Source: Thermodesulfobacteriota bacterium (GTDB taxonomy: Bacteria > Desulfobacterota > Anaeroferrophillalia > Anaeroferrophillales > Tharpellaceae). Taken from it: 48,075 nt of DNA. A program made the translations under genes and the position numbers. The notes beneath the pieces were generated by a model. That model searched no databases. It saw nothing but the letters and a program-made list of their open reading frames with translations, and was not told the DNA's origin. Shown in pieces: positions 1 through 48,075 of the stretch (position 1 is the stretch's first letter; each line of letters begins with the position of its first letter). The DNA lies in NCBI GenBank assembly GCA_024762675.1, contig JANTGZ010000008.1, positions 1 through 48,075 on the forward strand, given 5' to 3'.

Positions 1-1437
1 GATAATCTCGGCCTCTTTCTCATGAAATTTAGCATTCAAAACTTCATGCTTGATACCTTTGCGCTTGAGAACCCTGCCTAAATGTTCCGAGTCTTCAATA
101 GAAATCGTTCCAACCAGGGCCGGCTGTCCCGCCTCATGACAGGCAACGATCTCTTCAACGACGGCATTATATTTTTCCTTTCCGGTCTTGAAGATCACAT
201 CAGGATTATCTTGCCTTATCATCGGCATGTTAGTGGGCACGACAACCACGGCAAGACCATAGGTCTGGGAAAATTCAACGGCCTCGGTATCGGCGGTCCC
301 GGTCATCCCGGCCAATTTTTCATACATGCGAAAATAGTTCTGAAAGGTAACACCCGCCAGAGTCTGATTCTCACGCTCGATCTTGACCCCCTCCTTGGCT
401 TCAAGAGCCTGATGCAGGCCATCGCTATAACGACGCCCGTCCATCAAACGCCCGGTAAACTCATCGACAATAACGACTTTGTCATCCTTGACCACATAAT
501 CAACATCCCGCTTGAAAAGCACATGTGCCTTTAAGGCCTGATTGACATGATGCAAGGTTTCTATCTGGGCCGGTTCATAGATATTATTGACCTTGAGCAG
601 TGCTTCAACTTGTGCGACACCGGCCTCCGTCAAGGTCGCTGAGCGACTCTTCTCATCAAGTTCATAATCGGTCGCTTCGGCCTGGGCCTGATTACGCTGT
701 ATCAATTTACGCATCGCCTTATCAATAACATAGTACTTTTCGGTACTGTCATCGGTAGGCCCGGAGATAATCAGCGGGGTTCGCGCCTCATCAATAAGAA
801 TACTGTCGACCTCATCGACAATCGCGTAATAGAGCGGTCTCTGCGCATAATCTTCAAGAGAAAACTTCATATTATCGCGCAGATAGTCGAAACCGAACTC
901 ATTATTAGTACCATAGGTAATGTCAGCGCCATAAGCAGTCTGGCGCTGCTGATCATCGAGCTCATGCAAAATAGCCCCAACCGAAAGCCCCAGGAATTCA
1001 TAAATCGTTCCCATCCAGGCGGCATCACGACGTGCCAGATAATCATTTACAGTTACAACATGTACCCCTTTACCAGCCAAAGCATTCAGGTAGACCGGCA
1101 TGGTCGCAGCCAAGGTTTTCCCCTCCCCGGTTTTCATCTCGGCGATTTTTCCGTCATGAAGAACGATACCACCCATGATCTGAGAATCAAAATGCCGCAT
1201 CCCCAAAGTCCGCACCGAGGCTTCACGGACCACAGCAAAGGCTTCAGGCAAGAGTTCATCGAGGGTTTCACCCTCTTTGAAGCGTTCCTTAAACTCCAGG
1301 GTTTTAGCCTGTAACTGACTATCCGAGAGAGTTTTAAGTCCCTCCTCTTCCCGATTCACCTGATCGACCAGGGCTTTCATAGCTTTTATTTCACGATCAT
1401 TTTTGCTGCCAAATACTTTTTTCAGGATATTTACCAT
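1..1437 (-). CDS. secA: Preprotein translocase ATPase SecA (partial, C-terminal part beyond window)
   Basis: SecA is the cytosolic motor ATPase that pushes unfolded preproteins through SecYEG. The visible 479 codons cover the N-terminal half, starting [10 protein letters not shown]; the reading frame runs off the left edge, so it is missing from the ORF track. Motifs seen: Walker A region MKTGEGKT near residue 105, [13 protein letters not shown] (Walker B/DEAD), [14 protein letters not shown], and [25 protein letters not shown]. The preprotein cross-linking region lies within this part. The start ATG at 1437 has an AGAGG ribosome binding site about 9 bases upstream. The gene follows an M23 peptidase gene on the same strand. 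Identification is from conserved SecA motifs and is secure; the missing part is expected to hold the second motor domain and C-terminus. Confidence 0.97.
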
Positions 1438-1561
1438 TAAGCCACAACCTCTTTAAAAAAACAAAAAGCCCCCGCAAAATTACGCCAGACGGCGTTTCAC
1501 GAGGACCATTATTTCCATGCCTGACGGCCTTTAAAAAAAATTTAAGGTTATTAAATATGTC
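1438..1561 (-). other. M23 peptidase-secA intergenic leader
   Basis: On the minus strand this 124-base spacer contains a small hairpin ACGCC-GTCT-GGCGT (plus-strand 1482-1495) followed by a GC-rich stretch and a T-run (plus-strand 1454-1466 A-run). It could be a weak terminator or attenuator ahead of secA. No open reading frame resembling SecM was recognised here. Confidence 0.3.
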
Positions 1562-2488
1562 TCAATCCAACAGATAGTCAACCGGATTTACCGCTTTACC
1601 GTTTAACACAACCTCGTAATGAAGGTGGGGACCTGTACTGCGCCCAGTGTTGCCGAGAAGCCCCAGCTCCTGACCACGAATCACCGAATCTCCATTTTGG
1701 ACATCTATCTTTGAAAGATGTCCATACTTGGTCACCTTGCCCAAACCGTGATCGACGATCACCATTTTCCCATAGCCGCCTTTATAGCCGGCAAAAACAA
1801 CTTGGCCATCGGCAGATACCACGACCGGGGTACCAGCCCGATTGACAATATCAATTCCTTTATGGAGTTCACGACGACCAGTAAAAGGGGATACTCGATA
1901 GCCGAAACGAGAGCTGATCCAACCACGCACCGGCCACACCGACGGAGTGAAATTAAGTAACGTCTGCTGTTCTTTAAGGTGAGTGCTCAAATGCCCAAGT
2001 TCGCCCTCTTCACAGGCGATATCAAGCTCTAAACGTTGCAATTCCCGATGCATACGAGACAGTTGCTGTTTACGTTCGGCATCGATACTGGAAACTGTCA
2101 ATTCGGCAGCCAGGGGATCAGGCCCACCGACACTCCGGGTCTCCACCTGCCCCGGCATAATCGCCAGGTTGGCCATGACCTTAACCCGGGCATTACTCTC
2201 TTTCAACTTTGTAAACTGATCGGAGATATCAGTCATACGCTGCGAAAAAAAATTTATCTGCTTCTCAAGTTCACGATTCTTCTTTGCCAGGCGACTGTAA
2301 TCATTGATATTATTTAAATTAACCAGGTATAGAGCGATGGCTACCAGAGCCCCCAGGAAAAGGGCACAAAGCCCAGGGGCAATCATCCACAGGGCTCTTC
2401 TTGCCTCTTTTACCGGCATGGTCAATTTACGATGCACGCCACTTCCGGTTCTAAAAAGCACCAGCGTATACCGATCTTTAGACTTCAT
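1562..2488 (-). CDS. M23 family metallopeptidase (LytM/murein endopeptidase type)
   Basis: A 308-residue predicted inner-membrane-anchored cell-wall hydrolase or activator. One membrane segment lies near residues 35-55 (LCALFLGALVAIALYLV), followed by a periplasmic coiled coil (about 65-180) and a C-terminal M23 domain with the zinc-binding pattern HKGIDIVN, then YGHLSK and GPHLHYEV (HxH). All expected ligands are present, so it is probably catalytically active on peptidoglycan cross-links. The ORF track begins at a TTG (2491); the ATG at 2488 is the likelier start, with GGA about 8 bases upstream. Placement of an M23 gene just before secA on the same strand is familiar in this group of bacteria, but a functional link is only inference. 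About 120 bases separate it from secA. Confidence 0.9.
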   Translation of the reverse strand: MKSKDRYTLVLFRTGSGVHRKLTMPVKEARRALWMIAPGLCALFLGALVAIALYLVNLNNINDYSRLAKKNRELEKQINFFSQRMTDISDQFTKLKESNARVKVMANLAIMPGQVETRSVGGPDPLAAELTVSSIDAERKQQLSRMHRELQRLELDIACEEGELGHLSTHLKEQQTLLNFTPSVWPVRGWISSRFGYRVSPFTGRRELHKGIDIVNRAGTPVVVSADGQVVFAGYKGGYGKMVIVDHGLGKVTKYGHLSKIDVQNGDSVIRGQELGLLGNTGRSTGPHLHYEVVLNGKAVNPVDYLLD

Positions 2489-2603
2489 CAAGATAATCCA
2501 TCCTCAAGTTTTCCGACTTCATAAAAAAATCCATCAATCAAGTTTTTCTAAATCAATGATTGGCTTCATGCTGTTTATTCTTATAGTTATAACAGCCCCT
2601 TTA

Positions 2604-2640
2604 AATCGGGCTATCCTAAATAGCAAAATGTTGCCCGATT
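2604..2640. repeat. Inverted repeat in the M23/DUF342 divergent region
   Basis: The arms AATCGGGC (2604-2611) and GCCCGATT (2633-2640) are perfect 8-base inverted repeats separated by 21 AT-rich bases, in the 290-base spacer between two divergent genes. It may be an operator or a transcript hairpin; no specific regulator is recognised. The rest of the spacer is AT-rich and must hold the promoters of both genes, but no convincing -35/-10 pair stood out. Confidence 0.3.
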
Positions 2641-2729
2641 GTCAATATTTTAGCTTTTCCTCGTAATCTTGTCAAACCTGATTGTATATGTTAAACAAGA
2701 TGAATTAGAGATGTAAACCACCAACAACT

Positions 2730-2755
2730 GATGGCTAAGTTAAAATTACGCCATC
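2730..2755. repeat. 26-bp minimal copy of a palindromic repeat
   Basis: The sequence starts GATGGCTAAGTTAAAATT and ends ACGCCATC, so its ends are the inverted pair GATGGC/GCCATC. The first 18 bases are identical to the left end of the 129-bp palindromic element at 35167-35295, and the last bases match that element's right end (..CGCCATC). It reads as an internally deleted copy. It supplies the ATG (2731) that the ORF track uses as the start of the downstream DUF342 gene. Confidence 0.6.
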
Positions 2756-2781
2756 CCGAGACTTCTTTCAGGAAAACGTCC

Positions 2782-4176
2782 ATGATCAGCGTTGCTATCA
2801 ATCAGGAACAAACTGAAGCCCGGCTCTCGATAAGCCCCGACCCGGAAAACCCGAGTACAGTTACAACTGAGCAACTGATTGCGGCCCTCAAAGCAAATAA
2901 CGTCGTCACGGGAATCAGCAAAAAGAACCTGGTTGCCATCCGCGATAAATTCAATCATCAACCTACCAAGACTCTCAGCACTATTATAGCCCGTGCTCTG
3001 CCTAAAAAACCGGTATCCCAACACCGCTATATATTTAATTTTACCACCAACAAAAATATCGGCCGACTCCAGGGCGCTGACCAGATTGACTATAAGAATA
3101 AAGGGGTGATCAAATCATTCAAGCCGGGAGAAACTCTACTTGAGATCAAACTTGGCCATGAAGGCACTCCCGGCCGGCTTATAGACGGCACCATTGTAAA
3201 AAATGAGCCGCTAAAACCTTTGGTCAACTACAAAACCGGTCTCGGCGTCACCCTTGCACAGGATGGCACCGAGCTCCTCTACAAAGCAACTGCCACCGGG
3301 CAACCGCTGCTGATTGACGACACCTTAAGTATCTCGGAAACTTTTCATCTGGATGGTGATGTCGATCTTGAAACCGGCCATATCAAGTTTGAGGGTCCCG
3401 TAGAGATCAGCGGCAACCTACTGGCCGAGTTTCACATCGCCTCTAATTCTGATATCTTTATCGGCAATACCGTCAGTGGCTCGATCCAGACCAAAGGCAA
3501 CCTAACTTCAAACGGTGGGATCATTGGCAGCGAAACTGAAAAAATTGCGATTGGGGGTGACCTTAATTGTGAATACATTTCGGCCGTCAGCCGGCTCCAG
3601 ACCGGCGGAGCTGTCACCGTGGCAAAGCACATTATCAACAGCCATGTCATCTCCGGAAAAACCGTCAGTTGCCAGGAGATGATTACCGGTGACAGCAAGA
3701 TTATCGCTTTTTATGGAGTAACTTGCGGAGAACTGGGCAGCGACCAGGGAAGTCGAACCACGATCGAGATAGGCGGTGCCCTCAATTTGAAGGAGAAAAT
3801 CAAAAAAATTGATGAATACCTGGAACCTCTTATCACTCAATCGATCGCCATGGTGGACGAACTTGGCCTGCAGGTCTTGATGAAAAAGGACACCTCTTCC
3901 CTCCCTGAAGAGAAACGGCCCGAAGCGGAAAAGACACTCCAAAGATATCTTGAAACAGAGGAACAAGTCGCCCGCTTAAAGGAGAAGAAGAGTGCGCTTG
4001 AAGAAAAAGTGGAAGCCGGACTCAAAGCCAGGCTCACCGTCAAGCAGTGTACCTATCCCGGAACCACAATCAAGATCGGCCTCGAAACCTATGTTGTAGA
4101 ACGAAGCATCAGTGGACCGGTCGATTTTTTTCTCGATAAAACAAGCAAGACTATCACCTTTGAACGATTGTCATAA
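2782..4176 (+). CDS. DUF342 / FapA (flagellar assembly protein A) domain protein
   Basis: A 464-residue protein with the glycine- and charge-rich repetitive fold of the DUF342/FapA family: a region like IKSFKPGETLLEIKLGHEGTPGRLIDG, then a beta-solenoid-like middle (FEGPVEISGNLLAEFHIASNSDIFIGNTVSGSI), and a C-terminal coiled coil (about residues 350-420) rich in Glu/Lys. The biochemical role of the family is poorly known; some members influence flagellar or surface assembly. The ORF-track start at 2731 lies inside a repeat (encoding MAKLKLRH) and is probably spurious; ATG 2782 has AGGA 8 bases upstream, so I start there. It is monocistronic or leads into nadK 119 bases later. Cytoplasmic, with no signal peptide. 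Confidence 0.8.
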   Translation: MISVAINQEQTEARLSISPDPENPSTVTTEQLIAALKANNVVTGISKKNLVAIRDKFNHQPTKTLSTIIARALPKKPVSQHRYIFNFTTNKNIGRLQGADQIDYKNKGVIKSFKPGETLLEIKLGHEGTPGRLIDGTIVKNEPLKPLVNYKTGLGVTLAQDGTELLYKATATGQPLLIDDTLSISETFHLDGDVDLETGHIKFEGPVEISGNLLAEFHIASNSDIFIGNTVSGSIQTKGNLTSNGGIIGSETEKIAIGGDLNCEYISAVSRLQTGGAVTVAKHIINSHVISGKTVSCQEMITGDSKIIAFYGVTCGELGSDQGSRTTIEIGGALNLKEKIKKIDEYLEPLITQSIAMVDELGLQVLMKKDTSSLPEEKRPEAEKTLQRYLETEEQVARLKEKKSALEEKVEAGLKARLTVKQCTYPGTTIKIGLETYVVERSISGPVDFFLDKTSKTITFERLS

Positions 4177-4295
4177 ACCTGGCCAGACGATACCGAAAGC
4201 AAACTGGCTGCAAGGTTCAAGGTTCATCACAAGGTAAAGATGAAGGCCCTCCATTTACGCTTTACTCACTCCCCCTCCTGTGTTAAAAAGCCACC

Positions 4296-5168
4296 ATGCA
4301 AAGCATCGGAATAATCACCAAACACAAAAATCAGCGGGCGCTTAAAACCGGGATCAAGCTAAGTGAGTGGCTTATTGAACGTGGACTTTGCGTACTTTGT
4401 GAAGAGGAGCTGGCGACTCCGTTAAAACTCGAAAGTCTCACAAAGGCGGAGCTCTCTGAACAAGCCGACTTGATTGTTGTCCTGGGTGGGGACGGCACCA
4501 TGCTCAGCCTCGCCCGCCACATAAAACGCAGCGATCTGCCGGTTCTCGGAGTCAACCTGGGAGGGCTGGGTTTTTTGACGGCCATCACCCTGGATGAACT
4601 TTTCAAAGTCATCGTGGAGGTCCTGTCCGGTAATTTTTCCTTAAGCCCCCGCATGATCCTCAGAATAACTCTCTACCGCCAGGATAAACCTGCCTCAAAC
4701 CATTACGTACTCAATGACGTCGTCATCAATAAAGGGGCGATGGCTCGTATAATAGATCTGAAAACGGTTATCGACGACAAGCTCGTCAACACCTTCAAAG
4801 CTGACGGCTTGATCTTTTCGACCCCGACCGGTTCCACTGGCTACTCTCTATCAGCTGGAGGCCCGATCGTCTACCCTACCTTAAACAGCATTACGATCGC
4901 CCCGATATGCCCTCATACACTCACCAATCGACCCCTAATTGTGCCCCCCGAGGTCACGATTGAAACAACCCTGACCTCAACTGACAGCGATGATGTTTTC
5001 TTAACCCTTGATGGTCAGGTCGGTTTTTCAATGCAACCTCTCGATAAAGTCACTATCACAAGAGCAAATTACAACATCAGCCTCATCGCCTCACCGAGCA
5101 AGACCTATTTTGAAGTTCTACGCAACAAACTCAAATGGGGCGAACGCTACCATAACCTGAACATCTAG
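4296..5168 (+). CDS. nadK: NAD kinase
   Basis: Phosphorylates NAD to NADP using ATP or polyphosphate. The 290-residue length is typical. Diagnostic motifs: GGDGTMLSLAR (the GGDG nucleotide-binding/catalytic motif, about residues 65-75), YVLNDVVINKG (NE/D motif variant), and DGLIFSTPTGSTGYSLSAGGPIV. All catalytic residues expected for the ATP-NAD kinase family are present. The ribosome binding site is weak. It lies directly before recN, a nadK-recN pairing commonly seen in bacteria, with 64 bases between them, so co-transcription is likely. Confidence 0.97.
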   Translation: MQSIGIITKHKNQRALKTGIKLSEWLIERGLCVLCEEELATPLKLESLTKAELSEQADLIVVLGGDGTMLSLARHIKRSDLPVLGVNLGGLGFLTAITLDELFKVIVEVLSGNFSLSPRMILRITLYRQDKPASNHYVLNDVVINKGAMARIIDLKTVIDDKLVNTFKADGLIFSTPTGSTGYSLSAGGPIVYPTLNSITIAPICPHTLTNRPLIVPPEVTIETTLTSTDSDDVFLTLDGQVGFSMQPLDKVTITRANYNISLIASPSKTYFEVLRNKLKWGERYHNLNI

Positions 5169-5232
5169 TCCGACATAGCCGAAACTAAACAAGTCCTCAA
5201 TTTAGACGTCAGAATCAATTTTCCGATACCCT

Positions 5233-6924
5233 ATGCTTAAACACCTGACCATCAGTAATTTTAAACTGATAGATCACATCGAATGCGATTTCAATGCCGG
5301 CTTAACTGTTCTGACCGGCGAAACCGGGGCCGGGAAATCGATTATCTTGAGTGCCCTGATTACCCTTCTGGAGGGCAAGCCGGGCTCTGACATTTTCCAC
5401 GACGTAAATCAGCCGGTAATTATCAGCGCCATCTTCTCTATACCGCAAAATCCGGCTTTCAATTCACAGCTTAACGATCTCGGCTTTGCCAGCGACCATG
5501 ATGAAATCATCCTGCGCCGCCACATCAGCCGCAAAAGCCACGGCGGTATTAATAACCGCATCTACTTAAACGACCAGCCGACAACCGGCAACACGGTCAC
5601 CTCTCTGGCCGCCCATCTGATTGAATTTGTCGACCAACACCAACAGCAAAGCTTACGCAACCCCCGAGAGCCCCTGCGCCTGCTGGACGTTTATGGCAGC
5701 CTGCTACCTTTAAAAAATGAGTACTGTAATCTTTTTCGCGAATACCAAGAGCACGAACGCAGGCTTGAGCAGTGGCAACAGAAACTAAGCGAGGCAGCCC
5801 GGCAAATAGATTATTACACTCATCAATTCACAGAGCTTAACGACGCCCGCCTTGATCCCCAGGAAGAAAACGAACTCCTGGCCCTGCGCCGGCAATACCA
5901 GCAGATCGGCAAACTTCAAGAGCTGACCCGAGAAGCCGAAGAGATCAGTTACTCGAATGACAGCTCCATAATTGACAACTGTTATCGTCTGCTTGAAATT
6001 TTCGCAGAACTGTCAAGCCGGGATGCCGAAGCACCCCGGGCGGAAGAGACCTTAACCGGGATCATTGACGGCCTCCAGGAGATCTGCAAAGAAAACCGCA
6101 ACTACACGGCTCGCCTGGAGATCGACGAACAGACTATCGAAGAGACCGAAGAGCGACTGGCCGTTCTGGAACGCCTCAAACGAAAATTCGCTACCGATAT
6201 AGATGGCCTGATTGAGTTGCATAAAGAACTTGAAGAGAGGGTCAAAGGCTGGGAGAATCGCGATAGTGAAAAAGATAACCTGACCCTTGAACTTGCGAAA
6301 AAAAGAGAGAAGATGTTGAATGCGGCCGAAAAACTTGGCCGGGCCCGCCTGGAACAGGGAGAGATTCTGGCCCAAACCGTAACCGAACACCTGCACGATC
6401 TCAACTTGGACAAAGCCCGTTTTCTCATAGAGAGTGAAGATGTCCCCTGCTCGGCCACCGGCAAGGATCACATCACCTTTCGCTTTAGTGCAAACCCCGG
6501 TGAAGCGCCGGCCCCAATTGGAAACATCGCCTCCGGTGGGGAACTCTCCCGACTTTTACTGGCTCTAAAAACCGCGCTAGCCCATCGTTATCAGCTGCCG
6601 ACTATGATCTTTGACGAAGTCGACACCGGTCTTGGCGGAGGCACGGCTGCCGCTGTAGGCCGCAAAATCGCCGACATCGCAAAAAACTGCCAGGTTCTTA
6701 CCGTAACCCATCTACCACAGGTTGCGGCTTATGCTGACCAGCACTTTATCATTGATAAAATAAGTTGCCCGGATAAAGAGCAAACCAAGATCCAACTTAT
6801 CAAAATTGCCCCGGAAAAAGAGCAGGACAGAATCCGTGAACTGGCGCGCATGGGCAGTGGCGAAGAGATCACTAAAGAGGCCGAAGAGCACGCCAGGGCC
6901 TTACGCAAAGAAGCCGGAAAATAG
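5233..6924 (+). CDS. recN: DNA repair protein RecN
   Basis: An SMC-like ATPase that tethers DNA ends in recombinational double-strand-break repair. The 563-residue protein has the expected layout: N-terminal ATP-binding half with Walker A GETGAGKS (about residues 31-38) and the Q-rich VDQHQQQSL; a long coiled coil (about 165-370); and the C-terminal half with signature SGGELSRLLLALK, Walker B TMIFDEVDTGLGG and the H-loop VTHLPQVAA. Full length and intact. Follows nadK, and the acetyltransferase gene starts 76 bases downstream. Confidence 0.97.
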   Translation: MLKHLTISNFKLIDHIECDFNAGLTVLTGETGAGKSIILSALITLLEGKPGSDIFHDVNQPVIISAIFSIPQNPAFNSQLNDLGFASDHDEIILRRHISRKSHGGINNRIYLNDQPTTGNTVTSLAAHLIEFVDQHQQQSLRNPREPLRLLDVYGSLLPLKNEYCNLFREYQEHERRLEQWQQKLSEAARQIDYYTHQFTELNDARLDPQEENELLALRRQYQQIGKLQELTREAEEISYSNDSSIIDNCYRLLEIFAELSSRDAEAPRAEETLTGIIDGLQEICKENRNYTARLEIDEQTIEETEERLAVLERLKRKFATDIDGLIELHKELEERVKGWENRDSEKDNLTLELAKKREKMLNAAEKLGRARLEQGEILAQTVTEHLHDLNLDKARFLIESEDVPCSATGKDHITFRFSANPGEAPAPIGNIASGGELSRLLLALKTALAHRYQLPTMIFDEVDTGLGGGTAAAVGRKIADIAKNCQVLTVTHLPQVAAYADQHFIIDKISCPDKEQTKIQLIKIAPEKEQDRIRELARMGSGEEITKEAEEHARALRKEAGK

Positions 6925-7000
6925 TTTCACAAAAAAACTATTTTTTAGACTGAGCGCGACAGCCACTTATTAATCGGACATTGAAAAAGGATAAGATCAG

Positions 7001-7450
7001 ATGATTCGCCGAGCCACCATACAAGATGTCAAGACCATCCATAATGCTCTCGAACACTACGCTAAAGAGGGCCTGCTGTTGCCCCGTTCCCTTAGTGACC
7101 TATATGATAACCTTAGAGATTTTATCCTCTACCAGAAAAAAGGAGAAGTTTTCGGCGTCAGCGCCCTGCATGTCTGTTGGGAGAATTTGGGGGAGATTCG
7201 CTCACTCGCCGTCCTGCCGCCCCATACAAAACAGGGAATCGGTCGGCAACTGGTCAACGACTGCGAAAAGGACGCCGCCGAACTGGGTTTGAAAAAGGTC
7301 TTCACCCTGACCTATCAGGAGAGTTTTTTTACCGGCCTCGGCTATCAAACTATCGACAAAAGCCAACTCCCTCATAAAGTCTGGGGAGACTGTCTGAAAT
7401 GTGTCAAATTTCCAGATTGTGATGAGATCGCCATGATCAAAACACTCTAA
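7001..7450 (+). CDS. GNAT N-acetyltransferase, short N-acetylglutamate-synthase type
   Basis: A single-domain 149-residue GNAT enzyme. The acetyl-CoA binding loop is LAVLPPHTKQGIGRQLV (Q/RxxGxG/A form, about residues 73-89), followed by ETFGL-like KVFTLTYQESFFTGLGY. The C-terminal CLKCVKFPDC cysteine pattern occurs in the short N-acetylglutamate synthases that replace ArgA in many deltaproteobacteria, so the first step of arginine synthesis (acetylation of glutamate) is the best guess. Family assignment is strong, substrate assignment moderate. The ribosome binding site AAGGAT lies upstream of ATG 7001. Convergent with the diguanylate cyclase gene at 7531. Confidence 0.8.
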   Translation: MIRRATIQDVKTIHNALEHYAKEGLLLPRSLSDLYDNLRDFILYQKKGEVFGVSALHVCWENLGEIRSLAVLPPHTKQGIGRQLVNDCEKDAAELGLKKVFTLTYQESFFTGLGYQTIDKSQLPHKVWGDCLKCVKFPDCDEIAMIKTL

Positions 7451-7510
7451 ATCCCGCAACCCAAATAGGCTTTATCGGCCCGCACCCAAGGGCACTTCCA
7501 AGGTCGCAAA

Positions 7511-7534
7511 TTAGTGCTCTTATCAGAACACTAA
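7511..7534 (-). terminator. Weak hairpin at the end of the diguanylate cyclase gene
   Basis: The arms TTAGTGCTCT and AGAACACTAA form a 10-base stem with one mismatch around a TATC loop, overlapping the stop codon of the minus-strand cyclase gene. No long T-run follows on either strand, so it is a poor intrinsic terminator but the only hairpin between the convergent genes. Confidence 0.3.
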
Positions 7535-8814
7535 AGGCCGTCTTCTTCCCCAACCACCCGATTACGCCCGGCATTCTTAGCTCGATAGAGAGCTTTATCA
7601 ACCCTTTCAACATAATCTTCCAGGGTATCATCCTCCTTAAGGCTCCCCACCCCGAGACTGATGGTCACCGAAAAAGGTTTTCCTTTATAGGTAAAACGGC
7701 TGACTTCAACCTTTTGCCGAATACGTTCCGCCACATCCAGAGCGTTCCGATAAGGGGTATGCGGTAAAATCAGGGCGAATTCCTCACCACCATAACGAGC
7801 CAGAACATCGATCTCGCGGATCTCTTTCTTCATCACATCACTTAAAATCCGCAAAACCCCATCCCCGGTTCGATGGCCATAGGTGTCATTAACCTGTTTG
7901 AAATGATCAATATCAATAATCACTAAAGCCGTCGGCCGACCATAGCGCTGGTATCCCATCATCTCCAGCTTGAGCTTTTCGTCGTAAGCTCGCCGGTTAT
8001 AGGTTCGAGTCAGGGGATCAATAATAATCTCCTGTTTAACCTTTTCCATCTGCTTTTTAAGCGTTTCAACCTTTTTGTTGGCATCATCGACCTGCTCCCG
8101 CGCCTGCTGCACATCCTCTACCATTTGCCGGGTTCGAGCCTGCAAGCCTTTAGTCTGCTGCAGCAGCAACTCACGAATCTCTTGTACCTCATGCAGGCTT
8201 TGCGCTCGCTGCAAGCGCTCAACACACTCGTCCAGGCCACTGTCAAAATCACCACTGCTGAGCAATAGACCGGAGATCGAGTCCGCCAGAATGGAGATAA
8301 TCTTCTTCAGTTCATCGCGCTCCCGTCCGGTCTCATCATCGATGAGACTATTGAGCGAAAAGAGACGTTTAAACTTGCTGACATAGCTGCTCATGGCAGC
8401 CGGGGTGGAGACCTCTTTGAGTTCTTCCCGACATTGCAAAAAGAGTTCCCGACTACTTTTTTCATGAAGCGAGAGACCTTCAATCTGATGCAGCGCCATA
8501 CCTACCAACGATTTAAACTCGTCAATCAAGCTGCGCAGATCAGTTTCAACACCAGACTGTGCTAAAAGATCATCCTTCAACCGCTGCATGGTCGCCTTAA
8601 GAAGATCAACATCAACCGGCTTCTCCTTGACAAGCAGATCTTTAACCTGCTTGTGAATACGCTTTATCTGACTCGCATTAGCAGCACCTTGCAAGGACTC
8701 AAGCAGTGACCCTAAGGCCTTGCTCGCTCCCTGATCACTCAACTGTGACCCCTGCATGGCCTTTAACAAAAAAACCGAAAGTGCCTTATACTCTTTGATC
8801 ATATCGATATTCAT
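7531..8814 (-). CDS. Diguanylate cyclase with helical N-terminal region
   Basis: Makes cyclic di-GMP from two GTP. The C-terminal GGDEF domain (about residues 265-420) has an intact active site ARYGGEEFALILP and, five residues upstream, the inhibitory RxxD I-site (REID), so product feedback is expected. The first ~260 residues are almost wholly alpha-helical with a coiled coil (about 215-265: QQAREQVDDANKKVETLKKQ) and no recognisable sensor domain or membrane segment, implying a cytosolic enzyme controlled by partner binding or oligomerisation. First-listed of three signalling genes on this strand; the histidine kinase gene ends upstream at 8892, 77 bases away. Confidence 0.92.
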   Translation of the reverse strand: MNIDMIKEYKALSVFLLKAMQGSQLSDQGASKALGSLLESLQGAANASQIKRIHKQVKDLLVKEKPVDVDLLKATMQRLKDDLLAQSGVETDLRSLIDEFKSLVGMALHQIEGLSLHEKSSRELFLQCREELKEVSTPAAMSSYVSKFKRLFSLNSLIDDETGRERDELKKIISILADSISGLLLSSGDFDSGLDECVERLQRAQSLHEVQEIRELLLQQTKGLQARTRQMVEDVQQAREQVDDANKKVETLKKQMEKVKQEIIIDPLTRTYNRRAYDEKLKLEMMGYQRYGRPTALVIIDIDHFKQVNDTYGHRTGDGVLRILSDVMKKEIREIDVLARYGGEEFALILPHTPYRNALDVAERIRQKVEVSRFTYKGKPFSVTISLGVGSLKEDDTLEDYVERVDKALYRAKNAGRNRVVGEEDGL

Positions 8815-8891
8815 CGGCGTAGTCCGTTTCCACCTTGAGGAGCGTCAGCTTCCAAATTGTTTTTTTTATGGAACTTCGAAGCCCTAAAATC

Positions 8892-10412
8892 CTATTCCTG
8901 TCTCAGAGGGAGAACAACCTTGAAGCAGCTCCCTTTATCTATCTCACTACTAAAACTAATCACACCTTGATGCTGAGTAACTATTGTTTGGGCCGTAAAC
9001 AGACCAAGCCCGGTCGCCCCGCCCTCGATTTTAACTTCTTTGGTCGAAAAGAAGGGATCAAATAGATATTTTTGGCAATCCGAACTGATACCGGCACCAT
9101 TATCACTAACCGAGAAATAAACTTGCTTTTCACTCTCCCGACCGGTGGTCACCACTATCCGGCCGTCATAACCTTCTGCAGATTCAAGCCGACCTTTACG
9201 CTCTCGAATCGCCTGCGCGGCATTAAGCATCAAATTCAACAAGACCTGCTGAATCTGCCCTTTTTCCATCCGCACCGAGGCCAAACCTTCCTGAAAATCC
9301 CTGACCACACTAACCTGCTCTCTTTCCAATTCATAACGGCTGAAGGAGAGAGCATCCTCAATCACCTGGTTCAAAGAGAGCGGAAACATCTCTTTGCTTT
9401 CCGGATGAGAAAAAACCATCAGATTACCGGCCATCAAGTTTAAAGCTTCAACCTGCTCTTTTAGACGGCTAAGCAGATTCTGTTCCTTCTCACGCCCTTC
9501 AGGGACCGCCTCAAAACGCATCTGCAAAAGCTGCACAACCCCATAGATAGCGGCCAAGTAGTTGTTCAGATCATGTGCAATCCCGGCAGCCATCTGACCG
9601 ATACTGGCCATCTTTTCGGTTCTTATTACCTGATCCTCCATCATCACCAAAGGACTGGTGTCCTGGATATAGATCACCGCCTCACGGCTCTGGCTCTCGC
9701 CCTCATAAAAGATCGGATAGCAGAAAATATTGACATACTCACGCCCGGCCCGGCGGCTTTCAACTCTCATAAGGTTACGACTTTTACCATCCGTCATACA
9801 TTCATGCACCACACAATCGGGACACGGACTTTTACGATCTCGAAAAACCTGATAGCAATACTTACCGACCAACTCTTTCGGTGAGGCTTTGTAGTAGGCC
9901 GCCTCAGCCCGGTTAATAGATTGAATAATAAAATTATCATCAACCAGATAGAGACCATCATCGAGAGCATCTAGAGTGCGCCGATACCGTGACCGGCTTT
10001 CGCTGATCTTGCGATTCTGCTTTTCCAGAACCCGGGAAAAATTTTCCAGTTGGCTACTTCGAGTGAGGAGCTCTTCGTACTGATCTTCCAAAAGCTTGTT
10101 TGTGCTATCCAGAACGCCGCTGTAACTGCCCATAAGTATTTCTGATATCTGCCGGTTTTCCTGGTTACCATCGACCTTATGATTTTCTATCAAAAAGACG
10201 AGTTTATCAAGATTATCCCGAACCGGCCAGACAACTTTCATCAGAAACCATAAGAGAGCAACGGCCAGAAAAATATGGAGAGCCAGGGATAGGGCGGAAG
10301 CTGAAACCGACCCCGGAAAAAGGAGCAACCCCAAGACCGCAACAACATTCAAAACGATCAGAAGTTTTATAAAAAATGTTACCCTGAGACGGGAGAAAAG
10401 ATTAGAAAACAA
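8892..10412 (-). CDS. PAS-domain sensor histidine kinase
   Basis: A membrane sensor kinase of about 506 residues. Two hydrophobic segments near the N-terminus (VTFFIKLLIVLNVVAVLGLLLF and ALSLALHIFLAVALLWFLMKVVW) form a hairpin, followed by a coiled linker, a PAS domain (about 125-235; contains a CPDC pair, perhaps metal- or redox-binding), the H-box (IGQMAAGIAHDLNNYLAAIYG), N-box (LNLMLNAAQAI), G1 (VSDNGAGIS) and G2 (GGATGLGLFTAQ). The ORF track starts at 10514 deep inside the upstream gene; I choose the TTG at 10412, preceded by a strong AGGGGAGG site, giving an 11-base overlap with the upstream cyclase stop. No response regulator is encoded nearby, so its target is unknown. Confidence 0.88.
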   Translation of the reverse strand: MFSNLFSRLRVTFFIKLLIVLNVVAVLGLLLFPGSVSASALSLALHIFLAVALLWFLMKVVWPVRDNLDKLVFLIENHKVDGNQENRQISEILMGSYSGVLDSTNKLLEDQYEELLTRSSQLENFSRVLEKQNRKISESRSRYRRTLDALDDGLYLVDDNFIIQSINRAEAAYYKASPKELVGKYCYQVFRDRKSPCPDCVVHECMTDGKSRNLMRVESRRAGREYVNIFCYPIFYEGESQSREAVIYIQDTSPLVMMEDQVIRTEKMASIGQMAAGIAHDLNNYLAAIYGVVQLLQMRFEAVPEGREKEQNLLSRLKEQVEALNLMAGNLMVFSHPESKEMFPLSLNQVIEDALSFSRYELEREQVSVVRDFQEGLASVRMEKGQIQQVLLNLMLNAAQAIRERKGRLESAEGYDGRIVVTTGRESEKQVYFSVSDNGAGISSDCQKYLFDPFFSTKEVKIEGGATGLGLFTAQTIVTQHQGVISFSSEIDKGSCFKVVLPLRQE

Positions 10413-11121
10413 CCCGATTCCTCCCCTCTTTTTTGGCCTGATAGAGTTTTTTATCAGCCCGCTCGACCAGCACTCCCGGTTCTGCCATCGAAACATCGTA
10501 GGCTGCCACTCCAAGACAGATTGTCAGACATCCGTCAACCTGGCCGGCCAGCAAGGGCTGCTGCTGCTGACCGGGAATCTCAGCTTTCTCAATCTCTAAC
10601 CGAAAGCGTTCAGCTACGCCGGTCGCATCCTCAATCCCGCCATGGCAGAGAACCGCAAACTCTTCGCCTCCATAACGTGCTACGATATCACTGTGCCGAG
10701 CGTTGTCCAACAAAATATTTGCAACCGTCAAGAGCACCTTGTCACCAGCTGGATGACCATGGGTATCATTATAGTGCTTAAAATTATCAATATCGATCAT
10801 AATCAGAGAGAGGGCTCCGGAATAGCGTTGAATACGGTTGAACTCCTCCCGTAAACGCTGCTGAAAGTGACGGTGATTATAGAGACCGGTCAAACCATCG
10901 GTAATTACCAGTTTGCTTAAGATCTCCTCTTTCTCACGCAGTTCGGCGATCAAAACAGCTTGTTGAAAAGCCGCTTCCCGCAGAATTTCGGCAGCACTGC
11001 GGTCACCCTGTTCGGAGAGTATACTATTTAACTGCTCCTTCAAGACCCGAATCTCTTCACGTGCCTGAATCAGCTCTCTTTCTAATTGAGCCCGGCTCCG
11101 CTTGAATTTCTTTTCGGTCAT
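10402..11121 (-). CDS. Diguanylate cyclase, small coiled-coil form
   Basis: A 239-residue cytosolic GGDEF protein. An N-terminal coiled coil (about residues 5-75: SRAQLERELIQAREEIRVLKEQL) leads into a GGDEF domain with VARYGGEEFAVLCHG and an intact RxxD I-site (RHSD). The coiled coil suggests activation by dimerisation. The ORF track uses GTG 11124; ATG 11121 is the likelier start. The stop codon overlaps the start of the downstream histidine kinase gene, implying translational coupling, so the kinase and the cyclase are probably made together. c-di-GMP synthase activity is predicted from intact motifs. Confidence 0.9.
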   Translation of the reverse strand: MTEKKFKRSRAQLERELIQAREEIRVLKEQLNSILSEQGDRSAAEILREAAFQQAVLIAELREKEEILSKLVITDGLTGLYNHRHFQQRLREEFNRIQRYSGALSLIMIDIDNFKHYNDTHGHPAGDKVLLTVANILLDNARHSDIVARYGGEEFAVLCHGGIEDATGVAERFRLEIEKAEIPGQQQQPLLAGQVDGCLTICLGVAAYDVSMAEPGVLVERADKKLYQAKKEGRNRVVF

Positions 11122-11316
11122 CACCCAAGACCCTAGTACTCATACATTTTGCATGAGACGAATCCATCCCGCTCGGTTCAATAATGGACTCTATAAAAGG
11201 CTTTACCTGAACAGCCTATCTCTGCTATAGCCCCAAACCTCTTTTCATACTGTAAGGAAGACAAAAACTCAACACGTAAAAACGACCTAGCGAATAATTT
11301 ATCAGAAACCCACCTT

Positions 11317-12651
11317 ATGACCTCTAATAACACGTCAATAAGTAATCGAAAAAAAGTAACTCCTGAGCCGGTTATTATCTCTCGTTCAGGCCATCCGATC
11401 TCCCGTAAAAAAATCGCCCGCAATGCAATAAAGATCCTCTACCGACTCAAAAATAGTGGCTTTACCGCTTACCTTGCCGGCGGCGCCGTACGAGACCTGC
11501 TTTTGGGGCAAACACCCGTTGACTTCGACATTGTTACCGATGCCACCCCCAAACAGATTAAAAGGCTTTTCCGCAACTCGCGTATTATCGGCCGTCGATT
11601 CCGCCTGGTCCATATCTTTTTCCATGAGAACAACCGTTCAACCCCGCAAATTTTCGAGACTGCCACCTTTCGCCGACAGGTCACCTCAGAACATGACGAC
11701 CTCGAACGCATCAAGGAACAGCCGGAACTGGCCAACAACCTCTTCGGTTCTCCGGACGAAGATGCTCTACGCCGAGATTTCACCATCAACGCCATCTTCT
11801 ACAATATTGCCGATTTTTCCGTCATCGACCATGTCAACGGCCTGCAGGATCTTAAAGATGGCATCATTCGTATTATCGGCGACCCGGACAAACGTTTTGC
11901 CGAAGACCCGGTTCGGGTTCTACGAGCCCTTGAGTTTGCCTGTCGTCTCAAGTTTACGATTGAAGATAAGACCGGCAAAGGCCTTATGGCAGAAGCTCCC
12001 GGCCTGGCTACTGTACCAGCCAGTCGCTTACGCGAAGAATTAAAGGGACTCTATAGCAAAGGAGTAACCGCCGCCTTGATATCCCTTGGTGATCATTACC
12101 AGATAAACCACCATTGGCTGCCGGCCCCAATCGCCGATAATACGCGCAAAGCGATTCCCATTTTAAAGCAAATTGAAAAGTTTTTTCCACTTTCTGACAA
12201 TGACAATGAACTCGAAAAATTGACGTTCACTGCATTGCTTCTGCCCGGCATTCTCAAAAATTATCCACTTGCCGATGGTATTCGCCTCAACGTGATCCAG
12301 GAAAAAGTTGAAGAAAATTTAAAGCCCTTAAGTCTGCGTTTCAGTCTGCCCCGTTTTCAACGACATGCCATCAAGAATATCTTTACCCTGCTCTACCGCC
12401 TGGGACGCGGCGACAAGCGCATCAATCAACTACTCAAAAGAGAAAATTTCTTCGCCGCCCTCTTCTTTTATGCTGTCATCACCCAAGAGGTAACGCCAAA
12501 ACCTTCACACTTCTCTTTCTGGAGCCGGCAGAGCAACCGCTTAAACCGCAACAGCGAGGCCCGGGGGCTGGACTACGGCAGCCTTTTCAAAAAAACTGAA
12601 AGGAAAGAGATCGCCGGTCCAGACGAAAGCTTAACCAAGGAGCACAAATGA
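11317..12651 (+). CDS. pcnB: Poly(A) polymerase / class II tRNA nucleotidyltransferase family
   Basis: A 444-residue nucleotidyltransferase. The head domain has AYLAGGAVRDLLLG and VDFDIVTDATP (the paired metal-binding Asp residues of the polymerase-beta fold), then RNSRIIGRRFRLVHIFF, whose RRFRLVHV-like string is the hallmark that separates bacterial poly(A) polymerase (PcnB) from CCA-adding enzymes. RRDFTINAIFYN, LKDGIIRIIGDP and EDPVRVLRALEFACRL follow as expected. Poly(A) tailing of RNA by PcnB promotes decay; without a second nucleotidyltransferase in view, a CCA-adding role cannot be excluded. The stop codon overlaps the mqnA start by 4 bases (ATGA), indicating an operon. Confidence 0.88.
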   Translation: MTSNNTSISNRKKVTPEPVIISRSGHPISRKKIARNAIKILYRLKNSGFTAYLAGGAVRDLLLGQTPVDFDIVTDATPKQIKRLFRNSRIIGRRFRLVHIFFHENNRSTPQIFETATFRRQVTSEHDDLERIKEQPELANNLFGSPDEDALRRDFTINAIFYNIADFSVIDHVNGLQDLKDGIIRIIGDPDKRFAEDPVRVLRALEFACRLKFTIEDKTGKGLMAEAPGLATVPASRLREELKGLYSKGVTAALISLGDHYQINHHWLPAPIADNTRKAIPILKQIEKFFPLSDNDNELEKLTFTALLLPGILKNYPLADGIRLNVIQEKVEENLKPLSLRFSLPRFQRHAIKNIFTLLYRLGRGDKRINQLLKRENFFAALFFYAVITQEVTPKPSHFSFWSRQSNRLNRNSEARGLDYGSLFKKTERKEIAGPDESLTKEHK

Positions 12652-13520
12652 TGCGGTCGCAGCTCAACCTCGGCCAGATCGACTATCTAAACTGCTGGCC
12701 TCTATATAACCAACTAAACGAAGCTCCAAACGACAACCGTTTCACCTTAAAATCCGGCCATCCGGCCCAACTCAACCGGAAACTCGAAAACGGAGAGATC
12801 GACATAAGTCCCTCATCCTCAATACTACTGGCCGTAAGCCCGAAAAATGATTATTTCGTGATGCCCGACATTGCCATCTCCTCACTAACAGAAGTCCGCA
12901 GTGTAATCCTCTTGAGCCGCAGATCCTTATCTAAACTCAACGGTTGCAACATCTCTTTGACCAGTCATTCATTAACCTCCATTTTTCTTTTAAAGATCAT
13001 CCTCTTCCATTTTCAGGGGCTTAATCCGGAAAAAATCAACTTTACGACAGAAGAATTTACCCCACACCAAACCCCGGAGGCTGCCTTGATCATCGGTGAT
13101 CAGGCTTTAGGGCTCTACCATAACCCGCCACCCGGTTTCCGAGTCTACGATTTAGGCCACCTTTGGTATAAGTTCACCGGCCTGCCTTTCGTCTACGCCC
13201 TCTGGATCGGACGTAAACCGACCATGAGGAAGAAAAGTCAGGCACTCATTGATCTCCACCGAAACCTGACTGAAATCATTGCAGTATTGCCCGAAAAGTT
13301 TGCCAAGCTGACCGAACCGGCTCTTTTAAAGATGGGAAAAGAGGCCGCAATCGGCCCCTCGCAACTACTCGCTTACTGGTGTCAGGCAATCTCCTATAAA
13401 CTTGACAAACAGTCCCTTAAAGGGCTTGATCTGTTTTACCATATCGCCAAGGATCACGGCCTAATCGAGAAGGTTCCCGAACTTGATTTTTTTCCAAACC
13501 CGGCTTATCTGGACAAGTAA
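12648..13520 (+). CDS. mqnA: Chorismate dehydratase MqnA (futalosine menaquinone pathway)
   Basis: Converts chorismate to 3-enolpyruvyl-benzoate, the first step of the futalosine route to menaquinone. The 290-residue protein has the periplasmic-binding-protein-like fold seen in MqnA: GQIDYLNCWPLY at the N-terminus, NGEIDISPSSS, ISSLTEVRSVILLSR, and LIIGDQALGLYH / YDLGHLWYKFTGLPFVYALWIGRK. No signal peptide, so it is cytosolic as expected. An AAGGAG site precedes the start, which overlaps the pcnB stop. It indicates that the respiratory quinone of this organism is menaquinone made by the futalosine pathway, matching the complex I genes downstream. Confidence 0.93.
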   Translation: MMRSQLNLGQIDYLNCWPLYNQLNEAPNDNRFTLKSGHPAQLNRKLENGEIDISPSSSILLAVSPKNDYFVMPDIAISSLTEVRSVILLSRRSLSKLNGCNISLTSHSLTSIFLLKIILFHFQGLNPEKINFTTEEFTPHQTPEAALIIGDQALGLYHNPPPGFRVYDLGHLWYKFTGLPFVYALWIGRKPTMRKKSQALIDLHRNLTEIIAVLPEKFAKLTEPALLKMGKEAAIGPSQLLAYWCQAISYKLDKQSLKGLDLFYHIAKDHGLIEKVPELDFFPNPAYLDK

Positions 13521-13556
13521 CTTGATTTCAAAGCTTTTATAGGATACATAAAAAAC

Positions 13557-14141
13557 ATGAATGACAAACCAACATTTACACCTTTGACTAAAGCAACAGC
13601 CCAATTGCAAGAGCTCTTGACAACGGTTTGCAACAGCTGCGGTCCGACCCTGGAGGAAGCCGTAGAAAGCTGCTGCAGGGCCTTGAAACAGGGGAATAAG
13701 ATCCTTTTTTTCGGCAACGGCGGCAGTGCCACCCAAGCCCAGCATCTGGCGGCTGAACTGATTAACCGTTTTCTGATTGACCGGCGACCAATGGCCGCTC
13801 TGGCCTTAACTTCCGACTCCGCCGTCACTACCGCAATCAGCAACGACTTCTCCTTTGCCGAACTTTTTGTCCGCCAACTTGAAGGGCTCGGCCGGGCCGG
13901 CGATATAGCTGTAGCATTAACCACAAGCGGGACTTCAAAAAATATTATTGCCGGTTTGAAACGAGCCCGAGAACTAAACATGACAACTATCGGCCTGCTC
14001 GGCCGTGATGGCGGCGACTGCCTTGAACTTTGCGATGTCGCGCTCCTGGTACCGGCTACCGACACAGCCCGCATCCAAGAGATCCACCTCCTTTTGGGGC
14101 ACCTGCTCTGCGGCCTGATTGAGAAAGAGATGGCGGCCTAA
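13557..14141 (+). CDS. gmhA: D-sedoheptulose-7-phosphate isomerase
   Basis: Makes D-glycero-D-manno-heptose 7-phosphate, the first step to the LPS core heptose. A 194-residue SIS-domain protein with FFGNGGSATQAQHLAAELINRF, LTSDSAVTTAISND, ALTTSGTSKNIIAGLKRAREL and the C-terminal EIHLLLGHLLCGLIE. The length and motif order match the family well. It lies 36 bases after mqnA, and the next gene begins one base after its stop codon. Its presence implies an outer membrane with heptose-containing lipopolysaccharide. Confidence 0.95.
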   Translation: MNDKPTFTPLTKATAQLQELLTTVCNSCGPTLEEAVESCCRALKQGNKILFFGNGGSATQAQHLAAELINRFLIDRRPMAALALTSDSAVTTAISNDFSFAELFVRQLEGLGRAGDIAVALTTSGTSKNIIAGLKRARELNMTTIGLLGRDGGDCLELCDVALLVPATDTARIQEIHLLLGHLLCGLIEKEMAA

Positions 14142-14142
14142 A

Positions 14143-15090
14143 ATGGATAATACAACACTTAATAAAAGAAAACTGAACACCTACCCTCTAGCATCACGCC
14201 CGAGCAAAGTCAGTATAAGCCATTTTGCCAGAGGGCTGACCGGGAAAGAGAGCGTTGCCGACCTGATTGACAAACTGCCGGGTTTTCTCGCTGCTAATGA
14301 CCTGAGAAACGTTATCAACGCCATCATCTCAGCTCACCAAAAAAAGCGCCCTATCCTCCTCGGCATGGGAGCTCACGTCATCAAAGTTGGCCTGACACCG
14401 CTAATTCTACAATTGGTTGAAAAAGGGGTACTTAGTGGTATCGCATTAAATGGGGCCGGGATTATTCATGATTTTGAACTCGCATATGCCGGCCACACCT
14501 CAGAAGAGGTTGCCGACGGTATCACCGGCGGCAATTTCGGCATGGCCCAGGAAACCGGTGAACTTTTAAACCGGGCAATCTTGCTGGGAGATCGGGAGGG
14601 ACTTGGCTTGGGCGCTGCCATCGGCCGAATGATATGGGAAGAAAAACTACCCCATCGCGAACTGAGCCTGCTCGGACAATGTTACCGGATGCAGATCCCG
14701 GTCACCGTCCATGTCGCCATCGGCACCGACATCATCCATATGCATGCAGCCGCTGACGGGGCCGCAATCGGCCGCACCAGCTTCAAGGATTTTGACCGAT
14801 TCTGCACTCTGGTCGCACAACTTGAAGGTGGTGTCTACCTAAATCTCGGCTCAGCAGTGGTTCTACCAGAGGTTTTTCTTAAAGCAATTTCGCTGGCCCG
14901 CAACCTCGGCCACCAAGTAAAGGACCTGACCACCGTCAATATGGACTTTAACCGTCACTATCGATCTTTTGAAAATGTCGTCAAGCGCCCGACCCTCGGC
15001 AGCGGCCGGGGCTACCAGCTCATCGGCCACCATGAAATCATGTTTCCCCTGCTGGTTGCCGGGATTCTAGCCCGGCTGGAAAATGAGTGA
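14143..15090 (+). CDS. Conserved deoxyhypusine-synthase-like Rossmann protein of unknown function
   Basis: A 315-residue cytosolic protein. Visible motifs are ILLGMGAHVIKVGLTPLILQL, SGIALNGAGIIHDFELAYAGHTSEEVADGI and VTVHVAIGTDIIHMH. They resemble the conserved family distantly related to deoxyhypusine synthase, an NAD-binding Rossmann fold. True hypusine modification is not expected in bacteria, so the substrate is unknown. The ORF track starts at a TTG (14119) inside gmhA; the ATG at 14143, one base past the gmhA stop, is preferred. The last 8 bases overlap a possible proC start. The position between gmhA and proC hints at a metabolic enzyme, but no function can be assigned. Confidence 0.7.
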   Translation: MDNTTLNKRKLNTYPLASRPSKVSISHFARGLTGKESVADLIDKLPGFLAANDLRNVINAIISAHQKKRPILLGMGAHVIKVGLTPLILQLVEKGVLSGIALNGAGIIHDFELAYAGHTSEEVADGITGGNFGMAQETGELLNRAILLGDREGLGLGAAIGRMIWEEKLPHRELSLLGQCYRMQIPVTVHVAIGTDIIHMHAAADGAAIGRTSFKDFDRFCTLVAQLEGGVYLNLGSAVVLPEVFLKAISLARNLGHQVKDLTTVNMDFNRHYRSFENVVKRPTLGSGRGYQLIGHHEIMFPLLVAGILARLENE

Positions 15091-15103
15091 AAGGAAAATA
15101 ATA

Positions 15104-15913
15104 ATGGATCTATCAACTTTCCGTATCGGTATCATCGGTAGTGGTAATATGGGCAAGGCTATTATCAAGGGATTGCAATTCTCCAGGCAGAGCCCGACCA
15201 TAGCGGCCTGGGATGCACTTAGCGACAATCGCAAACTGCTCAAAGAGGAGTTTAGGGTCGCAGTTCCGCAAGATAACCGTGCGCTGGTTTTAAAGAGCGA
15301 CATCATTATTCTAGCTGTCAAACCGCAAGTCATAGACCCGGTTATGGAAGAGATCGCAGACTCCCTTACAGAAGAAAAACTGCTCATCTCAATCGCAGCC
15401 GGAGTACCCTGCAAACGCTTTGAAAACACGTTAACAGCTCCGGTCCCAACGGTACGAATCATGCCCAACACCCCGGCCCTGATTAACCGGGGAATCTCGG
15501 CGATTGCGGCCGGCAACCATGCCCAAGATAAGCATCTTGAAATAACCCAAGCCATCTTCTCTTGCCTTGGAGAAACGGCCCTGGTTCCCGAAAGCGCAAT
15601 GGATATGGTCACTGCGGTCTCTGGTAGTGGCCCGGCCTATGTTTTCCTGGTTATTGAAGCTATGCTGGATGCTGCCGTTGGCCTTGGTATGGCTCGGGAT
15701 CTGGCTCGAAAACTGGTGATCGAAACCATTCTCGGTTCGACCGAACTACTTAAAGAGAGCGGCAAACATCCGATGGAGTTAAAGGATATGGTCACCTCCC
15801 CCGGCGGCACGACGATTGCCGGCCTCGCCGAGCTCGAGAAAAACGGCCTGCGCCATGCCTTTAATGAAGCGCTGAAAAGTGCCTGCCAACGTTCTCAGGA
15901 TTTGGGCAATTAG
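15104..15913 (+). CDS. proC: Pyrroline-5-carboxylate reductase
   Basis: Final step of proline synthesis, reducing pyrroline-5-carboxylate with NAD(P)H. A 269-residue protein with an N-terminal Rossmann motif GIIGSGNMGKAII, then VKPQVIDPVMEEI, RIMPNTPALINRG, and the C-terminal signature AVSGSGPAYVFLVIEAM ... VTSPGGTTIAGLAELE. The ORF track start at 15083 overlaps the upstream gene; ATG 15104 is preferred because AAAGGA sits at the right distance upstream. Part of the pcnB-nadA operon. Confidence 0.95.
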   Translation: MDLSTFRIGIIGSGNMGKAIIKGLQFSRQSPTIAAWDALSDNRKLLKEEFRVAVPQDNRALVLKSDIIILAVKPQVIDPVMEEIADSLTEEKLLISIAAGVPCKRFENTLTAPVPTVRIMPNTPALINRGISAIAAGNHAQDKHLEITQAIFSCLGETALVPESAMDMVTAVSGSGPAYVFLVIEAMLDAAVGLGMARDLARKLVIETILGSTELLKESGKHPMELKDMVTSPGGTTIAGLAELEKNGLRHAFNEALKSACQRSQDLGN

Positions 15914-15960
15914 AAGTTAAGAGTTCAATAATACAAACAAATTGAAAGACGATAAAACTC

Positions 15961-16875
15961 ATGCATGATTTAATAACAAGTATTAATCGACTAAAAAAAG
16001 AGCGTCAGGCGATTATTCTGGCCCATAACTATGAGCCCCCGGAGATCCAGGACATTGCCGACATAACCGGCGACTCCCTGGGTTTGAGTGTCGATGCCGC
16101 CCGCCTTGACAATCCCGTAATCGTTTTTTGCGGGGTCCGCTTCATGGCTGAAAGTGCTGCTATCCTGGCGCCTGAAAAAAAAGTGATCCTGCCGCGTTTA
16201 GAGTGTGGTTGCGGCCTGGCTGATATGGCCGATGCCAAGGCCCTGCGAAAAATGCGTCAGGAGAAACCCGAGGCTGCGGTTGTCACCTACGTCAACTCTT
16301 CAGCCGATGTTAAGGCTGAAAGTGATATCTGCTGCACCTCAGGCAATGCCGTAAATGTCGTCAGATCAATTCCGGCTGAACAAGAGATCATCTTCGTTCC
16401 GGACCGCAATCTCGGGGCCTATGTCGTGGAGCAGACCGGCCGTCGGATAACTTTATGGGACGGCGCTTGCCCAATCCATGATGCAATCTTGGCAACAGAT
16501 ATATTAAAAGCCAAAAGAGCACACCCCGAAGCCCTCCTCATTGTCCACCCGGAATGCCGCCCCGAAGTCACCAAACTTGCCGACGGCGTTTGCAGTACCG
16601 GAGATATGTTCGACTTTGTCTTACAATCGAGCGCCAAAGAGTTCATCGTGGCAACCGAGGAAGGTATGCTCTACCCTTTAAGAAAAGCCCATCCTGAACG
16701 AATTTTTTACCCTGTCGCCCCAAATGCCATGATCTGCCCCGACATGAAAATGATCTCCCTTCAAGATATCCACAACGCCCTTAGCAACCAGAGACCTATC
16801 ATCACGGTTGAAAAAGAGGTAGCTGACCGAGCCCGTCTGGCCCTCGAAAGAATGCTGGCTGTCCCCCGAAATTAA
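15961..16875 (+). CDS. nadA: Quinolinate synthase (4Fe-4S)
   Basis: Condenses iminoaspartate with dihydroxyacetone phosphate to quinolinate in de novo NAD synthesis. The 304-residue length fits the short NadA type. Motifs: AHNYEPPEIQDIADITGDSLGLS (N-terminal), GCGLADM, CTSGNAVNVV, HPECRPEV and CSTGDM, supplying the three cluster cysteines. Oxygen-sensitive enzyme, in keeping with an anaerobe. Last gene of the plus-strand run; a strong bidirectional terminator follows 16 bases after the stop. Confidence 0.96.
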   Translation: MHDLITSINRLKKERQAIILAHNYEPPEIQDIADITGDSLGLSVDAARLDNPVIVFCGVRFMAESAAILAPEKKVILPRLECGCGLADMADAKALRKMRQEKPEAAVVTYVNSSADVKAESDICCTSGNAVNVVRSIPAEQEIIFVPDRNLGAYVVEQTGRRITLWDGACPIHDAILATDILKAKRAHPEALLIVHPECRPEVTKLADGVCSTGDMFDFVLQSSAKEFIVATEEGMLYPLRKAHPERIFYPVAPNAMICPDMKMISLQDIHNALSNQRPIITVEKEVADRARLALERMLAVPRN

Positions 16876-16890
16876 GATCACTTCACAAAC

Positions 16891-16934
16891 AAAAAAAAGG
16901 CCATCTTCGGAAAATCTGAAGATGGCCTTTTTTT
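16891..16934. terminator. Bidirectional intrinsic terminator between nadA and flavodoxin gene
   Basis: A perfect 10-base stem GGCCATCTTC / GAAGATGGCC (16899-16908 and 16918-16927) with a 9-base loop is flanked by an A-run on the left and a T-run on the right, so it can stop transcription from both the nadA operon (+) and the flavodoxin gene (-). Confidence 0.93.
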
Positions 16935-16971
16935 GTTTGCCAAAAGATCGATAACCAGGAGTAAACTCTCT

Positions 16972-17421
16972 TTAAAAAGTCATCTGGCCAACTGCCTTAC
17001 CGTAGTCCTGACAAGATTTAATGATCTCGGGATCATTACTCAGCAACTTCCCTTCCAGGCCGTTAAAGGAACCCAAGTTAACCAGGTTCATCTTCAACAC
17101 GTATTCCATAGTATCGGCCAAAATTTTGGGGGCATCTCCAGAGTGGGTGTATGAGCCGAAAGCCCCGGCAGCCTTGCCCTCAAGACCGGCTTTCTCGGCC
17201 AGAAAGAGAAAGGTCTTGAAATTCTGGGTCATTTCACGGTGATATGTAGGACAACCAAAGATATAACCATCATAACCGGCAAGATCCTCCTCGGTTTTAA
17301 CTTTACTCACCTTTTCCAGAACGGCCTCGGCACCAGCAAAACGAACACCTTCGGCAATAAACTGAGCCATTTTTTCAGTGTTACCGGTACGACTAAAATA
17401 GACTATCAACACTTTTCCCAT
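16972..17421 (-). CDS. Flavodoxin family protein
   Basis: A 149-residue FMN protein. The phosphate-binding loop is FSRTGNTEKMAQFI at residues 9-22, followed by YDGYIFGCPTYHREM and AGAFGSYTHSGDAPKIL, as in short-chain flavodoxins and the flavin domains of WrbA/FprA-type proteins. It is likely a low-potential one-electron carrier or small NAD(P)H quinone reductase-like flavoprotein in the cytosol. GAGGGGGAT gives a strong ribosome binding site before ATG 17421. The neighbouring rubrerythrin gene on the same strand suggests an oxidative-stress or redox context, but the 126-base gap does not prove co-transcription. Confidence 0.88.
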   Translation of the reverse strand: MGKVLIVYFSRTGNTEKMAQFIAEGVRFAGAEAVLEKVSKVKTEEDLAGYDGYIFGCPTYHREMTQNFKTFLFLAEKAGLEGKAAGAFGSYTHSGDAPKILADTMEYVLKMNLVNLGSFNGLEGKLLSNDPEIIKSCQDYGKAVGQMTF

Positions 17422-17547
17422 GATCTATCCCCCTCTTTTTTCAAAGTTAAAAAAAATTGTTGGCGCGGTCTATATCACAGACAAACATCTAATACAAGAG
17501 TTTTTTAATCTTATTAGTACCCTAAAGACCGACCTCGACACTGGAGT

Positions 17548-18123
17548 TTAATAATTTTCCCCCAACAATTCAAAATGGGCCTGGGCATGAGCACAAGCTG
17601 GACAGAGTTCGACAGCCTCGCTACCACTATGCAGATAACCGCAGTTGCGACAGCGCCAGGTGACCTCGCCATCACGCTTAAAGACACGACCGCCCTCAAT
17701 ATTAGCAGCCAAATCGAGGTAGCGTTTTTCGTGCTGTTTTTCCGCCACGGCGATCGCCATAAAAATCTCGGCGATCTCGGCAAAGCCCTCTTCACGAGCG
17801 GTAACGGCAAATTCGGGATACATCTCAGTATGCTCATGATTCTCACCAGCCGCAGACTCTTTCAAGTTCTCAAGAGTCGAGCCGACGATGCCGGCCGGAA
17901 AAGTGCCGCTAATTTCAACCTCACCACCTTCCAGCAATTTAAATAGGCGCTTGGCGTGCTCCTTCTCCTGATCGGCAGTTTCAGTAAAGATCTCGGAAAT
18001 CTGTACATAACCCTCTTTTTTTGCTTTACTGGCAAAATAGGTATATCGATTACGAGCCTGACTCTCACCGGCAAATGCGGTGAGGATATTTTTTTCGGTC
18101 TTACTTCCTTTAAGAGTCGCCAT
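17548..18123 (-). CDS. rbr: Rubrerythrin
   Basis: A 191-residue non-haem di-iron peroxidase that reduces hydrogen peroxide in anaerobes. The N-terminal ferritin-like four-helix domain carries the iron ligands in [23 protein letters not shown] and [12 protein letters not shown]; the C-terminal rubredoxin domain has [10 protein letters not shown] ... CPACAHAQ, giving the FeS4 site. The ORF track begins at 18135 (MEVIM); GGAGG just before ATG 18123 identifies the true start as [13 protein letters not shown] near-consensus sigma-70 promoter lies about 70 bases upstream. Reducing partners are likely rubredoxin-type or flavin reductases; none is encoded directly next to it apart from the flavodoxin. 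Confidence 0.96.
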
Positions 18124-18190
18124 TATAACCTCCATCTTCTTGGATTAATTTATTGATTATTCTTACTGCATAAAGTTCATCAAAGTAGTG

Positions 18191-18220
18191 TTCATACACC
18201 GAAACAAAGTCCGCCGTCAA
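18191..18220 (-). promoter_or_regulatory. Sigma-70-like promoter for rubrerythrin
   Basis: Read on the minus strand: TTGACG (18215-18220), an 18-base spacer, then TATGAA (18191-18196), about 68 bases upstream of the rubrerythrin start codon. A good -35 and acceptable -10; no clear PerR-type palindrome was identified beside it. Confidence 0.55.
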
Positions 18221-18353
18221 CCCTTATCGCAAAACGCCCTCGCACAAAGCGATTTTCTCTTGATCCAACAACAAAATCACTCTATATACCTGCATAGCGA
18301 ACCCCTAAAAACACCGATCCAAACCGTAGAATAAAGTCGGAGCCTGAACTATA

Positions 18354-18749
18354 ATGGAAAAAATCAGGAAGTTTTTTAAAAAGGACCGTTTTGCGGCCCA
18401 TAACGATATAACCCTGCTTGATATCCGCCCCGGCTACGCCAAAGCCGAACTTATCATCAGCGGCAAACACCTCAACGGAGTCGACATTACCCATGGCGGT
18501 GCCATCTTCACCCTGGCCGACTTGGCCTTTGCGGTGGCTTCCAATTCGCACGGCACGGTTGCAGTCGGAGTCAGCGCAACAATCTCATACCTCAAGGCGA
18601 CCCGCAAAGGAATTCTCACCGCCGAGGCCAGAGAAGTCGCCTTCAACCCCAAATTAGCAACTTACCAGGTTGATGTCCGTGATGAAAAAGGCGAAATGGT
18701 CGCCATTTTCCAAGGCACAGTCTACCGGAAAAAAATGAACTTAAGCTGA
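18354..18749 (+). CDS. PaaI-type hotdog thioesterase
   Basis: A 131-residue single hotdog-fold protein that probably hydrolyses acyl- or aryl-CoA thioesters. The HGGAIFTLADLAFAVASNSHG segment (about residues 46-66) is the conserved PaaI/YbgC-like helix with the catalytic Asp/Glu region, and VGVSATISYLKATRKG is the following strand. Cytosolic tetramer expected. It is a single gene, divergent from rubrerythrin and convergent with serA, so context gives no substrate. A second, different hotdog thioesterase is encoded at 26692. Confidence 0.85.
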   Translation: MEKIRKFFKKDRFAAHNDITLLDIRPGYAKAELIISGKHLNGVDITHGGAIFTLADLAFAVASNSHGTVAVGVSATISYLKATRKGILTAEAREVAFNPKLATYQVDVRDEKGEMVAIFQGTVYRKKMNLS

Positions 18750-19079
18750 GATATCCCAGACATTTACCTCGCATAACAATGCAATTTCAGAACCGACCCC
18801 TAACGCAACCAAAAGTTATCCCTTATATGAATTTCACTCAACTACATTAGGGGCGGCTGATTTTGGGCGCTAGTTGCCAACAAATTAAGGAGTCACAATA
18901 AGCAAAAGTATATGTCTTGACATGAGAAAAAAATATGAGGTTGGAGGAGTTTCTTGGCCCATTTGAAAAAATATCATATGATGAAAATGCATCAATTTGC
19001 TATGGGAACTCGGGGACAGGTTTGAAATCTGTCCCCCACCAAGACAATCAGGACACAGCCCAAATTTTTACAATCCCAA
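18750..19079. other. 330-base gap between thioesterase and serA
   Basis: No convincing gene. It contains the inverted repeat CCCCTAA (18797-18803) / TTAGGGG (18847-18853) with a 43-base spacer, and a REP-like hairpin near its right end (listed separately). An ORF at 18935-19123 runs through the repeat into serA and shows no recognisable protein features. The region looks like decayed mobile or repeat DNA. Confidence 0.5.
19012..19036. repeat. REP-like hairpin GGGGACAG/CTGTCCCC
   Basis: A perfect 8-base inverted repeat (19012-19019 and 19029-19036) around the 9-base loop GTTTGAAAT. This GGGGACAG..CTGTCCCC form is typical of the short palindromes that flank REP-associated tyrosine transposase (Y1/RAYT) genes in many proteobacteria. 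No transposase gene is present here, so it is a solitary copy or remnant. It lies at the 3' side of two convergent genes and could also act as a transcript-end hairpin. Confidence 0.55.
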
Positions 19080-20702
19080 TCACAGACTTACGACCTTGGC
19101 TTCCAGTAAACCGTCGACCTTGAGCAGATCGTCCAGAACCTCCCTAGTGATCTCATTGTCGACCGAGACGAAGGATACCGCCTTGCCGCCTTTGATGCGG
19201 GAGAGATTAAAACCCGCTATATTGACCTTATGATTGCCCAATACTGTGCCGACACCGCCGACGATGCCCGGCTTATCTACATTTTTAAAGTAGAGGTAGG
19301 TACCAGAAGAGATCATCTCAAGGCGGAACTGATCAAGCATTAGAATTCGACCCTGATTATCCGAAAAGACGGTTCCAGCAACCGTCATCTCCTCGATATC
19401 AGTTTTGATCTTGACAACAAAGAGATCGGTCATATTGTCAAAGCTGCTGGTTTTTGATTCGTAGACCGCCAGGTTGCGATCCCTGGCGAGATAAGGGGCA
19501 TTTATGAAGGAGACTGTCTCCGGCACACTACGTTCCATAAATCCTTTCAGAGCGGCACTGGTAAAGGGCTGAAAATTAAAGGGGGAGTCAAAGACCCGTT
19601 CACCAAAATCATCAATAAATTTTGATCCAACCATAATCATCTCAATCCGTTCAGGCCGTCCGTTGACAACTTGAGCCGCCAAATGACCCATAGCTTCGGC
19701 CAGATCAAAGTAGTGGCGCATCTCCTGCGGTAGCTGAGCCCGCATATAGGGAATATTCACCGCATTTTCATAGGAGCGATCACTCAAAGCGTTGACCACT
19801 TGTTCCGCGATAATAACCGCCACCCCTTTCTGCCCTTCAGCCGTATTGGCACCAAGATGCGGAGTGACAAAAACATTGTCGAGCTCAAGCAAGGGGTGTT
19901 CTCCAAGTGGTTCCCGGCTGAAAACATCAACTCCGGCGGCGAAAATCTTACCGCTTTTTACAGCTTCATAAAGATCATTCTCATTAACAATACCACCACG
20001 AGCACAATTGATCAGAACAACGCCATCCTTCATCCGGGAGATTTCCACATCCCTGACCATATTCTTGGTCTCATCAGTGAGCGGGGTATGAAAGGTGATA
20101 ACATCACTCTGTTCAAGTAACTCGTCCAGAGTCTCACATAGACGTACACCCTGGCCTTCAGCTTTGACCGTTTTGACATAAGGATCGTAAGCGACCACCT
20201 TCATGCCAAAACCCTTGGCCCTAACTGCAACATTACCTCCTATCCGCCCAAGCCCGACAATCCCCAGAGTCTTACCATAAAGCTGGATTCCCATATATTT
20301 CTTACGATTCCACTCATGGTTTTTCAGAGAAGTATTGGCAGCTGGGATCTTGCGACAAGCGGCCAGCATCATACCGATAGTAAGTTCGGTTGCAGCAATT
20401 GTATTACCAGTCGGGGCATTCATGACAATAATCCCCTTAATGCTGGCAGCTTCGATATCGACATTATCAAGCCCGACTCCGGCCCGGCCGATGATCCTCA
20501 AACGTCCCGGATTTTCGATCAGATCCTCAGTGACACTGGTGCCGCTGCGCGTAATAATTGCATCGTAATCACCGATTATCTTTTTCAACTCCAGATTATC
20601 TATCCCCACCTTGATATCGACGGCGACGGTGCTGTCTGCTTCAAGTATTGCCACCCCTTCGGGAGCTAGATTGTCGGTAACCAGAACCTTGAAACGTGCC
20701 AT
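19080..20702 (-). CDS. serA: D-3-phosphoglycerate dehydrogenase (long, ACT-domain form)
   Basis: Oxidises 3-phosphoglycerate to 3-phosphohydroxypyruvate, the first step of serine synthesis. The 540-residue protein is the long type. Order of parts: N-terminal substrate domain, NAD-binding Rossmann core (LGIVGLGRIGGNVAVRAKGFGMKVVAYDPY, about residues 145-174), catalytic INCARGGIVNENDL and the His-containing PHLGANTAEGQKGVA, then the intervening ASB domain and a C-terminal ACT domain (GTYLYFKNVDKPGIVGGVGTVLGNHKVNIAGFNLSR) that probably gives serine feedback. TGAGG upstream of ATG 20702 is the ribosome binding site. Divergent from the liv operon. Confidence 0.97.
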   Translation of the reverse strand: MARFKVLVTDNLAPEGVAILEADSTVAVDIKVGIDNLELKKIIGDYDAIITRSGTSVTEDLIENPGRLRIIGRAGVGLDNVDIEAASIKGIIVMNAPTGNTIAATELTIGMMLAACRKIPAANTSLKNHEWNRKKYMGIQLYGKTLGIVGLGRIGGNVAVRAKGFGMKVVAYDPYVKTVKAEGQGVRLCETLDELLEQSDVITFHTPLTDETKNMVRDVEISRMKDGVVLINCARGGIVNENDLYEAVKSGKIFAAGVDVFSREPLGEHPLLELDNVFVTPHLGANTAEGQKGVAVIIAEQVVNALSDRSYENAVNIPYMRAQLPQEMRHYFDLAEAMGHLAAQVVNGRPERIEMIMVGSKFIDDFGERVFDSPFNFQPFTSAALKGFMERSVPETVSFINAPYLARDRNLAVYESKTSSFDNMTDLFVVKIKTDIEEMTVAGTVFSDNQGRILMLDQFRLEMISSGTYLYFKNVDKPGIVGGVGTVLGNHKVNIAGFNLSRIKGGKAVSFVSVDNEITREVLDDLLKVDGLLEAKVVSL

Positions 20703-20901
20703 AGCAAAAACCTCATATTAGTAAGTATGATTTCAAGCAAAAAACCCTTAACCGCCACGCCACTAACAGACCGTGAAAAAAAGGGCAAGCATATATTGAG
20801 AGGAGCCGGTTAAAAAGCTTGACGAGGTAGTAACAACCTGCTAATGCGAGTGGCCTTATTATAGAATAGTATTTTGTCATTTCTGCCCAGAGGAGACCGT
20901 T

Positions 20902-22068
20902 ATGAAAAAGATTTTGACCCTGATCCTGGCTCTGATTTTCAGCTTTATGATGATCGGTAGCGGCCTGGCCGCTGAGACCATTAAAATTGGTTTTAATATC
21001 CCCTTGACCGGAGAGATCCCCAAAGTTGGCGAATCATCAAAATTTGCCGCCGAGATGCTCAAAGCCGATATCAACGGTCAGGGCGGTTTGCAGGTCGGTG
21101 ACAAAAAATATGAACTTGAATTCGTCTATGAAGATAACGAATCTAAAGCCGAATCTGCGGTTGCCGTCGCCCAGAAGCTGATCGACCGCAATAAAGTTTT
21201 AGCCATCATCGGCCCCAACTCCAGCAAGCAGGCGGTACCGGCCGGTGAGATCTGCGATCTAAATGAAACCGTTATGGTTTCGCCCTGGTCGACCAATCCC
21301 GATACCACCCTGGATCGCCCCTTTGTCTTTCGGGCCGCCTTCCTCGACCCCTTCCAGGGGCCCGTCGCTGTCGATTTCGCTATGGCCCAATTCAAGGCCA
21401 AAACTGCTGCCGTCCTCTACGCTCTGGCCAACGACTACAGCAAGGGCCTGGCCGAAATCTTCAAAGCTGATTTTGAGAAGAAAAACGGCAGCGGCTCAGT
21501 TTTAGCTTTTGAAAGTTATGGTGACAAGGATCAGGATTTCAGCGCCCAACTGACCAAGATCATCGCCGCTAAACCTGACTTTATCTTCCTGCCCAACAAC
21601 TACAACGAGGTTGCCCTGACCGTAAAACAGGCCCATGATCTGGGCTGGAAAGGTCCGTTTATGGGATCTGATGCCTGGGGTTCCGCCGAGCTTATGAACC
21701 TATGCGGCGACGATTGCATCGGTCATTTCTTCTCCACCCACTACGCCGCCGCCGGAGCCCAGGGTGAAACCAAAAAATTTATCGATCGCTATAACGCCAA
21801 ATACGGCTACATCCCGGATGATGTCGCAGCCCTGACCTGGGATGCAACCAGGCTGGTACTGCAAGCCATCCAGGAGAGTGGCAAATTGAGCGGCAAATTA
21901 CGCAAAGATCGTAAAACAGTACGTGAGGCCATGGCCAACATCAAAAGTTTTGCCGGCATCACCGGCAGCATGAAGCTTGATAGCCAGGGTGATCCGATCA
22001 AATGCGCCGTCGTGGTTCGCATTAATGAAAAAGGCGAGTTCGTTTTCACCAAATCGGTCTGTCCGTAA
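20902..22068 (+). CDS. livK: Branched-chain amino acid type ABC transporter substrate-binding protein
   Basis: A periplasmic type I binding protein of 388 residues. A Sec signal peptide (KKILTLILALIFSFMMIGSGLAA, cleavage near residue 24) is followed by the LivJ/K fold: TIKIGFNIPLTGEIPKVGES, IGPNSSKQAVPAGEICD, ALANDYSKGLAEIFKADF, and PDFIFLPNNYNEVALTVKQAHDLGWKG. The ligand could be Leu/Ile/Val or another small carboxylate-bearing molecule, since this family binds many. AGAGGAG precedes ATG 20902. First gene of the liv operon; a hairpin terminator follows it, so it is probably made in excess over the membrane parts. Confidence 0.93.
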   Translation: MKKILTLILALIFSFMMIGSGLAAETIKIGFNIPLTGEIPKVGESSKFAAEMLKADINGQGGLQVGDKKYELEFVYEDNESKAESAVAVAQKLIDRNKVLAIIGPNSSKQAVPAGEICDLNETVMVSPWSTNPDTTLDRPFVFRAAFLDPFQGPVAVDFAMAQFKAKTAAVLYALANDYSKGLAEIFKADFEKKNGSGSVLAFESYGDKDQDFSAQLTKIIAAKPDFIFLPNNYNEVALTVKQAHDLGWKGPFMGSDAWGSAELMNLCGDDCIGHFFSTHYAAAGAQGETKKFIDRYNAKYGYIPDDVAALTWDATRLVLQAIQESGKLSGKLRKDRKTVREAMANIKSFAGITGSMKLDSQGDPIKCAVVVRINEKGEFVFTKSVCP

Positions 22069-22088
22069 TTCTTCAGTCTACAGTTGTC

Positions 22089-22132
22089 AGTGGGCATTCA
22101 GCAGTTCAACCGTGCTGATTGCCCACTTTTTT
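22089..22132 (+). terminator. Internal (partial) terminator after livK
   Basis: The arms AGTGGGCATTCAGCA and TGCTGATTGCCCACT pair over 15 bases with one mismatch, loop of 9, followed by TTTTTT. It is well formed and sits between the binding-protein gene and the permease genes, where partial termination is common in ABC transporter operons. Confidence 0.8.
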
Positions 22133-22159
22133 AATTTAACCATAACCTAAATTTTAATA

Positions 22160-22194
22160 GGGTGCCTTGAAAATTTCTGATTTACAAGGCACCC
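22160..22194 (+). other. Second hairpin in the livK-livH spacer
   Basis: A perfect 10-base inverted repeat GGGTGCCTTG / CAAGGCACCC with a 15-base loop, not followed by a T-run. It may stabilise the 5' end of the livHMGF message or modulate translation of livH, whose GTG start has no clear Shine-Dalgarno sequence. Confidence 0.45.
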
Positions 22195-22235
22195 ATTAAT
22201 TTTAAAGCTTACTTCTTTAAAGATTACTTCTTACC

Positions 22236-23159
22236 GTGTTTGATACCCTTTTACAAAACATACTGAACGCCCTGCAGTGGGGTAGTTTCTACTCCCTGAT
22301 CGCTTTGGGCTACACTCTCGTCTACGGGGTTTTGCGGCTGATCAATTTCGCCCATGGCGATATTGTCATGGTCGGCGCCTATATCGCTTTTTTTATCTCC
22401 AGCCTCCTCCTCGGCCAGTACGGTATGCCCGCCTTCCTCCCCGGCTGGGCGGTCCTGGCCCTGACTATCCCTCTGACCATGGCTTTAACCTCGGTCGTCG
22501 GCGTCACCCTGGAACGTATTGCTTACCGCCCTCTACGCCGTAAAGGGGCTAACCGCCTCTATGTCGTCATCACAGCCCTGATGGCTGGCTTGATCCTTGA
22601 AAACGGTAACCTCCTGGTTCTCGGCGCCAGCCGCAAAAAATTCCCGGAGTTGATCGAAAAAGTCGTTTACAAATTCGGCTCGACCTATGTCACCAACCTC
22701 AAGATCGGGGTTATCCTGACGGCAATCTTAAGCTTTATCGGACTCCATTTTATTATAACCAGAACCAAAGTCGGTATGGCAATGCGGGCTATCTCTTACG
22801 ACAAGTTCGCGGTTCCCCTGATGGGAATTCCGATCGATACGGTTATTGTTTTTACTTTTGTCCTGGGCTCTTCGATGGCCGGTCTGGCGGGTATCCTCTT
22901 TGCGCTCTCCTATCCGATTCTCGACCCCTATATGGGCATGTCGATCGGCTGGAAAGCATTTATCGCTGCAGTCGTCGGAGGTATAGGTGATATTCGCGGC
23001 GCTTTTGCCGGAGGCTTCATTCTCGGTATAATCGAGATCTCGGTCGTGGCCGTCTTCCCCTCCTCTTACCGGGACCTGATCGCCTTTTCCATACTATTGC
23101 TGATCTTAACAATCCGACCAACGGGGCTCTTCGGCGTCGCGCAAACAACAAAAATATAG
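22236..23159 (+). CDS. livH: Branched-chain amino acid type ABC permease LivH
   Basis: A polytopic inner-membrane subunit (307 residues, about eight hydrophobic segments) of the LivH family. Characteristic strings: ALQWGSFYSLIALGYTLVYGVLRLINFAHGDIVMVGAY at the N-terminus, TKVGMAMRAISYDKFAVPLMGIP (the cytoplasmic EAA-like loop), and AAVVGGIGDIRGAFAGGFILGIIE. The start is GTG 22236; an in-frame TAA at 22218 limits alternatives and no good ribosome binding site is seen. Works with LivM as the permease heterodimer. Confidence 0.93.
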   Translation: MFDTLLQNILNALQWGSFYSLIALGYTLVYGVLRLINFAHGDIVMVGAYIAFFISSLLLGQYGMPAFLPGWAVLALTIPLTMALTSVVGVTLERIAYRPLRRKGANRLYVVITALMAGLILENGNLLVLGASRKKFPELIEKVVYKFGSTYVTNLKIGVILTAILSFIGLHFIITRTKVGMAMRAISYDKFAVPLMGIPIDTVIVFTFVLGSSMAGLAGILFALSYPILDPYMGMSIGWKAFIAAVVGGIGDIRGAFAGGFILGIIEISVVAVFPSSYRDLIAFSILLLILTIRPTGLFGVAQTTKI

Positions 23160-23166
23160 TAATTAA

Positions 23167-24180
23167 ATGAAACGTTTCAGCGTCCCGATTCTGCTTGTTG
23201 TTCTCCTGACCACCCTGATGGGATTGGCCTGGTTTGAGGTCATTGACCTCTATATCCAGACGATTGTTCTATTTATGGGAATCAACATCATAACCTCAAC
23301 CAGCCTAAATCTGGTCAATGGCAATATGGGGGAATTCTCCTGCGGCCATGCCGGTTTTATCGCGGTAGGCGCCTATGTCTCTTCAATTTTGTCGGTCGCT
23401 CTTTTCACCAAAAGCAGGGCTTTCGGGGCTCCTCTGTTACCCCCAGAACTGGCGGCTTACGGTTTTCCGCTGGTTCTTATTATTGGTGGTTTGGCAGCAG
23501 CCCTCACCGGCCTACTGGTGGCCCTCCCCTCGTTTCGTACCCGTGATGATTATCTGGCGATAATCACGATTGCCGCCAACTATATAATCATATCGACAAT
23601 CATAAATATTGACACAATCGGCGGGGCCCGGGGTTTCATGGGCATGAAACGGGTTATCTTCGCGATGGAAAAGTGCGCTGAAATCCCCTGGATGATACTC
23701 TGGGTCTTTATCTTCATGGTTATTTCAGTAATAATCATCCGCCGCTATATGAGCTCAACTTACGGCAAGGGGGTCGAGGCGATCCGCCAGGATGAGGTCG
23801 CGGCTGAAATCATGAGCGTCAACACCAACCGTATCAAACTTGTCACCTTCATGATCTCTTCCGGACTGGCTGGGGTTGCCGGCGGCCTTTATGCCCATAC
23901 CGTCGGCTATGTCAACCCGAAATCGTTTGACCTTTTAAAATCGACCGAGGCCCTGGTTATGGTCTATCTGGGCGGTATGGGTTCAATCTCGGGTTCAATC
24001 ATTGCGGCTGTTGTTTTCACCCTGATGCTGGAACTCTTAAGACCTTTACAGATAATCAAATGGGTAGCGATCCCCCTGCTCCTGATCATTATCATGCAGT
24101 TTCGCCCGGAAGGAATCATGGGGCATCGTGAGTTGAGTGATATCTTCCCGCGCCTAAAGAAGTTTTATAAATTTAAGTAG
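23167..24180 (+). CDS. livM: Branched-chain amino acid type ABC permease LivM
   Basis: The second permease subunit, 337 residues, about eight to ten membrane segments. Typical LivM features are NLVNGNMGEFSCGHAGFIAVGAYVSSIL near the N-terminus, the loop YGKGVEAIRQDEVAAEIMSVNTNRIKLVTFMISSGLAGVAGGLYAH, and GGMGSISGSIIAAVVFTLMLELLRP. It begins 7 bases after livH, so the two are translationally close. Its partner ATPases follow directly. Confidence 0.93.
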   Translation: MKRFSVPILLVVLLTTLMGLAWFEVIDLYIQTIVLFMGINIITSTSLNLVNGNMGEFSCGHAGFIAVGAYVSSILSVALFTKSRAFGAPLLPPELAAYGFPLVLIIGGLAAALTGLLVALPSFRTRDDYLAIITIAANYIIISTIINIDTIGGARGFMGMKRVIFAMEKCAEIPWMILWVFIFMVISVIIIRRYMSSTYGKGVEAIRQDEVAAEIMSVNTNRIKLVTFMISSGLAGVAGGLYAHTVGYVNPKSFDLLKSTEALVMVYLGGMGSISGSIIAAVVFTLMLELLRPLQIIKWVAIPLLLIIIMQFRPEGIMGHRELSDIFPRLKKFYKFK

Positions 24181-24194
24181 CCGCATTTTTTGCA

Positions 24195-24962
24195 ATGACT
24201 TTACTTGAAATAAAAGATTTAACCCAACTTTTCAGTGGACTCTGCGCTGTCTCCGAGCTCAACCTGAGCCTTGGCGAAAGTGAGCTGATAGGTCTGATCG
24301 GCCCCAACGGAGCCGGCAAGACGACGGTTTTTAACTTGGCCAGCGGCTTCTATCAACCAACCCATGGCGAAATTATCTTTCAGGGCCGCAATCTGGCCGG
24401 ACTCAAACCGCATCAGGTTTCAGCTCTGGGTATCGCCCGAACCTTTCAAAATATCCGCCTCTGGAAGGAGATGTCGGTTCTCGATAATATTCTTGTTGCC
24501 CAGCATTTTCAGCTTGGATATGGACTCGGCGGCCTCTTTTTCAGAACTCCCCGCTATCTCAAACGGGAACGCGATATTCGTCACAAGGCGCTGGAACTGC
24601 TTGAAATTTTCAAGATTGACAAATTTGCTGACGAGAAGCCAGGCAACCTGCCCTACGGCATGCAACGCAAGGTAGAAATTGTCCGCGCCCTCTCATCCGG
24701 CCCCAAACTCTTGCTTCTAGATGAGCCGGCTGCCGGCCTGCAATCAACCGACGTTACTGAGTTAATCACTCTGATACAATGGGTTTATGACCAATTCAAC
24801 CTGAGTATCTGGATGATTGAACACCAGATGAAGGTCGTTATGAGTTTATGTTCGCGGATTGCCGTAATTGACTTCGGCCGCCTGATCGCCAGCGGCACCC
24901 CCTCAGAAATACAAAATAGTCCGGAGGTTATTAAGGCCTACTTGGGTGATGATCAACTGTGA
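24195..24962 (+). CDS. livG: Branched-chain amino acid type ABC transporter ATP-binding protein LivG
   Basis: Cytosolic ATPase subunit of 255 residues. Walker A IGPNGAGKTT (residues 36-45), Q-loop region, the LivG-type signature NLPYGMQRKVEIVRAL in place of the usual LSGGQ, Walker B LLLLDEPAAGL and H-loop IWMIEHQMKVVM. FRTPRYLKRERDIRHKALELL is the LivG-specific insertion. The ribosome binding site is weak. Pairs with LivF. Confidence 0.94.
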   Translation: MTLLEIKDLTQLFSGLCAVSELNLSLGESELIGLIGPNGAGKTTVFNLASGFYQPTHGEIIFQGRNLAGLKPHQVSALGIARTFQNIRLWKEMSVLDNILVAQHFQLGYGLGGLFFRTPRYLKRERDIRHKALELLEIFKIDKFADEKPGNLPYGMQRKVEIVRALSSGPKLLLLDEPAAGLQSTDVTELITLIQWVYDQFNLSIWMIEHQMKVVMSLCSRIAVIDFGRLIASGTPSEIQNSPEVIKAYLGDDQL

Positions 24963-25035
24963 CGAAATCGTCAACTTTTGCTTTATTAGGTATGTGTAAG
25001 AATAGAAACTCTGCCTCCTAACTGAAAAGAGACTA

Positions 25036-25779
25036 ATGAACAACTCCAAAACGCCCTTACTTGAAGTCCGCGACCTTGAGGTCAGATATGGTAACATCTC
25101 GGCCCTACATGGTATAAGTTTCAAGGTAGAAAAGGGGGAAATAGTAACCCTGATCGGTGCCAACGGAGCCGGCAAAACTACCACTCTGCACGCTATCACC
25201 AGACTTCCTCCACCCGAGGCACCACGTCTTTGCGCTGGGGATATTTTAATCCACGGACAATCGATCATCAAAACTGAGCCTCATGATGTCGTCCGCAAGC
25301 TGCATTGTGCCCTGGCTCCGGAAGGGAGACATATCTTCGGCAATCTAACGGTTACCGAAAACCTGACCCTGGCAACCTTCTCCCGACCGAAAAATGAAGA
25401 TTTGACTAAGGACTATGAACACGTCTTCGATCTTTTTCCGCGCCTTGCCGAACGTCGCCACCAACGCAGTGAATCATTAAGCGGCGGAGAGCAGCAGATG
25501 CTGGCAGTTGGCCGCGCCCTGATGTCGGGTTGTACATTCCTGATGCTCGATGAGCCCTCGATGGGGCTGGCACCGCTGTTGATGTATGATATGTTTCGGG
25601 CCTTAAAAAAACTCAACCAGGAGGGTATGACCATCCTCCTGGTTGAACAGAACGCCAAACTGGCACTCGATTTTGCCCATCGAGGCTATCTCCTTGAAAC
25701 CGGTGAAATCATCCTCTCTGGCAACGCTGCTGAACTCCTGAAGAACCCCGACATCCACAAAGCCTATCTCGGACACTAA
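25036..25779 (+). CDS. livF: Branched-chain amino acid type ABC transporter ATP-binding protein LivF
   Basis: Cytosolic ATPase subunit of 247 residues, with Walker A IGANGAGKTTTLHAI, an intact signature SLSGGEQQMLAVGRALM, Walker B FLMLDEPSMGLAP and H-loop ILLVEQNAKLALDFAHRGYLLETG. APEGRHIFGNLTVTENL is a LivF hallmark. It lies 73 bases downstream of livG with AAGAG before the start. Completes the KHMGF set. Confidence 0.95.
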   Translation: MNNSKTPLLEVRDLEVRYGNISALHGISFKVEKGEIVTLIGANGAGKTTTLHAITRLPPPEAPRLCAGDILIHGQSIIKTEPHDVVRKLHCALAPEGRHIFGNLTVTENLTLATFSRPKNEDLTKDYEHVFDLFPRLAERRHQRSESLSGGEQQMLAVGRALMSGCTFLMLDEPSMGLAPLLMYDMFRALKKLNQEGMTILLVEQNAKLALDFAHRGYLLETGEIILSGNAAELLKNPDIHKAYLGH

Positions 25780-25837
25780 AAAACAGCTTAACCATCTGCT
25801 TTTCTTCTTGTCTATCGACAAAAATCATAAGGATAAA

Positions 25838-26695
25838 ATGACTGCAAATATCGAAATATACGATGCCCATGTGCACTATTTGTGGCGTGATTCTTTAACT
25901 GCAAGCTGCGCCCGTTTTTTGACGTTGCGCGAGAAAGGCTTACGGGGAATGGCTCTGATTATCATGGGTCATCACCTTTCCGAACCTAAAAAATGCTTTG
26001 ACTTCATCCCCCATTCATATCATGACATGATCGGTCAACATCTATTTTCAAACAGCTCGAGCATGGATCTACCCGTCAACCACCATTTCGATGGGATTGA
26101 GACCTTTCCCTATCTTGACAGTCGCTATATCACTGAATCTGAAGCTGATTTATCGCGTTTTAGACAAGCTGGTTTTCGGGGACTGAAACTGCTCTATGTG
26201 CCGGACGAAGACAAGCTTTACGGCATGGTAGGCTGGAAGAAGCTATTTAACCAATCGCAAGAGAGCTATGAAGCTGTCACCCTTCACATGATTAAACAGG
26301 CTGTGGAATTTGACTGGCCCGTAATTTTTCACGCTGATTTAAGATTGCACGAAGAATTTGTCAGGAGTGTCTTGAAAACCTATCCCAAGCACCCTTTCAT
26401 CTTTCCCCATTTTGGTTTTTCACGAAAGATAATGGCCCGACTTATTGAACAATCCAGTAACTGTTATACCGACTTTTCCTCTCTATTGCCCTTTATGCAA
26501 AAATCTCCTGACAATTATAAGAACTTTATCGAGGCTTACCAAGACCGTGTACTCTTCGGTTCTGATGCTACCACCGACTGGCCTGATTTAATCAGTCAAT
26601 ACATTGAAACTGTAAAAAAAATGATCCCTGATGAAGTGATACTGGAAAAGCTTTTCCGGGATAATTACCTGAACATACACCAAAATAGAGGATGA
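25838..26695 (+). CDS. Amidohydrolase-family (TIM-barrel) metal-dependent hydrolase
   Basis: A 285-residue protein of the amidohydrolase-2 type. Metal-ligand patterns are DAHVHYLW (HxH) at residues 8-15, the mid-barrel FHADLRLH, FPHFGFS and the terminal Asp in FGSDATTDWP. Relatives include decarboxylases such as ACMSD and assorted hydrolases, so the reaction is not fixed by sequence. The ORF track starts at a TTG (25808); ATG 25838 with AAGGAT seven bases upstream is preferred. It follows livF closely and overlaps the next thioesterase gene by 4 bases, so it is likely co-expressed with the transporter. Confidence 0.8.
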   Translation: MTANIEIYDAHVHYLWRDSLTASCARFLTLREKGLRGMALIIMGHHLSEPKKCFDFIPHSYHDMIGQHLFSNSSSMDLPVNHHFDGIETFPYLDSRYITESEADLSRFRQAGFRGLKLLYVPDEDKLYGMVGWKKLFNQSQESYEAVTLHMIKQAVEFDWPVIFHADLRLHEEFVRSVLKTYPKHPFIFPHFGFSRKIMARLIEQSSNCYTDFSSLLPFMQKSPDNYKNFIEAYQDRVLFGSDATTDWPDLISQYIETVKKMIPDEVILEKLFRDNYLNIHQNRG

Positions 26696-27117
26696 TAACA
26701 GTGAAAAAAGAGAGTCGTTTCACCATAAACCTGAATATCCGCTTCCGCGATCTTGACGCCATCGGCCATGTTAACAATTCAAACTATCTGACCTTTATGG
26801 AGGAGGCCAGAAAAGAGTTCTTCGGCCATCTTTTCAAAATCTCCTCACCCCATGAATTCCCCTTTGTCCTAGCCAGAATCTCCTGTGATTTCCGCAAATC
26901 CATCGAGCCCGACACCAAAACAGTGGCGGTGGATCTCTGGATCACCCATATCGGCCGTAAAAGTTTCTCGTTTAATTATGAGATCTACCATGCCCAAGAT
27001 CCCTCATGCATCTTTGCAAACGGTGAATCAGTTCAAGTTTTCTATGATCACAAAAGCAAACAGACTGTAGAAATCTCTGAGAAATTCAAGGAAAAGTTTA
27101 AAAATTATCTCATCTGA
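26692..27117 (+). CDS. 4HBT/YbgC-type acyl-CoA thioesterase
   Basis: A 141-residue hotdog protein with the signature RFRDLDAIGHVNNSNYLTFMEEARKEFF, where the Asp after RFRDL is the catalytic residue of 4-hydroxybenzoyl-CoA-type thioesterases. The start ATGA overlaps the amidohydrolase stop; a GTG at 26701 is an alternative start. Together with the amidohydrolase it suggests the liv operon handles a compound that is activated as a CoA ester, but that is inference. Confidence 0.85.
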   Translation: MITVKKESRFTINLNIRFRDLDAIGHVNNSNYLTFMEEARKEFFGHLFKISSPHEFPFVLARISCDFRKSIEPDTKTVAVDLWITHIGRKSFSFNYEIYHAQDPSCIFANGESVQVFYDHKSKQTVEISEKFKEKFKNYLI

Positions 27118-27158
27118 AAATAGGGAGTCAAACTCCTGTGCCATTGCTGAAAAATCCG

Positions 27159-27199
27159 GCTATAGAAAAACCTTCTCACAGAAGCTCTTTTTCTATAGC
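27159..27199. terminator. Long inverted repeat across the ptsP stop codon
   Basis: A perfect 12-base pair of arms GCTATAGAAAAA (27159-27170) and TTTTTCTATAGC (27188-27199) encloses a smaller CTTCT-CAC-AGAAG stem, overlapping the last codons and stop of ptsP. It lies between convergent genes and may terminate or stabilise one or both transcripts, although the T-run is inside the stem rather than after it. Confidence 0.45.
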
Positions 27200-29410
27200 T
27201 TTGATAGATGAGAGAGCCAATATTTTTTGCGCAACCTTTTCCGCTTGCTGAAGATCGATCCCGGCGCAGGCTTTTTTCATGCGAGGCAGATAAACCGGAT
27301 CTACACTAAGGTTCCTCACTCCAATCCCAAGCAAAAATGGTAAATAGATCTCCCGAGAAGCCATGTCACCACAGACAGAAACCGACACGTCGTGTTTTTC
27401 AGCACTTTTCATGATCCGGTTGAGTGTCCGAAGCACTGCAGGGTGGTGTGGAATATAAAACGAAGCTACCTTTTCATTGGTCCGATCAACGGCGAGAAGG
27501 TATTGTATCAGATCATTTGTACCAATTGAGAAAAAATCTGCTTCCAGGGCTAAAGATTCTATTATGTCGACGACTGAAGGAATTTCGACCATGATTCCGA
27601 TCTTTGGCGCCCGGCAAAAATCTTTTCCATCCGCCTCAAGCTCCTGTTGACAATCAAACAGTACCCGCCGAGCCTCAAGAAACTCCTCCAATGAAGAAAC
27701 CATCGGAAACATGACCCGTAAATCGCTCTTGGCACAAGCCCGTAAAACAGCCCGCAACTGACGGGCAAAGATATCCCTATGTAGAAGAGAAAACCTGATT
27801 GAGCGCATACCCATAAAAGGATTCTCCTCCTTCTCGTGATGGTAGTAAGAGAGTACTTTATCCCCGCCTATATCAAGAGTACGAAAAACCAGAGGCTTAC
27901 CCGGCATCCCGGCAGCCAGCCGCTTATAGACGAGAAACTGCTCCTCTTCGGAAGGAAAATCACTTCGTACCAGAAACGGTATTTCGCTCCTGTAAAGGCC
28001 GACGCCTTCCGCCTTATAACGGTTTGCCACTTTAAGATCAGACAAGAGATTGATATTACAGTAAAGATAGAGCCTTTCGCCATCGCTAGTCGTTGTCACA
28101 CCTTCTAGCTCTAAATCAGCAAGAGCGACCTCCTGCTGTTGCTTCTTAGTGAAAATCTCAAGGACCGCCTGATCCGGATTGACGTATACATTACCAATGG
28201 TTGCATCGAGTAAAACAAAGCTGTCTCCAGAGATATCCAACAACCGGGACTCATCTGCAATCACCAGCGGGATTCCCAAAGAACGCGCCAAAAGGGCAAC
28301 ATGTGATGTCACACCACCACTGACAAGCACAATTCCCAGGATTTTTTCATGGCTCAACTTAAGGATATCTGAAGGTAATAACTGGTCAGCGATAACAATT
28401 TTATCTCGAAGCTTACATAGATCATCTTTCTGGCTCGACAAATTGCGAAGAAGACGGATAGCAAGATCTCTCACATCATCGGCTTTTTCCCTGATATAAT
28501 GATCTTTAACCTTCGAAAAACGACCAATATAATAGTTAGCAGCCTCAACAATTGCTTTGGCGGGGGAATTTCCTTCAGCAATCAACGTTTCTATTTTTGA
28601 GATCAAACTACTATCTTTAAGCATCAATAAATGGGCGCTGAAAATAAGTGAGGCAACATCCGAGAGTTGCTCCTCGACCTCAACCTGAATCGATTCGAGT
28701 TGAGATGCAGTCTCTTTTATACAGCTATGAAAATCATTCAAGGTTAAGACATCTATCGGCATTTCCGAGAGATATTCGGTCAAGTCCTGATAACGCCGGA
28801 GCACAACCACCGAACCTTTCACCAACCCATCACTAGCACTCTTACCACGCACTAGCGCTAGTGAGACATTCGGCCTCTCTACGTCAGCAAAACCACTTCG
28901 GTTGACATCGACCAAGAGTCTGGCATTCTCGATTATATTAGCCAGCTGTGAAGCTATCGTCTGAGTAACAACGACCTCCGCCTTGGAAAAGGGTTTTCCC
29001 TCCTCTCTCTGTAAGACTATCACCCCAATTTTGTTAATTCCGCGCAAGATCGGAACCGCCATGAAGGATTCATACAACTCTTCATTAACACCTCCAAAAA
29101 ACTTATAAGCCGGATGGTTACTGGCCTTACCGCTGACAATACTTCTCTTTTCCGACAAAGCCTTACCGGTCAGCCCTTCACCCTCCTGCATCCGAATAGA
29201 TCCGGCAGCATCTTCTTTTAAACCATGCGTCGCCTGCAACTGAAGTTCTCGATGATCTTCATCATAAAGATAGAGAGAACAAACCGTCGTCTGCATATGC
29301 TCAGCCACCATATCAACCAGCTTTTCGAAAAAACTATCGATACTTTGACTCTCATTAAAGACCCAGTTCAACTCTGAAAAGTCACATAATAGCTCTAAAT
29401 GATTATGCAC
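27176..29410 (-). CDS. ptsP: Nitrogen-PTS enzyme I (PtsP), phosphoenolpyruvate-protein phosphotransferase with GAF domain
   Basis: Autophosphorylates from phosphoenolpyruvate and passes the phosphate to an NPr/HPr-type protein in a regulatory phosphorelay. 744 residues: an N-terminal GAF domain (about 15-160: TTVCSLYLYDEDHRELQLQATHGL), the EI N-terminal domain with the phospho-His site LVSGGVTSHVALLARSLGIPLVIA, then the PEP-binding TIM barrel with RTLDIGGDKVLSYYHHEKEENPFMGMRSIRF and CGDMASREIYLPFLLGIGVRNLSV (active-site Cys). The start is a GTG at 29410 with AGGA six bases upstream. No HPr or EIIA gene is in the window. Confidence 0.95.
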   Translation of the reverse strand: MHNHLELLCDFSELNWVFNESQSIDSFFEKLVDMVAEHMQTTVCSLYLYDEDHRELQLQATHGLKEDAAGSIRMQEGEGLTGKALSEKRSIVSGKASNHPAYKFFGGVNEELYESFMAVPILRGINKIGVIVLQREEGKPFSKAEVVVTQTIASQLANIIENARLLVDVNRSGFADVERPNVSLALVRGKSASDGLVKGSVVVLRRYQDLTEYLSEMPIDVLTLNDFHSCIKETASQLESIQVEVEEQLSDVASLIFSAHLLMLKDSSLISKIETLIAEGNSPAKAIVEAANYYIGRFSKVKDHYIREKADDVRDLAIRLLRNLSSQKDDLCKLRDKIVIADQLLPSDILKLSHEKILGIVLVSGGVTSHVALLARSLGIPLVIADESRLLDISGDSFVLLDATIGNVYVNPDQAVLEIFTKKQQQEVALADLELEGVTTTSDGERLYLYCNINLLSDLKVANRYKAEGVGLYRSEIPFLVRSDFPSEEEQFLVYKRLAAGMPGKPLVFRTLDIGGDKVLSYYHHEKEENPFMGMRSIRFSLLHRDIFARQLRAVLRACAKSDLRVMFPMVSSLEEFLEARRVLFDCQQELEADGKDFCRAPKIGIMVEIPSVVDIIESLALEADFFSIGTNDLIQYLLAVDRTNEKVASFYIPHHPAVLRTLNRIMKSAEKHDVSVSVCGDMASREIYLPFLLGIGVRNLSVDPVYLPRMKKACAGIDLQQAEKVAQKILALSSIKAIEKELL

Positions 29411-29585
29411 CGTTTTTCCTCATCTTACCCTGAAGACCGCCTTGTTGCGACCGGACCCTTTCGCCCTATAAAATGGCTCTTGCCACTTTAAAATCCCGCG
29501 CCGAGCCCCCCGACTCTAAACCGACAAGCAGATCTCTCTGTGCTTGGTCGAGTCGATATCTATCGTTTCAGCTCATCGGTTACAG

Positions 29586-29623
29586 GGTTGCACTCTCTCG
29601 CCCTTCTACGCGAGAGTGCAACC
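29586..29623. repeat. 12-bp perfect inverted repeat upstream of ptsP
   Basis: GGTTGCACTCTC (29586-29597) pairs with GAGAGTGCAACC (29612-29623), with a further CG/CG pair inside the loop. It lies about 180 bases upstream of the ptsP start with no following T-run, so an operator, an RNA structure or a repeat-family member are all possible. Confidence 0.5.
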
Positions 29624-29730
29624 TTATGGGCATCTATTTTCTCGACAAAATGATCCTCAATATATTGTTTTCGGTTTCCCTTTACCAACCCATAACAGCG
29701 CTTGGGTTTTTCTGTCAAGCCTTATGACAA

Positions 29731-29768
29731 ACAACAAAAAGGGATATGGAACATCTCCATACCCCTTT
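29731..29768 (-). terminator. Terminator of the nuo operon
   Basis: On the minus strand the arms AAAGGGGTATGGA and TCCATATCCCTTT form a 13-base stem with one mismatch and a 5-base loop, followed by TTGTTGTTTG. It lies 28 bases after the nuoN stop codon. Confidence 0.8.
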
Positions 29769-29795
29769 GAGGTCATAACCATAACGTTATTGAAG

Positions 29796-31265
29796 TCACA
29801 TAATCATCTTAACCGATTCTCGGGCCAGATTCCAGATATATGAGGGGAACATACCCATCTGCAGTACGCCGAAAGCCGCGATTGAAAGTGCTGCTATCAT
29901 AGTGCCGGCGGGGGCGATAATATTGATTTCGCGTTCGGATTCCTTAAAATACATCCGCACGATAACTCCCAGGTAGTAGTAGAGCGAGATTACACTGTTG
30001 ATAACCCCAAAAATCGCCAACCATATGTAACCCGACTTAATAGCTTCGGAAAAGATAAAGAATTTACCCATGAAACCGGCCGCCGGGGGGATCCCGGCCA
30101 TTGAGAAGATAAAGACGGTCATCATCAACCCCAGAAAAGGATATTTAAATCCGACTCCGGAAAAATCGCTGAGCTCACTATACTCTTCGTTCTTTTTACC
30201 CATCGCAGAGATTACGGCAAAAGCACCAATATTAGCAAAAGCATATGCGAGCAGGTAAAAGAGCACGCCCGAACGGGCCAAATCGGTACCGACAACAAAG
30301 CCAATCAGAAGATAACCGGCATGGGCGATACTGGAATAAGCCAGCATCCTCTTGATATTTGACTGAGATATCGCAACCAGATTTCCGATCGTCATCGTCA
30401 ACAAGGCGGCAAGCCACATTATCGCCGTCCAGTCGACCTGTAAAGGGCCAAAACCGACAAAGAAAACCCTGATTAAAGCAGCAAAAGCGGCGGCCTTAAC
30501 TCCGGTTGCCATAAAACCGGTGACCACAGTCGGAGCCCCCTCGTATACATCAGGGGTCCACATATGGAAGGGGAACATTGCGATTTTAAAACCGAAGCCG
30601 ACGGTCATCAAGGCAATTCCACCAAGGACCATGGGATGATGCAGAGTATCGGGGTGGGCCGTAAAGAATTTTCCAAGTTTGACGATATCGAGGGTTCCGC
30701 TGGCACCATAAACCAGGGCAAAACCAAAGAGTAGAAATCCGGAGGCGAAAGCACCCAAAAGAAAATACTTAAGGGCGGACTCTATCGACTTTAGACTGTC
30801 ACGCTTAAAACCAGCTAAAACATAAATAGAGATAGACATGGTTTCAAGAGCAACAAAAATCATAATCAGGTTGCCGGCATTGCCCATAAAGGACATTCCG
30901 AATGCTGCGAAGAGGAGTAGACAGTAGTACTCGCCTGCCTTAATCTCCGGACAGATGCGTTCATAACCCATTGAAACGAGAATCGTTAAGAAAGCCACAC
31001 AACAGACAATCAAAGTAATAAAGAAACCAAATCCATCGGCCATCAACATCCCGGCATAAGCAGACTCAAAACTACCGCGCGTCATAAAGAGAGCGATCAG
31101 GGCGGAGGCAACCCCTACAAGCGATAGAGACCCAAGAGAGGTCTTGCCCTCTTTTCCGGCAAAGACATCGACTAATAGTACGGTCAACGCCGTCAAAGCC
31201 AGTAACAGCTGTGGCAGAATCGCCTTAAGATTGAGTGCCGGGACAACAAATTCCAGCATTTCCAT
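29796..31265 (-). CDS. nuoN: NADH-quinone oxidoreductase subunit N
   Basis: Antiporter-like proton-pumping subunit of complex I, 489 residues with about 14 membrane helices. Recognised by FKIAMFPFHMWTPDVYEGAPTVVTGFMATGVKAAAFAAL (the broken helix with conserved Lys) and IFVALETMSISIYVLAGF (conserved Glu). ATG 31265 has GGAGG six bases upstream and is preferred to GTG 31268 used in the track. Last gene of the operon. Confidence 0.96.
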   Translation of the reverse strand: MEMLEFVVPALNLKAILPQLLLALTALTVLLVDVFAGKEGKTSLGSLSLVGVASALIALFMTRGSFESAYAGMLMADGFGFFITLIVCCVAFLTILVSMGYERICPEIKAGEYYCLLLFAAFGMSFMGNAGNLIMIFVALETMSISIYVLAGFKRDSLKSIESALKYFLLGAFASGFLLFGFALVYGASGTLDIVKLGKFFTAHPDTLHHPMVLGGIALMTVGFGFKIAMFPFHMWTPDVYEGAPTVVTGFMATGVKAAAFAALIRVFFVGFGPLQVDWTAIMWLAALLTMTIGNLVAISQSNIKRMLAYSSIAHAGYLLIGFVVGTDLARSGVLFYLLAYAFANIGAFAVISAMGKKNEEYSELSDFSGVGFKYPFLGLMMTVFIFSMAGIPPAAGFMGKFFIFSEAIKSGYIWLAIFGVINSVISLYYYLGVIVRMYFKESEREINIIAPAGTMIAALSIAAFGVLQMGMFPSYIWNLARESVKMIM

Positions 31266-31340
31266 CACTCTCCTCCAAATTTATGTATTATGTATATGGT
31301 AATTAAATATATCTATTAACTGCAAATCCAGTCGTGAAAA

Positions 31341-32927
31341 TCAATCAAGCAAGGTGCTCTTTAATTTACCCTCTTCAAGAACTGCCGCAAGCCTGGCGGC
31401 CCCGGTATCTTCCAGACCTTGTTCGTACATGGCGACTTGCTTCTTATAGGTCTTTAAAAAGTGCTCACAGGATGCATCCATTTTACGCAGGAAGTACCCG
31501 GGAAAGAAGCCCATGACGAAAACCAGGATGGCAAGCGGCAACAGAGTCATGATCTCACGAGCGTTGAGATCCTTCAAAACTTTATTCTCCTCCTTATCAA
31601 GGGGTTGGAACATCACCCGCTGATACATCCAGAGCATATAGAGAGCCCCTAATATCGCTCCTGATGTGGCAAAGACTGCGAAGACCGGAAAGGTTCTGAA
31701 GGCCCCAACCAAGATCATAAATTCGCCGACGAAGCCATTGGTACCCGGTACCGCGACTGATGACAGGGTAGCGATCATAAAAAAGGTTGCATAGATCGGC
31801 ATAACCTTAGCAATACCGCCAAAATCTTTGATCATGCGGGTATGACGGCGCTCATAGATCATGCCGACGATAAGGAAGAGTGCGCCGGTGCTGATCCCGT
31901 GATTGAGCATCTGGTAAAGACCACCTTCAACCCCTTGCATATTGAAAGCAAAGATGCCGAGCATGACATAACCCAAGTGGCTGACACTGGAGTAGGCAAC
32001 CAGTTTTTTCATATCCGGTTGTATCATAGCGACCAGAGCACCATATATGATACCTATGACCGCCAGTACCGCAATCACCGGAGTAAACTGATGGCTGGCA
32101 TAAGGAAACAGAGGAATTGCAAAACGCATGAAACCATAAGTCCCCATTTTCAAGAGAACACCAGCCAAGATAACACTACCGGCGGTCGGGGCCTGAACAT
32201 GGGCATCCGGCAACCATGTATGCAGTGGAAACATCGGCACCTTGATGGCAAAAGAGACAAAAAAGGCAAGACAGAGCCAAAACTGGGTCGATACCGGAAT
32301 ATTAAGTTTATAGAGTTCAAGAAGGTCAAATGTATAAACGCCAGTGGTTTTATGATTCAAATAGTAGAGAAAGAAGATCGAAAGAAGCATGAAAACCGAG
32401 CCGGCCGCTGTATAGAGAAAGAATTTAACGGCCGCATAGATTTTATTATCACCACCCCAAACCCCGATCAGGAGATACATCGGAATCAACATCAACTCCC
32501 AAAAAACATAAAAGAGGATAAGATCGAGAGATACCAAGGCTCCGAGCATTGCGGTTTCAAGTAGCAACAAACAGATCATGAACTCTTTGACCCGTTTTTC
32601 AATATAGGTCCATGAACAGAGCACACAGAGCGGCGTCAGGAAGGTAGTTAAAATAATAATCCAGATACTGATGCCGTCGAGGCCAACAAAATAGCTTAAG
32701 CCAGCACTTTTTACCCAAGTATAACGTTCGACAAACTGCATGGCTGCAGTACCGTTCTGAAAGCTGAAAAGGAGCGGCAACGAGATAATGAACTCGATTA
32801 AGGCAAAGGCCATGGCAGTGCCTCGAAGCGTATCTTTCGCATCTTTGTCGATAAACATCAGGATCAAGACCCCGAAGATCGGAAAGAAGGTCACAAGGCT
32901 GATAATCGGAAAACCTAGCTCATTCAT
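31341..32927 (-). CDS. nuoM: NADH-quinone oxidoreductase subunit M
   Basis: Antiporter-like subunit, 528 residues, about 14 membrane helices. [22 protein letters not shown] carries the conserved pump Glu, and [41 protein letters not shown] the conserved Lys region. The C-terminal tail is somewhat long and charged ([22 protein letters not shown]). GGAGAG precedes the start. It sits between nuoL and nuoN in the standard order. Confidence 0.97.
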
Positions 32928-33004
32928 CTATTGCTCTCCCTGCTTCTGTGTAGTACTTGGGAATTATATCAAATTCAAATAAAATAAAGTGTAGTATCTT
33001 CTGT

Positions 33005-35092
33005 CTAAAGCGCTTTCAGGAAGTAGTATCCAAGAAGTACAACGGTACCAAAGACCACCGATACGGCGTAACTCTGTACATAACCGGATTGCATGTAGCG
33101 TACCGCTGATGAACCCCAGCCGACAATACGGGCAACCCCATTGACGATGGCATCGACAACGCCGACATCAACCCCTTTCCAGAGGAAATAACTAAAACCT
33201 CTTAAGGGTGAAATTATGACCAGGTCATAGAGTTCATCGATATACCACTTATTGAGCAGTAAGCGATGCACAAAAGCATATTTTTCGGCCAGAGCAACCG
33301 GTACTTCACGTTTGACTATGTACATAAAATAAGCTACGAATATACCAAAGCAGGCAATTGCCACCGAGACCGCCATCAAAAGATACTCAACCCACAGCGG
33401 TGGATGGTGAGCCCCATGGTGTCCGCCGGCAGCTTCTGCCATATGACCGGCAGCAGCATGAGCGGCATGTCCTGCGGCTTGAACGGCCTGATGGGCACCA
33501 TGCGCGACAGCCGTTGTCGCATCTTGCAGTAGTTTTCCATCCCCTAATCCGATTACCGGCTCGAGGAAATGATGAAACATATTGCTGCCGCCCAAAGCAT
33601 GCGGAACACCTAGGTAACCGCCTACAGCAGCCAAAAAGGCAAGAATGATAAGCGGAACTGTCATAGTCTTAGGTGACTCGTGAATATGTTCAGCCGCATC
33701 CCCGGCCCGACAATCATTAAAGAAGGTCATAAAAAGCAAGCGAAACATGTAGAAAGCGGTCATCCCAGCGGCGACTGCACCAATCAACCAAAGTAGCCAG
33801 TGACCCTGGGGACTGCTGAAGGCCTTCCAGAGGATCTCATCCTTACTAAAAAACCCGGAGAATCCTGGAATGCCGGCAATCGCAATGGTACCAACGAGAA
33901 AAGTCCAGAAAGTGATCGGGGTCTTACTCTTTAAACCGCCCATATTGCGCATATCCTGTGCGTCATCATGGGAGTGAATTTTATGATAAGCATGATGCAT
34001 CGAGTGAATGACGGCACCAGAGCCTAAAAACATCAGGGCTTTAAAGAAGGCATGGGTTAAGACATGAAACATCCCCGCGGTAAAAGCACCAACTCCCAAA
34101 CCCAGAAACATATAACCCAGCTGACTGACAGTTGAGTAAGCCAAGACCTTTTTTATATCGTTTTGCACAAGACCGATTGAGGCTGCAAAAAGGGCCGTCA
34201 AGGCTCCGACGGTTGCAACTACACCCATGGCAAAAGGAGACATGGAATAGAGGATATTGGAGCGGGCTATCATGTAGACACCCGATGTCACCATAGTTGC
34301 CGCATGGATCAGAGCACTGACCGGAGTCGGACCGGCCATCGCATCAGGTAACCAGACATAAAGAGGAATCTGGGCTGATTTGGCGGTACAACCGATAAAA
34401 AAGAGTAAGCAGATTGCAGTGGCCTGACTAGTGGAAAGGTGATGGACATTACTGAAGACTTCGTTGAACTGCAGGCTCCAGACCCCATGTTCGCCGAGCC
34501 CGGTAAAAAGTAAAAACATACCGATAAGAAAGGCAAAGTCACCGACCCGATTAGTAATGAAAGCTTTTTTACCGGCAATCGCATTGGCCTCATCGTCAAA
34601 CCAGAAACCGATCAAGAGATATGAACACAATCCCACACCTTCCCAGCCAAGGAACATCAAAAGATAATTGTTGGCCAGAACCAGGTTGATCATGGAGAAC
34701 ATAAAAAGGTTCAGGTAGACAAAGAAGCGATAGTAACGGCCGGGATCACCATCCATATAGCCAATTGAGTAAACATGAATCAGAAAACCAATCCCGATAA
34801 CAAACATCGCCATCATCATTGAGAGCGGATCTATCAGATAAGCTATATTGGTCTGCAGAATTCCACTGTTAATCCAAGGTAAGCAGGTCACCTGATAAAT
34901 ACGCTCCGTCGCAGGCAAACCCTGGAGCTGAAAGAATATAATACAGGTAACAATAAAGGAGAGGGCTATCATGCCACAAGCAATCCAGTGTATCAGACTC
35001 TTGTTGATCGCTTCAATACGGCGTCCGAGCAGACCATTGATCAAGACTCCGATGGCCGGAAAAACCGGTACCAGCCAGATATAATCGAACAT
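33005..35092 (-). CDS. nuoL: NADH-quinone oxidoreductase subunit L
   Basis: The largest antiporter-like subunit, 695 residues, about 16 membrane helices and the C-terminal piston-like helix typical of NuoL. MFLGWEGVGLCSYLLIGFW and KSAQIPLYVWLPDAMAGPTPVSALIHAATMVTSGVYMIAR are diagnostic; STVSQLGYMFLGLGVGAFTAGMFHVLTHAFFKALMFLGSGAVIH follows. An unusual Ala/His-rich stretch (AHGAHQAVQAAGHAAHAAAGHMAEAAGGHHGAHH, residues about 529-563) lies before the last helices. AAGGAG precedes ATG 35092. A palindromic repeat separates it from nuoK. Confidence 0.97.
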   Translation of the reverse strand: MFDYIWLVPVFPAIGVLINGLLGRRIEAINKSLIHWIACGMIALSFIVTCIIFFQLQGLPATERIYQVTCLPWINSGILQTNIAYLIDPLSMMMAMFVIGIGFLIHVYSIGYMDGDPGRYYRFFVYLNLFMFSMINLVLANNYLLMFLGWEGVGLCSYLLIGFWFDDEANAIAGKKAFITNRVGDFAFLIGMFLLFTGLGEHGVWSLQFNEVFSNVHHLSTSQATAICLLFFIGCTAKSAQIPLYVWLPDAMAGPTPVSALIHAATMVTSGVYMIARSNILYSMSPFAMGVVATVGALTALFAASIGLVQNDIKKVLAYSTVSQLGYMFLGLGVGAFTAGMFHVLTHAFFKALMFLGSGAVIHSMHHAYHKIHSHDDAQDMRNMGGLKSKTPITFWTFLVGTIAIAGIPGFSGFFSKDEILWKAFSSPQGHWLLWLIGAVAAGMTAFYMFRLLFMTFFNDCRAGDAAEHIHESPKTMTVPLIILAFLAAVGGYLGVPHALGGSNMFHHFLEPVIGLGDGKLLQDATTAVAHGAHQAVQAAGHAAHAAAGHMAEAAGGHHGAHHPPLWVEYLLMAVSVAIACFGIFVAYFMYIVKREVPVALAEKYAFVHRLLLNKWYIDELYDLVIISPLRGFSYFLWKGVDVGVVDAIVNGVARIVGWGSSAVRYMQSGYVQSYAVSVVFGTVVLLGYYFLKAL

Positions 35093-35166
35093 ACCTATAA
35101 CTCCTTAAAGTTCCAGATGAGAATTATTACTTTACTGCAAATCTTTTGAAAACTTGTCTAATTTGA

Positions 35167-35295
35167 GATGGCTAAGTTAAAATTTCGATACACAAGGATC
35201 TGTGATTTTTTCGGGCGCGAGACAAAACAAGTAGTATGTCGAGTGTCTGAAAAAATCACGACTACGCAGGAGATCGGAATTTTTACAACGCCATC
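35167..35295. mobile_element. 129-bp palindromic MITE-like repeat between nuoK and nuoL
   Basis: The whole 129 bases form one imperfect palindrome: it starts GATGGC and ends GCCATC, has a perfect 11-base core pair GTGATTTTTTC (35202-35212) / GAAAAAATCAC (35249-35259), and the outer arms TTAAAATTTCGAT and ATCGGAATTTTTA align with few mismatches. It carries no coding potential and overlaps the nuoK stop codon. The left 18 bases recur exactly at 2730-2747. This is the structure of a non-autonomous palindromic element; no transposase is present in the window. As RNA it would fold into a very long hairpin inside the nuo transcript. Confidence 0.75.
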
Positions 35296-35599
35296 ACCAT
35301 TTCAAGAGATTGAATTTGTCTAGATCAATCGACCCATGCTTGCGATACATCAGCACAAAAATAGCTAATCCCACTGCAGCTTCAGCCGCCGCTACTGCCA
35401 TGACAAACAGAACCATAAAGATGCCGTCGAGTGACTGATAGGCCCGACTGAAAGTAACAAAAGCAATGCTGACACCAGCCAACATTATCTCTATACACAT
35501 GAAAACGACAATCGCGTTACGACGGCAGACTGCACCTGCTGCACCAATAATAAACAGAACTACCGAAAGTGCCAGATAGATACTTTGATTTTCAATCAT
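35294..35599 (-). CDS. nuoK: NADH-quinone oxidoreductase subunit K
   Basis: A small 101-residue membrane subunit with three helices. Conserved acidic residues are in CIEIMLAGVSIAF (second helix) and AAAEAAVGLAIFVLMYRKHGSIDLDKFNLLKW (third helix and tail), both parts of the charged channel of complex I. GAGGTGAGGGAG precedes the start. Its stop codon lies inside the palindromic repeat. Immediately follows nuoJ. Confidence 0.97.
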   Translation of the reverse strand: MIENQSIYLALSVVLFIIGAAGAVCRRNAIVVFMCIEIMLAGVSIAFVTFSRAYQSLDGIFMVLFVMAVAAAEAAVGLAIFVLMYRKHGSIDLDKFNLLKW

Positions 35600-35612
35600 T
35601 GCTCCCTCACCT

Positions 35613-36122
35613 CTACTTTACGCGCTTTGATAGGACTACAGCGCCAACAACGCCGGCAGTCAAGAGAATTGAAGCAACTTCAAAAGGGAGCAGGTAGTCA
35701 GCAAAAAGAAAATTTGAGATCACTGCCACCCGACCATGGGTTGCAACCAGTATATCGGTAATTGGACCCTGCATGGCGGTCAGACTATGTCCGAGGCCGA
35801 CCAACATGAGTTCGAGAAAGAGTACCAGCAGGGCGGCTACACCAACCACTTTTGAAACTCGGCCCATCACCTTAGAATCCCTCTCCTGACGCAAATTAAG
35901 CATCATGATAGCATAGACGATGAACATCATAATGGCGCCGGCATAGACGATGATCTGCAACATAGCCAGAAACTGAGCATGCAGAAGAACATAAATTATG
36001 GCCACCATAAAGAAGGACAAAACCATCCACAAGGCACTATGCAACGTAGAGCGGGCAAATATAACCAACAGGGAGGCGATAACTGCCAATCCGCCGCATA
36101 TCAATAAAAATACCAGTTCCAT
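35613..36122 (-). CDS. nuoJ: NADH-quinone oxidoreductase subunit J
   Basis: A 169-residue membrane subunit with five predicted helices; typical features are LVIFARSTLHSALWMVLSFFMVAIIYVLLHAQFLAMLQIIVYAGAIMMFIVYAIMMLNL, the conserved NuoJ core including the pi-bulge helix. The track start 36140 is a TTG; ATG 36122 with AGGAG seven bases upstream is the true start (MELVFLLICGG). Adjacent to nuoI with a short gap. Confidence 0.96.
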   Translation of the reverse strand: MELVFLLICGGLAVIASLLVIFARSTLHSALWMVLSFFMVAIIYVLLHAQFLAMLQIIVYAGAIMMFIVYAIMMLNLRQERDSKVMGRVSKVVGVAALLVLFLELMLVGLGHSLTAMQGPITDILVATHGRVAVISNFLFADYLLPFEVASILLTAGVVGAVVLSKRVK

Positions 36123-36146
36123 CAATTCACTCCTGAACAAGTTACA

Positions 36147-36623
36147 TTATTTGCCGTTGAAGATAAACTTTTCCGGGTTTTTTAATTTTTCTATATCGAA
36201 GATAAAATCTTCACGCTGATAATCAACAAAATCATAAACCTTCGATAACTCAATCGCATCTTTGGGACACGCTTCCTGACAAAAACCACAAAAAATGCAG
36301 CGTAGTTCGTCGATTACAAATTCTTTCGGGTAACGAGTTCCGCCAGCCTCTTCGTAGGGTACGATGGTGATTGCCTGAGGAGGACAGATCTTGGCACAAA
36401 GTCCGCAAGCGACACATTTGAGAGCACCCTGTTCATCAACTTTCAAGCGATGCAGTCCCCGCCAACGGTCACTAACCTCACGACGCTCGGTAGGATACAT
36501 GATCGTAATCGGCTTACTGAAAAAATTCTTCAGGGTGTAGCCCAGTCCTTTCAGGATCGGCGTGATAAATTTTCCTGTCGGCCGCCGGTCGCTGATATTC
36601 ATTGCATAATCTTTGTCTGCCAT
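36147..36623 (-). CDS. nuoI: NADH-quinone oxidoreductase subunit I (two 4Fe-4S clusters)
   Basis: Peripheral-arm subunit of 158 residues carrying clusters N6a and N6b. The two motifs are CVACGLCAKICPPQAI (about residues 75-90) and CIFCGFCQEACPKDAIELS (about 114-132), all eight cysteines present. The N-terminal helix region (ILKGLGYTLKNFFSKPITIMYPTERREVSDRWRGLHRL) is as in other NuoI. AGGATGAT precedes ATG 36623. It passes electrons from the NuoG-like/FdhA subunit towards NuoB. Confidence 0.97.
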   Translation of the reverse strand: MADKDYAMNISDRRPTGKFITPILKGLGYTLKNFFSKPITIMYPTERREVSDRWRGLHRLKVDEQGALKCVACGLCAKICPPQAITIVPYEEAGGTRYPKEFVIDELRCIFCGFCQEACPKDAIELSKVYDFVDYQREDFIFDIEKLKNPEKFIFNGK

Positions 36624-36688
36624 ATCATCCTCATCGAAGCCTTACTGCCATTTACCGGCATAAAGGTCATTAAAACAGTCTCTCTCTT

Positions 36689-37675
36689 TTACAGGTTAAA
36701 CACCAGCATCCACAATCCCGTAAGCATGATGTTAAGCAGTCCGAAAGGAAGCAGGATTTTCCACCCGAAACTCATCACCTGATCATAGCGTAAGCGCGGG
36801 AAAGTTGATCGTTCCCAAACACAGAAGAAAATAACTATAAAAACTTTTAGAAAGAACCAGTGCGGACCGTCAACCACAGGGCCATGCCAGCCCCCGAGAA
36901 ACAGGGTCGTGACCAGGGCAGCAAAGACAAACATGTGACAATATTCGGCCATAAAAAAGAGAGCAAACTTCATTGAGCTGTACTCAACATTGAAACCACA
37001 TGCAAGTTCAGCTTCAGCTTCAGGCATGTCGAAAGGAGTTCGATTGAGCTCAGCCAGGCCGCAGATAATAAAAAGGATAAAAGCGAAAGGTTGCTTGACT
37101 ATATTCCAAAGTCCGGTTTGCGAATTGACAATATCGATCAGACTCAAGGAGCCACTAACCATCACTACCGCAATAACAGCCAGGGCCAGAGAGAGCTCGT
37201 AACTGATCATTTGGGCCGTACCACGCAGACCACCTATCACACCATATTTATTTCCCGAGGACCACCCACCCAGGATACCGCCATAAGAGCCTATTGTCGA
37301 AATTGCAAGGACCAGCAGTATACCAACATCCAAGTCGGTCAAGTAGAGATTTATTTCGCGACCCATAATTGTAATTTTATCGCCAAAGGGGACGATAACC
37401 ACCAAAGTCACAGCCGCTCCAATACTTATGATCGGTGCAAGCAGGAACAGCGGTTTATCTGCATTATCGGGGAGCAGCTCTTCTTTGAAGAAACCCTTGA
37501 TACCATCGGCGATGGGTTGCAAAAGACCATGGAAACCAACCCGATGAGGACCATGCCGCAACTGAACATGGCCTAAGACTTTCCGCTCAATCCAGGTTGA
37601 ATAAGCCACAATCAGGAGGCTGACAACAAAAGCCACCAATGTCTTAATTATCAGTATGGTCATAAACTCTAGCAT
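36689..37675 (-). CDS. nuoH: NADH-quinone oxidoreductase subunit H
   Basis: Membrane anchor that forms the quinone cavity with NuoB and NuoD; 328 residues with about eight helices. Diagnostic: WIERKVLGHVQLRHGPHRVGFHGLLQPIADGIKGFFKEE near the N-terminus and ELNRTPFDMPEAEAELACGFNVEYSSMKFALFFMAEY, rich in the conserved acidic residues of the E-channel. AGAGG lies upstream of the start. In this operon it follows the FdhA-like gene directly, where nuoG would normally be. Confidence 0.97.
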   Translation of the reverse strand: MLEFMTILIIKTLVAFVVSLLIVAYSTWIERKVLGHVQLRHGPHRVGFHGLLQPIADGIKGFFKEELLPDNADKPLFLLAPIISIGAAVTLVVIVPFGDKITIMGREINLYLTDLDVGILLVLAISTIGSYGGILGGWSSGNKYGVIGGLRGTAQMISYELSLALAVIAVVMVSGSLSLIDIVNSQTGLWNIVKQPFAFILFIICGLAELNRTPFDMPEAEAELACGFNVEYSSMKFALFFMAEYCHMFVFAALVTTLFLGGWHGPVVDGPHWFFLKVFIVIFFCVWERSTFPRLRYDQVMSFGWKILLPFGLLNIMLTGLWMLVFNL

Positions 37676-37755
37676 CCGTCATACCTCTTCAAACGGTGAA
37701 CGGTTGAGATTGCATTTTTCACAAATCCGGTCAGCAAGCAACCGAAATCAACTTT

Positions 37756-40434
37756 TTAAACAGCTTTTTCCACCTTAACAGCACAAACCTTGTACTCCGG
37801 TATTTTCGCGACCGGGTCAAGAACTGCATTGGTCAGACGATTTACCGCAACTTCATGGAAGTGAAAGGGGACAAAAACCAAGCCGGCTGCAGGTCGGTCA
37901 CTCAACCACGCTTTTACTTCTATGCTGCCCCGCCGTGAACTGATACTCAGCAGATCGCCGTCTTCCACCCCGAGACGTGCTGCATCTTCCGGGTTTATCT
38001 CTGCCTTTATCTCAGGGTGGACTTTATTTAAGCCCTCACCTTTACGAGTCATGGTTCCGGTATGAAAATGTGAATGAACCCGACCAGTCGTCAAAATAAA
38101 GGGATATTCAGCATCGGCATTTTCGGCCGGCGGCTGATGGTCAATAGTAAAAAAGAGACCCTTTCCCCGTGAAAAGTTGCTGACATGAAGGATAGGAGTT
38201 CCGGGATGATCGGTATCAGGGCAGGGCCAGGCCAGCCCTTTTTCGGCAATCCGCTCATAGGTTATCCCGCCATAACTGGGGGTCACCTGACTTATCTCCT
38301 GCATTATCGCTTCAGCACTCTCATACTTCATCTCATAACCCATGCGGGTCGAAAGCTCGGCGATAATTTCGCGATCTTCGCGGGCTTCGCCGGGGATCGT
38401 CAAAGCTTTGCGGATACGCTGCACAACCCGTTCGGAGTTAACAAATGTACCATCTTTTTCGGCAAAAGATACCCCGGGCAGTACCACATCGGCCATCTTT
38501 GCGGTCTCAGTCATAAAGAGATCCTGGACCACAAAAAAATCGAGAGCTTCAACACAGTGCTCAATATGTGTGAGATCGGGGTCACTGACTAAAGGATTCT
38601 CACCCATTATGTACATAGCCTTGACCTTACCCTCCGCAGCAGCTGGAAACATCTCAGTCAAGACAAGTCCGGGATTGGCATCTAGAGCATCGGCTTCAAG
38701 GCCCCAAGCCTTGGCAAATTTTTCCCGTACCTCAGGAATATCAACTTTCTGATAACCGGTATAGACATTAGGCAGACCACCCATGTCACAGGCACCTTGG
38801 ACATTGTTCTGACCACGCAGAGGATTAACTCCACCGCCCTCTACTCCCATATTGCCGCAGAGCATAGCCAGGTTACCAAGGGATTTCACATTGTCGGTTC
38901 CACAACTATGCTGAGTGATACCCATGGCGTAAAGAATAGATGCCGGGCTCGCCTGACCATATAGTTTGGCAGCGGCATAAAGTTCATCTTCAGACAACCC
39001 GGTTATACCGGAGACATATTCCGGGGTATATTTTTCCAGATTTTTGGCAAAATCTTCATACCCTTCGCAACGCTCAGCGACATACTCTTGAGCCGCCCAA
39101 CCTTCTTTGATAATGATGTGCATCAAGCCATTGATCCAGGCAATATCAGTCCCCGGCTTAGGTTGCAGGTAGAGCTCGGCATAATCTACCAGATCAATGC
39201 GGCGTGGATCTATGACGAGAATTTTAGTTCCGTGCTTAAGAACCGCTTCTTTAAGATAGTTGGCAAAGATAGGATGATTTTCAGTAGTATTGGTTCCGGT
39301 TACAAGGACAGTCTCAGATTTCAGAACGTCTTTGATCGGGTTAGTCATCGCTCCACTTCCGAATGTGGCGGCCAGTCCGGCCACCGTTGAGGAGTGTCAG
39401 AGCCTGGCGCAGTGATCGACATTATTAGTCCCGATCGCAGCGCGCATAAATTTCTGAAAAAGGTAATTTTCTTCGTTACTGCAACGGGCTGAAGTCAGGC
39501 CGCCAATGGCACCGCCGCCATGTTCCGCTTTAATGGCCGAGAACTTTTCAGCTACCAAACTTAAAGCTTCATCCCAACTGGCTTCCTGAAACTCACCATT
39601 CTGTTTGATCATTGGTGTTTTCAGGCGATCATCACTGTTGATAAATTCGTAACCAAAACGCCCTTTGACACAGAGACTTCCTTGATTAACGCCAACTCCA
39701 TCTTTGGTGGTTACTGCAATAACCTGATTGTTTTGAACGTTGAGTTCGAGCTGACAACCACAACCACAATATGTACAGGTCGTCGGAACCCTGTCGATGA
39801 GCCAGGTGCGCCCTCTATAACGACTCAAGTCAGCCGTCAAGGCACCAGTTGGACAGACCTGGAGACATTCGCCACATGATTGACAAATCTCCGGATCAAC
39901 CGCAACCACCTGAGCTCCGTAGCCATCACCTTCGATACTGATGGCTCCGATCCCTTTAATCTCCTGGCAAGCAGTAACGCAGCGCAGACACATAATACAA
40001 CGATCTGGCCAATATCGAATCAACGGAGTCGCATAAAGAGAATCGCGATCTACCTTAGCAGCCGTATACTCAACTTTATCAATACCGTGTTCATAAACCA
40101 GATCCTGCAAAAGACACTCACCACCCTTGTCGCATATCGGACAATCAAGCGGATGGTTGACCAGAATCAACTTCAATGAATCCTGGCGAATCCGGGTCAG
40201 ACGATCGGAATTAGTTGTAACTTCAATACCATCCTCAACCGGAGTTGTACACGCCGCCATGGGGTGTCCAAAGCCATCGATCTCCACCACACACATACGA
40301 CATGATCCAATCGGATTCAGACGTTCATGATAACAGAGAGTCGGGATTCTGATATCGACACTTTTGGCCGCCTCAAGGATGGTCGTTCCCTGGGGGACGG
40401 TGACTTCCTTACCGTCAATCGTCAACGTGACCAT
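37756..40434 (-). CDS. fdhA: Selenocysteine-containing formate dehydrogenase alpha / NuoG-like subunit (UGA read-through)
   Basis: The ORF track splits this gene at a TGA (39397-39399); both parts are in the same frame and read [28 protein letters not shown], the molybdenum-ligand site of formate dehydrogenases. The full product is 892 residues with Sec346. Order: NuoG-like 2Fe-2S (CYHERLNPIGSCRMC), His-Cys cluster (HPLDCPICDKGGEC), two ferredoxin clusters (CIMCLRCVTAC, CQSCGECLQVCP), the pterin-domain 4Fe-4S (CTYCGCGC), bis-MGD catalytic domain with Sec-His and the substrate Arg (SERVVQRIRKA), and the C-terminal MGD-binding domain. It probably oxidises formate and feeds electrons into the complex I arm in place of NuoG. 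AGGGA precedes ATG 40434. Resembles NAD-linked FdhA and SfrA. Confidence 0.93.
39354..39396 (-). promoter_or_regulatory. Bacterial SECIS element in fdhA
   Basis: Immediately after the UGA the mRNA can fold with a 7-bp upper stem GGUGGCC / GGCCGCC closing a GGACU loop, and a lower stem CACUCC / GGAAGUG with one bulged A. The loop begins exactly 18 bases after the UGA, the same spacing as in the E. coli fdhF SECIS, whose loop is GGUCU. This is where the SelB-Sec-tRNA complex would bind. Confidence 0.88.
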
Positions 40435-40508
40435 ACTATTTTTCCCTGCCTAATAATTTTACAGAATTTAACTTATGATACATATAATATTTCAAAAGGC
40501 CTAAAAAG

Positions 40509-42461
40509 CTATACCTTAACTGTTGCAACTCGATAACAGCGCAAGCAGCGATCCGCCTCAGCCATCGCATCCTGGATTGAAAAGCCCTGCTCGACCTCGT
40601 CGTTGGTAAACTTTCTTGTATCAGGATCGAGCATCTCCAACTCTTTGCGCTCACGCCCCCCGAGAAAGCCAATATCCTCAGACTGATCGTAGACTTTAAC
40701 TTTTTTGAAGAACTTATCAAAATAATCGTCTTCACTATATTCCAAAGATCTACCATTGATCATTTTATCGATACTAAATGCTGCTGTTCGACCTCCCGCA
40801 CATGCGGTTATAAGGGCTCCAGGACCGGTTTCACAGTCACCACCGGAAAAGATCTTGGGCTCATCGCTCTGTTTGGTCAACTCATCGACAACAATCGTTT
40901 TCCAACGCGTAGTTTTAACATCTTCACGCCCTTCGAGAAGCGAAAGATCCATTGTCTGGCCGATTGCCGGCACCACAATATCACAATCAATCACAAACTC
41001 GGACCCTTCAACCGCAACCGGACGGCGACGACCACTCTCATCGGCCTCGCCAAGCTCCATACGGACACACTCAAGGCCGACAACCTTACCATTCTCAGCT
41101 ATAATCTTCACCGGATGAGTCAGATAATGAAAATTAACCTTCTCCTCTTCGGCATCATGTATTTCAACATGATCAGCTGGCATCTCATTTTTGGTCCGAC
41201 GATAGACCAGGTTGACATCCGGTTTATCGACCCTGAAGGAGCAACGCACGCAGTCGATTGCGACATTACCACCGCCGACAACCACAACTTTTTTGCCGGC
41301 CGGATAGGGATCTCGTCCCTGGTTGATATCTAACAGGTATTGTACACCTGAGATATAACCATCGTAATTTTCCTCTTCCCCTTCGACTCCCATCGTCGTT
41401 CCAAGATGGGCGCCTATGGCGATAAAAACCGCATCATTATCAGCTTCGAGCTGGGACAGTTTAATATCTTTACCGACTACGGTTTCGTAGTTAAACTTAA
41501 CCCCCATTCTTTCGATCCGATCGACCTCTTCGCGTAAGATAGGCCGGGGCAGGCGATAGTCAGGTATGCCCATAGCTGACATTCCGCCAGGCTCGTCGAA
41601 GCGTTCGTAGACGGTCACATCATGCCCCTTACGTGCGAGATGGTAGGCACAGGTCACACCACTTGGACCAGCTCCAACAATTGCTACTTTCCCGGTTTTC
41701 TCTGAAGGCTCAATCTCAAATTCGGGCTCTTTACCCTTACCAAGCTCATAATCAGCAACAAAGCGTTTGAGAAATTTGATCGAGATTGGCGCATCTAGGT
41801 TCATACGTCGACAATGCTCTTCACAAGGACGCACGCAAACCCGACCTACGACACCCGGCAAGGGTAGTTTCTCACGAATTACATCCAGAGAATCCTGAAA
41901 CCTGCCCTCTTTTATACATTCAACATAGGTTGGAATATCGAGATGAATGGGACAGGCATCCATACATGGTGCCGTCAATTTAGAATGATAAGAGCCGGCA
42001 GGAACTGCTTTTTTATCGTTGATTGCGGCTTCAAACTTCTCCGCAAAATGTTCTAAAGCATGAAGGATCGGCACCGGCCCGGACTGACCTATATTACATT
42101 TTGAAGACTCCTGGATGGATTCAGCCAAGCGGCCCAAAACCTCAAGATCCTGAGGTTTCCCTTGCCCCTGACAAATTCTTTCCAGGGTCTCGGCCATAAC
42201 CCGGGTACCAATCCGACAGAGGAAACATTTGCCACAGGATTTCTCCTGAATCTCTTTCATGTAGACCCGGCTCAAATCAACGACATCGGTCTCCGGATCA
42301 CGAATGACTAATCCGTACCAGCCCATCAGAGCTTTAACCGCTTCGTCCTGTCTGAAATATTCCGGCAGTTCAACACTGTTGACCGGCTCTAAGTCCTGGC
42401 CTTCTTTGTCGCGGTTGTCAACTACTTCACCGCCCCAGGAACTAAATAAAATCTCAGCCAT
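40509..42461 (-). CDS. NuoF C-terminal domain fused to a GltD/NfnB-like NADPH flavoprotein (SfrB-like)
   Basis: A 650-residue cytosolic chimera. Residues about 30-155 match the C-terminal 4Fe-4S domain of NuoF (EIQEKSCGKCFLCRIGTR ... SSKCNIGQSGPVPI), but NuoF's FMN/NADH part is missing. Then comes the GltD-like N-terminal cluster domain (APCMDACPIHLDIPTYVECIKEGRF, GRVCVRPCEEHCRR), the FAD fold VAIVGAGPSGVTCAYHLARKGHDVTVYERFDEPGGM, and the nucleotide fold VVVVGGGNVAIDCVRCSFR, ending with EADRCLRC. Such proteins include the beta subunit of the NADPH-dependent SfrAB reductase. I infer NAD(P)H dehydrogenation or electron exchange with the FdhA-like partner. ATG 42461 has GGGAG upstream; the track's TTG 42479 is not used. 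Confidence 0.9.
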   Translation of the reverse strand: MAEILFSSWGGEVVDNRDKEGQDLEPVNSVELPEYFRQDEAVKALMGWYGLVIRDPETDVVDLSRVYMKEIQEKSCGKCFLCRIGTRVMAETLERICQGQGKPQDLEVLGRLAESIQESSKCNIGQSGPVPILHALEHFAEKFEAAINDKKAVPAGSYHSKLTAPCMDACPIHLDIPTYVECIKEGRFQDSLDVIREKLPLPGVVGRVCVRPCEEHCRRMNLDAPISIKFLKRFVADYELGKGKEPEFEIEPSEKTGKVAIVGAGPSGVTCAYHLARKGHDVTVYERFDEPGGMSAMGIPDYRLPRPILREEVDRIERMGVKFNYETVVGKDIKLSQLEADNDAVFIAIGAHLGTTMGVEGEEENYDGYISGVQYLLDINQGRDPYPAGKKVVVVGGGNVAIDCVRCSFRVDKPDVNLVYRRTKNEMPADHVEIHDAEEEKVNFHYLTHPVKIIAENGKVVGLECVRMELGEADESGRRRPVAVEGSEFVIDCDIVVPAIGQTMDLSLLEGREDVKTTRWKTIVVDELTKQSDEPKIFSGGDCETGPGALITACAGGRTAAFSIDKMINGRSLEYSEDDYFDKFFKKVKVYDQSEDIGFLGGRERKELEMLDPDTRKFTNDEVEQGFSIQDAMAEADRCLRCYRVATVKV

Positions 42462-42512
42462 TAACCGACTCCCATTCAAAAAACTCTATATAAGTTCGCT
42501 TAATACTAAAAA

Positions 42513-43685
42513 CTAACGATCGATCTCGCCCAACACAATATCAATACTCCCGATAACCGATATGGCATCTGCGAGCATATGGCCCTTCATCATCTTCTCC
42601 AGTGCGCTGACCAATATAAAACAGGGGGAGCGCACCTTCATACGGTAGGGGTTCTCAGTGCCGTCGCCAACCAAGTAAAAACCTAGTTCACCCTTTGAAC
42701 CTTCTACTGCATGATAGATCTCTCCTTCAGGTACTTCGGGCCCCTGGCACTGAATCTTAAAGCGCCGGATCAAAGCACTTATATCCTTTTCAACGTCAGC
42801 AAGGTCGGGGTTGGCAATCAAGGGATTATCAACATTAACTGGCCCTTCTGGTAAATTTTCAAGAGCTTGCTCTATTATATTCAGCGATTGTGTAAACTCT
42901 TCCATGCGTACCAGATAACGATCATAGACATCACCATTATCTCCTACCGGCACCTTAAAATCAAAATCTCCATAACTACTATAAGGCATCGCCTTACGGA
43001 CATCGTAAGCTACTCCAGAGCCTCTGAGAGAGGGTCCGGTGAGACCGTAATTGACCGCTTCTTCAGCAGATATCTTACCGATCCCCATGGTTCTTTTGCG
43101 CCAGATAATGTTGTCGGTAAGCAACGTATTGTAACCATCAACTGCAGTCGGAAACCATTTGATAAATTCGCGCAGATATTTAATGAAATTGGGAGTAATA
43201 TCCTTGGCCACGCCACCGACTCTGAGATAAGAAGGAGTCAAGCGATAACCGGAGACCTCCTCGGTCATATTCATGATCATCTCGCGATCACGGAAGGTAT
43301 AAAAGACCACCGTCATAGCCCCGATATCCAGGGCATGACTGCCGATCCAAAGATGATGCCCCATAATCCGGGCTAACTCTCCCATTATAACCCGAATATA
43401 CTGAGCTCTCTTGGGGACTTCAATACCAAGAAGCTTTTCCGCAGCGGTACAGTAACCCATGTTGCATAGGGTCGCCGCCGTATAGTCAAAACGGTCAGTC
43501 AAGGGTATGACCTGCTGGTAGTTCATGCTCTCCGCGATCTTTTCGATGCCCCGGTGCAGGTGCCCAATATGGGGCGTGACCTTGACGATTGTTTCGCCAT
43601 CAAGCTCCAGAACCAGACGCAAGACCCCGTGAGTCGCTGGATGATGCGGACCCATGTTGATGGTCAATAATTTTCCCTCAGCCAT
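42513..43685 (-). CDS. nuoD: NADH-quinone oxidoreductase subunit D
   Basis: The 49-kDa-type subunit that forms the quinone site with NuoB; 390 residues. MGPHHPATHGVLRLVLELDGE and TPHIGHLHRGIEKIAESMNYQQVIPLTDRFDY are hallmark strings and contain the conserved quinone-pocket His; the C-terminus ISVIGSIDIVLGEIDR is typical. It is separate from NuoC, unlike the fused NuoCD of E. coli. ATG 43685 with GAGG upstream is preferred over the TTG of the ORF track (43694). Confidence 0.97.
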   Translation of the reverse strand: MAEGKLLTINMGPHHPATHGVLRLVLELDGETIVKVTPHIGHLHRGIEKIAESMNYQQVIPLTDRFDYTAATLCNMGYCTAAEKLLGIEVPKRAQYIRVIMGELARIMGHHLWIGSHALDIGAMTVVFYTFRDREMIMNMTEEVSGYRLTPSYLRVGGVAKDITPNFIKYLREFIKWFPTAVDGYNTLLTDNIIWRKRTMGIGKISAEEAVNYGLTGPSLRGSGVAYDVRKAMPYSSYGDFDFKVPVGDNGDVYDRYLVRMEEFTQSLNIIEQALENLPEGPVNVDNPLIANPDLADVEKDISALIRRFKIQCQGPEVPEGEIYHAVEGSKGELGFYLVGDGTENPYRMKVRSPCFILVSALEKMMKGHMLADAISVIGSIDIVLGEIDR

Positions 43686-43744
43686 CGCTACCAACCTCAG
43701 TATAAGTTATCTCTATTTTATCGAAAAATACTAATCTAATTAAC

Positions 43745-44248
43745 CTAAAGAACCTGAATCGTATCAGGGTTCCACTTTTCATCAAAGTCCTTCCCTCTTA
43801 AGGGAAAATCTTTACGTAGAGGATGTCCATCGAAATCATCCCACATCAGGATTCGCCGCAGGTCGGGATGATCACTGAAACCGATCCCCAGCAAATCATA
43901 GATCTCACGCTCAGGCCAGTTGGCTGATTTCCAGATATCGGTTACAGTTGGCACCTCAACATCTTCAGGAACCATGACTTTAACCAGAAGACGGCGGAAG
44001 TCGTCCATTGAATGCAAAACATAGACAACCTCAAATCGAGGCTCTCTTGGCATTTTATCAATCCCCAACACATCTGAAAGAAGGTCATAATGCAGGGTCT
44101 TATCATCATGCAGATAGAGCATGATATCATGCAATTTTTCGAGACTGACGACAATTGTCAGGTCACCCCTGAAATCAACATCCGCTACGATTGCATCGGC
44201 AAACTCACCCTGCAACTGTTCCAGCACTTTAGCATTATCCATAGTCAT
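43745..44248 (-). CDS. nuoC: NADH-quinone oxidoreductase subunit C
   Basis: The 30-kDa-type peripheral-arm subunit, 167 residues, identified by the signature SANWPEREIYDLLGIGFSDHPDLRRILMWDDFDGHPLRKDFPLRG near the C-terminus. Structural, with no cofactor. An AGGAAGAG site precedes ATG 44248. It lies 22 bases after nuoB and 59 bases before nuoD. Confidence 0.97.
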   Translation of the reverse strand: MTMDNAKVLEQLQGEFADAIVADVDFRGDLTIVVSLEKLHDIMLYLHDDKTLHYDLLSDVLGIDKMPREPRFEVVYVLHSMDDFRRLLVKVMVPEDVEVPTVTDIWKSANWPEREIYDLLGIGFSDHPDLRRILMWDDFDGHPLRKDFPLRGKDFDEKWNPDTIQVL

Positions 44249-44270
44249 GATTTAAACTCTTCCTGATCTG

Positions 44271-44801
44271 CTAACACAAACTGACAATATCAGACTTACT
44301 GCTTGAAGGCTCACTATAATCGGGCCGCGAGGTAAACTTATCCTGCATTATTTTATCCTGCAGTTTCATGATACTAGCCAGGAGAGCTTCCGGTCGCGGA
44401 GGACAGCCCGGAACATATACGTCTACGGGAATAATCTGATCGACTCCCTGAACCACCGAGTAGCTTTGAAAGATCCCACCACAAGAAGCGCAGGCTCCCA
44501 TTGCAATTACCCAACGAGGCTCAGCCATCTGTTCATAAATACGTTTCACCATGACCGACATTTTCTTGGTCAAGGTTCCGGCAACAATCATCAAGTCGGA
44601 CTGGCGCGGCGACGGTCGAAAAACCTCGGATCCGAAGCGGGCGATATCGTAGCTACTCAAACTAGTAGCCATCATCTCCAAAGCGCATCAGGCCAAACCG
44701 AAGGTACAGGGCCAGATCGAATTCTTACGCCCCCAGTTAACCAGACCTTCAAGGTTGGTAACCAGGAATCCGTCGCCCTTTAATGCACTCTCTATTCCCA
44801 T
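44271..44801 (-). CDS. nuoB: NADH-quinone oxidoreductase subunit B with in-frame UGA at a cluster N2 cysteine (candidate selenoprotein)
   Basis: The ORF track starts this gene late at 44681 because a TGA (44688-44690) interrupts it. Upstream of the TGA the same frame encodes a normal NuoB N-terminus, [10 protein letters not shown]...[17 protein letters not shown], starting at ATG 44801, which overlaps the nuoA stop by 10 bases. The junction reads [16 protein letters not shown], where other NuoB have GLACCAIEMMATS, so UGA sits exactly at the first of the two tandem cysteines that bind cluster N2. The other ligands are present ([17 protein letters not shown]). Total 176 residues with Sec38. NuoB carries N2, the last cluster before quinone. 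No other lesion is seen. Selenocysteine or a base error are the two readings; without read-through no functional NuoB would come from this locus. Confidence 0.85.
44650..44671 (-). promoter_or_regulatory. Candidate SECIS hairpin in nuoB
   Basis: Downstream of the nuoB UGA the mRNA can form a perfect 6-bp stem GCUACU / AGUAGC extended by a G-U and a U-A pair, closing an AGUUUG loop. The loop starts 24 bases after the UGA and has G as its second base, which fits the published bacterial SECIS consensus (G in the first two loop bases, roughly 16-37 bases from UGA). The stem is less GC-rich than the fdhA one, so it is a candidate only. Confidence 0.45.
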
Positions 44802-45148
44802 TCCAAGGCTCCCTTTTTCCAGACATAGATATAACACACAAAGAGGATCACCATAAAAATGGCCATCTCAACAAACCCAAACAGACCCAGGCTTTTATAG
44901 TGAACCGCCCAAGGGTAGAGGAAGACACACTCCAAATCAAAAACCAGAAAGAGCAGAGCGACAACGTAATACTTGATTGGTGTCTGCACGTAGCTTGCAC
45001 CAATAGTTGTCATGCCACACTCATAAGTCTCTTTTTTTACCCGAGATTTTCGATTCGGCCCCAGAACACTGGAAAGCACTACGGCGACAACCCCAAATCC
45101 TACACCGACAATCATCATCAGCAGTACGGGTACATAATCTTGCAACAT
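44792..45148 (-). CDS. nuoA: NADH-quinone oxidoreductase subunit A
   Basis: A 118-residue membrane subunit with three helices. TYECGM and [32 protein letters not shown] are the conserved NuoA segments, the latter with the acidic residues near the quinone cavity; KKGALEWE is the tail. AGGGGTGAAGAGAT precedes ATG 45148. First gene of the operon, transcribed from a near-perfect sigma-70 promoter about 108 bases upstream. Its last 10 bases overlap the nuoB start. Confidence 0.96.
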
Positions 45149-45181
45149 ATCTCTTCACCCCTGATCGCAGCAGACTAAATA

Positions 45182-45208
45182 CCAATTGTAACTTCTGAAT
45201 ACAATTGG
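45182..45208. repeat. Inverted repeat in the nuo 5' leader
   Basis: CCAATTGTA (45182-45190) and TACAATTGG (45200-45208) are perfect 9-base arms with a 9-base centre, 34 bases upstream of the nuoA start and downstream of the predicted transcription start. It could be an operator acting as a roadblock or a leader hairpin. Confidence 0.5.
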
Positions 45209-45255
45209 ATTAGCCCGAGATAATTATTATGTGAAGCTTTTTATTAAGCGCGGCT

Positions 45256-45284
45256 TATATACCGGCCCTCTGCACCTATGTCAA
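45256..45284 (-). promoter_or_regulatory. Sigma-70 promoter of the nuo operon
   Basis: On the minus strand: TTGACA (45279-45284), a 17-base spacer, TATATA (45256-45261). The -35 is consensus, the -10 close, the spacing ideal. It would start transcription near 45249, about 100 bases before nuoA. Confidence 0.8.
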
Positions 45285-45767
45285 GAAAAAAAATGGCACT
45301 TTAATGTAATACAATCGACAGTTCCATGCCCATTTTAAGCTTTCCAAAAACTCTTAAAGGGGCTTCAATTTAACTCATCCGGGCACTACAAACCTTGTTT
45401 TATAAAATCCTAACGCAAAGAGACCAAAAACCACCACATCTCGGATTAACGTTTATCAATGGGAGATAAACATAAGTATACAGTATACTTCATTCTGCAT
45501 TTATTATAAATATATCTATTATAAGATATTTACTTGATTTTCAAGCACAATCCATGCTAATCGCCATCCTTCAAAAAAAACAACCGCCGGTGATATAAGC
45601 AATTTTTTTATAATAGCGTTAAACTTCTAACCAGCGTCCTTATTTATTAAAATTTATGCTTGATTTTAATTCAGTACCAAGGTTTACACTTGCACCTTTC
45701 ACGATAAAACATACTCACTCAACCATACATTCATATTAGATTACACAACAGTTAAGGAGCTTCTCTA
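45285..45767. other. AT-rich divergent intergenic region, nuo / cytochrome
   Basis: Very AT-rich and gene-free. Besides the paired palindromes it contains CTTGATTTTCAAG near 45533-45545, a 13-base palindrome loosely like FNR/CRP-family half-sites but without the standard TTGAT-N4-ATCAA. TTTACA with TAAAAC 16 bases downstream (near 45682-45710) is a weak candidate promoter for the cytochrome gene. Confidence 0.4.
45451..45490. promoter_or_regulatory. Paired palindromes upstream of the cytochrome gene
   Basis: Two adjacent perfect inverted repeats: GTTTATC-AATGGGA-GATAAAC (45451-45471) and the 17-base palindrome AAGTATAC-A-GTATACTT (45474-45490). They lie in the 619-base divergent spacer between nuoA and the multihaem cytochrome and look like binding sites for dimeric regulators. 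No specific factor is assigned. Confidence 0.5.
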
Positions 45768-47984
45768 ATGATTAAACGAATGTGGAATTTGCTAATTGAC
45801 TTTATCCGCGATTTCGGCCACGAGGCCGCTCGCGGAACCCGTGAGCACTGGAAGGGTTTACTTATTTTTGCAGCGGTTTCTTTCTGCATCTTCATTTTGA
45901 TAATTGTCTTGCTGCTTAAAGCCACAGCTAATTATCAATTTTGCGCCATGTGTCATAACATGAACACCTACATTGAATCCTGGAAGCAGTCCTCGCATAA
46001 GGATGTGAGCTGCCTGGAGTGCCATTTTGAACCCGGCGTCTGGGGCGAACTCAAAGGCAAATGGAAGGCCCAAACCCATGTTGTCATGAAAATCACCGGC
46101 ACCGCTCCGCCCCGCCCGCATACTGTAATCAGTGACGCAAGTTGCCTGCGGGAGGGTTGCCACTCAACTGCAGGGCTCGAGGAAGGTACTGTAAACTTCA
46201 AGGGTGTGGCCTTCAGCCACGACACCCATTTAAGTGAGTTGCGACGTGGTAAAAAATTAAAGTGCGTCAGCTGTCACTCCCAAATTGTTCAGGGACAGCA
46301 CCTTACGGTTACCGAGACAACCTGCTTTAACTGTCATTTTTACGACAAAGAGAATCATCCGGAAATTGCAGATTGCCAAACTTGCCACACCGACTCAAAG
46401 GCTAAAATCTTTATTGATGCCAATGAAAATATGCCATTCGTTCACAAAGATTATCTCGACCGAGGCGTAAACTGTGAACAGTGCCATTTTGGCATCATTT
46501 ATGGTGACGGTCACGTCATGGACAACGTCTGTGTCCAATGCCACTCCGAACCCCACCTGCTCGAGGGTAGTTACAGCAGTGAAAAGATGCATTTCAGCCA
46601 TGTCACGGGGCACAAGGTCGAGTGCTTTCGCTGCCACTCCGGCATTGAGCACTATATCCCCCGAGAGAAGTCAAATAAATATCAGGAACGCCAAACCTTA
46701 TTGCGAACCAAAGCACTCAATTCTGGTCTGCATTACGACAGCAACTGCGCCAAATGCCATACTTTTGGCCAGCACACCATTATCCATCAGATGTACGCCG
46801 GCGAAGGTGGCATTGAGCACAAAGCCTCTCCGAGCCCCATGTATCAGGCTCATCTTGACTGTGCCGGCTGTCACCTTGCGATCTATGATGTCAACGGCGA
46901 ACCCCGCAAACTTAAACGCCAGGGATTCGACGAAATGATCAAATCCTGTTCTGAGTGCCATGGCCCTGGATACGACGATATGGCTAAGCACTGGAAAGAG
47001 GTCCTCGAACAGGAGTTGACTAAAACTGCCAAGACTCTACGCGACACTAACCAACTTCTCGCTAAAGGCGATTCAACCGATGCCATGCGGCTCTATGATA
47101 TTGCCCAGAAAAATTATACCTTTGTTAAAAACAGTCACGGTATCCATAACATCGATTTCGCTTTAAGCCTGCTGGCTGATTGTCGAACTCGCTGCGAGAA
47201 AGCCAAAACCATTATCAACCCAGCCTACCAGGCCGCCGCAATAACCTCACCTTCGGGCTGTACGGATCTGTGTCACAACTGTGTTGAGTGTATCGAAACC
47301 AAACCGGTACCTTTTGGCGAAGTCCAATTCCCACATGATGTTCATGTTGTCGATGAAGGACTTACCTGTCTGGAATGTCACAGCCCACGTGAACAACACG
47401 GCCAGACAATTCTCAAAAATTGTAAGGATTGTCACCATGGTTCGGGTATGGGTGCGGTTGAATGTGCCGACTGCCACACCGCTGCTTTCAATCTTTATAA
47501 AGGGCAGAATGCCTGCGATGAGATCAGCTGTGATGTCCGCGGGACCGCTAACTCCATGGCCGCAGATGTCAGTTGCAAAGACTGTCATATCCAGGTTGAA
47601 GAGGGCGAAAGCATGACTGACGAAGCCCTCAAACAGGCCTGTATCAGCTGCCATGATGACGATCCCACTTACGGAACCATGATTGATGAGTGGCGCCAGG
47701 AAGTTGAGGCTTTAGATATTAAAACCCTGAAGAATCAGCTCCAGCAAGTACAGAAATCGGTGCTTTCGGCTATCAGAAATGGTGACTACACCTATGACGC
47801 CCAGGATTTGGTCAACAATGCTGATAAAAACCTGAAGCAGCTTCTTAACGGCAACCCGATCCACAATCTTGAATTTGCTAAAGATTTGGCAGGTAAAGTT
47901 AAAACCTTAACCGACAAGGCTCGTAAACAGTTACAACGCCACAGCACTATCAAGACCTTGGGTGACAAGGAGTACAAATATTGA
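45768..47984 (+). CDS. Multihaem cytochrome c with NapC/NirT-like membrane anchor
   Basis: A 738-residue predicted periplasmic electron carrier anchored by one N-terminal helix (about residues 30-52, FAAVSFCIFILIIVLLL). I count 16 canonical CxxCH haem motifs (first CAMCH at 59, last CISCH near 625) plus CLREGCH (CX4CH, about 126) and CTDLCH (CX3CH, about 498), so 16-18 haems. The first part resembles NapC/NirT/NrfH quinol dehydrogenases. Two helical modules without haem (about 405-480, with VKNSHGIHNIDFALSLL, and 640-725, with LNGNPIHNLEFAKDLAGK) look duplicated. It could take electrons from the menaquinol pool to periplasmic or extracellular acceptors. AAGGAG lies 8 bases before the start; a strong terminator follows. 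The partner is unknown. Confidence 0.88.
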   Translation: MIKRMWNLLIDFIRDFGHEAARGTREHWKGLLIFAAVSFCIFILIIVLLLKATANYQFCAMCHNMNTYIESWKQSSHKDVSCLECHFEPGVWGELKGKWKAQTHVVMKITGTAPPRPHTVISDASCLREGCHSTAGLEEGTVNFKGVAFSHDTHLSELRRGKKLKCVSCHSQIVQGQHLTVTETTCFNCHFYDKENHPEIADCQTCHTDSKAKIFIDANENMPFVHKDYLDRGVNCEQCHFGIIYGDGHVMDNVCVQCHSEPHLLEGSYSSEKMHFSHVTGHKVECFRCHSGIEHYIPREKSNKYQERQTLLRTKALNSGLHYDSNCAKCHTFGQHTIIHQMYAGEGGIEHKASPSPMYQAHLDCAGCHLAIYDVNGEPRKLKRQGFDEMIKSCSECHGPGYDDMAKHWKEVLEQELTKTAKTLRDTNQLLAKGDSTDAMRLYDIAQKNYTFVKNSHGIHNIDFALSLLADCRTRCEKAKTIINPAYQAAAITSPSGCTDLCHNCVECIETKPVPFGEVQFPHDVHVVDEGLTCLECHSPREQHGQTILKNCKDCHHGSGMGAVECADCHTAAFNLYKGQNACDEISCDVRGTANSMAADVSCKDCHIQVEEGESMTDEALKQACISCHDDDPTYGTMIDEWRQEVEALDIKTLKNQLQQVQKSVLSAIRNGDYTYDAQDLVNNADKNLKQLLNGNPIHNLEFAKDLAGKVKTLTDKARKQLQRHSTIKTLGDKEYKY

Positions 47985-48018
47985 TGCTTTTGATTCAATC
48001 AAATAGCTAAAGCATGTG

Positions 48019-48068
48019 AAAAAAAAGAGGGGGATGCGACATAATGTCGCATCCCCCTCTTTTTTTTT
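48019..48068 (+). terminator. Strong intrinsic terminator after the cytochrome gene
   Basis: A perfect 16-base stem AGAGGGGGATGCGACA / TGTCGCATCCCCCTCT with a 3-base loop, preceded by an A-run and followed by eight T. It can work in both directions. Confidence 0.95.
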
Positions 48069-48075
48069 GAAGAGT

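Follow-up and report, generated by a model that had tools for sequence, protein, structure and literature searches.

SfrAB, the NADPH-linked soluble Fe(III) reductase of Geobacter, places a GltD-like FAD/NADP(H) subunit beside a NuoG/FdhA-like subunit (PMC7483475). In a Geobacter complex I operon, the set BfuABC replaces NuoEFG; this Nuo-Bfu arrangement retains an FMN-containing NuoF-like subunit (BfuB) and a NuoE-like subunit (BfuC), and its predicted electron donors are NADH plus ferredoxin (PMC9304861). A nuo cluster lacking its N-module has also been reported from Desulfobacterota, and its electron donor is unknown (PMC12142623). Here we describe an operon that appears to encode a 13-subunit complex I in which an SfrB-type subunit replaces NuoE and NuoF and which would be fed by formate and NADPH, a reading to which we give a probability of roughly two in three.

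An SfrB-like chimera inside a nuo operon

The window, by which we mean the whole stretch of 48,075 nucleotides that was analysed, belongs to a metagenome-assembled genome (MAG) of a deep-sea bacterium that is about 91% complete (the genus Candidatus Tharpella is described in PMC9213671). Its features are as follows.

44792..45148, minus strand: NuoA
44271..44801, minus strand: NuoB; in the N2 ligand motif (GLA-U-C-ALEMMA), the first tandem Cys position is occupied by an in-frame TGA (44690-44688)
44651..44670, minus strand: SECIS-like hairpin downstream of the NuoB TGA, recognized by stability and pair changes
43745..44248, minus strand: NuoC
42513..43694, minus strand: NuoD
40509..42461, minus strand: SfrB-like chimera gene (650 aa), a NuoF-type N3 [4Fe-4S] domain plus a permuted GltD/NfnB-type FAD/NADP(H) module
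42027..42272, minus strand: NADH_4Fe-4S domain of the chimera (NuoF C-terminal), N3-type ligands C76, C79, C82 and C122
41739..41975, minus strand: Fer4_20 cluster domain of the chimera; C166, C170, C209, C213 and C217 invariant in 85 homologues
40797..41690, minus strand: FAD and NAD(P)H Rossmann domains of the chimera, with GAGPSG at 263, GGGNVA at 396 and invariant YRR at 420-422
40530..40616, minus strand: C-terminal EADRCLRC segment of the chimera (residues 616-644), aligning with residues 28-56 at the N-terminus of NfnB from the same genome
37756..40434, minus strand: NuoG/FdhA fusion subunit (892 aa), TGA read through as Sec346
39344..39402, minus strand: SECIS_3-like element (Rfam) over the Sec codon (TGA 39399-39397)
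29796..37675, minus strand: NuoH, I, J, K, L, M and N (membrane arm plus NuoI)

The order is thus nuoA-B-C-D-chimera-fdhA-H-I-J-K-L-M-N, with the Q and P modules complete (NuoABCDHIJKLMN) and no NuoE or NuoF gene among the open reading frames of the window. Separate, unlinked NuoE/F genes are conceivable, since the MAG is only about 91% complete. Three further NuoF-like proteins are encoded in the genome, and those on contigs C13 and C33 have other partners; by eye, these two loci carry BfuABC/HydB-type sets near likely 2-oxoacid oxidoreductase and Hdr/fumarase genes. Divergent from nuoA lies a gene for a 738-aa multihaem cytochrome c (45768-47984, plus strand) with a NapC/NirT N-terminus and cytochrome c7/c3 repeats.

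The chimera reads from an ATG at 42461 to a stop at 40509, so that the span given in an initial annotation of this DNA is correct and the strand is minus; a plus-strand gene is ruled out by stops in frame. That annotation had proposed a fusion of NuoF and GltD parts from which the NADH/FMN portion of NuoF was lost, and the domain searches bear out both claims. A single chain matches the Pfam families NADH_4Fe-4S (residues 64-145, E 8e-25, 86.9 bits against a cut-off of 23.5), Fer4_20 (163-241, E 5e-24) and Pyr_redox_2 (258-555, E 3e-29), values that exclude chance, and the best NCBIfam match of the N-terminus is nuoF_fam at model positions 303-410 of 410; the FMN/NADH domain of NuoF is absent by Pfam and NCBIfam. 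These matches identify the protein as a NuoF C-terminal cluster domain fused to a complete GltD/NfnB-type module. No NCBIfam equivalog was above cut-off among the matches listed, the best being PRK12771/PRK12814. An AlphaFold2 model is confident end to end (mean pLDDT 92.3, pTM 0.90) and finds its best fold matches in NfnABC, StnABC and NfnI, while relatives in the PDB are StnC/NfnA chains over residues 158-643 and NuoF/HydB C-termini over 25-160.

Judged from its alignment, the GltD/NfnB module is circularly permuted, with its CxxC cluster motif at the C-terminus. Residues 166-571 align with residues 59-472 of NfnB from the same genome (40% identity overall), and the match of residues 616-644 to NfnB 28-56 indicates that one half of the first cluster motif, EAxRCLRC, has been transferred to the C-terminus, where each of 85 homologues has C639 and C642. 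The NuoF domain is located at the permutation cut. Nor is this gene alone in having the permuted module, since the StnC-type chain 9bov_A can be aligned in sequence with the chimera right through the same C-terminal motif.

NADH_4Fe-4S, Fer4_20 and Pyr_redox domains in one chain with a NuoG/FdhA-like subunit adjoining define an SfrB-type protein. The chimera is therefore a flavoprotein of an already known kind, and its architecture is not unique. Nor is it a rare oddity, an idea ruled out by strong matches (E <= 1e-140) in 134 of 395 sampled genomes of the phylum. Some of these matches are longer frames of about 1000-1090 aa that align with chimera residues 26-642, and larger fusions of the module thus exist. 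A plasmid collection yielded distant matches only (<60% identity).

For comparison we used 85 full-length homologues, from 80 neighbourhoods and others on named MAG contigs; they are a sample picked from the matches and no census. All share the domain architecture of the chimera, and those at two loci (L011 and L018) show 90-91% identity. The initial annotation had counted a gene found mostly outside nuo loci against its proposal; 44 of the 85 lie in nuo operons and 41 outside. Many families of the phylum repeat the order A-B-C-D-chimera-NuoG/FdhA-H-I-J-K-L-M-N, and neither a NuoE/NuoF gene nor any match to the FMN module was found in the 84 chimera loci scanned, whether nuo-linked or not. At six loci (L082, L085, L088, L091, L096 and L104), nuoH follows the chimera directly with no NuoG gene between; the first five have a Sec-FdhA gene upstream of nuoA instead, and at L104 none occurs within the fetched stretch. 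Nuo-linked copies of this sort, such as L085, L096 and L104, weigh against the proposed complex.

The partner subunit and the proposed electron path

The gene downstream of the chimera had been called FdhA-like. It does encode a formate dehydrogenase, but its active site had been overlooked, as this contains the in-frame TGA for Sec346. A NuoG-type N-terminus (Fer2_4, NADH-G_4Fe-4S_3 and Fer4) with NuoG-like cluster motifs (HxxxCxxCxxxxxC at 94, CxxCxxCxxxC at 146 and 184) precedes a catalytic domain that carries U346-H347 and the active-site Arg motif LRGQNNVQG at 539. The protein scores 871.8 bits against TIGR01591 (cut-off 666), and its closest solved relatives are the NuoG-like alpha subunits of NAD+-dependent formate dehydrogenases (9wxb, 6tg9). 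At the Sec codon, SECIS_3 scores 58.6 bits (E 7e-12), just under the gathering score of 63, and the genome encodes SelB and tRNA-Sec. A split of FdhA into two genes is ruled out: there is a single Sec-containing chain. The Sec residue is kept in the organism's own order and several other families; in others it is lost with a degenerate site, and there the complex is presumably driven by NAD(P)H only.

In complex I, the N3 domain is the piece that passes electrons to NuoG. The initial annotation had suggested that the retained domain is a docking piece by which a foreign dehydrogenase plugs into complex I. In favor of this idea, NuoE/NuoF are replaced within a conserved nuo order (44 of 85 homologues), the loci lack an FMN module, and the four N3 cysteines (C76, C79, C82 and C122) are intact in all 44 nuo-linked copies. 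Yet a NuoG/FdhA-like gene lies directly downstream of the chimera both inside nuo loci (35 of 43) and outside them (32 of 41), which suggests that the N3 domain links the protein to a NuoG-type subunit and not to complex I in particular. That role is likely because the domain is fully conserved beside such a partner. Moreover, since about half of the sampled homologues lie outside nuo loci, the subunit can work without complex I. In the operon described here, the chimera is likely to plug into the NuoF site.

If the subunits assemble in this way, NADP(H) would bind at the GltD-like module and exchange hydride with FAD, after which the Fer4_20 clusters would relay electrons to the N3 cluster kept from NuoF, and this in turn would hand them to the 2Fe-2S/4Fe-4S chain of the NuoG-like partner. 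This partner is also a Sec formate dehydrogenase, and the same chain could therefore accept electrons from formate. From there, electrons would flow through NuoI to NuoB, whose cluster N2 probably has one Sec ligand, and to menaquinone, with ion pumping by the NuoHJKLMN arm. The choice of NADP(H) is a prediction from the YRR motif, whose R421 and R422 are invariant in the 85 homologues and shared with the NADPH enzymes NfnB and GltD. Reverse operation, in which the ion-motive force would drive production of formate or NADPH for the Wood-Ljungdahl pathway, is possible because the genome encodes AcsB/CdhC and FTHFS, markers that sit together on one contig.

Alternatively, the pair could form an NADP-linked formate dehydrogenase that is soluble and SfrAB-like and is merely co-transcribed, leaving an 11-subunit complex I to take ferredoxin or another donor. 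We consider this unlikely, although it is the rival to be taken most seriously. For example, the 32 non-nuo homologues with an FdhA/NuoG-like gene directly after them have only that gene there, which is the arrangement of SfrAB; a second nuo cluster in the genome described here comprises 11 subunits and lacks an N-module; and another genome (G197) keeps an 11-subunit nuo operon and a chimera-FdhA pair at separate loci. Against it, the pair sits between nuoD and nuoH, the exact place of nuoEFG, in many families, and the partner subunit carries the full NuoG N-terminal cluster chain. Likewise, all four N3 ligands are present in every nuo-linked copy and not in all others: the C82 position is Gly in 14 of 41 non-nuo homologues, a contrast that is suggestive only, because all 14 fall in one SfrB-like part of the tree and the change probably reflects one or two events.

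Far less probable is that the chimera is an Nfn-type electron-bifurcating enzyme that splits NADPH electrons at its FAD between ferredoxin and complex I, which the initial annotation had thought conceivable. The 40% identity with NfnB and the fold matches to the bifurcating NfnABC/StnABC and to NfnI would fit such a role, but the chimera has a single flavin site, and the locus lacks NfnA as well as BfuB/BfuC (NuoF/NuoE), NfnAB being encoded elsewhere, on contig C4. In addition, the conserved Glu of the NfnB motif RLERF in the Fer4_20 domain, which we take to be a cluster ligand in NfnB, is Lys232 here (FLKRF). For Nfn-Bfu, the homologous FAD is itself predicted to serve simply as an NADP(H) site and not as the bifurcating one (PMC9304861).

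A candidate selenocysteine at cluster N2

By alignment with Thermus Nqo6, the in-frame TGA of nuoB stands at the leading residue of the tandem Cys pair that binds N2. Almost every relative from the same order has this TGA too, as do members of other families, with TGC or TGT in sister lineages. A hairpin 14-41 nt 3' of the TGA is more stable in TGA versions (mean -8.2 kcal/mol) than in Cys versions (-5.3 kcal/mol; p 2e-5, an optimistic value because the sequences share ancestry), and windows of nuoB away from the hairpin show no such difference. The stem also exhibits two-sided pair changes (G-C, C-G and U-A at one pair; C-G and U-A at two), with the reservation that it was chosen for this analysis after the TGA sequences had been viewed, which likewise makes p-values optimistic. 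The region has no match in Rfam. SelB is found in 21 of 26 genomes with TGA-type NuoB and in 20 of 21 with Cys-type NuoB, so that its presence does not discriminate; of the five TGA genomes without it, four are only 61-81% complete and the fifth is fragmented.

It is very improbable that the two TGA codons result from sequencing errors or mark pseudogenes in a partly broken operon, as a MAG source and truncation of each gene under the standard code might suggest. Many independent assemblies share each TGA at the same residue, sister lineages have Cys codons there, and the frames are open on both sides; together with the SECIS evidence and the presence of SelB and tRNA-Sec, this in effect rules the idea out.

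Selenocysteine is thus probably one ligand of cluster N2. The Yarrowia counterpart of this ligand, the first tandem Cys, is more mobile than the second and adjoins the quinone-binding tyrosine (PMC8042128). A complex I that combines Sec at N2, in the first tandem Cys position by the quinone site, with an input module fed by formate and NADPH seems to us quite probable. The second nuo cluster of this genome (contig C4), 11-subunit and N-module-less, has a Cys-type NuoB and lies downstream of NfnAB. In G197, a TGA-type NuoB is encoded in the 11-subunit operon (L163), which has neither chimera nor NuoEFG between nuoD and nuoH, and the chimera and Sec-FdhA genes occupy a separate locus (L077).

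Our paper searches found no report of a selenocysteine NuoB, which is not among the entries of a May 2026 selenoproteome review, and no description of an SfrB-type subunit as a complex I input module in the open-access literature (subscription papers lay outside the search). If the proposal is correct, NuoB would constitute a new family of selenoproteins and offer a natural means of asking whether N2 chemistry contributes to proton pumping. The N-module would be exchangeable for a formate/NADPH module, with one NuoF cluster domain kept as the connector, and many 'N-module-less' nuo operons of unknown donor would be explained. The proton pump of complex I would gain new fuels, formate and NADPH, and new chemistry in the form of Sec at the last Fe-S relay.

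Relation to known systems

The likeness to SfrAB rests on a clade of non-nuo homologues in our sample that has the domain architecture of the chimera, SfrB of G. sulfurreducens itself being compared by description. Unlike SfrAB, the pair reported here lies within a complete nuo operon and its partner is a Sec formate dehydrogenase; compared with the SfrAB-like non-nuo homologues, it has all four N3 cysteines, one of which is Gly in 14 of those proteins. Nuo-Bfu resembles our locus in that a foreign electron-input module substitutes for NuoEFG inside a nuo cluster, whereas our locus has a GltD-type module and lacks FMN, NuoE and the BfuB/BfuC core.

The best fold and sequence matches come from StnABC/NfnABC, the Sporomusa-type Nfn (9bov_A, 9n5u_A and 8oh5_C), in which a GltD-like module is likewise wired to NuoG-like and NuoF-like parts. 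However, in those enzymes the NuoG-like chain carries the GltD module and is accompanied by a complete NuoF/NuoE pair, while in the chimera the only fusion partner of the module is the NuoF 4Fe-4S domain. Finally, the alpha subunits of NAD+-dependent formate dehydrogenases (6tg9_A, 9wxb_B) combine a NuoG-like N-terminus with a formate dehydrogenase domain as our partner subunit does, although the latter has Sec in place of Cys, and in the beta subunits (6tg9_B, 9wxb_C) the match to the chimera is confined to the C-terminal N3 domain.
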